Positions 1 to 46,732 of a stretch of DNA of 46,732 nucleotides are shown one piece after another. Each line of letters starts with the position of its first letter. Position 1 is the stretch's first letter. The stretch spans positions 5,533 through 52,264 of the IMG/VR virus record IMGVR_UViG_3300001589_000015; one strand, given 5' to 3'. Position numbers and translations under genes: made by a program. Source of the stretch: a virus. The notes under the pieces are model-generated. The model worked only from the letters and a program-made list of their open reading frames with translations, searched no databases and had not been told where the DNA came from.

Positions 1-2889
1 AAAATACCAAATCAATTAGAGCATAAGTATCCTCGAGGTATTACAAATATAAGCGACAACAGATGTGGAGGTGTAAAACTTGTTCCTAAGAACTTTAACA
101 CAGACACAATTAAATACGTTGCTGTAAACCCAACAAGCGATAGAAGTTACCCAGTTGTAAAAGTAGACAACGTAGACGAGTATACTGAAGTATTCCAGGA
201 CTGTTGGATTGTAGACAGCGAATACGAATTAAATCAAAAGATAGAATGGACACCGCCATTGTTCCAACAGAACTGTATTCACACATTCCATGTAGGAGAT
301 CAACTTAGACATAAGTATCCTGAAAGCATGGGTGGCCTTAGATGGGTACCAGTCGACTGGAATGGTGATATAGTTATACATAGTGAAATGCTAAATGCTA
401 TACCAGAGTATCCGATATACTACCAAGATGATTCTTCAGTTAATCCTAACAAGGATCACAGTTGTTGGGTAGCAGATAGTTCTTATAGAATAGACGAAAG
501 CATTAAGTGGGCACCTGATTCATTTGATACAGATAAAGTTCACGTATTCCACATACACAATCAATTAACAAACAAGTACCCTCAAGAGATGGGTGGCCTG
601 TATTGGTATCCTCAAGAGCCAACAGAAGAAAAAGTAATACACACAGAGCCTTTAGTTATAAATGCTAAAACATATCCTATACTTAGGGTAACTAATCCTA
701 CAGACTTTAGTGCAGTAACAGAAGATTGCTGGTTAGTAGATGAGGAATATATACTAGACGATATAGACTTTGACTTTGTGCCATGGCAGAACAACAATGA
801 GAAAGATCAAGTACATGTATATCAAGTAAGTGGACAACTAGAGCATAAGTATCCAAAAGAGATGGGCGGTGTGTATTGGGTTCCAACTACTAACGTAGAT
901 GCAGAACTTAATATCCACGACACTACGCCTTTTGGAGAGCAGTTGACGTTTCCTGTATTTGATACAGAAGAGAAAGGTAGACAGGAATCAACATCATCTT
1001 GGTTCTGGGTAGTTGCATCTGATATAGAAGTATTAGATACATTTGACTTTACATTTGTTCCTAAGATTTGGGATCATGGTAAGACTCATGTATGGCAAAA
1101 ATTGCACCCAATCACTGGCAGACAGTACGATTATGCAGGTATACAGTTATGTCCTAAAGTAGCACAGACAACAGGACGGCCTAAGTACATACGCGAGCCT
1201 GCATGTAAGCAAATGGAATATCCAGTACATCACTTACAGCCTGAGGACTACAAAGACGGCTTAAACGACGTCTATGTGCGTCTAAGTAGCCAGTCAACCA
1301 CTGATATGTTCTGGGTAGTTGATGCTTTTACTAATATACATGAGGACTTTAAGTTCGATGTTTACCCTACGCAATGGGACAAAAACAATGTTCATGTGTT
1401 TGCAGACGAAGATGGAAACTACAATAATATTAGATTAATACCAAAGCAAACATTTATAGATAACGAGTACACTGATAAAGAGATAGCAAATAATACATTT
1501 AAAAATTTAAAACAAATGAATACTATTGCAAGTTATAGACCAAAATGGCCAATAGTAGACTTAGTTAATCAATATCCAGTATATCATATACAGCCAGATG
1601 ATTACAAAGACGGCTTATACGGAGCCTATGTGCGTCTAGCAGGCCAAACAACAAGAGATATGTTCTGGGTAGTTGATGCTTTTACAATGCTACATGAGGA
1701 CTTCAATTTTGAACACTACCCTACGAAAGAAGAAACAAAGTATGTCCATGTGTTTGCAGATGAGAATAACGAATTTAAAAACGTTAGATTAATACCAAAG
1801 TCTGCACTAGTTAAAGAATATACAAACAAAGAGATAGCAAACAACAGTTTTGAACACTTAAAACAAATAAATACTATAGCAAGCCTGATGCCTAAATGGC
1901 CAGTTATTCACTTGCAAAGTTTAGAACGTAGTGAGTTTGTAAACGCAATAAAGGATATAGACACACCCTTTGTTTGGACTACAGACCCAGATATCAAAGT
2001 GAATCAAGAGGTGCTTGATAGTGGATTCATGCCTGACATATTGGATATAACCAAAATCCATACTTGGCAGAAAACGAATCCTAGAACAACAAAAGTTCAT
2101 GCGTATGGAGGATTACGTCTCTGGCCCACGGAAGCAGACTATTCGAATTTAACATCAGACACACTTAGACAGAACAAGTTTAGAAATTTAAAATACGTTA
2201 AAGAACCAGGATCAGTATCAGTTCCGAACGAAGTTTTTGTACTTAGTTACAAAGAAGACCTACTGAGAGTAGAACAACACATTGCAATACTAGAACAAAA
2301 AGGGTTAGAAGTAACGCATGTAAGAGGAGTAGAAGGTATATTTGAGGCACACAAAGCCTGTGCTGAAAAATGTAATACTAAAATGTTCTGGGTAGTAGAT
2401 GCTGACGCAGAAGTTACAGATACTTTTGAATTTAATTATATACCAGATGTATATGATGAAGAAGTTGTCCATGTATGGGCAAGTAGTAATCCAATCAATG
2501 GATTGGAATACGGTTATGGAGGAGTCAAACTGTTTCCAACGGAAATGGTTAAAGACGCAAACACTTGGGGGATTGATTTCACGACTGGCCTTAGCAATAG
2601 ATTCAAGTCTATGCCAGAGGTCAGTTGTGTTACTAAATTTAACACAGATGCATTTAGCACTTGGAGGAGTGCATTCAGAGAGTGTGTGAAACTCACACTT
2701 AATGGAGATGCAGAGAGTCAAGGTCGACTAGACACTTGGCTTAACACTAGGGGCGAAGAGGACTTTACTGCTGATGCAGTAAAAGGAGCACTAGAGGGGA
2801 ACCAGTTTGCACTTGCAAACAAGGATAATTTAGAACAGTTAAATAAAATTAACGACTATGCCTGGTTAGAAGAACAATGGAATCAATAA
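1..2889 (+). CDS. Giant repeat protein with glycosyltransferase-like modules (5' partial)
   Basis: The frame is open from base 1, so the gene starts before the window; at least 962 residues are seen. The protein is a chain of about nine degenerate modules of 85-120 residues. A typical module has a 'HV(F/W)' strand, either 'QLxHKYPxxMGG' or 'YGG(V/L)(K/R)L', then 'FWVVD' or 'CWxVD', then 'DFxFxxxP'. The last full module (about residues 745-840) has 'GVEGIFEAHKA' followed by 'FWVVDADAEV', a DxD-like pattern reminiscent of GT-A glycosyltransferases. The earlier modules look like decayed or binding-only copies. The gene overlaps the next one by 13 nt, so the two are probably co-transcribed. The glycosyltransferase link comes from motif resemblance only; a structural or adhesin role is equally possible. 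Confidence 0.7.
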   Translation, partial: KIPNQLEHKYPRGITNISDNRCGGVKLVPKNFNTDTIKYVAVNPTSDRSYPVVKVDNVDEYTEVFQDCWIVDSEYELNQKIEWTPPLFQQNCIHTFHVGDQLRHKYPESMGGLRWVPVDWNGDIVIHSEMLNAIPEYPIYYQDDSSVNPNKDHSCWVADSSYRIDESIKWAPDSFDTDKVHVFHIHNQLTNKYPQEMGGLYWYPQEPTEEKVIHTEPLVINAKTYPILRVTNPTDFSAVTEDCWLVDEEYILDDIDFDFVPWQNNNEKDQVHVYQVSGQLEHKYPKEMGGVYWVPTTNVDAELNIHDTTPFGEQLTFPVFDTEEKGRQESTSSWFWVVASDIEVLDTFDFTFVPKIWDHGKTHVWQKLHPITGRQYDYAGIQLCPKVAQTTGRPKYIREPACKQMEYPVHHLQPEDYKDGLNDVYVRLSSQSTTDMFWVVDAFTNIHEDFKFDVYPTQWDKNNVHVFADEDGNYNNIRLIPKQTFIDNEYTDKEIANNTFKNLKQMNTIASYRPKWPIVDLVNQYPVYHIQPDDYKDGLYGAYVRLAGQTTRDMFWVVDAFTMLHEDFNFEHYPTKEETKYVHVFADENNEFKNVRLIPKSALVKEYTNKEIANNSFEHLKQINTIASLMPKWPVIHLQSLERSEFVNAIKDIDTPFVWTTDPDIKVNQEVLDSGFMPDILDITKIHTWQKTNPRTTKVHAYGGLRLWPTEADYSNLTSDTLRQNKFRNLKYVKEPGSVSVPNEVFVLSYKEDLLRVEQHIAILEQKGLEVTHVRGVEGIFEAHKACAEKCNTKMFWVVDADAEVTDTFEFNYIPDVYDEEVVHVWASSNPINGLEYGYGGVKLFPTEMVKDANTWGIDFTTGLSNRFKSMPEVSCVTKFNTDAFSTWRSAFRECVKLTLNGDAESQGRLDTWLNTRGEEDFTADAVKGALEGNQFALANKDNLEQLNKINDYAWLEEQWNQ
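1219..1910 (+). repeat. In-frame tandem duplication, period about 354 bp
   Basis: Bases 1219-1560 and 1573-1910 inside the giant repeat gene are two copies of the same segment, offset by 354 nt (118 codons). The offset is 354 at three anchor points (1219/1573, 1260/1614, 1393/1747) and 351 near the end, so one codon was gained or lost. Long stretches are nearly identical at DNA level, for example around 'atgttctgggtagttgatgc' in both copies. This is a fairly recent duplication compared with the other, strongly diverged modules. Confidence 0.85.
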
Positions 2890-3551
2890 AATTAGACTCT
2901 TGGAATGATGTAGAAGTATACATAGACAATGGGTTTATGAAAATACCACCTAGTTACTTTGAACGAGCAATAATGGATAGTAGATATCCACGTGATGCTT
3001 TTAGTAAGGGGCAACTAGCAAGTAAAAGTTGGTTATTAGACAAACTATATCATTATACTATGCTGGATTCAAAACCAACAGTAGCACTACTAGGTTGTTG
3101 GATAGGCAGTTTAGTTGAGCCATTATTAAAAAGTATTCCTATAGACCGTGTATATGGTATAGACATAGATGCTAAAAGTATTGAAATGGCAGAAAAGTTT
3201 AATCAAAAACATGTAGCAAACGATTGGAAGTTTAAAGGTGTTGTTGCAGATGCAAGTATATTAGATATTAATCATATGGAATTTGAAACAGGCGGTGAAT
3301 TAATAGCAGTATCACCGGGTATGGTAATTAACACTAGTTGCGAACATATGGACAATAATTGGTTTGATACAGCAGGTAGTAACCAACTTATAGTTATGCA
3401 AACAAATAACAAAGAAGAGTTTGACGGGCATGTTAATGTGTGTTACACTATAAAAGAGATGCAGGAAAAGTATCCGTTAAGTAAAATACTTTATATCGGG
3501 TCATTAGAAACTCCTGCCTATACACGATTCATGCAAATAGGATATAAGTAA
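2877..3551 (+). CDS. Class I SAM-dependent methyltransferase-like protein
   Basis: 224 residues. A glycine-containing loop 'VALLGCWIGSLV' (about residues 69-80) is followed by the acidic strand end 'VYGIDID' (about 97-103), the expected spacing for motifs I and II of a Rossmann-fold SAM methyltransferase. Later residues include 'VINTSCEHM', which could form part of the acceptor site. The target (small molecule, glycan, protein or DNA) cannot be read from the sequence. The start overlaps the end of the giant repeat gene by 13 nt, and its stop shares an A with the next start (TAATG), so it sits in a tight operon of surface-type genes. Confidence 0.75.
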   Translation: MESIKLDSWNDVEVYIDNGFMKIPPSYFERAIMDSRYPRDAFSKGQLASKSWLLDKLYHYTMLDSKPTVALLGCWIGSLVEPLLKSIPIDRVYGIDIDAKSIEMAEKFNQKHVANDWKFKGVVADASILDINHMEFETGGELIAVSPGMVINTSCEHMDNNWFDTAGSNQLIVMQTNNKEEFDGHVNVCYTIKEMQEKYPLSKILYIGSLETPAYTRFMQIGYK

Positions 3552-4102
3552 TGAACAGTAGAGTAATTAATTTTTATGGTGGCCCAGGCTCAGGCAAGAG
3601 CACAAAGGCCGCAGGATTATATTACAAGATGAATATGGCAGGTTACAATGTTGAGCTCGTTAACGAGTTTGCAAAAGAATGTGTGTGGGAAGATAATGTT
3701 CCTATGCTTAAAGACCAGTTATACATGTTAGCACATCAGCACAGAAAAATACTTAGACTAGCAGGTAAAGTTAATTACATAATTACAGACTCACCTGTGC
3801 TATTAAGTGGCATTTATAGAGAATTATATGATGGTGCTTTATACAGCGACCTAATAGATCAACTTGCATTAGAGTGTTATCACAAATATGATAACTTAAA
3901 TTTTATGCTAGAACGACCTGATGTGTTTATACAAAATGGTAGAGCACAAGACGAGCAAGGAAGTGTAAATATCGATGACGCTATTTTAAAGCAGTTTGCA
4001 GATTTAAAGATACCATTCTTTAAACTACCGGAAGGGCAAGAAGCAGTAGAAGTAGCATATGAATATGTTCAAAAAAGAGCAAGGAGAACGTGGTTACCAT
4101 GA
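3551..4102 (+). CDS. P-loop NTPase / nucleotide kinase-like protein
   Basis: 183 residues. The N-terminus carries a clean Walker A motif, 'FYGGPGSGKST' (about residues 8-18), followed by a helix as in AAA_28 or NadR-type kinases. 'IITDSPVLLSG' near residue 78 fits a kinase-style DxD/DSP acceptor strand. No DNA-binding or helicase motifs are present. A small-molecule kinase is the most likely role, but the substrate is unknown. The start overlaps the methyltransferase stop (TAATG) and the stop overlaps the next small gene (ATGA), so translation is probably coupled. Confidence 0.7.
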   Translation: MNSRVINFYGGPGSGKSTKAAGLYYKMNMAGYNVELVNEFAKECVWEDNVPMLKDQLYMLAHQHRKILRLAGKVNYIITDSPVLLSGIYRELYDGALYSDLIDQLALECYHKYDNLNFMLERPDVFIQNGRAQDEQGSVNIDDAILKQFADLKIPFFKLPEGQEAVEVAYEYVQKRARRTWLP

Positions 4103-4269
4103 TATGTGTACAAAACATGCCAAAAGAAGATGTTAAAAAACTATTAATAAATACAACGATAGAAAGGCTTATGGTTACAGCAGGAATATGTCATTGTCCT
4201 GAATGTAGGAAAAGTATCCATAAAGCATTATTGGAGAATGCTGTTGAAAGTAGCAATATGCGGCTGTAG
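4099..4269 (+). CDS. Small protein with CxCPxC zinc-binding-like motif
   Basis: 56 residues, beginning at an ATG that overlaps the previous stop (ATGA), with AGGAG 12 nt upstream. The middle of the protein has 'CHCPECRKSIH', a cluster of three Cys and two His that could bind one zinc ion. The 3' end overlaps the start of the next gene by 32 nt in another frame. I do not recognise a family. The overlaps on both sides and the good ribosome site support a real gene; the short length leaves doubt. Confidence 0.55.
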   Translation: MICVQNMPKEDVKKLLINTTIERLMVTAGICHCPECRKSIHKALLENAVESSNMRL

Positions 4270-5086
4270 TTGGAGCAGTAGAGACGAAACACTACCAAAC
4301 ACTGAGTTTGGCTCTATGGTTACGGAATACATAACCAGAGAGTACCAAGAGTCTTTTTATCTAAACCTTGCAACTGTAGGTGCTAGTAATTTTGTTATAA
4401 GAAACCAAATCGACTTTGCTATAGATACTGCTGAAGCAGACTTAATAATTATAAATTGGACTACTCCTACAAGAATAGAATGGAATCATAACCCTGAAGC
4501 ATCCTTTAATCCAACATTAACTATTGAAAACTTTGATTACTGTATAAATCCAACCAAATTAGTTAATAGAAATCATGTAGTTGATTGCAATCCTGCAATG
4601 GCATTTAATAGTATCACTACAATGCTAGATGAGGATAGGTTTGACCATTTCCTAACTTCAACTATGGGCGAACAAGGATTGCCTATAACAGAAGAAATGT
4701 TTAACAGTTTTAAAAAGTATTATTTGTATTGGTATGATAGCAAATTAGAATTAGCAAAGCAAATTCACTTAGTTAAGAGTGCTGTTTTTGATTTAGAAGT
4801 AAACGATATACCTTATTTAATGAGTCCTAATACTTTATTCTACTTACAGGACATTAATGAAAATGCTCATTATTGGGAAAAGTTAGTAGATTTTATACCA
4901 GGCCGCAAACGAATTAAAGGTGTTGCTAGTATGTTAAGAGAGCATGATGAGGAACTAAAAGGATGGCATGACTATTCAAAGAACCCAGGTGCTAAATTAA
5001 GTTACCACATATCCCCACAAGCACAGAAGCATTACTTTAATAATTATTTAAAACCAAAAGTAGATAACTTACTATCTAAACTGTAG
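4238..5086 (+). CDS. SGNH-hydrolase-like protein (copy 1)
   Basis: 282 residues. It begins with a hydrophobic strand ending in 'GCSWSS' (about residues 9-14), the nucleophile-serine block of SGNH/GDSL hydrolases. 'GASNFVIR' near residue 47 fits the Gly/Asn oxyanion blocks. Near the C-terminus 'YHISPQAQKHY' supplies a catalytic-type His, but the Asp two residues before it, usual in DxxH, is not evident. It is paralogous to the genes at 6049 and 17679. Likely jobs are trimming or acyl exchange on surface glycans or lipids. The 3' end overlaps the opposing gene by 43 nt. Confidence 0.65.
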   Translation: MLLKVAICGCSWSSRDETLPNTEFGSMVTEYITREYQESFYLNLATVGASNFVIRNQIDFAIDTAEADLIIINWTTPTRIEWNHNPEASFNPTLTIENFDYCINPTKLVNRNHVVDCNPAMAFNSITTMLDEDRFDHFLTSTMGEQGLPITEEMFNSFKKYYLYWYDSKLELAKQIHLVKSAVFDLEVNDIPYLMSPNTLFYLQDINENAHYWEKLVDFIPGRKRIKGVASMLREHDEELKGWHDYSKNPGAKLSYHISPQAQKHYFNNYLKPKVDNLLSKL

Positions 5087-6024
5087 TCAAACGTTCTTAA
5101 GTGATTGTAGTTATGATCTAGTATATCCTGCATATCTTTAAACATATCTAAGTAATTCGATTCTATTTTATCCATTAAGTCGCAAACCATACTAGCACGT
5201 TTAGTAGTGTTTAGTTCTTCATCATAACTTTCATCCCAGTATTCTGAGAACGTTTTAAATCCTACATCATTTAAATGTTTAAGTGTAAAAGGTTGTCCTA
5301 CCATTAAAAATGGTGTTCTGCTGTTAAAACAGTTATATGTCTTTTCTGTTATAAAAAGGTAGTTAGGGTCATACCATGTATCAGTCTCATTAACAATATG
5401 AATGTATGCACTCTGATATAACCAAGTAGGTGTTTTCATGCCAGAGCCAATTGCTGTAAATTCTTGATCAACTGTTTTAGGCAACAGGTTATGAAGATGA
5501 CTGTATTGAGTAGGTTGATTATCTAGTAATGGTCCACAACTCCATATGGCATCTTTATGACGAATATGATTAACAATCTGTAACCTTACTTCCGTTGTTC
5601 TGCGATTAAAACTACTGAATGTTGCTTTTCGTTCATGTAGTTGTCTAACAAACTCCCATTGATTAGATGCGGTATTTACAGAATCCCTTGCAAAATTAGG
5701 TATGTAAATGCATTTATTAGGATAGAGAATCTCGTTATAAGGATTATTATCTAATAACACCCAATCATCTATGTTATACTTAGACAGTAACTTATCTATC
5801 TTTGGATGATCTTTTCTGTATATGGGATTAGTTTCATAAGGATCGTTTGCTTCATTTATAATGAAATCATCGTTATTATAAAACATCGATTCCATAGGAT
5901 ACCATATTGCCAGTTTAGCCTTACCACTGCTTAGATCGTCTTGTATGCTGTCTAAGTTAGGGGTTTCCTCCCATGGTAGTTGTATTACAGCATAGTATTG
6001 GTCGCCTAGATAAACTTTTTGCAT
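5044..6024 (-). CDS. Glycosyltransferase-like protein (fucosyltransferase/exostosin type)
   Basis: 326 residues. The C-terminal half has 'FITEKTYNCFNSRTPFLMVG' and then 'LKHLNDVGFKTF', the arrangement seen in the nucleotide-sugar-binding half of GT10-type fucosyltransferases and related phage GT-B enzymes (a Glu-Lys-Thr motif, then a 'P(F/I)' strand and a helix). The N-terminal half is not recognisable. It is a single minus-strand gene lying between two plus-strand SGNH genes and overlaps the first by 43 nt at the 3' end. A role in modifying host or virion glycans is inferred from the fold only. Confidence 0.6.
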   Translation of the reverse strand: MQKVYLGDQYYAVIQLPWEETPNLDSIQDDLSSGKAKLAIWYPMESMFYNNDDFIINEANDPYETNPIYRKDHPKIDKLLSKYNIDDWVLLDNNPYNEILYPNKCIYIPNFARDSVNTASNQWEFVRQLHERKATFSSFNRRTTEVRLQIVNHIRHKDAIWSCGPLLDNQPTQYSHLHNLLPKTVDQEFTAIGSGMKTPTWLYQSAYIHIVNETDTWYDPNYLFITEKTYNCFNSRTPFLMVGQPFTLKHLNDVGFKTFSEYWDESYDEELNTTKRASMVCDLMDKIESNYLDMFKDMQDILDHNYNHLRTFDYSLDSKLSTFGFK

Positions 6025-6035
6025 AATGTTATTTA

Positions 6036-6043
6036 ACTAAATA
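6036..6043 (+). promoter_or_regulatory. Late-type promoter box, 5 nt before ATG
   Basis: ACTAAATA, a variant of the T4 late consensus TATAAATA, ends 5 nt before the ATG at 6049 and no ribosome site lies between. The same spacing is seen at 17670 and 39298. Confidence 0.45.
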
Positions 6044-6048
6044 CTACT

Positions 6049-6936
6049 ATGAAATTCGTCGTATGTGGTTGTAGTTGGAGCAGTATAGACCCTAGTTTTC
6101 CGGAAACGGATCATGGTCACTTCATTGCTAAACACTTTGGATGGGACTATCATAATATTGCTCGAGTAGGGTGCGATAACTTTGGCATACGTTTACAAAT
6201 AGATTATGCTGTAGACGTTCTTAAAGCAGATATTGTACTTGTAAACTGGACTACAGCATGTAGAGTTACCTGGAACCACAAAGGCAAACGATATTATCCT
6301 ACACTTGGTTTAAAACAATTAGATTATGATGTAGATAACTTCTTTGACAATAAACGTTGTCATCCTGCAAAAGACGAACCAGACTTTGATCCCACAATTA
6401 TTTCACAAAGCATTACAGGTCTTGTTTCTTTTGGTAACTTAATGGGCACTTATGAAGAAGCAATAGAAGAATGGGAATGGCTTCCACATCATATGAGTGA
6501 AAAACAATTCTATGCATTTAGAGATTACTATATACATTTATACGATGACGACTTAGAAGCACACAAACAGTATTACCTTATAGAAAGTGCTGTATCTAAA
6601 CTACAAAAGTCTGGAACTAAGTTTGTTATGTCTCCCAATACATTTAATTTTACTCAGGCTCATGCAATGAAAGAAGGCCACAGTATCGATGACCATGAAA
6701 AGATAAACAGGGCACCACATGACGAAATGTATAATGAGTGGAATATAATTCCAAAAGAAAATATAATTGCTCAGCCTGATGATAAAACTATATCAGATGC
6801 ACTACAATGGGACTTTGAAATAATGGAAGATCCTATAAACTATCCTACGCATGATCATTGTCATCACCTAAGTGCTGAATCCCAAGAGAGATGGGCAAAC
6901 GAATTTGCTATTCCAAAACTTAAAGGTTTATTGTAA
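6049..6936 (+). CDS. SGNH-hydrolase-like protein (copy 2)
   Basis: 295 residues, a clear paralogue of the gene at 4238: 'VVCGCSWSSIDP' at the N-terminus, 'GCDNFGIRLQIDYAVD' near residue 42, 'VLVNWTT' near residue 66 and 'FVMSPNT' near residue 196 all have counterparts there. Near the C-terminus 'DHCHHLSAESQ' supplies a DxxH-type Asp/His pair, so this copy keeps a fuller catalytic set than copy 1. A late-type promoter box ends 5 nt before the start and there is no Shine-Dalgarno sequence. The 3' end overlaps the opposing lipoprotein gene by 17 nt. Confidence 0.65.
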   Translation: MKFVVCGCSWSSIDPSFPETDHGHFIAKHFGWDYHNIARVGCDNFGIRLQIDYAVDVLKADIVLVNWTTACRVTWNHKGKRYYPTLGLKQLDYDVDNFFDNKRCHPAKDEPDFDPTIISQSITGLVSFGNLMGTYEEAIEEWEWLPHHMSEKQFYAFRDYYIHLYDDDLEAHKQYYLIESAVSKLQKSGTKFVMSPNTFNFTQAHAMKEGHSIDDHEKINRAPHDEMYNEWNIIPKENIIAQPDDKTISDALQWDFEIMEDPINYPTHDHCHHLSAESQERWANEFAIPKLKGLL

Positions 6937-9280
6937 AACCTAATTCACTGGTTACACGATCTTCTGTATCAGTTTTTAATCTAAAGTAAATATTATTCCA
7001 CTTATGTGTAAACATAAGTTTACCTACTGTTAGATCATTATGGAATTGATATTTAAGACCATCAGCAAATTTTACTTTTGTGTCTTCTAATGTTGTATGG
7101 TAGTCTATTCCTAATGTTAAAAATGTTGCTCCAAATGTACTTTGTATATTATATGTAACATCTGCAAAGATATTAGCATCTAACATTGTGAAACCATTTA
7201 TTTTAACATTAAAGGAACTGCCATGTTCAGTAAAGCCTTTTACTCTCGAGTATGTCATACCATATCCTACTGAGGCATATAGATTTGGATTGAATACCTT
7301 ATTAAGTTCTATAAATGAAGTAAAGGATTTTACTTTAACATCTGCTGTTCCTGTACCATACCAAAGTGTATCATTTTGTGCTTTAATGGTTCTATCCGCG
7401 TAGTAATAGCCGAGGTGCAGAGCGTCTGCAGTAGTATCCCAACCAACTAAACCACCTTCTATATCGCCATTAAAGTCTGCAATAAAGAAGTCTCCGTAAC
7501 TAGCACCTAACATTTCAGCACCTTCTACACGGTTATAGAGCACATTATCGCTTCTTACACTTACTCTAAGGTCGTCTAACAGGCTTTTTGATTCGAATAT
7601 GGTGTTGACATACCCTGTAGGTTTAGTAGTTATGTCGTTCATCATTTGCATTAATGGTGGATCTAATACTTGAAAGAATGTCGATGTTTGTGAGTCTGTT
7701 GTTCGTTCATCTGTATAACCTATGAAATCATACTGCCATTTGCCGTCTATCTCAATAGGATAATATCTACAACCACCACAGTCTCCTTGATTAGGAAAGT
7801 TGTCATACAATTCAAACGAACCGCCATTGTTAATTAATACATACGTTCCATTAACACTATCAACTATATCTAAGTCGCCATCGTTGTCAAAGTCTAATAC
7901 ATGTAATGACCCTTCACCATTCCACCAATCACCTGAGCCATCTTTGTACTTTGTAATAGAACCGTATTGTTCTGATACATCTGTAAACGTACCATTACCA
8001 TTGTTGAGAAATAGTTGTATTACTCTACCGTCATAGTAAGGGTCTACTTTAGTTGATGCTAGTATAATATCTAAATAGCCATCACCATTGATATCCATTG
8101 TTTCCATATCATTAGCAATACCATTAGCACCAAAGTAATTGCTAGGTAACTCAGTCCATAGTTTAGACCAATCCATATTACCATCGTTCCAAAATACTGC
8201 ACCAGCACTATTGCTATATGTTTCAGCAAATCCGTATACTTCTGCTTCACTAGGGTTTGCCCAGCCTACAGAAACATCAACATGTCCATCGTTATCAAAG
8301 TCACCTATAGCGGCCGTAGTATTCCATAATACATGATCTGCACCCATATCACTTGCAGAAGGCATCTTATAAAAGTTCCAATTGGTATCTGTAAAATTAC
8401 CTGTGCCATCATTTATAATTGCACCCATAGTATGATTAGTCCCAAACTCATTATGAGTCCAAGCACCAAATATATCTAAGTCTCCGTCGTTGTCTAAATC
8501 ACCAGCAACTATGTCATGACTGTATGCACCGTGCTCAGCAAACATCCAACTAGGTAAATTAGTTTGGCCTTTGTTTTCTATTACACCGTTATTGCTTAAA
8601 TGTAAAATACTAGGCTTCATGAAGTCATCAATGCCATCACCATTAAAGTCAGCAACTAAACTTCTTTGTAAGTGTCGCACCATACCGCATTCGTGTTGTG
8701 CATCTGTTTTAAAGTCTAGGTCACCATAGTTAATACATGGACTTGACCCACTTGCAAACAGTTCCGGACTATAAACAAAGTGTCCACTACCATCATTAAG
8801 AAATGCATGTAAGTATGAACGAGGCATATCTTCTCTATCACCTTCAAAGAACCCTTCGTAATAAAAGTCCTGGTGACCATCTCCGTTCAAGTCCGCTCTA
8901 TGGATAACACCTGCATTCAGGAAAGGTCCTGCGTCTTGTACTTCCTGCGGATTTCTACTTGTCCCGTCATGCCTACCTTGTGTAGTAATTTGAAAGAAAC
9001 CATAGTCTGCTATTTTATATTTGTCTGTCTTTGCAAAGTTAGAATCGTCTAAGTAGTTACCACTACTATAAGTAACAGTTATGTCACCATGCATAGTATC
9101 ATAAGTATACTCAAATGGTTCTATTGTTTGAAATGGTTGTACAGGTGTTGTTGGTGTTGTTGCTACTTGCTCTTGAACTAGGGCACTACTACCTCCTCCA
9201 CTTGCACATGATGTTAATGCAACGCCTATAAGGAGTAAAACTCCAATGTCTATTACATTTTTAAGCAACTTGTTTAACAT
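6920..9280 (-). CDS. FG-GAP/VCBS-repeat lipoprotein with possible C-terminal beta-barrel
   Basis: 786 residues when started at the ATG preceded by AGGGGGAA. The N-terminus is a lipoprotein signal: charged 'MLNKLLK', a hydrophobic run, then lipobox 'LTSC' before 'ASGGG'. The body has at least six calcium-loop repeats ('DLNGDGHQD', 'DFNGDGIDD', 'DLDNDGDLD', 'DFDNDGHVD', 'DINGDGYLD', 'DFDNDGDLD') typical of an integrin-like beta-propeller. The last 130 residues alternate hydrophobic and polar residues and end 'GFTINL', like an outer-membrane barrel strand. An exported host-surface protein is unusual for a phage. Possible roles are superinfection exclusion or altering the host surface; both are inference. 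Confidence 0.75.
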   Translation of the reverse strand: MLNKLLKNVIDIGVLLLIGVALTSCASGGGSSALVQEQVATTPTTPVQPFQTIEPFEYTYDTMHGDITVTYSSGNYLDDSNFAKTDKYKIADYGFFQITTQGRHDGTSRNPQEVQDAGPFLNAGVIHRADLNGDGHQDFYYEGFFEGDREDMPRSYLHAFLNDGSGHFVYSPELFASGSSPCINYGDLDFKTDAQHECGMVRHLQRSLVADFNGDGIDDFMKPSILHLSNNGVIENKGQTNLPSWMFAEHGAYSHDIVAGDLDNDGDLDIFGAWTHNEFGTNHTMGAIINDGTGNFTDTNWNFYKMPSASDMGADHVLWNTTAAIGDFDNDGHVDVSVGWANPSEAEVYGFAETYSNSAGAVFWNDGNMDWSKLWTELPSNYFGANGIANDMETMDINGDGYLDIILASTKVDPYYDGRVIQLFLNNGNGTFTDVSEQYGSITKYKDGSGDWWNGEGSLHVLDFDNDGDLDIVDSVNGTYVLINNGGSFELYDNFPNQGDCGGCRYYPIEIDGKWQYDFIGYTDERTTDSQTSTFFQVLDPPLMQMMNDITTKPTGYVNTIFESKSLLDDLRVSVRSDNVLYNRVEGAEMLGASYGDFFIADFNGDIEGGLVGWDTTADALHLGYYYADRTIKAQNDTLWYGTGTADVKVKSFTSFIELNKVFNPNLYASVGYGMTYSRVKGFTEHGSSFNVKINGFTMLDANIFADVTYNIQSTFGATFLTLGIDYHTTLEDTKVKFADGLKYQFHNDLTVGKLMFTHKWNNIYFRLKTDTEDRVTSELGFTINL

Positions 9281-9566
9281 GTTTGCAATTCCCCCTAAAT
9301 GTATAACCTGGGCACGAACACTTACCATCATCGATAGTATACACTTTACCATTACTACCCTGTACTGTAATAACACCGGGTGCTAATTCTTCTTCGCGTT
9401 CGCCTATCTTTGTAAACTTGCGTCTACTTTTAGAGAATTGTTTTATAGGATTCTTAAATACTTTATCATTGTACTGAACAAGTTGTCCTGCACCATTAAC
9501 ATGATAAATGCCATTGGCAATGTTTTTGTCACCCCAATCAGTGACTTCTTGTAAAATGTCTATCAC
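9261..9566 (-). CDS. SWIM zinc-finger protein
   Basis: 101 residues with a GTG start that overlaps the stop of the gene before it (TAGTG). The C-terminus holds 'CSCPGYTFRGNCKH', a textbook SWIM finger CxCx(n)CxH. SWIM domains bind DNA or mediate protein contacts. No catalytic domain is attached, so this is a stand-alone finger with a basic centre ('KSRRKFTK'). The stop overlaps the lipoprotein start by 20 nt, though the two products look functionally unrelated. Confidence 0.75.
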   Translation of the reverse strand: MIDILQEVTDWGDKNIANGIYHVNGAGQLVQYNDKVFKNPIKQFSKSRRKFTKIGEREEELAPGVITVQGSNGKVYTIDDGKCSCPGYTFRGNCKHVKQVA

Positions 9567-9736
9567 TAGTCGTCTAAGCCAGGATAAAAATTATCATGCT
9601 TTGGCTTGTAACCATAGAATGAACCTTCTTTGCCTTCTTCTTTCTTTTTGGCGTCGCTTTTCTTACTTGCTCCGAGTGGGTCAAGTAAGATTCTTTCTCT
9701 TCTAGAAAGTTGCTTGTTTTCTATTTTATCGTACAT
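9566..9736 (-). CDS. Small basic/charged protein, unknown
   Basis: 56 residues, starting at an ATG that shares its A with the upstream stop (TAATG) and ending in TAG that overlaps the GTG start of the SWIM gene. The middle is lysine-rich ('KKSDAKKKEEGKEG') and the end is 'GYKPKHDNFYPGLDD'. No family recognised. Coupling on both sides supports a real gene within the operon led by the promoter at 10030-10057. Confidence 0.6.
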   Translation of the reverse strand: MYDKIENKQLSRRERILLDPLGASKKSDAKKKEEGKEGSFYGYKPKHDNFYPGLDD

Positions 9737-9996
9737 TAAGCAACCTCTAACATTGAAAGAGGAACACTATAAGAACGGCCTCGCATATCTACTATAGCCT
9801 TCTTAATGTTTACTTTAGTAACTACACCAGGTGTACGTTTAGTCTTCTGGATCACAAATACTTGATCACCAACGTTAATAGAAGCCTTAGCCTGTTGCGT
9901 CATTGTGCTTCTAGTGAATGAAATTAATGAACCTAGTTCATCATGTGAAAAAGCACCCCTTTGGATTGCTCTTTTGATATCGTTAATATTGTTCAT
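9736..9996 (-). CDS. Conserved small phage protein, KOW-like barrel suspected
   Basis: 86 residues. The C-terminal half ('INVGDQVFVIQ', then 'PGVVTKVNIKKAIVDMRG', then 'YSVPLSMLEV') looks like a small SH3/KOW-type barrel, found in some nucleic-acid-binding proteins. The N-terminal half is a helix pair. It is the first gene after the strong promoter at 10030-10057, with ribosome site AAGGAG before the ATG. Function unknown. Confidence 0.65.
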   Translation of the reverse strand: MNNINDIKRAIQRGAFSHDELGSLISFTRSTMTQQAKASINVGDQVFVIQKTKRTPGVVTKVNIKKAIVDMRGRSYSVPLSMLEVA

Positions 9997-10029
9997 AAAA
10001 CTCCTTACCTTTTTATTTAATATACATAT

Positions 10030-10057
10030 AGTATAGCATCAAAAGGGGAGTTGTCAA
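10030..10057 (-). promoter_or_regulatory. Sigma70-type early promoter
   Basis: Minus strand: TTGACA, 16-nt spacer ending TGC, TATACT. It belongs to the conserved GGTTGACA family of this window and drives the operon starting at 9996. Confidence 0.85.
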
Positions 10058-10064
10058 CCGATAT

Positions 10065-10406
10065 TTAGTCGTCTTTAAAGTGTTTTGCGAATATTGTATT
10101 AGTTGTAGACTCTAATTTAGTAAAAATTAAGTCCATATTGAGATAGATTTCAACCATATCCACTTTGTCATTTATATCTCTTTCTTTTAAGAAATCACGT
10201 AATTCATCTAGAGAGAAGTTATCCATTAGGTCAGTAACTTCAAAAGGTATTACTTCCCCACTATTAAGATATACTTTTATTACATCTATGAATTCTTTAG
10301 GAACATCCGAAGCATCTAGATCTTTAAGCAACTCCTTTCTTTTGGAGTCCTTAACCATACTGGTGGATTTTCCCAAGACGACTATCTTGGTCTCTCTATC
10401 TCCCAC
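10065..10406 (-). CDS. Hypothetical protein
   Basis: 113 residues if started at the GTG given here. An internal ATG at residue 17 ('MVKDSKRKE') is possible because no strong ribosome site precedes the GTG. The protein is largely helical and charged, with 'FSLDELRDFLKERDI' as a clear amphipathic helix. No membrane segment or catalytic motif is seen. It lies 10 nt after the preceding gene and ends just before the next promoter. Not recognised. Confidence 0.5.
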   Translation of the reverse strand: MGDRETKIVVLGKSTSMVKDSKRKELLKDLDASDVPKEFIDVIKVYLNSGEVIPFEVTDLMDNFSLDELRDFLKERDINDKVDMVEIYLNMDLIFTKLESTTNTIFAKHFKDD

Positions 10407-10416
10407 GAAGAACTAC

Positions 10417-11040
10417 TTAAACTTTCTTCGGTCTACCAGGACCTTTCTTAGGGGTCAGTTCTGGTGCTAGGGCGTATGCTTCTGCTTTCTTTTGATCGAT
10501 ATCCTGTTGCATTGCTTTGATGTCATCTTCCATAAGCATTGCTTGACGTAACATGCCTTTAGCAACTTCTGTTGGATCATCACTTGACTCTGTAGTAGGT
10601 GCTTCAGCACTTGCTAATGTAGGGTCAGTTTCAAGCGGTAGATTCGCAGTAGGCTCTATTTCTGTATTAAGAGGTGGATTACTTCCTGTTTCGATCTTTC
10701 TAATTTCTTTATTAACATCTTCTAATGCTACACTCTGTTGTGGTGTAGGTGTTAGGTTAACCATATTGACAGGAGTCTTAACTATCTTCTTAGCATAATG
10801 CAAAGATGTCAACATGTTTGACCCATCTGGAAAAGTTCTTCTATGTAAAACTTCACTGATGTTATTGCTTTCTTGTGCTTCTGCTGATTGAACAACATTC
10901 ATTAATGCATCATGTTGATCAGGCTCTAATGATCCTGTTTCTACTACCAATGCATTTTCTGGTTCGTTAGGAACCTCTCTGTAAACGACAACAATTGGCT
11001 TCTCACCAATTTTGCCTACGTGCTTCATTACTTCAGCCAT
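10417..11040 (-). CDS. Conserved phage protein with C-terminal AT-hook
   Basis: 207 residues when started at the ATG preceded by AGGAG. The last residues are 'KKGPGRPKKV', an AT-hook core (PGRPKK) that binds the minor groove of AT-rich DNA. The middle (about 110-170) is Pro/Thr/Glu-rich and probably disordered, followed by a helix 'MLMEDDIKAMQQDIDQKK'. The N-terminus is a compact beta region. This suggests a DNA-associated protein that bridges to a partner through its N-terminus. The gene follows the 99-residue gene by one base. Function unproven. Confidence 0.65.
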   Translation of the reverse strand: MAEVMKHVGKIGEKPIVVVYREVPNEPENALVVETGSLEPDQHDALMNVVQSAEAQESNNISEVLHRRTFPDGSNMLTSLHYAKKIVKTPVNMVNLTPTPQQSVALEDVNKEIRKIETGSNPPLNTEIEPTANLPLETDPTLASAEAPTTESSDDPTEVAKGMLRQAMLMEDDIKAMQQDIDQKKAEAYALAPELTPKKGPGRPKKV

Positions 11041-11041
11041 T

Positions 11042-11341
11042 TTATTCTCCTTGTGTGTCAGGAGCAGATTCTTTATCACCTGCTTCTGCTTCTGCTGTAG
11101 CCTCTTGCTGTTCTCTTATGAACGTTAAGAATGCATTTAGTTTGTCATAAACTTCACCTACTTGGGTAAGTTCATTTGCTCTAAAGGCACCTCTTTGAGT
11201 TGCTAGATCTACAATTTGTGCAAGAACGGCCAATTCGTTAAGACCGATACTTTCCGGTGCGTTAGTCTCACCTGTTGCTTCTTGATTTACAGTTTCTTCT
11301 ACAGAAACTGCTTCATTTTCTACTTTATCTGTTTTTGCCAC
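11042..11341 (-). CDS. Conserved hypothetical protein of T4-like marine phages
   Basis: 99 residues with a GTG start. AGGAGG lies 6 nt upstream, which decides against the longer in-frame reading starting at 11368. The core 'LAVLAQIVDLATQRGAFRANELTQVGEVYDKLNAFL' (residues about 36-75, two helices around 'QRGAF') resembles a small protein I associate with T4-like cyanophages and related marine phages, of unknown role. The flanks are acidic and low-complexity. It is followed by the AT-hook gene after one base. Confidence 0.65.
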   Translation of the reverse strand: MAKTDKVENEAVSVEETVNQEATGETNAPESIGLNELAVLAQIVDLATQRGAFRANELTQVGEVYDKLNAFLTFIREQQEATAEAEAGDKESAPDTQGE

Positions 11342-11410
11342 GTTTGGCCTCCTTTTAAAATTTAACACTACTATTTAACAGATGTTTTAATACATACTGT
11401 TAAAAAATGG

Positions 11411-11710
11411 TTATTTTATTATTTTATTAATACCTAACGTGGTTGTTAGGTTTACTCTGTAGTTTTCCATGTCTAATGCATTTTCAAATAATACTTCAAG
11501 TGTACCACTGCCGTATGTATTAGTCATATCATAATATACAAGACCTTCTGTAAAGTCTAAAGGTTCATATAATGATTCAAGTATTTCATCATTTATTTTA
11601 AAATCAGAAATCTTTAATTTGTTCTGTAGCATAGTCATGTAAGTATCATTACCTGACATCATTTCTAGTTGCTCACTTGACAGCAACTTACTGTTAGTGA
11701 TCTTAATCAA
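11411..11710 (-). CDS. Hypothetical protein
   Basis: 99 residues, starting within the last codons of the VWA gene (4-nt overlap). Alternating polar and hydrophobic residues suggest a small alpha/beta fold. No cysteines or catalytic motifs are seen. Its tight coupling to the VWA/metallopeptidase-like gene suggests a partner or adaptor, which is inference from position only. After its stop lie 69 bases without a gene, holding an 8-bp inverted repeat (TTTAACAG/CTGTTAAA, about 11373-11399). Confidence 0.55.
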   Translation of the reverse strand: MIKITNSKLLSSEQLEMMSGNDTYMTMLQNKLKISDFKINDEILESLYEPLDFTEGLVYYDMTNTYGSGTLEVLFENALDMENYRVNLTTTLGINKIIK

Positions 11711-13035
11711 CCTTGTAGTCCTGACTCATCTCTGGTATAAGGTACAGTTATGCCGAAAGGTGCTTCTGGGGTCCTTCCACCATAGCCACCACCGTGAACA
11801 ATAAACAATGCATCACAGTATGATTCATCACCCCAACTGTCCCATGGGTAGCCATCTGTAAACATAACTAACTTCTTAGGCTGAATGCCTTCTTCTTTCA
11901 TCCAGTTGTAAACACAATCAAAGTCTGTGCCACCGCCACCGCCTAGTTCGTAGTCCATAAACTCTTCCATATTGTTCTGTGTGAACACTTGTGGGTTATG
12001 AATTTCTGTGTCAAAGCATACAAGGTGAATGTTAAAGTCTGTGTATTGGTCCATAATGCCTTTGAACTCACTTAAGAAGTCCATTGCCATTTCATCAAAT
12101 ATAGAACCTGACATATCAAGTGCCGCAACAATATCAATAGTTGTTTCTCTGTCCATACCTGGCAAGTAGAAACCACTGTCTTGTCCTTTACGGCTTGGTG
12201 TTTGATATGTGTAGTCACTTCTAATAGTGCTCTGTATCTGCATAGCAAGTAGTTCACGCCAGTCTAGTGTAGGGTTAAGAAGTTTGTCTAACATTCTTTT
12301 AACGCCACCTGGTAAGTTACCAGCACCAGCCGCCTTAGCAGATTGCATTACAGCATTCTGAAATTCTTGCTTATTGTTTTCTTTCTCTTCTGCAGTATAT
12401 TTTGCAGGACCTTCTTCATCACCTGCTTCACCGTTTGCTTTATTCTCACCTGCACCCTCATCATCACCTTCTGCTCTATCTAAGTGTATGTCTAAAGGTT
12501 GTTGAGTAATAACACGGCCTTCTTCTTCTGCTTGTTTGAATAAGTCATCGTATATCTCTTCTGAAACTTGACCTCTGTATTTCCAATCAAAACATATTTC
12601 AACAAGTTTAATCTGCTCGCCTATGTTAGCATCAATTAAGTCTGCATTAATAACATAGTCATTTGCTATGTTCCAAAGTCTAGGATCTCTATCACCTCTA
12701 CGAGCAACATCAAAGTGATCATAAACACAATGTAGTATCTCATGGCCCATACCAAATACACATTCGCCGTCGCTCATTGCGGCAACAAAGTTTCTATTGT
12801 AGTAAAAAAACTTGCCATCTGTAGCAAGTGTAGGACACCATGCTGTAGCATCTTTAAGTTTTAAACGTGTAGCAAGGTTACCAAAGAAAGGTGCTGACAT
12901 CAGCATTTCAATTCTTGCTTTAATAAGACGATCTTCAACTTCCGCTGAAGTCATTGTTGTCTCTGGAATCTCTGTTAGAGGCGTTGCTACTCTATCCTTT
13001 GCGGATTCTGATTTTGCTTCTAATATGTCTGTCAT
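11707..13035 (-). CDS. VWA-domain protein with metallopeptidase-like N-terminus (DUF2201 type)
   Basis: 442 residues. The N-terminal half has 'GMGHEILHCVYDH' (HExxH at residues 98-102), like the putative metallopeptidase of DUF2201 proteins. An acidic Gly-rich linker follows (about 185-230). The C-terminal half is a von Willebrand A domain: MIDAS 'DMSGS' near residue 300, 'GGGGTDFD' near 360 and 'FTDGYPWDSWG' near 385. Such proteins usually work with a MoxR-type AAA ATPase, and one lies 1.1 kb upstream (14199-15305). The pair may remodel or unfold a protein complex in the infected cell; the target is unknown. Driven by the promoter at 13068-13095. Confidence 0.8.
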   Translation of the reverse strand: MTDILEAKSESAKDRVATPLTEIPETTMTSAEVEDRLIKARIEMLMSAPFFGNLATRLKLKDATAWCPTLATDGKFFYYNRNFVAAMSDGECVFGMGHEILHCVYDHFDVARRGDRDPRLWNIANDYVINADLIDANIGEQIKLVEICFDWKYRGQVSEEIYDDLFKQAEEEGRVITQQPLDIHLDRAEGDDEGAGENKANGEAGDEEGPAKYTAEEKENNKQEFQNAVMQSAKAAGAGNLPGGVKRMLDKLLNPTLDWRELLAMQIQSTIRSDYTYQTPSRKGQDSGFYLPGMDRETTIDIVAALDMSGSIFDEMAMDFLSEFKGIMDQYTDFNIHLVCFDTEIHNPQVFTQNNMEEFMDYELGGGGGTDFDCVYNWMKEEGIQPKKLVMFTDGYPWDSWGDESYCDALFIVHGGGYGGRTPEAPFGITVPYTRDESGLQG

Positions 13036-13067
13036 AAACTACCCTTGTTTTCCTAACTAATACATAT

Positions 13068-13095
13068 ATTATAGCATCTATACAGTTTGTGTCAA
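13068..13095 (-). promoter_or_regulatory. Sigma70-type early promoter (full consensus)
   Basis: Minus strand: TTGACA, 16-nt spacer ending TGC, TATAAT. Both boxes match consensus exactly. It drives the VWA operon at 13035. Confidence 0.9.
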
Positions 13096-13106
13096 CCGTA
13101 TTTTAC

Positions 13107-13114
13107 GATAAATA
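13107..13114 (+). promoter_or_regulatory. T4-type late promoter box
   Basis: GATAAATA on the plus strand (late consensus TATAAATA), about 80 nt before the only plus-strand gene of this region and back to back with the early promoter of the VWA operon. Confidence 0.55.
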
Positions 13115-13192
13115 CTAGCACAGACAATTGGTTCAGTACACATAATTACCAATATAAACAATAGATATCTATACAGAAACAGGAGAAATATT

Positions 13193-13753
13193 ATGTTAGA
13201 TCCAAGAATAGACTTAGCAAATATGCTACACGAACTCAGAGAGAAACTTAACGAAGTTGAGATGAAACTTTGGGAAATTCCACATCACGCGGAACCAGTT
13301 GAAGAATACGAAGCAGTATTCACAGCACCAGCAGAAGGCGATTACTTACATCCAGATACACCAACCCATGAAAAACCAGAAGGTTTCTCAGATGCGGCAT
13401 GGTGGGATTCATGTATGCAAGCCTGGATGGAACCAACACCATACGAATGGGATGAATACGATTATTGCGGTAATGCAGATAGTAACACTTCATACGAAAG
13501 CGAAAGCAATACATGGGTAGAAGGTAACGACTGGTCTAATGACTATGCGAGTGAATGGTATGACATGCCTACAACAGAATTTGTTGAAGACGCGAATGTA
13601 ATGCCGGCACACGACGAAGTCCATTATGACGATGCACCTGCAGAGGCTCCAAGTCCTCTACAAGAACATCATGCAGAAGCACCAGCGGAAGCACCAATGG
13701 AAGCACCAATGGCAGACGGAACTGGCGAAGAGCCAAGTACACCAGAAGTTTAA
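13193..13753 (+). CDS. Acidic, Ala/Pro/Glu-rich protein, possibly virion-associated
   Basis: 186 residues with ribosome site AGGAGA 7 nt before ATG. A short N-terminal helix ('LANMLHELREKLNEVEMKLWEI', residues about 8-29) could form a coiled coil. The rest is very acidic and rich in Trp, Tyr, Asn and Ser, ending in a repeated 'AEAP/MEAP' tract. No enzyme motif. It is the only plus-strand gene between about 7 and 39 kb and has a late promoter box, which fits a structural or decoy role. Followed by a hairpin terminator. Not recognised. Confidence 0.7.
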   Translation: MLDPRIDLANMLHELREKLNEVEMKLWEIPHHAEPVEEYEAVFTAPAEGDYLHPDTPTHEKPEGFSDAAWWDSCMQAWMEPTPYEWDEYDYCGNADSNTSYESESNTWVEGNDWSNDYASEWYDMPTTEFVEDANVMPAHDEVHYDDAPAEAPSPLQEHHAEAPAEAPMEAPMADGTGEEPSTPEV

Positions 13754-13769
13754 GTCTTTAGGTAGAAAG

Positions 13770-13797
13770 ATGCCCTCTATATGAGGGCATTCTTATG
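13770..13797. terminator. Hairpin terminator between convergent units
   Basis: 8-bp stem ATGCCCTC/GAGGGCAT with a 5-nt loop, then a short T-rich stretch. It lies between the plus-strand acidic gene and the minus-strand tRNA, so it may serve both directions. The T runs are weak on both sides. Confidence 0.6.
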
Positions 13798-13799
13798 AG

Positions 13800-13875
13800 T
13801 GGCCTCCCGAGTAGGATTCGAACCTACAATCTACGGCTTAGAAGGCCGTTGCATTATCCGTTATGCTATCGGGAG
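13800..13875 (-). tRNA. tRNA-Arg (anticodon UCU)
   Basis: 76 nt, complete cloverleaf: acceptor CTCCCGA/TCGGGAG (7 bp), D stem GCAT/ATGC, anticodon stem ACGGC/GCCGT with loop CTTCTAA (anticodon TCT, reads AGA), T stem GTAGG/CCTAC with loop TTCGAAT, discriminator G and encoded CCA. AGA is a common Arg codon in the genes of this AT-rich window, so the tRNA probably supports phage translation. Its 5' end overlaps the 3' end of the preceding small gene by 15 nt. Confidence 0.96.
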
Positions 13876-14076
13876 ATGTTTATTTGAATATTTGAACCAA
13901 CCAGGTCCGGGTAGTTTTTCTGCTTTGACCAAAGCAACCTTATTGTCCAATACAACCAAAACAAACTCGTCACCTTGTGTAAAGTTATGACGTGTTGCTA
14001 ATTGCTGAATTGTAATATCTGAATCTAACTCAATCCTTTTTGAGTTAATTTTAAAAGTGTAATCATGATAATCCAC
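13861..14076 (-). CDS. Small hypothetical protein, 3' end overlapping the tRNA
   Basis: 71 residues. The GTG start is chosen because AGAAGGAA lies about 7 nt upstream; an in-frame ATG further upstream would lie inside a terminator hairpin. The protein has a ubiquitin-like or small beta pattern ('YTFKINSKRIELDSDITIQQ', then 'DEFVLVVLDNKVALVKAEKL'). Its last codons and stop lie inside the tRNA acceptor and D region, so RNase P cutting of the tRNA would trim this message at its stop codon. Not recognised. Confidence 0.55.
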   Translation of the reverse strand: MDYHDYTFKINSKRIELDSDITIQQLATRHNFTQGDEFVLVVLDNKVALVKAEKLPGPGWFKYSNKHLPIA

Positions 14077-14100
14077 TTTGTGTTTCCTTCTATTATTAAA

Positions 14101-14126
14101 GAAAAAAATGCCCTGTTTCCAGGGCA
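14101..14126 (-). terminator. Rho-independent terminator
   Basis: Minus strand: stem TGCCCTG/CAGGGCA, loop GAAA, followed by seven T. It ends the AAA ATPase transcript. The next gene and the tRNA lie just past it with no visible promoter of their own. Confidence 0.85.
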
Positions 14127-14198
14127 CCTCACCTCGTGCTTAGGTAGGGAGTAACATAGGTAGGCGCACAAGGATTTTAAATCGTGTCCCTTTCTCCC
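14127..14198 (-). other. Structured intergenic stretch before the terminator
   Basis: 72 bases between the ATPase stop and its terminator. On the minus strand AGGGAG pairs with CTCCCT about 40 nt later, and GCAC pairs with GTGC around an 8-nt loop. TAGGTAGG occurs twice on the plus strand. It has a tRNA-Leu-like TTTAAAA loop but no D or T arm, so no tRNA is called. Confidence 0.3.
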
Positions 14199-15305
14199 TT
14201 ATGTGATATACTTCACGTACCTCTCTGAGAAAGTATCTTTAAGATCTTTATCAAGTGTAGTTCTAACATTGAATGTAATCTTGTAATCCTTCATTATTGT
14301 CTTGAATAAGAATACTACCATTTCAGGCTCAAAGTTATCGAAACTAAACCTTACAGTATTGTTAAGCATTTTAGCAAACTTCTCATCAACACCTGTTTCT
14401 TTGTAGATGTCATTTAGTTCGTATGCAATACTAACAACTAAACTGTATTTTGCAGATATCTCTTCTGATATCTTATTGTCTAGTTTTTTAACCTTGCCGT
14501 CAATAACATCTGAAGGGTTAGGCAAGTTAGAAGCAATTCTTCTATGCTCAATAAACTTGATTGCCATGCCCTCACCAATAGCACCTGCAATTTCTGCCTT
14601 CTGCTCTCTGGCTGGTGCTGTATTAAAACCATCTACCTTAAGAATGTCTGAGGTAAATACCCAACTTCTTGGAGTTGCGAATGCTTGTGAACTTGTCTTT
14701 GGATCAAAGTTAAACAAGTCCTGCTTAGAAAAACTAAGGTAACCAATAACGTCTGGATGAACGTCATTAAGTATTGCCCATTGTTGCCAATCTTCGAAAT
14801 TCACGTCCATGTTAATATGTCTAAATCTGTTAGCAAGTGGACTAGGCATTCTAAATGTAACACCTCTGTCAGTCTCTCTGTTACCTGCCGCAACAATTCT
14901 TACATTGTCTGGAAGTTGATACTGACCAATTTTGTTGTTAAGAACTAACTGGTAAGCCGCCGCTTGTACACTTGGTGGTGCTGAGTTGAGCTCATCTAAG
15001 AACAATACAATAGTATCGTGTGCATCGGCCATTTCCTGTGTAGGAAGATCTGCCGCTGGTGCCCACTCCATCGTATTTGTCTCTGGGTTACGGAACGGAT
15101 AACCTCTTAGATCAGTCGGTTCCATTAATGCTAGACGCATGTCTATCATAACAGCATTGCCTAACTCTCCTGAGTCTACAATACCTTGTACCAATTCCGA
15201 CTTACCAATACCGGGTGCTCCCCAGATAAAGATTGGTCTTTTTGCCTTCATGGCACGCAGAGTGATTGGCTTGACTTCTGCTGGTCTTACTTGTAATGTT
15301 TCCAT
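14199..15305 (-). CDS. MoxR-type AAA+ ATPase
   Basis: 368 residues. Walker A 'GAPGIGKS' (29-36), Walker B 'IVLFLDELNSAP' (about 99-110) and sensor 1 'VRIVAAGNRETDRG' (about 139-152), followed by 'PLANRFRHI' (arginine-finger region). This is the MoxR/RavA-like AAA+ core. MoxR proteins work as chaperones with VWA-domain partners, and one such partner is encoded downstream (11707-13035) under its own copy of the same promoter. A phage-encoded pair of this kind is uncommon; the substrate is unknown. First and only gene after the promoter at 15344-15371, ending in a strong terminator. Confidence 0.85.
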   Translation of the reverse strand: METLQVRPAEVKPITLRAMKAKRPIFIWGAPGIGKSELVQGIVDSGELGNAVMIDMRLALMEPTDLRGYPFRNPETNTMEWAPAADLPTQEMADAHDTIVLFLDELNSAPPSVQAAAYQLVLNNKIGQYQLPDNVRIVAAGNRETDRGVTFRMPSPLANRFRHINMDVNFEDWQQWAILNDVHPDVIGYLSFSKQDLFNFDPKTSSQAFATPRSWVFTSDILKVDGFNTAPAREQKAEIAGAIGEGMAIKFIEHRRIASNLPNPSDVIDGKVKKLDNKISEEISAKYSLVVSIAYELNDIYKETGVDEKFAKMLNNTVRFSFDNFEPEMVVFLFKTIMKDYKITFNVRTTLDKDLKDTFSERYVKYIT

Positions 15306-15343
15306 AATATGTTACTCCTAACTTTTTACCTAACTATGTATAT

Positions 15344-15371
15344 ATAATAGCACCTTTTGTGATATTGTCAA
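15344..15371 (-). promoter_or_regulatory. Sigma70-type early promoter
   Basis: Minus strand: TTGACA, 16-nt spacer ending TGC, TATTAT; GGTTGACA family. It drives the MoxR-like gene at 15305. Confidence 0.85.
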
Positions 15372-15381
15372 CCACTATATG

Positions 15382-15573
15382 CTACTTTCCCTCATAATTC
15401 CCATACATTTTTCTAAACACTTCTAATCCTTCTACAGGACTATAAGGTTTTTCTCGATGTGCTGAACGCTCTTCAGTGTTTACCTGATACCAGTGAATGA
15501 AATTTATTTTAAAGTCCGTTGTTACGTCGTAACTAAAAGTATATGGACTTTGTTGAATTGGATATGTTGACAT
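15382..15573 (-). CDS. Small hypothetical protein
   Basis: 63 residues, with AGAGG before the ATG. Aromatic-rich ('FKINFIHWYQVN') with a charged middle, no membrane segment and no recognised motif. It has a private promoter of the conserved early family (15603-15630) and is followed at once by another, so it is expressed as a single-gene early unit. Small early phage proteins often bind host factors, but nothing in the sequence says which. Confidence 0.6.
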   Translation of the reverse strand: MSTYPIQQSPYTFSYDVTTDFKINFIHWYQVNTEERSAHREKPYSPVEGLEVFRKMYGNYEGK

Positions 15574-15602
15574 ACTTGCCTCTTAAAATTTTTACTAAGT
15601 GT

Positions 15603-15630
15603 AGTATAGCAGAATTTTAAGGTATGTCAA
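15603..15630 (-). promoter_or_regulatory. Sigma70-type early promoter
   Basis: Minus strand: TTGACA, 16-nt spacer ending TGC, TATACT; GGTTGACA family. It overlaps the stop of the oxygenase gene at 15627 and drives the gene at 15573. Confidence 0.85.
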
Positions 15631-16136
15631 CCTTTATAAGCGAAGAATTGAACAGTTACTCTTGTTTTATCTAATGACCCTATTGGAGCAACACAATGAT
15701 AGTGACCGTCTTCTAATAATACAGCAGAGTTAAACTGCGGAGTATATGAATGATTTACACCATAGAAGTCATCATTGTCTGTGTATATGAATTGACCTCC
15801 ATCATCCTCTTCCCATTCAGGATTCAAATAGATTGTAGCACTAAAGTCATACTTTTGATCATTGTGCCAGGGTATGTAGCATCCTTTTTCCCATCTTTGA
15901 ACTGTTAGGTAAGCCTTATTGAACTTACCAAAGTGCTCTTCAAATAGCAATTGGAGTGCCTGTTGGTCTGTGGTATCTAAATCGTTTAAAAGTATTTCAG
16001 GTGCTTTCTTAGAGTCTGTTAAATAGTCCTTCCATGTATCTAAACTAGTCCTTTGTACAGGCATGTCAATACACTTATTATACAGTTCCGTTGCGTAAAC
16101 GACGTCTAAGACGTCTTTAATGACCCTAATACCCAC
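15627..16136 (-). CDS. 2-oxoglutarate/Fe(II)-dependent oxygenase (prolyl-4-hydroxylase type)
   Basis: 169 residues. Iron ligands 'WHND' (His91, Asp93) and a distal His (145 or 147, 'GHYHCV'), with the 2-oxoglutarate-binding Arg at 159 ('KTRVTVQFF'). 'ATIYLNPEWEEDDGGQF' between them is the typical strand pair of P4H-like enzymes. The reaction would be hydroxylation of a protein side chain or small molecule with O2 and 2-oxoglutarate. It overlaps by 11 nt a second enzyme of the same fold, and a third more distant one lies at 39298. Such genes are frequent in marine T4-like phages; targets are unknown. Confidence 0.85.
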   Translation of the reverse strand: MGIRVIKDVLDVVYATELYNKCIDMPVQRTSLDTWKDYLTDSKKAPEILLNDLDTTDQQALQLLFEEHFGKFNKAYLTVQRWEKGCYIPWHNDQKYDFSATIYLNPEWEEDDGGQFIYTDNDDFYGVNHSYTPQFNSAVLLEDGHYHCVAPIGSLDKTRVTVQFFAYKG

Positions 16137-16713
16137 TCTTATTGCCCTCTACTAGTGTATTATTAACATCGCCTTCTCCCCACATAAACAGTTGAATACA
16201 ACATCTAGGGGTCTCTGATAATACTTCTGTTACCCAATGTGTTGGGCCTAGTATGTTTGATGTTCCTTCTTCTAGCACCATGTACACGGCACTATTATAT
16301 TTAGGTAGCACACAATGTCCATTTCCTTCAGCACTATCATCTAACCAATGGAACATGCCTCCGTCATTAATGCCCCACTCTTTATTTAAGAATATTGTTA
16401 CTGAACCTATGGACCTATCTTTATGTGCAGATAGTATTGCACCTTTAGGATACTTTTGTATAGCACAAGACATATTCCTAATACGTTTATCTTTATAGAA
16501 TGGATTAGTTGGATTATTAAAGATATCTTCTTTCAACTCAAATAGTTCTGTTCCTTCAACTTTGTTTGAAAAGCAACTAACACGATCTGTTGTCTTAGTA
16601 AACTTTGGATTCCAATAAGTATCAGAGTTATTATCATCTTCTAAAATTTGACAATACTTATCCAATGTTGCTATAACATTAGGGGATAAGAAATTGTCAG
16701 CATATTTTATCAT
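16126..16713 (-). CDS. 2-oxoglutarate/Fe(II)-dependent oxygenase, tandem paralogue
   Basis: 195 residues. Ligands 'AHKD' (His97, Asp99), distal His159 ('PTHWVTEV') and Arg170 ('PRCCIQLF') match the double-stranded beta-helix core. 'VTIFLNKEWGINDGGMF' parallels the 'IYLN-W-DGG-F' strand of the neighbour, so the two arose by duplication of one ancestral gene but have diverged strongly. Its 3' end overlaps the neighbour by 11 nt, so the two are co-translated. Two active sites in one operon suggest two substrates or a heteromer; this is inference. Confidence 0.8.
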   Translation of the reverse strand: MIKYADNFLSPNVIATLDKYCQILEDDNNSDTYWNPKFTKTTDRVSCFSNKVEGTELFELKEDIFNNPTNPFYKDKRIRNMSCAIQKYPKGAILSAHKDRSIGSVTIFLNKEWGINDGGMFHWLDDSAEGNGHCVLPKYNSAVYMVLEEGTSNILGPTHWVTEVLSETPRCCIQLFMWGEGDVNNTLVEGNKSGY

Positions 16714-17099
16714 TATATAATATCTATGTAATTTTCTAATTTAGAACCATTTAATCTGAACCATGCACTATCTTCTTGACTGTAAAACACAACTTTCTTT
16801 TGATTTACAAAGTAAGGCCAAGTCATTGCTTCGTCTAGTTTGAGTAGCACTTTACCGTTTAGTAAGCAGTCATTTTCATGTGCATACTTGTCGAAATGTC
16901 TGCCTAGCATTGTGTTGCCGAACCTTGTAAGTTTTATACCAACAGGCTTGTCTTGTTGTAATCTATAGTTTGAAAAAATACGAGCACACTTATCTTGCAT
17001 ATTGCATCCAGTGTAGTCTCGAATGGGTTTAGTATTTTTTAGACGCTCGTCTAGCCAGTATATAATTTGGAATTGTATTGGATCATTGTTTGAGATCAT
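16713..17099 (-). CDS. Hypothetical protein
   Basis: 128 residues. Mixed alpha/beta composition with two Cys in 'GCNMQDKCARIF' and basic 'KPVGIKLTRFGN'. No enzyme motif recognised. Its stop overlaps the oxygenase start (shared base at 16713) and its start overlaps the previous gene by 17 nt, so it is part of the oxygenase operon. Confidence 0.6.
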   Translation of the reverse strand: MISNNDPIQFQIIYWLDERLKNTKPIRDYTGCNMQDKCARIFSNYRLQQDKPVGIKLTRFGNTMLGRHFDKYAHENDCLLNGKVLLKLDEAMTWPYFVNQKKVVFYSQEDSAWFRLNGSKLENYIDII

Positions 17100-17385
17100 C
17101 TTCTGTAACTACTTCACCTTTTGTTAATTTAATAACTTTAAAATCATCTGATGTAAAAACACCATTGAGCCTTTCTGCTAGGTTAAAAGCATGTCCAGGA
17201 TTTGAAAATGACACCTTCTTATATTTTGGGCCTGGGTAACTAATCAATGTATTTAAAATTCTAAGGTTAATAGGTTTACCCTTAAAAAATACACTATATA
17301 TTGCTTCTGCACTTAAAACTTGTTCAGTCTTATAACTTGTCTTGTTTACTACTTCAAGTAGTATCTCCGGTTTTGGTCTACTCAT
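17083..17385 (-). CDS. Conserved phage protein of unknown function
   Basis: 100 residues from the ATG preceded by AGGAGA (a longer in-frame reading from 17406 has no ribosome site). The pattern 'MSRPKPEILLE', 'PGPKYKKVSFSNPGHAFNLAERLN' resembles a short protein I associate with T4-like marine phages. It looks like a small alpha/beta fold with a C-terminal helix. A late promoter box lies upstream at 17408-17415. No function can be given. Confidence 0.65.
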   Translation of the reverse strand: MSRPKPEILLEVVNKTSYKTEQVLSAEAIYSVFFKGKPINLRILNTLISYPGPKYKKVSFSNPGHAFNLAERLNGVFTSDDFKVIKLTKGEVVTEDDLKQ

Positions 17386-17407
17386 GTGTATGTCTCCTAT
17401 ACACATA

Positions 17408-17415
17408 TATTTATC
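17408..17415 (-). promoter_or_regulatory. T4-type late promoter box
   Basis: GATAAATA on the minus strand, 22 nt before the ATG at 17385, with a ribosome site AGGAG in between. Confidence 0.55.
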
Positions 17416-17439
17416 ACTTTTCAGTGATTAAAACATCTG

Positions 17440-17670
17440 TTAATCCAGTTTGTCGACCAGTGCTTTGAACTCTGTAAACCCACCTATCTTGTCGCCATCA
17501 ACGATAATTTGAGGGAATGTTCTAGCACCTGGGAATGTTTCCATTAGTGCTTCTCTATCAAAATCCTCATCTAACATTTTGTATGTTAGTTCATATCCTT
17601 TTCTTTCTGCTAATGCTTTTGCTTGTACACAGAAAGGACATTGTGGTTTGCTGTATATTTCTACTTTCAT
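17440..17670 (-). CDS. Glutaredoxin
   Basis: 76 residues, the usual length of small phage or bacterial glutaredoxins. Redox motif 'CPFC' (Cys11, Cys14) after the first strand, a cis-Pro in 'RTFPQIIVDG' (about 50-59) and the glutathione-contact 'GGF' (about 63-65) are all present. It reduces disulfides with glutathione and in T4-like phages can serve ribonucleotide reductase; no reductase is in this window. A late-type box ends 5 nt before the ATG and there is no ribosome site in the gap. Confidence 0.92.
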   Translation of the reverse strand: MKVEIYSKPQCPFCVQAKALAERKGYELTYKMLDEDFDREALMETFPGARTFPQIIVDGDKIGGFTEFKALVDKLD

Positions 17671-17675
17671 GTTTA

Positions 17676-17683
17676 TATTTATT
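17676..17683 (-). promoter_or_regulatory. Late-type promoter box, 5 nt before ATG
   Basis: AATAAATA on the minus strand, ending 5 nt before the glutaredoxin ATG, the same geometry as at 6049 and 39298. Confidence 0.45.
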
Positions 17684-18551
17684 TCTGTTTTTCTATAAAT
17701 GGTTTAATAATTGAACTACAATAATGCTTATGTGCTAATTGCGAAGGATGTAAATCATCTGTACAGAATCCTTTTTTCTGTGTAAAGTTTTCTCTTACCC
17801 ACTGCACCATACCTTGCATATCAAAACACATTTCTAATTCTAAATTATCGTATGCCCAAGCAATATGAGGATACAATATTTTAACTCTTTCATGATACAC
17901 ATCATGGAACTGATAATCATAGTTGCCCCAAAACAAATTAGCATTTCTATTGTGACATAGTTCTTGCAAGTTTAAAATTGCAAATGAGGTTTCTTCCCAA
18001 TCATTAATAGTATTTGTAAATTTTGCATAATACTCTTCTATAGTTTTATCCTCGAGTGTTGGTACAAAATACATGTAAGCATATCTATCTCTATCTATTA
18101 CATTACCTTGTAAGTCTACATGTTGACCTACATTAGAAGTTAGAACAGCATTTATATCGGCTGTTCCTTTTGCAATGTCGTATTCCGACTGTCCCTTGTG
18201 ATAGTTTGCCTTCATCTCTTCTAGTTGATTTAATGCTATGTCTACCACTGTCTGCGAGTGTATGTGCTGTTTGCTGTTAGATATGTAATGATGCCTGCTA
18301 ATGCCACTAAACATAACAACTACATCTATATCTGCATCAGGCTCGTCTAGGCTTAATAATTTTTCTGAAACACGTCTTGCTATTAATCTATTACCATATG
18401 CATCAGCACCTAGGTGATATGATTTATCGTACCCCTTATCAAGGTAGTAGTTCCATGTATGCAGTCTTTCGTTATCTGTACTAAAACTGCATCCTGCTGT
18501 AATTAGAATCTTACGTTTACTAGGCACAGGTGGTTTATAATACTTGCTCAA
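17679..18551 (-). CDS. SGNH-hydrolase-like protein (copy 3)
   Basis: 290 residues. Nucleophile block 'ITAGCSFS' (about residues 17-24), an Asn block 'YGNRLIARRV' (about 52-61) and the catalytic dyad 'DDLHPSQLAHKHY' near the C-terminus (DxxH) make this the most complete SGNH set of the three copies. 'MFSGISRHHYIS' near residue 80 is the substrate-side strand. It probably hydrolyses or transfers an ester group on a glycan or lipid. The start shares 4 nt with the stop of the next gene upstream. Distantly related to the genes at 4238 and 6049. Confidence 0.7.
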   Translation of the reverse strand: MSKYYKPPVPSKRKILITAGCSFSTDNERLHTWNYYLDKGYDKSYHLGADAYGNRLIARRVSEKLLSLDEPDADIDVVVMFSGISRHHYISNSKQHIHSQTVVDIALNQLEEMKANYHKGQSEYDIAKGTADINAVLTSNVGQHVDLQGNVIDRDRYAYMYFVPTLEDKTIEEYYAKFTNTINDWEETSFAILNLQELCHNRNANLFWGNYDYQFHDVYHERVKILYPHIAWAYDNLELEMCFDMQGMVQWVRENFTQKKGFCTDDLHPSQLAHKHYCSSIIKPFIEKQK

Positions 18552-18811
18552 TCTACGTCCTTAACACTAAGCCATGTTTGATACTTATCCCATTTACTTT
18601 CAAATGATATAATACATTCTTGTTTTTCGTACCAAGTATCAGAACGATAATCCATATCAGGAAAAGGCTCAAAGTGCCAACCCCACTTTCCTTCAATCAT
18701 TGCATTGATTTGGTTTATGGTGTTTAGTCCAATTCCGTAATTGCCAGTCTTCCACTGGTGTTTGAATACTTTATTGTAACCGCAATCTTCTGGTAGGTGG
18801 TCTAGACTCAT
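18548..18811 (-). CDS. Small conserved phage protein, unknown
   Basis: 87 residues, Trp- and Tyr-rich ('WKTGNYGIGLNTINQINAM', then 'GKWGWHFEPFPDMDY', then 'FESKWDKYQTW'). The first part looks like a helix and the second like a beta hairpin. No family function is known to me. It overlaps both neighbours by 4 nt (ATGA type), so it is translated in one chain with the SGNH gene. Confidence 0.6.
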   Translation of the reverse strand: MSLDHLPEDCGYNKVFKHQWKTGNYGIGLNTINQINAMIEGKWGWHFEPFPDMDYRSDTWYEKQECIISFESKWDKYQTWLSVKDVD

Positions 18812-18999
18812 TGCTTTCCAAATTTGCCACCATCTAACTCTACACTTACATTGACAGGCACGCCTGAATCTCCGTTATTCGATAGTGGGGTTATTTCGCT
18901 GAGTGCTTCAAATAGATAGTCTACATCTAATGTTGCTTCTGCTATATTGGAATTTTTTAAATTTGTTATGTGAGCAACAAGATCTTTAAACTTGCTCAT
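18808..18999 (-). CDS. Small hypothetical protein
   Basis: 63 residues. N-terminal amphipathic helix ('FKDLVAHITNLKNSNIAEATLDVDYLFEALSEI') followed by a short polar tail. It overlaps the next gene by 4 nt and the previous by 14 nt. No motif recognised. Confidence 0.55.
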   Translation of the reverse strand: MSKFKDLVAHITNLKNSNIAEATLDVDYLFEALSEITPLSNNGDSGVPVNVSVELDGGKFGKQ

Positions 19000-19510
19000 T
19001 ATGTCTTTTCTCTTTATTCAGACGTTTGAGCTCTTTTCTGCATTCCATCTCAGTTCTCCATGGACCTTCAAATCCATAAGACTCTAATGTTTGTAACTTA
19101 GGACCATGACCATGTTTCCATGCTTTATCAAAGTTAATAGCATACCAACCTGCGGCATACAATACATCACTGCTTTCTGTTTTTAAGTAAAGAGGAATAT
19201 CATCTCTATACCTAGTATCGTTAACTTCAATAGGTATTGCTTCTTCGTATTCTATATGGTGTCCTTTGATGTAAAGAGCATCCTTCTTAGTAGTTGGTTC
19301 ATTAATTGTTTCTGTAAACAAATTAACATTACCAAAGAACTTAGTAGTCTCTTGTTCGTCATCAAACAGTTTAACTGCCTTTCCTGTAATATAAAAGTAT
19401 CTACCTTGAACATCTTCATTTAGTATTCCGATCTTCTTATCACCTTTAGTTACTAGCCATGCTTCTTCTGTGATTTGTTGTAGTTTAGTTTGTTTTTTAG
19501 GCTTTACCAT
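18986..19510 (-). CDS. Hypothetical protein
   Basis: 174 residues. The N-terminal half looks like a beta-rich domain ('EEAWLVTKGDKKIGILNEDVQGRYFY' is split over strands), the C-terminal part is mixed and ends in a basic helix ('ECRKELKRLNKEKRHNEQV'). 'ALYIKGHHIEYEEAIPIEV' is the best-ordered stretch. No catalytic residues stand out. It lies in a chain of overlapping genes downstream of the RNase H gene, so it may be part of the replication set, but that is position only. Confidence 0.6.
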   Translation of the reverse strand: MVKPKKQTKLQQITEEAWLVTKGDKKIGILNEDVQGRYFYITGKAVKLFDDEQETTKFFGNVNLFTETINEPTTKKDALYIKGHHIEYEEAIPIEVNDTRYRDDIPLYLKTESSDVLYAAGWYAINFDKAWKHGHGPKLQTLESYGFEGPWRTEMECRKELKRLNKEKRHNEQV

Positions 19511-19742
19511 ATTCTATCTCCTGTGTTCCATAGTCCTCATCTCGAGCAACTTGTTCTCCGTTTACTGAGCATATTTGCTTCATTGGTTGCCCATATGAGT
19601 CTTTAAACTCTTCTGGACATATATCGCTTCTCATTGCTCTGTATACTGTCTTTCCATTATCTGGAGTAGTAAAGATCCATGGTATCGGGTCTTTAGGCCA
19701 CTCCCCCTTAATTCTTTTGATGGCTTTATCGAATCTGTCCAT
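19497..19742 (-). CDS. Small hypothetical protein
   Basis: 81 residues. It begins with a basic helix ('FDKAIKRIKGEWP') and contains two Cys ('DICPEEF', 'QICSVNG'). It overlaps the RNase H gene by 17 nt and the next gene by 14 nt. Not recognised. Confidence 0.55.
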   Translation of the reverse strand: MDRFDKAIKRIKGEWPKDPIPWIFTTPDNGKTVYRAMRSDICPEEFKDSYGQPMKQICSVNGEQVARDEDYGTQEIEYGKA

Positions 19743-20721
19743 TCAAAAACTCTGCATAATCATTTGGTGTATTACTCATACGTTGTAAGTTCCACTTAGA
19801 GCAAAACTTCATAAAGTGTATACCAACTTGTGAAACAGGCTCTTTGCTTACTGCTTCATCAATCCTTGCTTTACATTCTGCTTTTACTTCATCAGGTTGA
19901 GCAGTTAGGTCTATAAGGATTCTGTTACGTTCGAAGTCATCTACGACTCTATGCTCTTGCTCTTCATGATCAACCCAACGTTGCAACATGAAGTTGTTAT
20001 AATCAAAGCCGCCTGTTACACGGTCTTTGTATGCTTCTGTGATACCAGTTTTGTTCTTACTGCCTTTTAGTCTTGCACCAGGGTAAGCACTAAACACATT
20101 GTCACTGCTGTCACCTCTAACACACTTCTCAAACAATACAAACTCTGGGTCTATTGCTTTCTTAGGTTCGCCTGTCTTTTTATCTATTACATACTCACCT
20201 GTCTTAGCACTCTTAAAGCCTTCTAGGCTAACTATTTGATCAGTAGTGCCGTTGAACTGTATTACATTAGGTGCTAGTAACTGATAGAAGTCACTATCTG
20301 TACTTATAATAATATGATTGTCTTCTGGATGTTGTTGTATCCAAGTAGCAATTAAGTCATCTGCTTCAGCATTAGGCTGTCTAATAACACTACAATTACT
20401 CTTAGTATCTAAATACTCAACGAAGTCATTGTATGCTTCAAAGAACAACTCATCATCTTCCATTTCACGTGGACTACGTTTGTCTCTTGTAACTTTTCTG
20501 TTTGCCTTATAGGGTGTGTAAAAGTCCTTACGCCATGAACGGCCTTCTAAGCAAAATATAACATGTGAACCATCAAAGTCCTTCCATGCTTTCTTAACAC
20601 TATTGAACATAATGTGCATAGCCATGCCTACTCGCATATCTATGTCTTTGCCATTGCCAACATGCTTTGCTCTAAAGAACATATTAAGTGAGTCTACTAG
20701 TATAAAGTTTTTCTTTTCCAT
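19726..20721 (-). CDS. rnh: RNase H / 5'-3' exonuclease of the T4 Rnh type
   Basis: 331 residues, close to T4 RNase H (305). The first acidic site is 'ILVDSLNMFFRA', followed by 'EGRSWRKDFYTPYKANR' (helical-arch region) and 'EADDLIATW' (about 126-134). The second metal site is 'IISTDSDFYQLL', and 'GDSSDNVF' (about 204-211) starts the helix-hairpin-helix region. This FEN/PIN-like nuclease removes RNA primers of Okazaki fragments and works with the clamp and polymerase encoded at 31468-34997. AGGA precedes the ATG and a promoter with an extended -10 lies about 25 nt upstream. Confidence 0.88.
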   Translation of the reverse strand: MEKKNFILVDSLNMFFRAKHVGNGKDIDMRVGMAMHIMFNSVKKAWKDFDGSHVIFCLEGRSWRKDFYTPYKANRKVTRDKRSPREMEDDELFFEAYNDFVEYLDTKSNCSVIRQPNAEADDLIATWIQQHPEDNHIIISTDSDFYQLLAPNVIQFNGTTDQIVSLEGFKSAKTGEYVIDKKTGEPKKAIDPEFVLFEKCVRGDSSDNVFSAYPGARLKGSKNKTGITEAYKDRVTGGFDYNNFMLQRWVDHEEQEHRVVDDFERNRILIDLTAQPDEVKAECKARIDEAVSKEPVSQVGIHFMKFCSKWNLQRMSNTPNDYAEFLNGQIR

Positions 20722-20722
20722 A

Positions 20723-20971
20723 TTATAATCCTAAGTTATCATTTATTATAGCATCAAAAGGAGAATCTTTCAAGTTCTTTTCACGTAAATCTTTAAAATT
20801 TCTTTTGAGGTCGTATGTTAGATACTTCTCATAGTTTTCAAGGATGTAATTAAGTTCTTCAAAAGTCATTTCTTTGCATGTTTCATCAACTAGTTGATCA
20901 ATCTTAGCAGATATTTCTGCTAACTTAATCTTCGTCTTCGTCTCTATCGTTGACTGCTTTTCTGACGACAT
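20723..20971 (-). CDS. Small helical hypothetical protein
   Basis: 82 residues, almost wholly helical and charged ('KIKLAEISAKIDQLVDET', then 'FEELNYILENYEKYLTYDLKRNFKDLREK'), suggesting a small coiled-coil protein. It overlaps the preceding gene by 47 nt and ends one base before the RNase H start codon. The promoter for the RNase H gene lies inside its 3' end. Not recognised. Confidence 0.55.
   Translation of the reverse strand: MSSEKQSTIETKTKIKLAEISAKIDQLVDETCKEMTFEELNYILENYEKYLTYDLKRNFKDLREKNLKDSPFDAIINDNLGL
20745..20773 (-). promoter_or_regulatory. Sigma70-type promoter with extended -10
   Basis: Minus strand: TTGAAA, 17-nt spacer ending TGC, TATAAT. It is a weaker -35 variant of the family and lies within the end of the 82-residue gene, upstream of the RNase H gene. 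Confidence 0.6.
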
Positions 20972-21440
20972 CTTGCCTTCCTTCTTCTTGTAATCCGTAA
21001 TCTTGATCTGCTTTTTCTTGTATTAATACAGTTCTGCAGACATCATTGAACCATGTGTTTACTATTTCTTCATCACTTTGTCCTGCATAACCATTATCTT
21101 GTAACATACTTACAAAGTGATCATTCCAATCTAATTCAATAAACCCTGCTTTTGCATTCTCAGGATCAATACCCATTTTGTTTACATTAACCCAAGGTTC
21201 TTCTTTTAAAATTGCAATTTTTTTATCTGCTTCTGATTGGCTCAACTTTCCATTCTTAACATCAATTTCTATTTCAGCGACATTTTTATCTGCATCATTA
21301 TCAGTTTCTAATCCTGCTAATACTTTTTCAAGTTCTTCGCCTTCGTAATAATACTCTGCTTCTGCGATTGCTCGAGACTTACCTTTAAGTCCCCAACTAG
21401 CAGGCATCATACTAAACGGTAATTTAGTTTTCTTTGTCAT
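20925..21440 (-). CDS. Hypothetical acidic protein
   Basis: 171 residues from the ATG preceded by AGGAG at 7 nt. Starts 'MTKKTKLPFSMMPASWGLKGKSRAIAEAEYYYEGEELE' (two segments: a short basic lead and an acidic helix). The body is acidic, with 'FIELDWNDHFVSMLQDNGYAGQSDEEIVNTWFNDVC' as the best-ordered part; the tail 'NDRDEDED' is strongly acidic. It overlaps the next gene by 47 nt. I have seen similar short proteins in T4-like marine phages but know no function. Confidence 0.6.
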   Translation of the reverse strand: MTKKTKLPFSMMPASWGLKGKSRAIAEAEYYYEGEELEKVLAGLETDNDADKNVAEIEIDVKNGKLSQSEADKKIAILKEEPWVNVNKMGIDPENAKAGFIELDWNDHFVSMLQDNGYAGQSDEEIVNTWFNDVCRTVLIQEKADQDYGLQEEGRQDVVRKAVNDRDEDED

Positions 21441-21615
21441 AACCAATCTCCTTAATTTGCTGTTGATATTCTACTGCTTCGTACATATCAAGCCTTTTAG
21501 GTGTTCCTTTCGACGCACCGAATGTTTCTTTAACCATAACGGTTTCATCTTCAAGTATAGTGAACTTGACTTTATGACCTTTATGTAGCCATGTGCCTCG
21601 TTCAATAACATTCAT
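21424..21615 (-). CDS. Small hypothetical protein
   Basis: 63 residues. The N-terminal half looks like a beta barrel ('GTWLHKGHKVKFTILEDETVMVKETF'), the rest a helix. It shares the ATGA overlap with the upstream basic protein and overlaps the next gene by 17 nt. Not recognised. Confidence 0.55.
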   Translation of the reverse strand: MNVIERGTWLHKGHKVKFTILEDETVMVKETFGASKGTPKRLDMYEAVEYQQQIKEIGYDKEN

Positions 21616-21770
21616 CTACCTTGACCTCTATAATTCTTAGTAGATCTCTTTTTATGTTTGTTCATGCTAGATGTAGATATCTTTACACTTCTACCTCTTC
21701 CACCTCTTCCAATACTAGAACTTTTTCTAGTAGGTGTTATTGCACTAACTCTTCCTTTATATATTGCCAT
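21612..21770 (-). CDS. Small, very basic Ser/Gly/Arg-rich protein
   Basis: 52 residues. GAGGAA precedes the ATG. The protein has few hydrophobic residues after position 11 and is rich in Arg, Lys, Ser and Gly ('SIGRGGRGRSVKIS', 'NKHKKRSTKNYRGQGR'), the composition of a nucleic-acid-binding tail. It ends in an ATGA overlap with the next gene. It could coat DNA or RNA. Not assignable to a family by eye. Confidence 0.6.
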   Translation of the reverse strand: MAIYKGRVSAITPTRKSSSIGRGGRGRSVKISTSSMNKHKKRSTKNYRGQGR

Positions 21771-21771
21771 T

Positions 21772-22251
21772 TTATTCCTCTTCTGTTTTATAAATATTTA
21801 CAACCCTACAAGTGTAGTTCATTGTTCTTCCATCTGGTAAGGTCCTTTGCACAAGGAATCTTGTACTAATACCTATCTCCGTAAGTCCTGGTTCTGGCAC
21901 AACTATATCACCTGGTGTAACATTACAAGGGTATGTTGCTATAAGTCTTATACCATATCCAAATGCTACTATGACTTCGTTGTCAACTACTTCGTAAGGT
22001 ATACTAACTAGTACAGGCTTAGTTGTTGCTTCTTCTAGAAGTGCATCGGCTTCTGCCATTTCATTTTCTAGTAGTTCTTGTCGTGCTTCAGCAGATAAGT
22101 CTTCCATCAATACAGGTAGTCCGTCTGTTGTAAATCCTACTGCTTTATCTTCTGCTGTTGTTTCAAATACTACAGCAAACATAATCATAAAAATTAAAGT
22201 CGCATACAATGGACTAAAATTCATATGAAAGTTTTTATCAAATTTATTCAT
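21772..22251 (-). CDS. Exported or membrane-anchored hypothetical protein
   Basis: 159 residues. A basic start ('MNKFDKNFH') precedes a hydrophobic stretch of about 18 residues ('PLYATLIFMIMFAVVF'), giving a signal peptide or a single N-terminal anchor. An acidic helix follows (about 45-72) and then a beta-rich domain with two Cys ('YPCNV', 'YTCRVV') that could form a disulfide in the periplasm. The segment order fits an envelope protein, in line with two other envelope proteins in this window. It is 1 base upstream of the small basic protein gene. Confidence 0.6.
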   Translation of the reverse strand: MNKFDKNFHMNFSPLYATLIFMIMFAVVFETTAEDKAVGFTTDGLPVLMEDLSAEARQELLENEMAEADALLEEATTKPVLVSIPYEVVDNEVIVAFGYGIRLIATYPCNVTPGDIVVPEPGLTEIGISTRFLVQRTLPDGRTMNYTCRVVNIYKTEEE

Positions 22252-22260
22252 ATTATTCTC

Positions 22261-23157
22261 CTAAGTACCCCAAGCATTACCAAACAAATTAATGTGTAAT
22301 CTGGGGCTAAATTTATAACCTGTATTCATACAGATTTCTGCTACATCTTTTTCTGTTAGTGTTTGTTGCTCAAATGTAGCACCTTCAGGCATCAAAAATA
22401 CACTATCTATTTTTACGTTTGCTTTTTTATATGCTGAGACGTATGCATCTACATCTGGTAAGCATAGTTCATCACGTACGACAAACTTATTATATAAAAA
22501 ACTATTTGTAACTTTATTCATACTAACCAAGCACTCTGGCTTCAAAGTATCTTCTCTTGTCTCTCCACTTATAGTCAATTTAGGACTGGTACTCCATGTG
22601 ACATGTACATCTTTTCCTTCATTGTTAAAGTAGTCTACCATATTATCTTCACAAAACTTACTACCATTAGTTTCAAATGTTACATTTACTAAACCAAAAT
22701 CAGCATGTAATATATCAATAAGTGCTGGCCAAACACGTTGCCACCCTAGTAGCGGTTCACCACCTGTGATCACCAAGTGTATGTCTTCACCGTGTCGGCC
22801 AGTAAATGTGCCCTTGGGAAGTAAACTAGTGATGTGATCAACCACTTCGTCAACAGATTTAGTCATCTGTAAATGTTTATACTTCATTGCCCAACTGGCA
22901 CTGGAATCACATCCTATTGGAGTGACTGGTAAATCTTCTATGCTTTTATAAGCCTGTGGATGGTTCTTGTCTGCTTTAGGATCTGTAACATAAGGCATTT
23001 CATCTGTTGCAATTAAGTTGCCTCGTTCTTGTCCAAATCCTGCACATTCAAAATTACAACCAAACGTTCTTAAAAAGACACTAGGCACACCGACAAATCT
23101 GCCTTCTCCCTGCACACTATAAAATGCTTCGCTGTATCTTAATTTAGGTTGTTTCAT
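22261..23157 (-). CDS. queE: 7-carboxy-7-deazaguanine synthase (radical SAM)
   Basis: 298 residues from the ATG at 23157. N-terminus 'SEAFYSVQGEGRFVGVPSVF' (residues 9-28) is the QueE signature, followed by 'GCNFEC' (Cys34, Cys38) and 'ITGGEPLL' (130-137), the SAM-binding GGE motif. The usual third cluster Cys three residues later is absent; the best candidate is Cys83 in 'PIGCDSSASW', after an insertion of about 40 residues, a layout I associate with phage QueE proteins. It converts CPH4 (from FolE and QueD) to CDG. The start overlaps the previous gene by 14 nt. Confidence 0.9.
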   Translation of the reverse strand: MKQPKLRYSEAFYSVQGEGRFVGVPSVFLRTFGCNFECAGFGQERGNLIATDEMPYVTDPKADKNHPQAYKSIEDLPVTPIGCDSSASWAMKYKHLQMTKSVDEVVDHITSLLPKGTFTGRHGEDIHLVITGGEPLLGWQRVWPALIDILHADFGLVNVTFETNGSKFCEDNMVDYFNNEGKDVHVTWSTSPKLTISGETREDTLKPECLVSMNKVTNSFLYNKFVVRDELCLPDVDAYVSAYKKANVKIDSVFLMPEGATFEQQTLTEKDVAEICMNTGYKFSPRLHINLFGNAWGT

Positions 23158-23671
23158 ATTTAACCTGATTGTATTCCTCTGTTGGTAAGCCACTAAGTAT
23201 AAAGTTAGGATCACTTATAGGTCCTATACAAAACTTAACTGCATGATAAACTATTTCATGTAAGTCGTTATCTAAGTAGGTAGTTACATTATTATTTAGG
23301 TCTGTAAATATCTCTATTAAAATATAACTTAATCCTTTCTCATATAGGAACGTTAGATCCTCTTCTTCAGGATACCATATTCTTGCAAAGGATATAATAT
23401 TAAAGTACATACCCTCACTCATGCTAATTGTTTCTAGGGACACATGGCCGTCTGTACCTATGTCTCTAAATTCTATATCACCTTCGACATGTTTGCATTT
23501 AGTGTCTGCAACAACATCTATAACTGCAAATATCTCTTCTTTATTGATTGGAAATCTATTCATTAAGAATTTAAAAGACTTCTTCTCTAATAGCAAGTCA
23601 GCAATATTCCAAATATTTACACCTGATCTGCTTAGGACCATTGTGTTTGTTGCATTTCTAGTTTCAATCAT
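23144..23671 (-). CDS. Hypothetical protein between folE and queE
   Basis: 175 residues, acidic, mixed alpha/beta. Its position between folE and queE would suit queD, but the zinc HxH motif and 'DF' segment of QueD are absent, and a better QueD candidate lies at 27438. 'IEFRDIGTDGHVSLETI' is beta-like, and 'DNDLHEIVYHAVKFC' is a helix. It starts in a TAATG overlap with folE and overlaps queE by 14 nt, so it is made together with both. It may be a partner of the deazaguanine pathway; the sequence itself gives no clue. Confidence 0.6.
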   Translation of the reverse strand: MIETRNATNTMVLSRSGVNIWNIADLLLEKKSFKFLMNRFPINKEEIFAVIDVVADTKCKHVEGDIEFRDIGTDGHVSLETISMSEGMYFNIISFARIWYPEEEDLTFLYEKGLSYILIEIFTDLNNNVTTYLDNDLHEIVYHAVKFCIGPISDPNFILSGLPTEEYNQVKYETT

Positions 23672-24360
23672 TACTTGTCACATGCAAATTGTTGTTGAAG
23701 TTTAATATTATCCATAAATTCTTTCTTTGTACCTGGATCATCTTTGAACGCACCTTTTAGAACAGTTGTCTGTGTTAGACTGCTATGTGCCTTAACACCT
23801 CTATTCTCTACACAACCATGTGTGGCTTGTATATAAACACCTAAGTGCTCGGCGTCAGTTGCCTTTTGAATCTCTCTAACAATATCGTTAGCAAGTTCTT
23901 CTTGTAGTGTTCCACGTTCAGCACACCATTGTGCAATCCTTGTATACTTACTTAGTCCAATTAGTTTGTCACTAGCAATAATGCCAATGTATGCTACACC
24001 TCTAACTATCTGGTGATGATGTGAACACATACTTGTAAGTTCACTACGCACAACTAACATACCCTCATACCTATCAATACTATCGTTAGGGAAAGCAGTT
24101 GCAACTGGCATAGGGTCATACCTGCCAGCCATTAGTTCGTTGATATACATCTTAGCAAGACGTTTGCCTGTGCCGTTGCTGTTAGGATCATTCTCAGTAT
24201 CAATTACAAGACCTTGTAATACTTCTTCAAACTTAGGAGCCAACTCATCTACGAGTTGCTGTTTGTCACCTTCGTCCATATAGTCAGAGATATTATCTCC
24301 TGCCCAAAACCTTTTACCGGCTTCTTTTAATCTTGCTTTAATTTTCTCACTAACTGACAT
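23671..24360 (-). CDS. folE: GTP cyclohydrolase I
   Basis: 229 residues, similar to the bacterial enzyme (about 220). Zinc ligands are clear: 'SMCSHHHQI' (Cys112, His115) and 'QATHGC' (Cys183). 'DRYEGMLVVRSELTS' before and 'ENRGVKAHSS' after match the family. It opens GTP to dihydroneopterin triphosphate, the first step to both folate and 7-deazaguanines. With queE next door and a transglycosylase in the window, the 7-deazaguanine route is the more likely purpose. It overlaps the small coiled-coil gene by 11 nt. Confidence 0.95.
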   Translation of the reverse strand: MSVSEKIKARLKEAGKRFWAGDNISDYMDEGDKQQLVDELAPKFEEVLQGLVIDTENDPNSNGTGKRLAKMYINELMAGRYDPMPVATAFPNDSIDRYEGMLVVRSELTSMCSHHHQIVRGVAYIGIIASDKLIGLSKYTRIAQWCAERGTLQEELANDIVREIQKATDAEHLGVYIQATHGCVENRGVKAHSSLTQTTVLKGAFKDDPGTKKEFMDNIKLQQQFACDK

Positions 24361-24550
24361 TTTTTAACTCCTTAATGTTTCCTTTCAGTTCTTCTATTTC
24401 CCTCTTTAGATTAAGTTTCTCAACCTTCTCATTTGCTAATACAGTATCATCCATATGATGCTCATAGTCACTTTCAATTTTCCTATCTAATTCTCTATGT
24501 CTTGTTTCTAAGACTTTAAGATGATTCTGTAAACTTACTAAACTGCTCAT
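24350..24550 (-). CDS. Small coiled-coil protein (YdcH/DUF465-like)
   Basis: 66 residues from the ATG that overlaps the phosphoribosyltransferase stop (ATGA) with GAGGAG 8 nt upstream. The whole protein is a helical hairpin: 'LQNHLKVLETRHRELDRKI', a short turn, then 'EKVEKLNLKREIEELKGNIKEL', close to the DUF465 pattern 'HxxLDxxI ... LKxxKLxLKxEI'. DUF465 proteins are small cytoplasmic coiled coils of unknown role. Confidence 0.6.
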   Translation of the reverse strand: MSSLVSLQNHLKVLETRHRELDRKIESDYEHHMDDTVLANEKVEKLNLKREIEELKGNIKELKNVS

Positions 24551-25035
24551 GTCCACCACTCCTCATACGGAAATACTATCCAACGCTCTTGATCAGGTAA
24601 CACTTCGTTAGCAGTATAATCTACATCTGCAAAGTTACTAGACTCTTTACTAAAGAGTGTTGAATATCTTAGTTCTTGATGCATGACTAATTGATTGTTA
24701 TTATGTTCACGATCAAACTTTTCTATAACTGCATTAATACCTATTAATGTTGTACCTGAGTCGTTAATGTCATCAACAACTAAAATCTTCTTACCCTTAT
24801 ATTTAGACAATTCGTGTTCTAATGTCACGGAATCTTCGATTGCACCATCTCTGGTTTGCCATCTAAATGCTTCAAAAGGTACTTCGAAGTAATGACTCAT
24901 CATTACACCAAAAGGATATGCGCCTCTACCAGGACCAATAATAACGTCTGGATGATAACTGTCATGTGCCATTTCTCTAACAATAGTTCTGCAATCAGAG
25001 ACCATATTGTCGTATGAGTAATATAATTTGTCCAT
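24547..25035 (-). CDS. Type I phosphoribosyltransferase
   Basis: 162 residues. 'IIGPGRGAYPFGVMMSHYF' (about 31-49) and the PRPP-binding 'KKILVVDDINDSGTTL' (about 79-94) are the two hallmark loops of type I phosphoribosyltransferases such as xanthine-guanine phosphoribosyltransferase. The substrate may be a purine base or, in this context, a deazapurine, but this is a guess. The -10 box of a strong promoter ends 6 nt before the ATG, so transcription may start at the start codon; AGGAG lies 13 nt upstream and would serve only longer read-through messages. Confidence 0.85.
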   Translation of the reverse strand: MDKLYYSYDNMVSDCRTIVREMAHDSYHPDVIIGPGRGAYPFGVMMSHYFEVPFEAFRWQTRDGAIEDSVTLEHELSKYKGKKILVVDDINDSGTTLIGINAVIEKFDREHNNNQLVMHQELRYSTLFSKESSNFADVDYTANEVLPDQERWIVFPYEEWWT

Positions 25036-25041
25036 GCTTAT

Positions 25042-25070
25042 AGTATATCTCCTTTAGACTTATTTGTCAA
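25042..25070 (-). promoter_or_regulatory. Sigma70-type promoter abutting the start codon
   Basis: Minus strand: TTGACA, 17-nt spacer, TATACT, then 6 nt and ATG. The predicted transcription start falls on the A of ATG. Confidence 0.75.
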
Positions 25071-25071
25071 G

Positions 25072-26034
25072 TTATTTTTGTAGGCTTTTTTGATAAGCAA
25101 TTTCATCTCTAACAATGTCTTCTAAACCAAAGTTTGCTTCCCAGCCAAACTCTTCCCATGCCCTTGCAATATTGGCTGATGTCTTATCTGCATCGCCTTC
25201 TCTTCTTGGACCTGTATCAGTATCTAATGTTAATTCTAATTGCTTTTCAACTTCTGCAATAACGTTTTTAATACTTTTACTAGCACCGCCACCTATGTTA
25301 AACACTCCACCATTGCCACCATCGAATAGATAGTTTAGTGCAGATACATGAGCAGATGCAATATCGGCTACATGAGTGTAGTCTCTTTCGCAAGTGCCAT
25401 CGCTTGTATCATAGTCATCACCATTAATAGTAAACTGCTCACCTTTCAGTGCTTTGTCTACAACTATTGGAAGTAAATGACTCTTTGGTTCTAATGTGTA
25501 ACCTAAACCTTCATAACTACCTGCGGCATTAAAGTATCTTAAACTTGCAAATGATAGTTCATAAGCATTAGAAAAGTCTTTTAGGACTTCTTCTATCATG
25601 TGTTTACTTTTACCGTATGGTGTTAAAGGGTTGGTTGGGTCTGTTTCTGTATTTAAAACGAAATCACTATTGCCATACACAGAACTTGAACTACTAAAGA
25701 CAAAATGCTTTACATTATTCCTAACACAATGCTTTAACAATGCAATTGAATTTGCAACGTTGTTATAGTATGTGTCTGCAGGTGCTTCTATGCTCAATGG
25801 CACACTATGATCTGCGGCCAAATGTATAACTGCATCTGGTTTAGTAAGTGCAATAACACCTTCTAGTTGATGATTATCTATATCAAATGGATATTGATGC
25901 ACACCTTCTAATTGTCTTTTTGCTCTATCGATATTAATTACGTTATAACCTGAGTCAACTAGAAACCTACAAGTAACACTACCTATAAATCCACTGCCTC
26001 CTGTAACTAAAATTGTTTTCTGCTGTTCGCTCAT
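25072..26034 (-). CDS. NAD-dependent sugar epimerase/dehydratase, UDP-glucose 4-epimerase-like
   Basis: 320 residues. Rossmann motif 'GGSGFIGS' (12-19), catalytic Ser strand 'HFVFSSSSSVYG' and active-site 'YGKSK' about 25 residues later make it a short-chain extended SDR. 'SLRYFNAAGS' and 'RDYTHVADIASAH' are typical of GalE-like epimerases. It would interconvert UDP-glucose and UDP-galactose (or the N-acetyl forms), feeding the glycosyltransferase gene immediately upstream, whose stop it overlaps (TAATG). The likely product is sugar for a host or virion glycan, or for DNA glucosylation as in T4; no DNA glucosyltransferase was seen here. Confidence 0.88.
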   Translation of the reverse strand: MSEQQKTILVTGGSGFIGSVTCRFLVDSGYNVINIDRAKRQLEGVHQYPFDIDNHQLEGVIALTKPDAVIHLAADHSVPLSIEAPADTYYNNVANSIALLKHCVRNNVKHFVFSSSSSVYGNSDFVLNTETDPTNPLTPYGKSKHMIEEVLKDFSNAYELSFASLRYFNAAGSYEGLGYTLEPKSHLLPIVVDKALKGEQFTINGDDYDTSDGTCERDYTHVADIASAHVSALNYLFDGGNGGVFNIGGGASKSIKNVIAEVEKQLELTLDTDTGPRREGDADKTSANIARAWEEFGWEANFGLEDIVRDEIAYQKSLQK

Positions 26035-27080
26035 TATTGATTTCCTATTATTTTATATAATGCTTCACCACTAAAGAAGTCTGCACCTAATTCAGATGCC
26101 AACTTAGTAGTAAGTGAATCATCACTCTTGCCTAGTATTTGCCTTATTTTTGCCATAAGTTTATCTTTGTGTTCCAAGTAGGTCTCGAAGTTCTCCGTCC
26201 ATTCACTTGGATACTTATATTCTTCGTCATACATTTCTGTGTAACTTAATCTATCAGGCACTAACGGAGAAGCATTTACTAATGCTCCTTCGTAGCAACT
26301 TATACCTAATGTCTCTTGAGTATTTGCACTAAACACAATCTTACTTCTGCTTAGTAGCATATGATACTCTTCCTTCGTTAGTTGTCGTTCTTGACAAATA
26401 ACAAACTCGACATCAGGCATACTAACTGATAAATCTTTAAATATATCGACTTGCTTTTCAGGTGCAAGTCTATGTGGGAACAATACCATATCATATTTGT
26501 TTGCATTACCACCTAACCCTTCAAGTAAGTTAACCATATATTCCATTGGCCAACCTACCCTATGTAGTTTAGTTGCATCTGCTTCTGGAAAGTTATCCAT
26601 AAACATATCGATATGAAACTGTGTTGCAAAGAAGTTATGATCAAAACAATCATACATACTTCTTTCAGCATTTCTAACCCAAGGTTTATCACCTATAAGT
26701 CTGCCTAAAAAGTCTGTAGGATCATAACTACCAGCATGCCACATTCCACCTATCTTTATTTCTACACCTAGCAATTCAGCCATATACTTTAATTGTATAA
26801 CAGTTGGATTCCATGCGTCAGTGTATAAGAAGTAATCTCCATTGTTGATTTTACCTTCAGCAAACAAATTAGCAATTTGCATCATCTGTCCGCTCTTCCA
26901 GTAATTAGTACCACTGAAATTGAGGAATGCTCCAGGAGTAGTATCCTGTGGAGCATCTTGAGGCCCTTGTATAACAGTTACATCTAACCCAGCAGATTGC
27001 ATTTGCCTAGGCAAATGTTCTTTCCACTCAGCCGTGTATCTAGTTTCAACAGGCTCTATTTCAACAATATAGACTTTCAT
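26034..27080 (-). CDS. Glycosyltransferase, GT-B fold (GT4-like)
   Basis: 348 residues. The C-terminal half has 'MVLFPHRLAPEKQVDIF' (about 223-239), then 'FVICQERQLTKEEYHMLLSRSKIVFSANTQETLGIS' and 'EGALVNASPLVPDRLSY', the 'R-x-x-x-EK' start and Glu-containing 'E-x-x-G' nucleotide-sugar site of GT4-type enzymes. Acceptor unknown. It is coupled to the epimerase gene. The -10 box of its promoter ends 6 nt before the ATG, and no ribosome site precedes the start, so the message is probably leaderless. Confidence 0.8.
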   Translation of the reverse strand: MKVYIVEIEPVETRYTAEWKEHLPRQMQSAGLDVTVIQGPQDAPQDTTPGAFLNFSGTNYWKSGQMMQIANLFAEGKINNGDYFLYTDAWNPTVIQLKYMAELLGVEIKIGGMWHAGSYDPTDFLGRLIGDKPWVRNAERSMYDCFDHNFFATQFHIDMFMDNFPEADATKLHRVGWPMEYMVNLLEGLGGNANKYDMVLFPHRLAPEKQVDIFKDLSVSMPDVEFVICQERQLTKEEYHMLLSRSKIVFSANTQETLGISCYEGALVNASPLVPDRLSYTEMYDEEYKYPSEWTENFETYLEHKDKLMAKIRQILGKSDDSLTTKLASELGADFFSGEALYKIIGNQ

Positions 27081-27086
27081 ATTAAT

Positions 27087-27115
27087 AGTATACTACTTCT
27101 TACTCTTATTGTCAA
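27087..27115 (-). promoter_or_regulatory. Sigma70-type promoter abutting the start codon
   Basis: Minus strand: TTGACA, 17-nt spacer, TATACT, then 6 nt and ATG, exactly as at 25042-25070. It lies within the 3' end of a 51-residue gene. Confidence 0.75.
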
Positions 27116-27248
27116 GTCCTATATCACCATAGTCAACTACGTGAGTAATTGGGTCATTAAGATCTTGTGCAAAGTCAGACATTTTCTCTGCTTCATCTTT
27201 GCTAATCTTCTTAGGTGTACTTGACGTGTTTGAACTTTCAGTAGTCAT
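27093..27248 (-). CDS. Small polar hypothetical protein
   Basis: 51 residues. Its ATG shares an A with the previous stop (TAATG). The sequence is Ser/Thr/Lys/Asp-rich ('TTESSNTSSTPKKISKDEAEKM', split by a short helix, then 'DPITHVVDYGDIGLDNKSKK'). No motif. Supported by translational coupling only. Confidence 0.5.
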   Translation of the reverse strand: MTTESSNTSSTPKKISKDEAEKMSDFAQDLNDPITHVVDYGDIGLDNKSKK

Positions 27249-27424
27249 TACATTGAGTTCTTTCTGTCTTGGATTTCTTGTCTACGAACTTTCGTTAACT
27301 TAGAAATTTCCATGAGTGCCTTTCTTGCTCTGGCGGCAGATGCCTTTACGCATTTGATTTCAAAGTTGTCTTGCTCTGCTACATACTCTTCGAAGAGTGC
27401 TTTCATTTTTAAATGTGTTTCCAT
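27248..27424 (-). CDS. Histone H1/Hc1-like small basic protein
   Basis: 58 residues, AGGAG before the ATG. The second half, 'KASAARARKALMEISKLTKVR' (read as two parts), followed by 'RQEIQDRKN', matches the small phage and bacterial Hc1-like pattern in which 'AxxRxRKALxEI...RxEI' forms an Arg/Lys-studded helix. Such proteins are thought to bind DNA. It is coupled to the 51-residue gene. Confidence 0.6.
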   Translation of the reverse strand: METHLKMKALFEEYVAEQDNFEIKCVKASAARARKALMEISKLTKVRRQEIQDRKNSM

Positions 27425-27437
27425 TATTTTTTCTCCT

Positions 27438-27872
27438 TTATTTTAAACTATCAAATACATCTGCTATTGCATCAGTATCATCAAAATTTGGACCATCCAA
27501 TTCTTCTACTGGATACTCCATTTCGCAACCGTTTTCATTATCTTCGGCTACTGAAATCTTTATATAACGACCTGGATACCTTGCTTGTATCTCTGCCGCT
27601 AAGTTGTCTGCAATCATCTCGCAGGACTTGTTGTTAAGTTGGATTACATCTTCTTTGTATAAGTTCTCCAACCATCTTTTAAATTGTATAAACTCTATAT
27701 CTCTATCATCATGGAATACTTCTATCCATACTTTAAAGTGAAATATATGTCTGTGCTTGTATCCTAAAAAGGATACATCATACTCATCTCCTGTCGCTGT
27801 AGCAGGGTTTGTGTCTGCTCCAGGATAAAAGTGTATGCCTTCTTTACTAAATGTTACCCAAATACTTCTCAT
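27438..27872 (-). CDS. queD: 6-carboxy-tetrahydropterin synthase-like protein (QueD fold)
   Basis: 144 residues from the ATG at 27872 (the family is about 120-150). A His early in the chain ('KEGIHFYPGA', His14) and the pair 'KHRHIFHF' (His40, His42) give the zinc triad of the PTPS/QueD fold. 'EVFHDDRDIEFIQFKRWLE' takes the place of the 'GMVxDFxxLK' strand-helix, and 'SCEMIADNLAAEI' followed by 'IKISVAEDNENGCEMEY' takes that of the 'PTxENLA' helix and the Glu-containing strand. It would turn dihydroneopterin triphosphate from FolE into the substrate of QueE. Divergent from bacterial QueD, so the function is likely rather than certain. Confidence 0.7.
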   Translation of the reverse strand: MRSIWVTFSKEGIHFYPGADTNPATATGDEYDVSFLGYKHRHIFHFKVWIEVFHDDRDIEFIQFKRWLENLYKEDVIQLNNKSCEMIADNLAAEIQARYPGRYIKISVAEDNENGCEMEYPVEELDGPNFDDTDAIADVFDSLK

Positions 27873-28285
27873 TATGCTTCCTCGTTTGGATTCCACATTA
27901 CCAAATTACTCTTCTTGAGTCTGTTGGTAACAATAGTCCATCTATTCTGTTCTGCTTTCCATTCTTTCAACCATTTGTGACCATCACGTTCTGCATCAAT
28001 AAAGATCGCATTGGTAAATGCCAATGGTAGCAATACAGCAACATGTATAAAGATACTTATAATTGTATTGTAGTTAAAGAATCCTAAATAGTTTGCGGCT
28101 AAGAATCCAAAGAACACACTCCATACAGTAAACAGCACTAACATAAAGTAAGTCTGTAGACTTGGGTCAGGTATATACTTCAATGGATTGTATTTCACAT
28201 CCATTACTCTTCTCCAGCCATTTACAAGACTAAACATAGTCCTTCTAAATAAACTTGGCTTTTTCATCATTGGTTCAATTTTCAT
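27872..28285 (-). CDS. Membrane protein with two transmembrane segments
   Basis: 137 residues, AGGAG before ATG. Two hydrophobic segments (about residues 46-68 'YFMLVLFTVWSVFFGFLAA' and 76-96 'IISIFIHVAVLLPLAF') flanked by basic residues place both ends in the cytoplasm. The C-terminal 40 residues are charged ('ERDGHKWLKEWKAEQNRW'). No enzyme motif. Shares one base with the QueD-like start. Possible roles include a holin-like or superinfection protein; nothing shows which. Confidence 0.65.
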   Translation of the reverse strand: MKIEPMMKKPSLFRRTMFSLVNGWRRVMDVKYNPLKYIPDPSLQTYFMLVLFTVWSVFFGFLAANYLGFFNYNTIISIFIHVAVLLPLAFTNAIFIDAERDGHKWLKEWKAEQNRWTIVTNRLKKSNLVMWNPNEEA

Positions 28286-28294
28286 TTCATTCTC

Positions 28295-28390
28295 CTATTC
28301 TATGTGATTTCTCACAAATTCTTTTATTACATGCATACCATATGTTGCCCATGTAACTACTATTAAACTCCATACAAGTAATTCTACCAC
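28295..28390 (-). CDS. Putative 31-residue membrane peptide
   Basis: GTG start overlapping the end of the barrel gene, with an AGG six bases upstream. The first 20 residues are hydrophobic ('VELLVWSLIVVTWATYGMHV') and the end is charged ('IKEFVRNHIE'), so it would span the membrane once. A TTGACA/TACAAT promoter lies just upstream. Very short, so only tentative. Confidence 0.4.
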   Translation of the reverse strand: MVELLVWSLIVVTWATYGMHVIKEFVRNHIE

Positions 28391-29055
28391 GTAATACCTA
28401 TTGTAACATTTAATACATTATTGTCAACCGGATCTTCTGTATATATGTTACTTAGGCCAATCGATACTGTTTCTGTTAAACTGTAGTTAATACCAGTTTC
28501 ATTTCTCAAGTATGTATCAGTACCTGTTTCACTAAGCAATTTATTTGTTATGCTTATATTATCGTTTAGTTTATAGAATACCCATAAACTGTTTCTAAGT
28601 ATTGCTTCGCTCACAATATCATTTGTAAGATATGCCACTGAGCTCTCATGACTAACTTTCCAGTTATCAGTCCTAAGTATCTTCCAGCCAACACCAGCAC
28701 CTGCAACTGCTCTATCACCAGATGCTCTTAGTTTATCTGCATCATAACTCACAACACTAAATGCATAATACTTCTGTGATAAGTCTTTGTTTACTTTACC
28801 AATGGTACTAAACTTATCCATCTTAACAACATCATCCGATTCTTTATACACATAGTCTGTTTCTAATACTAGTCCAACTATATCTAAATCCCATTTTTGA
28901 TCTACACTTAATTTTAGTGTAGTAGAATCGCTGTTAATTTGTGTTAGTCCAAACTTTGCTTTGCCGTCGTAACTAGCAGATACGGGCGATGCAAATGCCA
29001 ATAGTAATACTACTAGTGCAATAAACGTTATAACTACTTTCTTAATTGTGCTCAT
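28384..29055 (-). CDS. Outer-membrane beta-barrel protein (DUF481-like)
   Basis: 223 residues, AAGGAG before ATG. N-terminal signal peptide: 'MSTIKKVV', a hydrophobic run, then 'SPVSASYDG' as the likely cleavage site (about residue 27). The mature part is regular alternating beta strands, with 'SYDADKLRASGDRAVAGAGVGW' in the middle as in DUF481 outer-membrane proteins, and the final strand 'VLNVTIGITW' ends in Trp as barrel proteins do. A phage gene for a host outer-membrane barrel is unusual. It may mask or replace a receptor; that is inference. Confidence 0.75.
   Translation of the reverse strand: MSTIKKVVITFIALVVLLLAFASPVSASYDGKAKFGLTQINSDSTTLKLSVDQKWDLDIVGLVLETDYVYKESDDVVKMDKFSTIGKVNKDLSQKYYAFSVVSYDADKLRASGDRAVAGAGVGWKILRTDNWKVSHESSVAYLTNDIVSEAILRNSLWVFYKLNDNISITNKLLSETGTDTYLRNETGINYSLTETVSIGLSNIYTEDPVDNNVLNVTIGITW
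28400..28427 (-). promoter_or_regulatory. Possible promoter inside the barrel gene
   Basis: Minus strand: CCGGTTGACA, 16-nt spacer, TACAAT. It has the same GGTTGACA block and spacing as the early promoters but lies in coding DNA and lacks the TGC. It would drive 28390 and downstream genes. Confidence 0.45.
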
Positions 29056-29203
29056 AATAATTGTCTCCTTCTAATTGTATTGGTTTATTCAATACATCTT
29101 GTTCTATATCTTCTTGTGTAACATCACACCAATTACATGGCTCACCATGTAATGTTGCTGTAGGACCTGACTCTATACAGTTATGATGCCACATCTTATG
29201 CAT
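29042..29203 (-). CDS. Small Cys/His-rich protein (possible zinc ribbon)
   Basis: 53 residues. 'WHHNC' (Cys9) and 'HGEPCNWCD' (Cys23, Cys26) give three Cys and several His that could hold one zinc. The tail is acidic. Its start overlaps the previous small gene by 8 nt and its end overlaps the barrel gene start by 14 nt. Not recognised. Confidence 0.5.
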   Translation of the reverse strand: MHKMWHHNCIESGPTATLHGEPCNWCDVTQEDIEQDVLNKPIQLEGDNYYEHN

Positions 29204-29369
29204 CTAAAAAATCCGTTATCTCTTCTGGGAGGTCAGCACCATTCTTTATCATAAAGATAGTAAACATTTTAAATATGTTTTCTAATCCTTCATCCTCATA
29301 AACATCTTCGTCTATGGTAATACTAGTTACAATCCCATCATCATCTGTTGCTTTTACTTCAATAATCAT
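29196..29369 (-). CDS. Small acidic hypothetical protein
   Basis: 57 residues, with the ATG sharing an A with the upstream stop (TAATG). A short beta hairpin ('MIIEVKATDDDGIVTSITI') is followed by an amphipathic helix ('LENIFKMFTIFMIKNG') and an acidic end. The arrangement of overlapping small genes continues from the transglycosylase. No motif. Confidence 0.5.
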   Translation of the reverse strand: MIIEVKATDDDGIVTSITIDEDVYEDEGLENIFKMFTIFMIKNGADLPEEITDFLDA

Positions 29370-29881
29370 TAGTCAATTATTTCATCCTTGGTGTATTTGG
29401 TCCAGTCGGTAAATCCTTTACGTGACTGTAGTTCGTGTATTGATCGCACCCAAACACCTGGGTTGGTTGCGTCAAATCCTTTATCGTCAAACTTAATACA
29501 AGCATTATAGTTCAGTGCTTCTATGTGAGGTATCTTTACACTAAGCATAGATATAAAGTTATTCTGTTCATTCCAGCCCTCATCTAATACTTGTTCATGA
29601 TACTTAATATCATAATCTAGTGTTACCCAAATGCCTTCACTTACTAGGCCACCTATAACAAAGTTCCATTCAGTCCATTCTGCTTCTGTTTCAGGATGGA
29701 ACGATTGATTAGCACCTAAGTAAATATGAGGGCAGTTGTTGTTTAATGCTCTAGCAAGTATTTCTTTTAAGTTTTGCACTCCTATTACAAACAATGTTTT
29801 CTGTCCGTATGCTGGAGTATGCTCTACCTCAGTACCTGTAAAGTATCTTGTATCGTCTGTGTGCCCGTCTCTATTCTTCAA
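29369..29881 (-). CDS. Unknown protein coupled to the transglycosylase
   Basis: 170 residues with a TTG start, supported by a strong GGAGGAG just upstream. It overlaps the transglycosylase 3' end by 11 nt. The protein is alpha/beta: 'KTLFVIGVQNLKEILARAL' (strand-helix), 'CPHIYLGANQSFHPE', 'WNFVIGGLVSEGIWVTLDYD', 'FISMLSVKIPHIEALNYNACIKFDD'. The alternating strand and helix pattern suggests a half TIM-barrel or Rossmann-like fold. Tight coupling suggests a helper or accessory enzyme of the DNA/tRNA modification step. No known family identified by eye. Confidence 0.6.
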   Translation of the reverse strand: MKNRDGHTDDTRYFTGTEVEHTPAYGQKTLFVIGVQNLKEILARALNNNCPHIYLGANQSFHPETEAEWTEWNFVIGGLVSEGIWVTLDYDIKYHEQVLDEGWNEQNNFISMLSVKIPHIEALNYNACIKFDDKGFDATNPGVWVRSIHELQSRKGFTDWTKYTKDEIID

Positions 29882-31464
29882 AGAACTCCTCCGTCATTGC
29901 TGGGTCCATCATAGTATCTGCATAGTCTCTAATTTCATCTTCGTGTAACTCGCCTGTTTCAACTGGGTTACTGGTTTGTTCAAAGAAGGCATTAAGAGCA
30001 TTATCTGGATCTTCATTTTCAACTTTGTATATACCAAAGTTAATTTGCTGTATAAGTTTGTCGTAATCTTTTATCAATTGATATGGATCTGGACATGCTG
30101 GATCTAATACTTCTTGCACAAAACTGTCAAATGCAATTACATCTGCAGGCACATAAGGTGATATGTCGTTAGTTGGTTTGCTTTTCTTATCATGTATAAA
30201 GTCTTTATGCGACCAATTAATTCTATGCTTCTCAATATCAGTTAGCCTATTTGCTTCTTGAACAGCACTTATATGATTATATACACTATGACCCATGTAT
30301 AAGATATAACTTAATGTATCCCAACTTGTTGAGTCTGCCTCTTTGGCTTTACCATTTCTATTAACATCGCCTTCTGCCATACAGCATAAGTCACCAATAG
30401 TAAGTCTACTCATTATAGGTGAATGACCAAACGGTGCAGGTAGTTTACTGCCTTTGAACATTTGATTATCAAATGCTCTATCCATAAAGTAACCAAAACG
30501 TTTGCCTTTGTTCTCAAAGATATTGTATGCGTATGTTTGACCGTATGCAGTATTAACAAAGGGAGATGCCGCATCAAACGATAGTGTGATGTTTGGAGAA
30601 TCATGTTTTCTTAACATTCTTTGTATAGATGTTAAATGACATGCCCATTGTAGTCTACCTGTTCCTAAGAAGTGTATCCAACCTTTATCTTTAAGTAAGC
30701 CATCTTTACGAAGTTCAAGAATTCTGTGAAGTACACATTTCATATTACGCATATTAATACCAGCGAATGCATAACCTTCTAGTGCTTTGTTCTCATCTCC
30801 GTATGCTTCTTTAACAAAAAGCAGGATCACTAAAGTTCTTAACTGCTTCATACCATACATCTGAACTATATTCATCTGAACCAGACAGCACATTAAGAAA
30901 CTTGCACTTCTCTGGATTCCTGTTCTGTAAAAAATAATGTAAGTTAAGTACAGAAATATCAACTGTATCTTGAAACGACTCTAACCCTGTTCTTTCTTTA
31001 TAAGGTGGCGCCGCCGCAAAGCCTGGAATATCTAGTGTCATTGCCCAATCGGCTGTATGCTCTTCCCATTCAAGTATCTTTTTACACAATGCCAACCTAG
31101 CAGGGTCATTAGGATCTTTAGCATTCGCCCAATCCATTTTAAGTACACCTGTAGCAATTTGGAAACCACCTGAGTCACCAAGTATCATTGTCTTACTTTG
31201 ATCTCTATCTTGTATCATCTTTTCATTAGCATTGCTCTTCTCAATATCTAAGTGAGCATGACCTGCCGAATACAAACCATATGGATAATGAAAGTAACTA
31301 TCATCTTTAAGAAAATCTAAACCAGCAAGACCTTTTTCAAACCCTTCTATAGTTCTCCATTCATCTGGATTGTCTAAGCACTTTTGTAATTGCTTAGTAT
31401 AAAAACTTGATATAGCAGGTAGGTATACTGCATAATCTGATTGTGTCTTGCCTAAATCGTGCAT
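29871..31464 (-). CDS. dpdA: tRNA-guanine/DNA transglycosylase-like protein (DpdA type), split by frameshift
   Basis: Two frames join into one protein of about 530 residues. The first frame (31464-30811) has the TGT catalytic block 'LGDSGGFQ' (Asp97) and 'DWAMTLDIPGFA' (Asp145 region). The second (to 29871) has 'GWIHFLGTGR' and 'TLSFDAASP', matching the late barrel strands and second Asp of TGT. The join is at a T5 run (30816-30820): the first frame stops just after it, and removing one T restores 'DPAFVKEAYGDENK'. No Cys-zinc site of bacterial TGT was seen, as in DpdA proteins. It would swap guanine for a 7-deazaguanine in DNA or tRNA. Mutation, sequencing error or +1 shifting could explain the break. 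Confidence 0.7.
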
Positions 31465-31467
31465 AGT

Positions 31468-32223
31468 TTAACTCTTCGCAGGTAATAAGTAAGTGTAAAC
31501 GCCTAGTCCACTGTCTACTTTAATTTGTAATAGTCCTTGATCGTTAATGCTTAGAACACAGTTACCACTGTTACCAAGTCTTAAGATTCTAAGTACAACA
31601 TCCAAAGGCCACTTCCAGTCTTTAGAAATAATACCTTCACAAGCATCTGATACAAGAACTGATGCTCTATCACTAATGCCATCACCAATATTAAAAGATA
31701 ACTTAGTGCCATCAGTTACTGGTGAGAACATTGCCTCATATGAACTTAATATAGTATTAAAGTACCCTAAGTCCTTTAAGTTCTTTGCAGTAGGCACAAT
31801 GTTAATATCAAACTCAGCACCTTTAAACTTAATACTTTTAAGTTGCTGGTTAATAACATCTGCTAACATAAATCTGTAGTTAGCATCAGTACCTTCTGTA
31901 CTTTCAAACTCTACTTCAACCGGAACATTCGCTCCGTTTCTTTCTTGAAACTTAACTTTCACAGTTGCCGCCTCGTCATCAAAACTAGGATAACTTAAAT
32001 ATCCTTGTAAGACTCCCATTCTGCTCAACCCGATTGTAGAGTCTACAAAGTCAGGAACTGGGTTAATTGTTTCACCTTTAAAGATAACAGTCTTATCAGC
32101 ATCAACAGTTTCTACAACTGTCTTATCTAAGTCTCCTGTAATCTTTACCATTTCGAAGATACCTAAACCATGTGTATGTTTCAATACATCTTTTAGGATA
32201 TCTTTAATTGCATTTTCGGCCAT
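31468..32223 (-). CDS. gp45: Sliding clamp, DNA polymerase accessory protein
   Basis: 251 residues (T4 gp45 is 228). Starts with a helix 'IKDILKDVLKHTHGLGIFEMVKITG' and has a C-terminal 'LSINDQGLLQIKVDSGLGVYTYLLPA', the end strand of the second clamp domain in this family. Position directly upstream of the polymerase-size gene fits T4-like order. It tethers the polymerase to DNA and, in T4, also activates late promoters through gp55/gp33. The promoter at 32249-32276 and GGAG before the ATG give it an independent start. Confidence 0.85.
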   Translation of the reverse strand: MAENAIKDILKDVLKHTHGLGIFEMVKITGDLDKTVVETVDADKTVIFKGETINPVPDFVDSTIGLSRMGVLQGYLSYPSFDDEAATVKVKFQERNGANVPVEVEFESTEGTDANYRFMLADVINQQLKSIKFKGAEFDINIVPTAKNLKDLGYFNTILSSYEAMFSPVTDGTKLSFNIGDGISDRASVLVSDACEGIISKDWKWPLDVVLRILRLGNSGNCVLSINDQGLLQIKVDSGLGVYTYLLPAKS

Positions 32224-32248
32224 ATATATTCTCCAATATTAAACTTAA

Positions 32249-32276
32249 ATTATACATTACTATTTAGATTTGTCAA
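32249..32276 (-). promoter_or_regulatory. Sigma70-type promoter for the clamp gene
   Basis: Minus strand: ACTTGACA, 16-nt spacer, TATAAT. It belongs to a second subgroup with ACTTGACAA (also 25042 and 27087) but, unlike them, leaves a normal leader with GGAG. Confidence 0.8.
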
Positions 32277-32300
32277 GTCCTTATTTCCATTTTTTTTCGA

Positions 32301-34997
32301 TTAAAATTCAAAAAACTGTTGTAATGTTTCACTATCATGTATTCTTGATAAGTCAAATCCCATTGCTCCAATGACATTGGTCACCTTCTTATCCAATACT
32401 GCTTCTTCCATTGCTTCATCATCGAACGGCAACTCTTTGAACCACTTGGGTAAGTTGAGCTCGTCTGTTGGGTAAGCAACACTTGTATAACCCATTGGGT
32501 TACTTTTCATTCTGCATACAACTACTTTGGCACCATCAGTTACAGGCATGCTGTAGTTGTCGCTGTTTGCTTGTTTTAGATTATTCCAATTAATACTTGC
32601 TCTAACATGCCCAGGCACCATTGTGCTTTGGGTCTCTTTCTTTAAAGCATCTAGTTTATGTAGTCTATAGTTATCTGGCACCTTAGCCTGCTGTAGCACT
32701 CTTGCAGTATACATAGTCATATTGTTTGCCCTCTTAGGCATACCCTTCTTCCATGGGTCTAACATTCTAAATTCTTTCTTATATTCTCTAACACGTTCTA
32801 CAACTGTATCTTCTGGTACACCATTTAAGCAATCGATAAGTATTTCTTCTAAGAAGTCTTGTATGAACTCTGGTGTGTCTGATCTCTTAAGATCTAATCC
32901 CATTGCTTTCAGTTTACCACCTTCAGGTTGATAGCCTTCTATATCTAAACACATAATCGCATAACGTTTCTTAGTAATAAACACACCTGCTCTACCAACT
33001 ACTTCTCGTCCTGCTTTCATAACCTCACCGGAGCTCTTAGGAATGTTAAAGTTATCCTTTAAGAACTGTGGGAATGTATTACTAACTTGCTCAGAGACAT
33101 GATCATACAATTTAATTGCACTTTGCATATCTAACTCTTGCCCTTCTTCTAAGGCCGAAACTGCTGTAAAGTATACAGAGTCAGTATCACCATATACAAT
33201 AGTATCACCTGTATGGTCATACTTGCCTGTAAATAGTTTATTTGTTTGAGCACCCATGTGCTTAGTAATTGCTCTACCTGTTAATGTAGTCGACTGTCCT
33301 ATTCTATGATCAAAGAATCTACAGCCTGGATTAAGTATCGCACCATACAAACTGTTTAGGTTAATCTTTTTAACTAACTGCCTCTTATCCCAATATGATT
33401 GTTCTGCATCATCCTTTGCTTTCTTCTTCTTGCCTTGCATTACTTGACGTTCTGAATACCAACGTTCTAATAGTCCGGGCACTATGCCTTGAAAGTCTGT
33501 TTTAAATATTGTGCCATTAGCACTTATGTTCCAAGGTTGACCACTGTTGAATATTAAGTTATAAACATCACCGCCAGTAACATCTACTATAGTGCCATCA
33601 GCCATATCAAGTTTCATAACATGGTCAACGTCTTTAGCCATTACCATATCATATTCATTGCTACCAAACTTACCTAACCAAGCATCAGCAAATGACTTCT
33701 TCTCCAATGACATCTTGTTGTGTATTTCTTCATCAGTATAGTCTTGTCTTAGTTGTCCTACTACTGTTTCTGCTCCCATATTCAAAGCACGGAAGATACT
33801 AGGATATAGACTATTCAAGTCCATACTGCCTACCCACTCGTGCATACCTTTCTTAGGAAATGCTACATAGGCACCTGCCGCTGTATGTCCCCAAAGCGAA
33901 TCTGAATCTCTTGTTTTAGTTCTATCAGGCACAACCATGTCACGTCTGTGTGCTTCGTTAATGATTGCTTGTTCTGTTGTTGCCACAGCACCCATTGTTA
34001 CTGGAAGTAATACTGTATTATCATGTGCAATAGTATTAGCAAGATCAATAAACTGTAACTTAACATCCATCTTTGCTAACAGCATAACGTCTTGTATGTT
34101 GTATTCACAGAACTTTTCAAAGTCATAATTATAAAGCCTATCTAAACTTCCTTCATAAGCAACCTTCTTCTCACCTAACTCCATCTCACCGATGTAGTCT
34201 AATCTATAACTATGGCGTTCTTCATAGTTGTATTTTCTGTATAACTCCAAATAGTCTAAGTGGACTCTGCCTATAAGATCATAACTAGTTCTCTCTGAAC
34301 CCATTCTTTCATATACTCTCTTCTTAGGATACTTGTCCATTAAGCATAGTTTAGCAGTTTCTTTCTTACCTAATACTCTAATAATTCTATTATGTGTGTA
34401 AGGAATATCATAACCCTCTGAGTTCCATCCACTTAGTATGTCTGCATCATCAATAAGTCCTAAGAACAATTCAAGCATCTCTCCTTCATTACGACAAAGT
34501 TTTACCTCTGGCATATTCTTTGTCATTGATTCTGCTTGTTCCCAAGTAATACGTTTAGGCGGAACAGCCAAGCACACCATTGCATCCATCCAATCTAAGT
34601 AAACACCTATTGCTGTGATTGGCGTAAAAGGATCATCAGGTGAACTGTAGCCTCTTTCAGGATCGAAGTCTACCTCGATATCAAAAAAGCATGTATGTAG
34701 TTTTGGGGGTTCAGCACCATTGTAGTGCTTTGCTATTGTTTTGTTGATTGGCCTAACATCACTTTCACAAAGGCCGGAACCTTTGTTCATAGCAACATTC
34801 TTTCTAAAGTCTTTTAGGCTTCTGCATCTAATCTCAGACACAGGTTCACCGTATATGTTTTTATGCTTGCCTCTGGGATCTGAATAAAAGAAATTGTATT
34901 CAGGTTGTAGTTCTTGTATTATTCGCTTTCCTTCAACACGTTCTACAACAAAGACTTTATCTTTATTCGTGTCATGAAATGCATCCACGTAACTCAT
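32301..34997 (-). CDS. gp43: Family B DNA polymerase (T4 gp43 type)
   Basis: 898 residues, exactly the size of T4 gp43. Exonuclease motifs: 'FFDIEVD' (Asp106, Glu108), 'SGWNSEGYDIPY' (Exo II) and 'YNIQDVMLL' (Exo III). Polymerase motifs: A 'MDLNSLYPSI' (about 390), B 'KKINLNSLYGAI' (about 545) and C 'YGDTDSVYF' (about 600). The C-terminus 'SETLQQFFEF' is a PIP-like clamp-binding tail that would dock on the clamp encoded next to it. GGAG precedes the ATG. It replicates the phage genome with proofreading; RNase H and clamp are in the same window. Confidence 0.97.
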   Translation of the reverse strand: MSYVDAFHDTNKDKVFVVERVEGKRIIQELQPEYNFFYSDPRGKHKNIYGEPVSEIRCRSLKDFRKNVAMNKGSGLCESDVRPINKTIAKHYNGAEPPKLHTCFFDIEVDFDPERGYSSPDDPFTPITAIGVYLDWMDAMVCLAVPPKRITWEQAESMTKNMPEVKLCRNEGEMLELFLGLIDDADILSGWNSEGYDIPYTHNRIIRVLGKKETAKLCLMDKYPKKRVYERMGSERTSYDLIGRVHLDYLELYRKYNYEERHSYRLDYIGEMELGEKKVAYEGSLDRLYNYDFEKFCEYNIQDVMLLAKMDVKLQFIDLANTIAHDNTVLLPVTMGAVATTEQAIINEAHRRDMVVPDRTKTRDSDSLWGHTAAGAYVAFPKKGMHEWVGSMDLNSLYPSIFRALNMGAETVVGQLRQDYTDEEIHNKMSLEKKSFADAWLGKFGSNEYDMVMAKDVDHVMKLDMADGTIVDVTGGDVYNLIFNSGQPWNISANGTIFKTDFQGIVPGLLERWYSERQVMQGKKKKAKDDAEQSYWDKRQLVKKINLNSLYGAILNPGCRFFDHRIGQSTTLTGRAITKHMGAQTNKLFTGKYDHTGDTIVYGDTDSVYFTAVSALEEGQELDMQSAIKLYDHVSEQVSNTFPQFLKDNFNIPKSSGEVMKAGREVVGRAGVFITKKRYAIMCLDIEGYQPEGGKLKAMGLDLKRSDTPEFIQDFLEEILIDCLNGVPEDTVVERVREYKKEFRMLDPWKKGMPKRANNMTMYTARVLQQAKVPDNYRLHKLDALKKETQSTMVPGHVRASINWNNLKQANSDNYSMPVTDGAKVVVCRMKSNPMGYTSVAYPTDELNLPKWFKELPFDDEAMEEAVLDKKVTNVIGAMGFDLSRIHDSETLQQFFEF

Positions 34998-35040
34998 CTA
35001 TATTCTCCAAGCAACACTTAAGGCTGTCGCAATACCAAAT

Positions 35041-35070
35041 TAAAAATAAAAATAATAGTTATACTATTAT
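35041..35070 (-). terminator. AT-rich terminator-like hairpin
   Basis: Minus strand: 8-bp stem ATAATAGT/ACTATTAT, 3-nt loop, then ATTTTTATTTTT-like run. It overlaps the stop of the DsbA-like gene. The stem has low G+C, so it may be weak. Confidence 0.4.
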
Positions 35071-35330
35071 AGTGTTTTGCCTACTGATTCCAAAATAGTT
35101 TCAAGTTCATCAAACTTATCATACTCTTCTTGAAACTTGGCTTTGTGAGCGACTTTAATTGCTTTGTTAAGAATTGAAGGCTTCAATTCCATTTCTTCTG
35201 CTATCGCTTTAACTGTTTCACGAAGTCCAACTGTAAGTGCTTCTACTTCATAAAGGACTTGATCGCCTTCTTGAATTAGTTTTTTTAAACGGTTGATTTC
35301 TTCTTGATTGAATGTTCTATTAAATGCCAT
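35067..35330 (-). CDS. dsbA: DsbA-like double-stranded DNA-binding protein
   Basis: 87 residues (T4 DsbA is 89). An N-terminal helix pair ('NQEEINRLKKLIQEGDQVLYE'), then 'VGLRETVKAIAEEMELKPSILNKAIKVAHKAKF', the helix-turn-helix-like block of this family, then an acidic tail 'YDKFDELETILES'. In T4, DsbA binds double-stranded DNA and enhances late transcription. A late promoter box lies about 25 nt upstream of the start. Similarity is judged by eye and is moderate. Confidence 0.65.
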   Translation of the reverse strand: MAFNRTFNQEEINRLKKLIQEGDQVLYEVEALTVGLRETVKAIAEEMELKPSILNKAIKVAHKAKFQEEYDKFDELETILESVGKTL

Positions 35331-35332
35331 GT

Positions 35333-35542
35333 TTATGTCTCTGTGTTAAAGTTAATATTTATCTGTAGTGGGTTAATATTAACATCAATATCGGTTTTGT
35401 CAACCTCTATTTGGAATGTTGATTTGAATCCGGGGAATTGCATAAATGAGATTTCATTTAATACGTCTCTGTCTTTTACTTCTTTACCTTGCTCATCATA
35501 TGCTACAAACTGATCACCTGTGAAATGAACAGTTACTATCAT
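35333..35542 (-). CDS. Small hypothetical protein
   Basis: 69 residues, nearly all beta-type ('MIVTVHFTGDQFVAYDE', then 'STFQIEVDKTDIDVNINPLQININFN'). It overlaps the next gene by 4 nt and ends 2 nt before the DsbA-like gene. No motif recognised. A late box for the DsbA-like gene lies in its 3' end. Confidence 0.5.
   Translation of the reverse strand: MIVTVHFTGDQFVAYDEQGKEVKDRDVLNEISFMQFPGFKSTFQIEVDKTDIDVNINPLQININFNTET
35356..35363 (-). promoter_or_regulatory. T4-type late promoter box
   Basis: GATAAATA on the minus strand, 25 nt before the DsbA-like start codon and inside the end of the 69-residue gene. Confidence 0.5.
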
Positions 35543-35847
35543 ACTTCAATAGATGCTTCAAATGTGAACTGTGTCTCAGGAAACAAATCTGAAAGTTCTT
35601 CTGATATTTCATCACCTTCGTCGGTATCAATATCATCTTCTAGTACAATTTCGTGTATAAACAGTTCACCTTCATCGTCCATATCGTTGTATATCATTAC
35701 ATCAATACTAACTTTGTCGCCGTCACTGCTTATGCCTGTTACTAGTTTTGTAGGTATAATACTTTGCACAACATCAAAGTATTCAATTACATCTGAATCC
35801 TGTAGTTGCTCTCTTGTATTAAATCTTACAAAGTGTTTAGTAAACAT
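35539..35847 (-). CDS. Acidic hypothetical protein
   Basis: 102 residues, very acidic ('EDDIDTDEGDEISEELSDL') with a beta-rich start ('HFVRFNTREQLQDSDVIEYF') and beta end ('TQFTFEASIEV'). The acid patch suggests a DNA mimic or a partner for a basic protein, which is speculation. It overlaps the next gene by 4 nt. Confidence 0.5.
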   Translation of the reverse strand: MFTKHFVRFNTREQLQDSDVIEYFDVVQSIIPTKLVTGISSDGDKVSIDVMIYNDMDDEGELFIHEIVLEDDIDTDEGDEISEELSDLFPETQFTFEASIEV

Positions 35848-35852
35848 TATAA

Positions 35853-36173
35853 TTACTTACCTTTACTGTATGCTTGTGATCCAAAGAACGCGGCAACAAT
35901 ACCTGCTACTGCTACAAAATATGTAGCGGCCATATCACCTAGGATCTTACTTGCTGAATCCAATCCAGCCAATGTTGCTATCACTACTGCAAATGGATAT
36001 AACAATAATCCACCTAGTGCAAACCATGTCATAGTTCTTTGTGCATCTCGCATAGCATCTGCATCTTCTAGTTCCTTACGTTTAAACTCAAGATACATTT
36101 GTTCTTCTGCTTTACTTACTTTGCCATCACCATTGCTGTCTGCCGGGTGAAATGCTTTTTTCTCTTCTTCCAT
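35853..36173 (-). CDS. EF-hand membrane protein
   Basis: 106 residues. An EF-hand-like calcium loop 'DSNGDGKVSKAE' (about residues 12-23) is followed by a charged helix and then two transmembrane segments ('WFALGGLLLYPFAVVIATLAG' and 'YFVAVAGIVAAFFG', the second near the end). I associate very similar small proteins with marine phages. The layout (soluble start, two membrane helices, short basic end 'SQAYSKGK') could suit a holin-like or membrane-anchoring role; not proven. AAGGAG precedes the ATG, and a late box lies about 30 nt upstream. Confidence 0.7.
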   Translation of the reverse strand: MEEEKKAFHPADSNGDGKVSKAEEQMYLEFKRKELEDADAMRDAQRTMTWFALGGLLLYPFAVVIATLAGLDSASKILGDMAATYFVAVAGIVAAFFGSQAYSKGK

Positions 36174-36202
36174 TGTATAACTCCTTCTACCTGTTATACA
36201 TG

Positions 36203-36210
36203 TATTTATC
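36203..36210 (-). promoter_or_regulatory. T4-type late promoter box
   Basis: GATAAATA on the minus strand directly after a terminator T-run, giving a clean restart upstream of the EF-hand gene. Confidence 0.55.
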
Positions 36211-36212
36211 AG

Positions 36213-36235
36213 AAAAAACCCCTCGTGATGAGGGG
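36213..36235 (-). terminator. Rho-independent terminator
   Basis: Minus strand: CCCCTC/GAGGGG stem, 5-nt loop, then six T. It ends the operon of 36311-37341. The remaining 75 bases up to 36310 hold no gene or tRNA that I can support. Confidence 0.85.
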
Positions 36236-36310
36236 CTCTATCTAGGGTCGCATAACCGCGTGTTCAGTCACTCATGCTATGCTTCTCTACTCTTAAAACG
36301 GCGTTCTCGA

Positions 36311-36988
36311 TCACTTACTGTTTTCAGTGTCGCCGTCAACTGATTCGAATTTAATTCTATTGATCATTGTTTCATTAAAGCCAGTCCATTTACTTACTGA
36401 ATGACCTTTAACAAAACCTACAAGTGTTACTGTCTTACCTGCATGTACTTTAATTTCTTTAGCATCATTTAAAAAGAACTTAACGATATGCTTACCCTCG
36501 ACACTAGCAGTAACCAAGTTACTCATTGTCTTAGGAATGTATCTAACATATTCTATGGTTGCATCCTTAAATGTATTACGTTCACTTAACTTACCTACAA
36601 ACTGTGATGTCTGTCCTAGTTCTCTTTCCCTATCTTCCCAACCATCTGATTCCATCTTGTTTAGATATACTTTAGGTAAACTAGCGGCAATACCAATCTT
36701 ATCTTTACCTGCTGAACCAGTAGTAACAAACTTAAGAACATTAAGTTCAAAGTCTGTAAGATTTCTTTCCATAGCCTTAATGCCTAAACCTTTTAAGTAA
36801 TCAACAATCTCATCAGCCATCTCATAGTCTTGGTCTTCTACTTTAAGATCATGCCCTTGAAAGAAATGCTTGTATAGTAATGCACTATTAGATTCCTTCT
36901 TGCTATCATCATACTTCTTAACGAAGCCATCATTGATTCTGTGTGCGGCATTGCTGGCCGCTAAAATTAGTCTTACTGGAAATTCCAT
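36311..36988 (-). CDS. Hypothetical protein
   Basis: 225 residues. Two-part layout: a helical N-terminal half ('FPVRLILAASNAAHRINDGFVKKYDD' split by a loop, and 'LTDFELNVLKFVTTGSAGKDKIGIAAS') and a beta-rich C-terminal half ('SVEGKHIVKFFLND', 'VHAGKTVTLVGFVKGHSVS'), the second resembling a small OB or Tudor-like barrel. A nucleic-acid role is possible but unproven. It is coupled to the upstream 117-residue gene (shared base). I do not recognise it. Confidence 0.65.
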   Translation of the reverse strand: MEFPVRLILAASNAAHRINDGFVKKYDDSKKESNSALLYKHFFQGHDLKVEDQDYEMADEIVDYLKGLGIKAMERNLTDFELNVLKFVTTGSAGKDKIGIAASLPKVYLNKMESDGWEDRERELGQTSQFVGKLSERNTFKDATIEYVRYIPKTMSNLVTASVEGKHIVKFFLNDAKEIKVHAGKTVTLVGFVKGHSVSKWTGFNETMINRIKFESVDGDTENSK

Positions 36989-37341
36989 TATACTGTCTCC
37001 TTCTTTGCTTTAAAGTTTGCCATTGCTTCTTTAATCATTGTACGATACTCTCCCATTAAACTCCAAGCATTGTAATCGCCTGTTGCTTGAATGTCAAATC
37101 CGTAACCTGACTTAGTTGGTCTGCCTACTCTAAACTCTTCAGTAACAAGACCAAATACAATTTTGTAATACTTAGGACCGTCAATGTAGTTACCTCTCTT
37201 GTCACCACTAATCCAAAAAGCATCGTTACTATTACGAACTGGAGTAAGTTTAACTCCTGTGCAATGTTTAATAAACTTTTGAAGTTGCTCAGTGCTTTGA
37301 TAGTCTGAGGCTAATACAGTTGTGTTTCTTTCCTTTATCAT
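36988..37341 (-). CDS. Hypothetical protein
   Basis: 117 residues. Mixed alpha/beta: a helical start ('STEQLQKFIKHCTGVKL'), 'YKIVFGLVTEEFRVGRPTKSGYGFDI' in the middle and an amphipathic C-terminal helix ('TMIKEAMANFKAKKE'). First gene after the strong early promoter at 37377-37404. Not recognised. Confidence 0.6.
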   Translation of the reverse strand: MIKERNTTVLASDYQSTEQLQKFIKHCTGVKLTPVRNSNDAFWISGDKRGNYIDGPKYYKIVFGLVTEEFRVGRPTKSGYGFDIQATGDYNAWSLMGEYRTMIKEAMANFKAKKETV

Positions 37342-37376
37342 AAATTATCTACCTAATTAATTTAACTTATACAATA

Positions 37377-37404
37377 AGTATAGCATCAAACCTTTTATTG
37401 TCAA
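37377..37404 (-). promoter_or_regulatory. Sigma70-type early promoter
   Basis: Minus strand: TTGACA, 16-nt spacer ending TGC, TATACT; GGTTGACA family. It lies 8 nt beyond a terminator and drives 37341. Confidence 0.85.
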
Positions 37405-37411
37405 CCACTTT

Positions 37412-37440
37412 AAAAGCGAAACCCCCTAAGAACTAGGGGG
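37412..37440 (-). terminator. Rho-independent terminator
   Basis: Minus strand: 7-bp stem CCCCCTA/TAGGGGG with a 5-nt loop, then TTTCGCTTTT. It ends the transcript of the AAA ATPase gene. Confidence 0.7.
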
Positions 37441-37447
37441 TCTCTAA

Positions 37448-37535
37448 AGTGTTCAATGTGGGAGGATATTGAACACTAGGGGGGAACCCATACTAATATT
37501 TAGTATGAGTCCAAACGTGGATCACTTAAAAGTGA
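37448..37535 (-). ncRNA. Hairpin array with C-rich loop, candidate small RNA or structured 3' end
   Basis: Three hairpins in 88 bases on the minus strand: TCACTT/AAGTGA overlapping the ATPase stop (37522-37535), CATACTA/TAGTATG (37489-37507) and a perfect 10-bp stem AGTGTTCAAT/ATTGAACACT (37448-37477) whose 10-nt loop reads ATCCTCCCAC. C-rich flanks (TTCCCCCCTAG) follow the second. They end at the terminator at 37412-37440. CCUCC is complementary to Shine-Dalgarno sites, as in several alphaproteobacterial sRNAs. No promoter of its own was seen, so processing from the ATPase message would be needed. Confidence 0.4.
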
Positions 37536-38553
37536 CCCTCGTCATACAAGTGCTCTCAGCCAACTCTTTCCAAGTCTTGGGACTCATTTGAGCCAAGTCA
37601 GCAATCTTAAGCACCATTCTAAGACTTATTTCTCTAAGCCTTGCACTCTTTAAAATCATAAAGTCTATGATCTCTTTGTTTAGTTCTTCTGAGAACTTGT
37701 ATGAAGTAAGCATACCATCTCTAACTATTTGATTAATTCTTAAGAACTTATCAGCAGTAGTATCTAAACCTAAGTCAATGTAATGACATCTAGACATAAG
37801 TGCCGCTAAGTGATCTTGTATCTTCTTAGAACGAACGTTTTCAAAGTTCACGTTAGTAATAAAGATAACACCACCTGCGAACTCAAACCTATCAGGTATA
37901 CCTTCTCTACGAAGTGCATTGGACTCTGCTTTCCAAGATATGTATCTCTTCTTGCCTGAGTCTAAAACTGCTTTCAACATGTTCAAACATACTTCATCAA
38001 ACAAAATACTATCACAGTCATCAAACACAAGGATATCACCTTTTGCTGAGTTGTTGTATAGTGTCTGGTAAAGACCAATTGGAGTCATGCTACCTTTAAC
38101 TACTTCAGTTCTAGGTGGCTTGCCTGATAGTTTTGCCATTGCATCGTATTCATCAAGAATACTTTCAACACCAAATGACTTACCAACTCCTGGAGGGCCA
38201 CTTACTATAAGACCTCTAACAACACCGTTTGCTACAGCATCTGTCATTTGATCTAAGATATCAAATCTACCTTTGATCCTATCCATAGCCTCTTTAGTAG
38301 TTTCTTTCTTTGCTACTGCTTTCTCAACTGGCATTAAAGCCTCATAGTCTTCTTTAGTTGAAGGAACAACATCTAATGGGGACTTAACTAGTACCCTAAT
38401 CTTACTTGCATCTTCACCCATCAAAGCAGAACCATCAACTGTTACAAATGGTCCTTTCTTACCAAATGTAAGTGGCTTCACTACTGGAAAAATCGCATCT
38501 TTAATAGGTGCATTGCGATAGGTACCTTTTTTTATTTTAACAAAGTTTTTCAT
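37522..38553 (-). CDS. AAA ATPase
   Basis: 343 residues from the ATG preceded by GGGAGG at 7 nt. Walker A 'VSGPPGVGKSFG' (about 114-125), Walker B 'ILVFDDCDSILFDE' (about 168-181) and sensor 1 'GVIFITNVNF' (about 218-227) form a complete AAA core; 'ALMSRCHYIDLGL' carries the arginine-finger region. The first 90 residues are a separate adaptor-like domain. It is not a known T4 replication helicase by these motifs; a DNA- or protein-remodelling role is likely. Driven by the early promoter at 38594-38621 and followed by the hairpin array. Confidence 0.8.
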   Translation of the reverse strand: MKNFVKIKKGTYRNAPIKDAIFPVVKPLTFGKKGPFVTVDGSALMGEDASKIRVLVKSPLDVVPSTKEDYEALMPVEKAVAKKETTKEAMDRIKGRFDILDQMTDAVANGVVRGLIVSGPPGVGKSFGVESILDEYDAMAKLSGKPPRTEVVKGSMTPIGLYQTLYNNSAKGDILVFDDCDSILFDEVCLNMLKAVLDSGKKRYISWKAESNALRREGIPDRFEFAGGVIFITNVNFENVRSKKIQDHLAALMSRCHYIDLGLDTTADKFLRINQIVRDGMLTSYKFSEELNKEIIDFMILKSARLREISLRMVLKIADLAQMSPKTWKELAESTCMTRVTFK

Positions 38554-38593
38554 GTAATTGCCTCCCAGCACTTTATTTTTAAACTATACATAT

Positions 38594-38621
38594 AGTATAA
38601 CGTCTTTTTCAGTATTGTCAA
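38594..38621 (-). promoter_or_regulatory. Sigma70-type early promoter
   Basis: Minus strand: TTGACA, 16-nt spacer, TATACT; CGGTTGACA block, with CGT in place of the usual TGC before the -10. It overlaps the stop of the HAD gene. Confidence 0.8.
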
Positions 38622-39220
38622 CCGGTATTAACTACTAAATTGTAAATTTCTTCCCAATTTACCACAACATTTGCTTGGCCTGTGTAGTCCATGTTGTGTC
38701 CATGCTCCATTAAGATACCATTAAGTCCAAAGTCTATACCTAGATCAACATTCTCTGGTTTGTCCTCAATCCAGTATGCTCCTGGGTATTGTTCACTATA
38801 TGGTTTTAGCACGTCATCTTTGTCAGCACCTGTGTCTAAGCATATTACATCTAAGAAGCAGTTGTCTCCAAACATCTTTTTGAGATTCTTTTCTCTAAGT
38901 TTCTGAGAATAAGGATTAAGACTTAGGCTTGTGATTGCTATAAACTGATACTGATGTTGCTCATGTAACTTCTTAATAAAGTATTGAGCATCTCTGAGTG
39001 GAGGAAGGAATCCTATTGCCGCACTCTCATTAAATGTTTTAATAACAATATCGCCTGATGCGTCTGTTGGTAAGTTATACTTCTGTCTTACTGAGTAATA
39101 CTTATTGTGTCCTTCAACTGGTTGGTGCCCTTGGAACTCCATATACTCACCAAATGCATATTCCCAATTTAGAACAACACCGTCTATGTCTGTTAAAATA
39201 ATCTTTGATTTGTCTGTCAT
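38618..39220 (-). CDS. HAD-superfamily phosphatase-like protein
   Basis: 200 residues. Motif I 'ILTDIDGVVLNW' (Asp11, Asp13), motif II 'FIAITSLS' with the Thr/Ser (about 95-102) and motif III/IV 'AYWIEDKPENV' (about 149-159) form a full HAD active site. It resembles the 5'-nucleotidase or PseT-phosphatase size class, but no kinase domain is attached. It may remove phosphate from nucleotides or sugars. It has its own promoter (39248-39276). No Shine-Dalgarno of strength was seen before the ATG. Confidence 0.75.
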   Translation of the reverse strand: MTDKSKIILTDIDGVVLNWEYAFGEYMEFQGHQPVEGHNKYYSVRQKYNLPTDASGDIVIKTFNESAAIGFLPPLRDAQYFIKKLHEQHQYQFIAITSLSLNPYSQKLREKNLKKMFGDNCFLDVICLDTGADKDDVLKPYSEQYPGAYWIEDKPENVDLGIDFGLNGILMEHGHNMDYTGQANVVVNWEEIYNLVVNTG

Positions 39221-39247
39221 ACTTATACCTTTTTATTACTATAAGTA

Positions 39248-39276
39248 ATTATACCTTCTTCTGCGATGTATGTCAA
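39248..39276 (-). promoter_or_regulatory. Sigma70-type promoter
   Basis: Minus strand: GGTTGACA, 17-nt spacer, TATAAT. It drives the HAD gene and lies next to a divergent late box. Confidence 0.8.
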
Positions 39277-39284
39277 CCTAAAAG

Positions 39285-39292
39285 AATAAATA
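39285..39292 (+). promoter_or_regulatory. Late-type promoter box, 5 nt before ATG
   Basis: AATAAATA on the plus strand, ending 5 nt before the ATG at 39298, with no ribosome site in between; same geometry as 6036 and 17676. Confidence 0.5.
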
Positions 39293-39297
39293 CTTGT

Positions 39298-39870
39298 ATG
39301 GCACAATCATATAACTTATTCCCTGATGTTTGCATTGAGGGAGAGATACCAATAGAGCGATCAGTTGGAACTAGTATTAGAAAAGGTATACTAGAAGCAA
39401 AGGATTCAGGCAGTTGTTTAGACACTAACTTTGGTTGGATGACTAATAAAGACATGCCCCAAGTAGATGTAGTAAAGAACTTACAAATGGTAATAGGCAA
39501 TATCTTTGTAGATGAAATTCGTAGAGCAATACCTAACACAAAGAAAGCACAGATACAATTAACTGAGCCTAATCTATTTGCTATCAATCCAGGACACATT
39601 TATCCTGTACATGTAGATAGAACAAAATGGTATACATGCATAATGTGGTTACAGACAACTAACAAAGGATCTATGTGCTATCAAGAGAACTTTGGATTAC
39701 GACTCCACTCTTCACCTATAAAAATACAAAGTGCGACTAATTACATTAAGCCAAAGGTTTGGAAGTATGCATGTTTTCCTTCTCATATCCCATGGGGTAT
39801 GACACCAAACAATAGTGCTGTAGAAACAATTTGCCTGCATATGAATTGCATGGCTATACCAAAGGATTAA
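39298..39870 (+). CDS. 2-oxoglutarate/Fe(II) oxygenase-like protein (beta-hydroxylase type)
   Basis: 190 residues from the ATG just after the late box (a longer frame upstream is not needed). '[14 protein letters not shown]' (His105, Asp107) and 'FPSHIPWGM' (His163) give the HxD...H iron triad, and 'TCIMWLQT' is the strand after the first ligands. This fits the aspartyl/asparaginyl or DUF6445-like oxygenase group more than the P4H pair at 15627-16713. It may hydroxylate a tail or host protein, as it is next to tail-fibre genes. Substrate unknown. Confidence 0.7.
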
Positions 39871-39871
39871 G

Positions 39872-40195
39872 ATGACCTATGTTGTAATGAGTGCCTGTGT
39901 TGGTTGCAAGGATACAAAATGTGTAGGTGTTTGTCCAGTAGACTGTTTCTATGAAGGTCCTGAGATGTTAGCAATAAACCCAGATGAATGTATTGATTGT
40001 GGCTTATGTGAACCAGAGTGTCCAGTAGAAGCAATACTACATGAAGATGAAGTTCCAGAAGCAGAGTTCCCATTTATAGAAATCAATGCTCAGGCAAGTG
40101 AAGTATGGCCTAACATAGATGAACCTAAAGAACCACTAGCACACAAATCCCCTTACTCTACCCTAGAAGCAATCGCTGTAATTCAAATAGATTAG
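39872..40195 (+). CDS. fdxA: Seven-iron ferredoxin (FdxA type)
   Basis: 107 residues, the normal length of FdxA. Nine Cys occur in the family positions: Cys9, 17 and 50 for the 3Fe-4S cluster, Cys21, 40, 43 and 46 for the 4Fe-4S cluster, plus Cys12 and Cys25 that are free in the Azotobacter protein. '[18 protein letters not shown]' and '[16 protein letters not shown]' are nearly identical to bacterial sequence, suggesting recent uptake from a host. Ferredoxins in phages are usually plant-type; this bacterial type is uncommon. It could supply electrons to the radical-SAM QueE or to host enzymes. Follows the oxygenase by one base; a terminator follows. Confidence 0.93.
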
Positions 40196-40200
40196 ATCAA

Positions 40201-40228
40201 AAAAAAAGCACTCCGAAGAGTGCTTTTC
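40201..40228. terminator. Bidirectional Rho-independent terminator
   Basis: Stem AGCACTC/GAGTGCT with loop CGAA, T run on the plus strand (TTTTCATTTT) and nine T on the minus strand. It serves the convergent ferredoxin and tail-fibre genes. Confidence 0.9.
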
Positions 40229-40254
40229 ATTTTGGTTAGTTCGGTATCTAATTA

Positions 40255-43200
40255 TTAAACATAATTATAGTGAACTGATGCCGTAATTGCTCCTGCTGTT
40301 GGAACACTTGCTGTAGAACCATTCGATTGTTTAAACTGAACGGTTACTGCCGCATTTTTAGTTAATGTGTCATCACCATCTAATTCGATAATGTATGAAC
40401 CGGCTGTTGCCGCATCGGCATCTGCCGCCGCTACTAACACATCACCTGCTCCTGCATTTTCTTTAATTAGAATATGGTTAAATGAACCACCACTAAATGC
40501 TGTTCCTACTTTAATTACAATTTTATTTGCATAGTAAGTTCTGCCTGATACATTTGGAACTGTTCCAATAGCAAAGTCGCTATCTGAACTATTAGCAGAG
40601 AATGTCGCTCTTAATAAGAGGCCATCACCACCATTGTTTTCAACATAGTCAATAACTGCCGCTGAAGTTGGAATTGTAGTATCGTTATCGTTACTTGAAA
40701 TTCCGTCAGTCTCATCAACAAATTTAGTAATAGCAATGCTCTCACCTGAATCTGTTAATGTACCAAAACTTACAACACCACTAATTGTAGCACTTGTACC
40801 AATGAGTCCAGCCGCTTCAAAATCAGTTGCTGTTAGAGATAAATCTCCAGCAGTTGATCCATCTGCAGTTGTAGTCGCCGCTACAAACCTATCAACATTT
40901 TGATCCCATCCTAAGAAACCGTTGGCTCCATCGGAACCTCTTTCATATATGTGACCTATGTCGTTAGGGTTAGCACCACTTAATCCACTTTGTAGTGTAA
41001 TTAGTGTGTCAGTTATAGTCGTGTTAGTTGAATTAACACTAGTTTGAGTTCCACTTACTGTTAGGTTACCACCTACAGTGACATCACCTGAAGTAACCAT
41101 AGAAGTTACACCTGTTAATGCACCACTGCTGATACTTGCTGTACCATCAGTAAGAGTTCCTGAAGTAACACTTGTTAGACCAGTTAATGTTCCATCTAGG
41201 TTTACAGTAATTGTGTTACCTGATCCTACAGTAGTAATATTAGTACCACCTGCAATATCAAGAACTTCACTGTCTAGATCGATGCTTAAAGCACCTCCGG
41301 AATCACCTTGGAAGTCTAAGTCCGCTCCGCCGACTGAATCGTCAACGTACTTCTTAACAGATTGTTGTGTTGGAATTAAACTTGCACTATCACTAGCCAT
41401 GTTGTCTTCGTCGACAAAGCCTGTTATAGTAATTGTTCCATCACTTAATGAACCATATTGGATAGTTCCTGAAGCAGTAATATTGTTAGCACCAGTCATA
41501 GACCCTGAACTAATTTCCATAGTTCCGTCTTTGAATCTGCCTGCTGTTACGTTACCACTTGCAGTTACAGTAGTTGCACCACTTAAAGCACCACTACTTA
41601 AAGTAGCAGTCCCATCTGTAATACTTCCACCAGTTACTGCACCGGAAGTAGTCAATGCACCAGTTAAACCAGTTAAGGCTCCACCTGTCATTGTTGCTGT
41701 TCCGTCAGTTAAACTTCCACCTGTTACTGCGCCACTGGCTGTAACTGTGGTTGCTCCACTTAAAGCACCACTGTTAAGTGTTGCTGTTCCATCTGTTATT
41801 GTTGTAGACGTCACACTTGCTAAACCAGTAAGTGTAGTATTCATTGCAAAAGTAACGTCATCTGCTGTGTTACTTGAAGTAATGTTTAAACCACCTAATA
41901 GTTTAAGTTTGTCTGTCGCCAATGCAACTGTATTATCAGCCGCGTCATCACTTTGAATAGTAAGACTAGTTGAGATACTTGCAGTATCTACCTGTGTTAC
42001 TAAACCTTTTGCGTTGACTGTAACAACTGGAATGTTTGTAGAAGTACCAAAACTACCTGGGGTAGTTGATGCGTTTCCACTGCCCATTACTGTTGCTAGT
42101 GTTGTGCTGATTGTTGCTGTATCGCCTGCATCTTGAAAAGTTGCAGAACCTGTTGCGTCGCCACTTATGGCAACTGTCACAGCACTCGAAAGTCCTGCGG
42201 CATCTGTTGCAGTATCTGAATTACCAGTAACATTACCAACTACGTTTCCTCTAAAGGAACCTGAAGTTGCAATGTCTTCACTGCCGGTCGTCCACTCTGT
42301 TTCTGAAACATCGTAAATGAATTGCTTAATGCTACCACTTACATTTGCTTCTAGACCTGCGTCTTGAGCGTCGCCGTCACTGTTGACTCTAAAAATATTG
42401 TCAACTGTTTGTGTTACGTTTGAATTAACAATCGTTTGTGATCCGGAAATAGTTAAATTTCCTGAAACAACTAAGTCTCCACTGATAGTTGGGCTATCTA
42501 CTAAACCAATAGTAATAGTATCACCTGATACTGAAGTATTAATTTCATTACTTGCACCAGCAATAGTCATTGTGTCACCACCATCTATTGATGTTGATCC
42601 ACTGCCACCTGCTAATGTAAATGAAGTTGAAATACTTGCTGTATCTACTTGCGTTATTCTACCATGGTTGTCAACAGTAACAACTGGAATTGCAGTTGAA
42701 CTACCGAATGACCCTGGAGTCAATGCGGCGTTACCACTTCCCATTGTTGTTGGTAAAGTTACAGCAATAGTTGCCGTATCACCAGCACCTGTAAAGGTTG
42801 CTGAACCTGTTGCATCACCTGATAGTGCTACAGTTACAGCACTTGTAAAGTTTGTTGCCAAACTTGCTGTTCCTGTTAAGTCACCTGTGATTCCACCGTT
42901 GGCGTTAAGTGTAGTAAAACTACCTGCGCCTCTTGTGGTTCCCCCTATCGTTGCTCCGTCAATAGTTCCACCATCAATGTTTACATTGTTAGCGGCCTGT
43001 GTTGATATAGTTCCTAGTCCAAGATTAGTTCTTGCACTTGAGGCACTACTTGCACCTGTACCACCATTAGCAACCGGAAGTTCTCCGCTTACTTGTGATC
43101 CTAATGCTACTGAGCCTGCAGTAACAGTACCACTGCTAATTGTAAGAATACCAGTTGAACTTGAGAAGTCATTCCCTAATCCACCGTATGTTGTTCCAAT

Positions 43201-43383
43201 TGCTGTGCCCTGCCATGCTCCGCCTTCTACTGTTCCAAAACGAATGTTTTCTAACGTGGAACCATTGGATTGTGTAAGATCAAAACGTGAATTACCGGAG
43301 TCATACTTAAGACGACCACCGCTTTTTCCCATTTGTACATCTGACGCAATACCTTTGATACCAAAGTTTTTAATGTCAGCCAT
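40255..43383 (-). CDS. Long repetitive tail-fibre-type structural protein
   Basis: 1042 residues, AGGAG before ATG. The N-terminus 'MADIKNFGIKGIASDVQMG' is an attachment-type start; the rest is Ser/Thr/Gly-rich repeats. Two copies of 'TPGSFG(S/T)ST..IPVVTV' (about 220 and 440) and four tandem units around 'DGTATLxSGALxGxT' (about 520-650) suggest a trimeric beta-helical shaft. A knob-like region with 'GHIYERGSDGANGFLGWD' (about 810-830) and a distinct C-terminal domain of about 120 residues end the protein. It probably helps the virion bind the host. A late promoter box lies about 90 nt upstream. Confidence 0.75.
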   Translation of the reverse strand: MADIKNFGIKGIASDVQMGKSGGRLKYDSGNSRFDLTQSNGSTLENIRFGTVEGGAWQGTAIGTTYGGLGNDFSSSTGILTISSGTVTAGSVALGSQVSGELPVANGGTGASSASSARTNLGLGTISTQAANNVNIDGGTIDGATIGGTTRGAGSFTTLNANGGITGDLTGTASLATNFTSAVTVALSGDATGSATFTGAGDTATIAVTLPTTMGSGNAALTPGSFGSSTAIPVVTVDNHGRITQVDTASISTSFTLAGGSGSTSIDGGDTMTIAGASNEINTSVSGDTITIGLVDSPTISGDLVVSGNLTISGSQTIVNSNVTQTVDNIFRVNSDGDAQDAGLEANVSGSIKQFIYDVSETEWTTGSEDIATSGSFRGNVVGNVTGNSDTATDAAGLSSAVTVAISGDATGSATFQDAGDTATISTTLATVMGSGNASTTPGSFGTSTNIPVVTVNAKGLVTQVDTASISTSLTIQSDDAADNTVALATDKLKLLGGLNITSSNTADDVTFAMNTTLTGLASVTSTTITDGTATLNSGALSGATTVTASGAVTGGSLTDGTATMTGGALTGLTGALTTSGAVTGGSITDGTATLSSGALSGATTVTASGNVTAGRFKDGTMEISSGSMTGANNITASGTIQYGSLSDGTITITGFVDEDNMASDSASLIPTQQSVKKYVDDSVGGADLDFQGDSGGALSIDLDSEVLDIAGGTNITTVGSGNTITVNLDGTLTGLTSVTSGTLTDGTASISSGALTGVTSMVTSGDVTVGGNLTVSGTQTSVNSTNTTITDTLITLQSGLSGANPNDIGHIYERGSDGANGFLGWDQNVDRFVAATTTADGSTAGDLSLTATDFEAAGLIGTSATISGVVSFGTLTDSGESIAITKFVDETDGISSNDNDTTIPTSAAVIDYVENNGGDGLLLRATFSANSSDSDFAIGTVPNVSGRTYYANKIVIKVGTAFSGGSFNHILIKENAGAGDVLVAAADADAATAGSYIIELDGDDTLTKNAAVTVQFKQSNGSTASVPTAGAITASVHYNYV
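41430..41830 (-). repeat. Tandem repeats in the tail-fibre gene
   Basis: At least four copies of a unit of about 32 residues (about 96 nt) built on 'DGTATLSSGALSGATTVTAS' and variants. Copies differ by several substitutions but some share long identical codon runs, which would allow slippage or recombination. Confidence 0.75.
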
Positions 43384-43470
43384 TTGTTTCTCCTAATACA
43401 TGTATATTATACATTATTCTTTTTTGCGTTATCGATAACATCTGGAGATCTACTCTCCTGACGTTAATAG

Positions 43471-43478
43471 TATTTATC
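43471..43478 (-). promoter_or_regulatory. T4-type late promoter box
   Basis: GATAAATA (minus strand, followed by CTATT), about 88 nt before the tail-fibre start. The leader holds a palindrome GTTATCGATAAC and a GGAGA/TCTCC hairpin. Confidence 0.6.
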
Positions 43479-43509
43479 TAATTTGAAGTTTAGGTAGGTT
43501 TATGAATGC

Positions 43510-45519
43510 TTAAACGTAAGTAACTTTAACAGTGACATTACCTGCTGTTGCTTGGTAATGATTGCACCTAGCACGGATGGTAAGTTCTTGGGGTGCAGAG
43601 GCTGGATGTACTGCTTCTGGGAAGCACATAAAGTCTGATGTTTCTGTTAAATCATTGCTAGGACTATCACAGAACTGATCTGGATCTGCAACTGTTCCTA
43701 CTTCTATGTTTGGTTCTATAGCACCTGAGTATCCTGTGAATGCAGTATGGACCTCAGCACTAACACTTACTATTTTTCTACCTTGTGATATATTACCTAG
43801 GTTATTAGTTGTGCTGTTTCCAAAGCCTCCTGCTGGCATTGTGAATGTAGTTGTTAATGTTTTAGCATCTACTGTTGCACTATCTTGATTACTGATCTCT
43901 ACCCACTGGCTACCATCATATAAGTATAATGCCCACTCACCGTCACCTGCATTGGTAACGTATGCTTGGTCACCAGTCATAGCAGTTAAAGAATTTCTTG
44001 CACTTATATCAGCAACAAGTGTTGTACCACCTGTTCTAATACCTTGCTCAATGTTCATTGCTAGTGGGAACATTCCTGTATGTCCACTTGCTATACCTAC
44101 GTTGTTTCTAAAGAATTCTGTTGACTCATAGATATCAATTGGGCCACCGTCACTTCTTGTTAGTTTAACAATTGAAGTTCCTGTTGCAGTTGTTGATGCA
44201 TTTAATCCTGATACATTACTGCCGCCTACATAAGGATTACCGTTGTTATCATTGGTAACATTAACTATAGTAATTGCATTACCATTTGCTTCTGTTAGTG
44301 TTAATACTGTGGTTGTAGCAGTTGCAGTAAAGTTGGGAATGTTAGCCGCATTAATGTCAGTTGCCATATCCTCAGGAGTCGATACACCTGCGTACTGTGA
44401 ACCAGAAGTAGTAAACGAAACTGTGGTGTTGCCTGAACCTGTATCAAATGCCGCACTAAAGTTTACATACCCGCCTGTTAGTCCGTATATTGTATTTGGG
44501 CCATCGGATACAATTACTGTTGGTGTAGGTGTTGTTGATGCAACTACCTTTGTGGTACTAGTATGTGCATTAATCTGCGAAACCATATTGGTTGCATTTA
44601 CATTTCCGCCGCCACTGAATGTAATAGTTTGATCATTCATCTTAATTACATGTCCACTTGGAACAGTTGGGCCATTAATGTTGCCTGTAAGCACAGTTTG
44701 TATAGCACTCTGTATTTTTAAGAATGCAATCTTGCCTGTGTCACTATTTGTAAATTCTCCTGTGCTACTAATATAAACGTAATCACCTTGGTTACCTGGT
44801 ATACTAGGTTCGAAATCTATAATATCGTTGTTGGGTAAAATCATAAACTGATTGGGTCCTGGACCTGCTTCAGTTACTACACCAATCATCTTGCCCATAG
44901 TAATTGTATTTGCTTTGTGAAACCCTGTACTTGATACTGAGACAATGTCTCCTTTGCTTAGACCGTGTGCTGTTTGCTCTAAGACGTAGTTTTGTTGTGG
45001 GTTTAGGTATTCAAATCTACTTGCTAGTGTTGGATAAAAACTAGAACTAACAGTTCCTGGTAAAGGATCAAGCATTGGAATGCCTTTTTCATTTAAGGAA
45101 AATATAACTGATGAACCAGTTGATGGAGCACCATTACCTGTACTTGCTTTAAATGTATTGTACCGCAACCAATCTTCAACTACTGCTGTAACTGTGTTGG
45201 TTGTTTTTGCACTAATGGAAATTACTTTCCAACATGCACCACTTGTTGCACTGGCAATCCAATCACCAACAACTACATCTAAACCATTAAATGTAAAGTC
45301 ATCTCTTGTTAAGTGCGAACCGTGTGATTGAGCAGTTACACTAAATGTAACTGTCCATTGATAATATTTCTTTGTGCCTGAGCCTGAGTACCACGGGTCT
45401 GTAGAACCATTAGCATGATCCCAGTATGCGAATCCGTTCACTGCTGAAATGCTTACACCTAATACTTTATTAGGAACATTCAATTCAACTTGTGTGGACT
45501 TGTAATTACTTAGAGCCAT
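43510..45519 (-). CDS. Tail-fibre or baseplate-associated structural protein
   Basis: 669 residues, AGAGGA before ATG. Thr/Ser/Gly/Asn-rich with many short beta repeats; 'GDQAYVTNAGDGEWALYLYDGSQWVEIS' (split over two strands, about 510-540) is a motif common in phage fibres and appendages. The N-terminus 'MALSNYKSTQVELNVP' resembles an assembly tag. The last 120 residues form a separate beta domain with four Cys ('QFCDSP', 'DFMCFPEA', 'RARCNHY'). Function in host binding is inferred from position between two other fibre genes. Confidence 0.7.
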   Translation of the reverse strand: MALSNYKSTQVELNVPNKVLGVSISAVNGFAYWDHANGSTDPWYSGSGTKKYYQWTVTFSVTAQSHGSHLTRDDFTFNGLDVVVGDWIASATSGACWKVISISAKTTNTVTAVVEDWLRYNTFKASTGNGAPSTGSSVIFSLNEKGIPMLDPLPGTVSSSFYPTLASRFEYLNPQQNYVLEQTAHGLSKGDIVSVSSTGFHKANTITMGKMIGVVTEAGPGPNQFMILPNNDIIDFEPSIPGNQGDYVYISSTGEFTNSDTGKIAFLKIQSAIQTVLTGNINGPTVPSGHVIKMNDQTITFSGGGNVNATNMVSQINAHTSTTKVVASTTPTPTVIVSDGPNTIYGLTGGYVNFSAAFDTGSGNTTVSFTTSGSQYAGVSTPEDMATDINAANIPNFTATATTTVLTLTEANGNAITIVNVTNDNNGNPYVGGSNVSGLNASTTATGTSIVKLTRSDGGPIDIYESTEFFRNNVGIASGHTGMFPLAMNIEQGIRTGGTTLVADISARNSLTAMTGDQAYVTNAGDGEWALYLYDGSQWVEISNQDSATVDAKTLTTTFTMPAGGFGNSTTNNLGNISQGRKIVSVSAEVHTAFTGYSGAIEPNIEVGTVADPDQFCDSPSNDLTETSDFMCFPEAVHPASAPQELTIRARCNHYQATAGNVTVKVTYV

Positions 45520-45530
45520 TTAGTATCCTC

Positions 45531-46732
45531 TTAATCGTATATGACAAATTGTATCCATGCATGGGTTACTGTTCCGAAACTTCTACTTGCTCCTGTTTCA
45601 GTTTCTCTTAATCTTAATTTGAGAGCAATAGTTGATGCACCGTCAAACAATGTTGGTGAACCACTTGACCCACCACCTGCTATTTCTCTTAGAGCCATTG
45701 TAGTTTCTGCTGGTACCATTGAATACTTATTGTTTGTATAATCATAACCATACATCATAACTGATGCTGGTGGCATAGTAATTGAACTATCAAATGTTAC
45801 TGTAACATCACCTCCACTAGCACTATCGATACTAACACTATTAATTAAACTGGTTAAGTTTGATGTTGTATTTAATTGCCCACTGGAGTTATAATTCAAT
45901 TTAAATCTGTGAATGGTAGCACCGGCTCCACCACCACCGGAGTTTAAGTCTGCCGCTGGTGCCCATGCTGTACCATTGTATTTTAATACTTGTCCACTGC
46001 TTGGACTTGATGCTGAAACGTCTGTTAGAGCATTTAGTGTAGTAGCACCTCCACCACCTGATTGGTCAACCCATGCTAGGCCACCTGATCCATCTGTTTT
46101 TAATACTTGATCTGCATCACCGTCTGTTGTTGGTAATGTTAATGTGTAGTTAGCCGCCGCACTATGAGCCGGGCCTTTAATTGTTATACCATGTGTATTG
46201 GCTTCACAATTTAATTTAAACTGTCCTGAGCCTTTTGTAGCATTACCTTTGAATACTACTACTCCTGATCCGTTTGGATCTAAATCTATATCGCCATTGC
46301 TTACTGTTACAATGTCTTTACCGTTAACATCTAAGTCGCCACCTAGTTGTGGTGTAGTGTCTGCTACGACTGAAGCAATTCCGGCTCCACCACTTGCTAA
46401 TAAACTTGTTAAGTCAACATTGCCTGATTGCTTTGTTAAACTAATTATATTGCCACTTAGTGTTAAGTCTTGAGCATCAACGTCTGTTAATCCTGTTACA
46501 GTAGCACCTGTAAAGTCTACTGTTGTGCCACTTATAAAAGTAGTTCTAGGACTTGAACCTGTACTGATAAATGCCATGTGTGTCGATTCTGATCCAGTTG
46601 TCATACTTGATATGTAAAAGTTCTGGTCTGCGTGGCCCATGATCGTGCCAGTTTCAACTTTACCTGTTCCAGTAGACAATGCTCCTACAACTAATCGTCT
46701 GCTACTATCATCAAATTTTAAATATTCTCTAT
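45531..46732 (-). CDS. Tail-fibre-type structural protein (5' partial at window edge)
   Basis: The frame is open to the right edge, so the start lies outside; at least 400 residues are seen. The visible N-terminal part 'EYLKFDDSSRRLVVGALSTG' continues past the window. Then come repeats like 'VDFTGATVTGLTDVDAQDLTLSG' (split) and a 'DVNGKDIVTVSNGDIDLDPNGSG' segment, typical of phage structural proteins, and a C-terminal beta domain ending 'FGTVTHAWIQFVIYD', similar in style to the ends of the two neighbouring fibre genes. It ends 11 nt before the next gene start. Confidence 0.75.
   Translation of the reverse strand, partial: REYLKFDDSSRRLVVGALSTGTGKVETGTIMGHADQNFYISSMTTGSESTHMAFISTGSSPRTTFISGTTVDFTGATVTGLTDVDAQDLTLSGNIISLTKQSGNVDLTSLLASGGAGIASVVADTTPQLGGDLDVNGKDIVTVSNGDIDLDPNGSGVVVFKGNATKGSGQFKLNCEANTHGITIKGPAHSAAANYTLTLPTTDGDADQVLKTDGSGGLAWVDQSGGGGATTLNALTDVSASSPSSGQVLKYNGTAWAPAADLNSGGGGAGATIHRFKLNYNSSGQLNTTSNLTSLINSVSIDSASGGDVTVTFDSSITMPPASVMMYGYDYTNNKYSMVPAETTMALREIAGGGSSGSPTLFDGASTIALKLRLRETETGASRSFGTVTHAWIQFVIYD

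Follow-up and report, generated by a model that had tools for sequence, protein, structure and literature searches.

Two genes on the minus strand of a phage genome fragment, studied here as a 46,732-nt window (positions 5,533 to 52,264 of IMG/VR record IMGVR_UViG_3300001589_000015), are each immediately preceded by a consensus-like promoter and are predicted to be leaderless. The first (24547..25035) encodes a 162-aa phosphoribosyltransferase (PRTase; Pfam PF00156, 7e-16; phrog_8995, 1e-15) and the second (26034..27080) a 348-aa protein with zero matches in Pfam, NCBIfam, or PHROG. Upstream of the second gene, on the same strand, a 51-aa ORF (27093..27248) ends with a TAG stop in the same frame, 12 nt before the ATG at 27080. 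Genes of the 7-deazaguanine type adjoin the PRTase (QueE-like, 22261-23214; GTP cyclohydrolase, 23671-24360), and queE, PRTase, 6-carboxytetrahydropterin synthase, and GTP cyclohydrolase are also adjacent to one another in BUCT-ZZ01. A gene at 27438-27896 has an unnamed PHROG as its sole match. Two overlapping ORFs (30811-31464 and 29871-30962; region 29871-31464) read by eye as one protein split by a frameshift, and those pieces of the pair that were compared with Pfam and NCBIfam matched neither. Large T4-like phages infecting Sinorhizobium and Agrobacterium have the DNA polymerases nearest to that of the contig, and the phage is taken to be marine from its T4-like marine relatives. No near DNA matches were found among phage isolates, and a search of genome contigs confirmed no cellular homologues of the PRTase.

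Two promoters adjoining start codons

The arrangement reported in the earlier note holds when the minus strand is read, with TTGACA, a 17-nt spacer, TATACT, 6 nt, and ATG in identical order at both sites. For the PRTase, the -35 box (TTGACA) lies at 25065..25070, the -10 box (TATACT) at 25042..25047, and a discriminator of 6 nt at 25036..25041, followed by the ATG (25035-25033) with the predicted +1 on the A at 25035. For the 348-aa gene, the -35 box (27110..27115) lies inside the upstream ORF, at its 3' end, and is followed by the -10 box (TATACT, 27087..27092), the discriminator ATTAAT (27081..27086), and the ATG (27080-27078). Both sites have the TTGACA and TATAAT-like boxes, 16-18 bp apart, of sigma70-type promoters, as well as the layout of TA-led genes, in which the -10 box lies about 12 bp before the start codon and the +1 falls on the start codon. 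The window contains two copies of the pattern TTGACA-N16..18-TATAMT-N5..7-ATG, for which dinucleotide shuffles give an expectation of 0.01, and the same two are the total for the whole 55.9-kb contig, where the reversed-pattern control gave 0. The scans demanded an ATG, with which both window genes start. Neither ORF has an in-frame ATG, GTG, or TTG between its start (25035, 27080) and the preceding stop, which rules out alternative upstream starts, and a stop/start overlap with the preceding gene is absent at both (gap of 36 bp at 25035 and 12 bp at 27080).

Taking the predicted +1, both transcripts would be without a Shine-Dalgarno (SD) sequence. The claim that 27080 has no SD stands up, the best anti-SD duplex being -2.4 kcal/mol and located 20 nt away. 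Before the PRTase there is an SD-like hexamer, AAGGAG (25049..25054, minus strand), 13 nt from the ATG; because it lies inside the promoter spacer, it would be missing from a transcript started at the promoter, and it might be usable by longer transcripts only, and then poorly spaced. GGAG is likewise present in the PRTase upstream regions of three of the closest relatives (L004, L006, and L007).

The -35 flank, described previously as shared by the two sites and different from that of the other promoter family, fared less evenly: AC precedes the -35 box at both sites, but the flank is not exclusive to them. It was rejected as a mark of the leaderless class, since the promoter at 32276, which has a leader, follows a GAC as well. 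This comparator (TTGACA promoter, 32223..32276, minus strand) has an ordinary leader and a GGAG before the ATG at 32223. A second comparator on the minus strand (10030..10057) belongs to a family, here family A, with the form ggTTGACA-N16-TATACTATATGTAT and also has a leader and a GGAG before its ATG; further family-A promoters on that strand lie at 13095, 15371, 15630, 37404, and 38621. The other consensus promoters of the window (for instance 10057, 13095, 15371, 15630, 32276, 37404, and 38621) have leaders of ordinary length, mostly with an SD-like sequence, which sets the two 6-nt sites apart from their neighbours. In the family ggTTGACA-N16-TATACT/TATAAT, ATATGTAT often comes after the -10 box, together with a leader some 30-45 nt long, and related contigs carry motifs resembling ATATGTAT downstream of promoters.

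Conservation of the spacing among homologues

A protein search of viral contigs with the PRTase returned 80 loci, which were aligned at the start codon. The sequence TTGAC-16/17-TATAAT-6-ATG recurs in many of these homologues despite quite different surroundings. Among 31 distinct upstream regions, pairwise identity was 88% in the -10 box, 45% in the spacer, and 44% in the discriminator, compared at the same loci with 56% in the first 30 nt of the coding sequence; between promoter and ATG the length is conserved and the sequence is not. A motif close to GCCAnnAAAAnnnGG is shared directly before TATAAT, within the 17-nt spacer, by eight of the PRTase promoters (L001, L009, L016, L037, L048, L049, L060, and L062) and may represent a regulator site or common descent.

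A tree was built from 54 distinct PRTase proteins of viral contigs, the window's own included. The promoter stands exactly 6 nt before the ATG in 31 of the 54 and at 5 nt in one; 13 start by a stop/start overlap with the upstream gene and have no promoter, and nine have neither. The gap to the upstream stop differs between homologues. Promoter and other states switch at least eight times on the tree, such that the promoter and the coupled start look like interchangeable solutions. The nine include a close relative (L004) that upstream of 1769 has a degraded -10 box (TACTAT) and retains GGAG, and which may depend on a longer transcript.

For the 348-aa protein, two close homologues (L081 and L084) have the promoter at 6 nt, with TATAAT as the -10 box, and two more distant ones (L083 and L085) do not. 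The end of the 51-aa upstream ORF is also found in L081 and L084, and conservation of the second -35 box is partly confounded by coding because the box overlaps that ORF.

Promoter-to-start distances across related phages

Over 1.21 Mb, comprising the window and 60 stretches of related contigs, the gap was recorded between each strong -10 box, preceded at 16-18 nt by TTGAC, and the first ATG to begin an ORF of 50 codons or more; gene starts were based on ORFs, and the contigs are fragments. The distribution is bimodal, with an isolated spike at 6 nt: 33 cases at 6 nt, two at 5, four at 7, two at 8-19, and 124 at 20-45, the 6-nt count being possibly somewhat inflated by larger contigs in which stretches near pattern matches were sometimes favoured (several contigs, G006, G010, G017, G025, and G031, were taken whole). 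The contigs had first been found via the PRTase gene; without PRTase genes, and counting every qualifying ATG, 26 cases remained at 6 nt versus 0.41 per position nearby. When the -35 box was mis-spaced, scrambled, or reversed, the spike was gone, with 0-1 cases at 6 nt. SD matches of 4 nt or more were present in eight of the 39 genes in the 5-7 nt class versus 110 of the 124 in the 18-45 nt class.

A separate IMG/VR sample was picked by pattern alone and compared by share among the matches listed. The ATG was the earliest start of an ORF 60 or more codons long for 53 of 121 N6 matches (44%), 24 of 114 N9 matches (21%), and 3 of 123 N4 matches (2%). The peak at 6 nt is clear among these listed matches, and short gaps such as 9 nt are not empty among viruses at large.

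Beyond the PRTase, the 6-nt class in related contigs includes DnaJ (seven contigs), the 348-aa protein (three contigs), and a family in five contigs that by eye resembles the window's NT5C-like protein (38618-39220), along with one or two cases each of SufC, SufE, a UPF0227/YqiA-like esterase, a primase-like protein, DNA polymerase, and a 5'-3' exonuclease/RNase H-like protein. Among the listed matches of the IMG/VR sample are UvsY, two clamp-loader families, DNA helicase, primase, thymidylate synthase, dCMP deaminase, and DNA ligase. The isolate P-SSM2, a Prochlorococcus phage, has two annotated genes (PSSM2_036 and PSSM2_156) that start 6 nt after a consensus promoter (NC_006883.2, 39765-39802 and 134575-134612). 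No 6-nt site was present in Phosso or Atu_ph07, the closest annotated phages by DNA polymerase, or in T4, Syn9, or HTVC008M, and the single pattern match in BUCT-ZZ01 has no annotated gene start. As a separate observation, genes for the Fe-S cluster assembly proteins SufC and SufE occur in uncultured phages (L217:13684-14379, L247:2597-3292, and L226:9254-9625), with promoters that are apparently leaderless; a by-eye reading of L217 and L247 as gp46 was dropped, as NCBIfam gives SufC for L217.

These distributions bear on an unlikely alternative, in which the genes are translated mainly from long polycistronic transcripts by reinitiation after an upstream stop and the promoter abuts the ATG merely through genome compaction. 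Compaction predicts a spread of short distances and not a spike at 6 nt with almost none at 8-19, and reinitiation leaves unexplained why a -10 box is conserved at a fixed distance amid diverging flanks when the distance to the upstream stop is not constant among homologues. What speaks for reinitiation is the local arrangement, with co-directional neighbours and short gaps, an upstream stop 12 nt before 27080, and the AAGGAG 13 nt before 25035, together with the 13 PRTase homologues that start by overlap without a promoter.

Predicted start point and relation to known leaderless genes

Bacterial RNA polymerase favours a transcription start site (TSS) 7 bp past the -10 element (PMC5730371), and with a gap of 6 nt the preferred +1 would thus be the A of the ATG. 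The base before the ATG is a pyrimidine at 53 of 57 sites versus 96 of 145 leadered genes (p = 6e-5), and at 27 of 29 sites without the PRTase (p = 0.003), though kinship inflates the significance of both, the related sequences not being independent and the p-values therefore overstated. A pyrimidine at this position would be as expected for a -1/+1 initiator. It also bears on the proposal, itself very improbable, that polymerase starts just ahead of the ATG and leaves leaders of 1-4 nt. TSSs do vary by 1-2 nt, and discriminators rich in purines shift the start upstream (PMC5730371), but a pyrimidine is a poor initiating nucleotide and the A of the ATG already occupies the preferred position 7; leaders of 1-4 nt would in any case be functionally nearly the same as leaderless starts. 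Chance look-alikes in AT-rich phage DNA, where TATAAT hexamers are common (1929 in the 1.21-Mb sample), are refuted by the shuffle expectation (two in the window against 0.01), the loss of the spike unless the -35 box is correctly spaced, and conservation across PRTase homologues at 43-77% identity.

The earlier prediction of leaderless mRNAs is supported by the conserved 6-nt distance, the -35-dependent spike, the scarcity of SD sequences, the pyrimidine at -1, the recurrence of the class in unrelated genes, the replacement of the promoter by stop/start overlap in other homologues, and the geometry of lambda cI (see below). Weighing on the other side are the AAGGAG before the PRTase with GGAG in its closest relatives, the degraded -10 box of L004 beside an intact GGAG, and the lack of a 6-nt site in Phosso and Atu_ph07. 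Judged from these sequence features, both sites are very probably sigma70-type promoters that would start messages on the A of the ATG, making the PRTase and the 348-aa gene genuine leaderless genes in an SD-led genome. Under the leaderless reading, the host sigma70 RNA polymerase would begin each message at the A of its start codon, leaving the mRNA with no 5' leader, and the ribosome, largely as a 70S particle, would bind the 5'-terminal AUG by the leaderless route (PMC9031893); both genes may be expressed early. TSS slippage of 1-2 nt can leave a 1-nt leader or drop the A. Because the neighbouring genes are co-directional with short gaps, transcription probably also reads through from the genes upstream and may thereby provide a coupled route as well.

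T4-like phages are generally pictured as relying on SD-led initiation. Leaderless genes with a start-proximal -10 box are already known from bacteria and from the phages lambda and phiYS40. The lambda cI mRNA transcribed from PRM is likewise that of a phage gene, with a -10 hexamer (TAGATT; sequence checked) exactly 6 nt before the ATG. It is one regulated gene, for a repressor, and its -35 is weak, whereas the promoters described here are consensus-like and serve genes of metabolism and replication in many uncultured phages. The cI message is a standard leaderless mRNA of translation studies (PMC9031893). In the Thermus phage phiYS40, most middle and late transcripts are leaderless, which has been tied to changes in IF2 and IF3 (PMC3594737); it is alike in being a phage with many leaderless messages, whereas here the leaderless class is a minority beside SD-led genes. 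In the TA-led genes of bacteria, a -10 box about 12 bp before the start is a sign of leaderless transcription (Zheng 2011, PMC3160421; Deinococcus-Thermus 2025, PMC12340547), but these are genes of cellular genomes, often with TANNNT alone, in contrast to the full -35 and -10 boxes found here in viral genomes that otherwise use SD sequences. The alphaproteobacterium Sinorhizobium meliloti has 171 TSSs mapped to the A of an AUG, all of the starts being AUG (PMC3616915); those leaderless mRNAs belong to host genes, whereas the present ones belong to phage genes and are leaderless by sequence prediction.

No report of leaderless transcripts in cyanophages or T4-like marine phages was found in the literature searched, in which subscription journals were thinly covered, and the breadth and conservation of the leaderless class in these phages appear to be unreported there. 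A leaderless class that recurs and is conserved among replication and metabolism genes would affect the annotation of gene starts in viral metagenomes, and the 6-nt spike would offer a culture-free sequence test for it. Homologues that are leaderless in one phage and coupled in another would form natural pairs for testing what each route is worth. The prediction is testable in culture because two annotated genes of the isolate P-SSM2 share this geometry. It is conceivable, though doubtful, that uncultured marine T4-like phages include a large group with a two-class translation programme, in which most genes are SD-led and a set that recurs, with nucleotide, replication, chaperone, and Fe-S functions, is leaderless and would differ in its response once infection changes the initiation factors or ribosomes.
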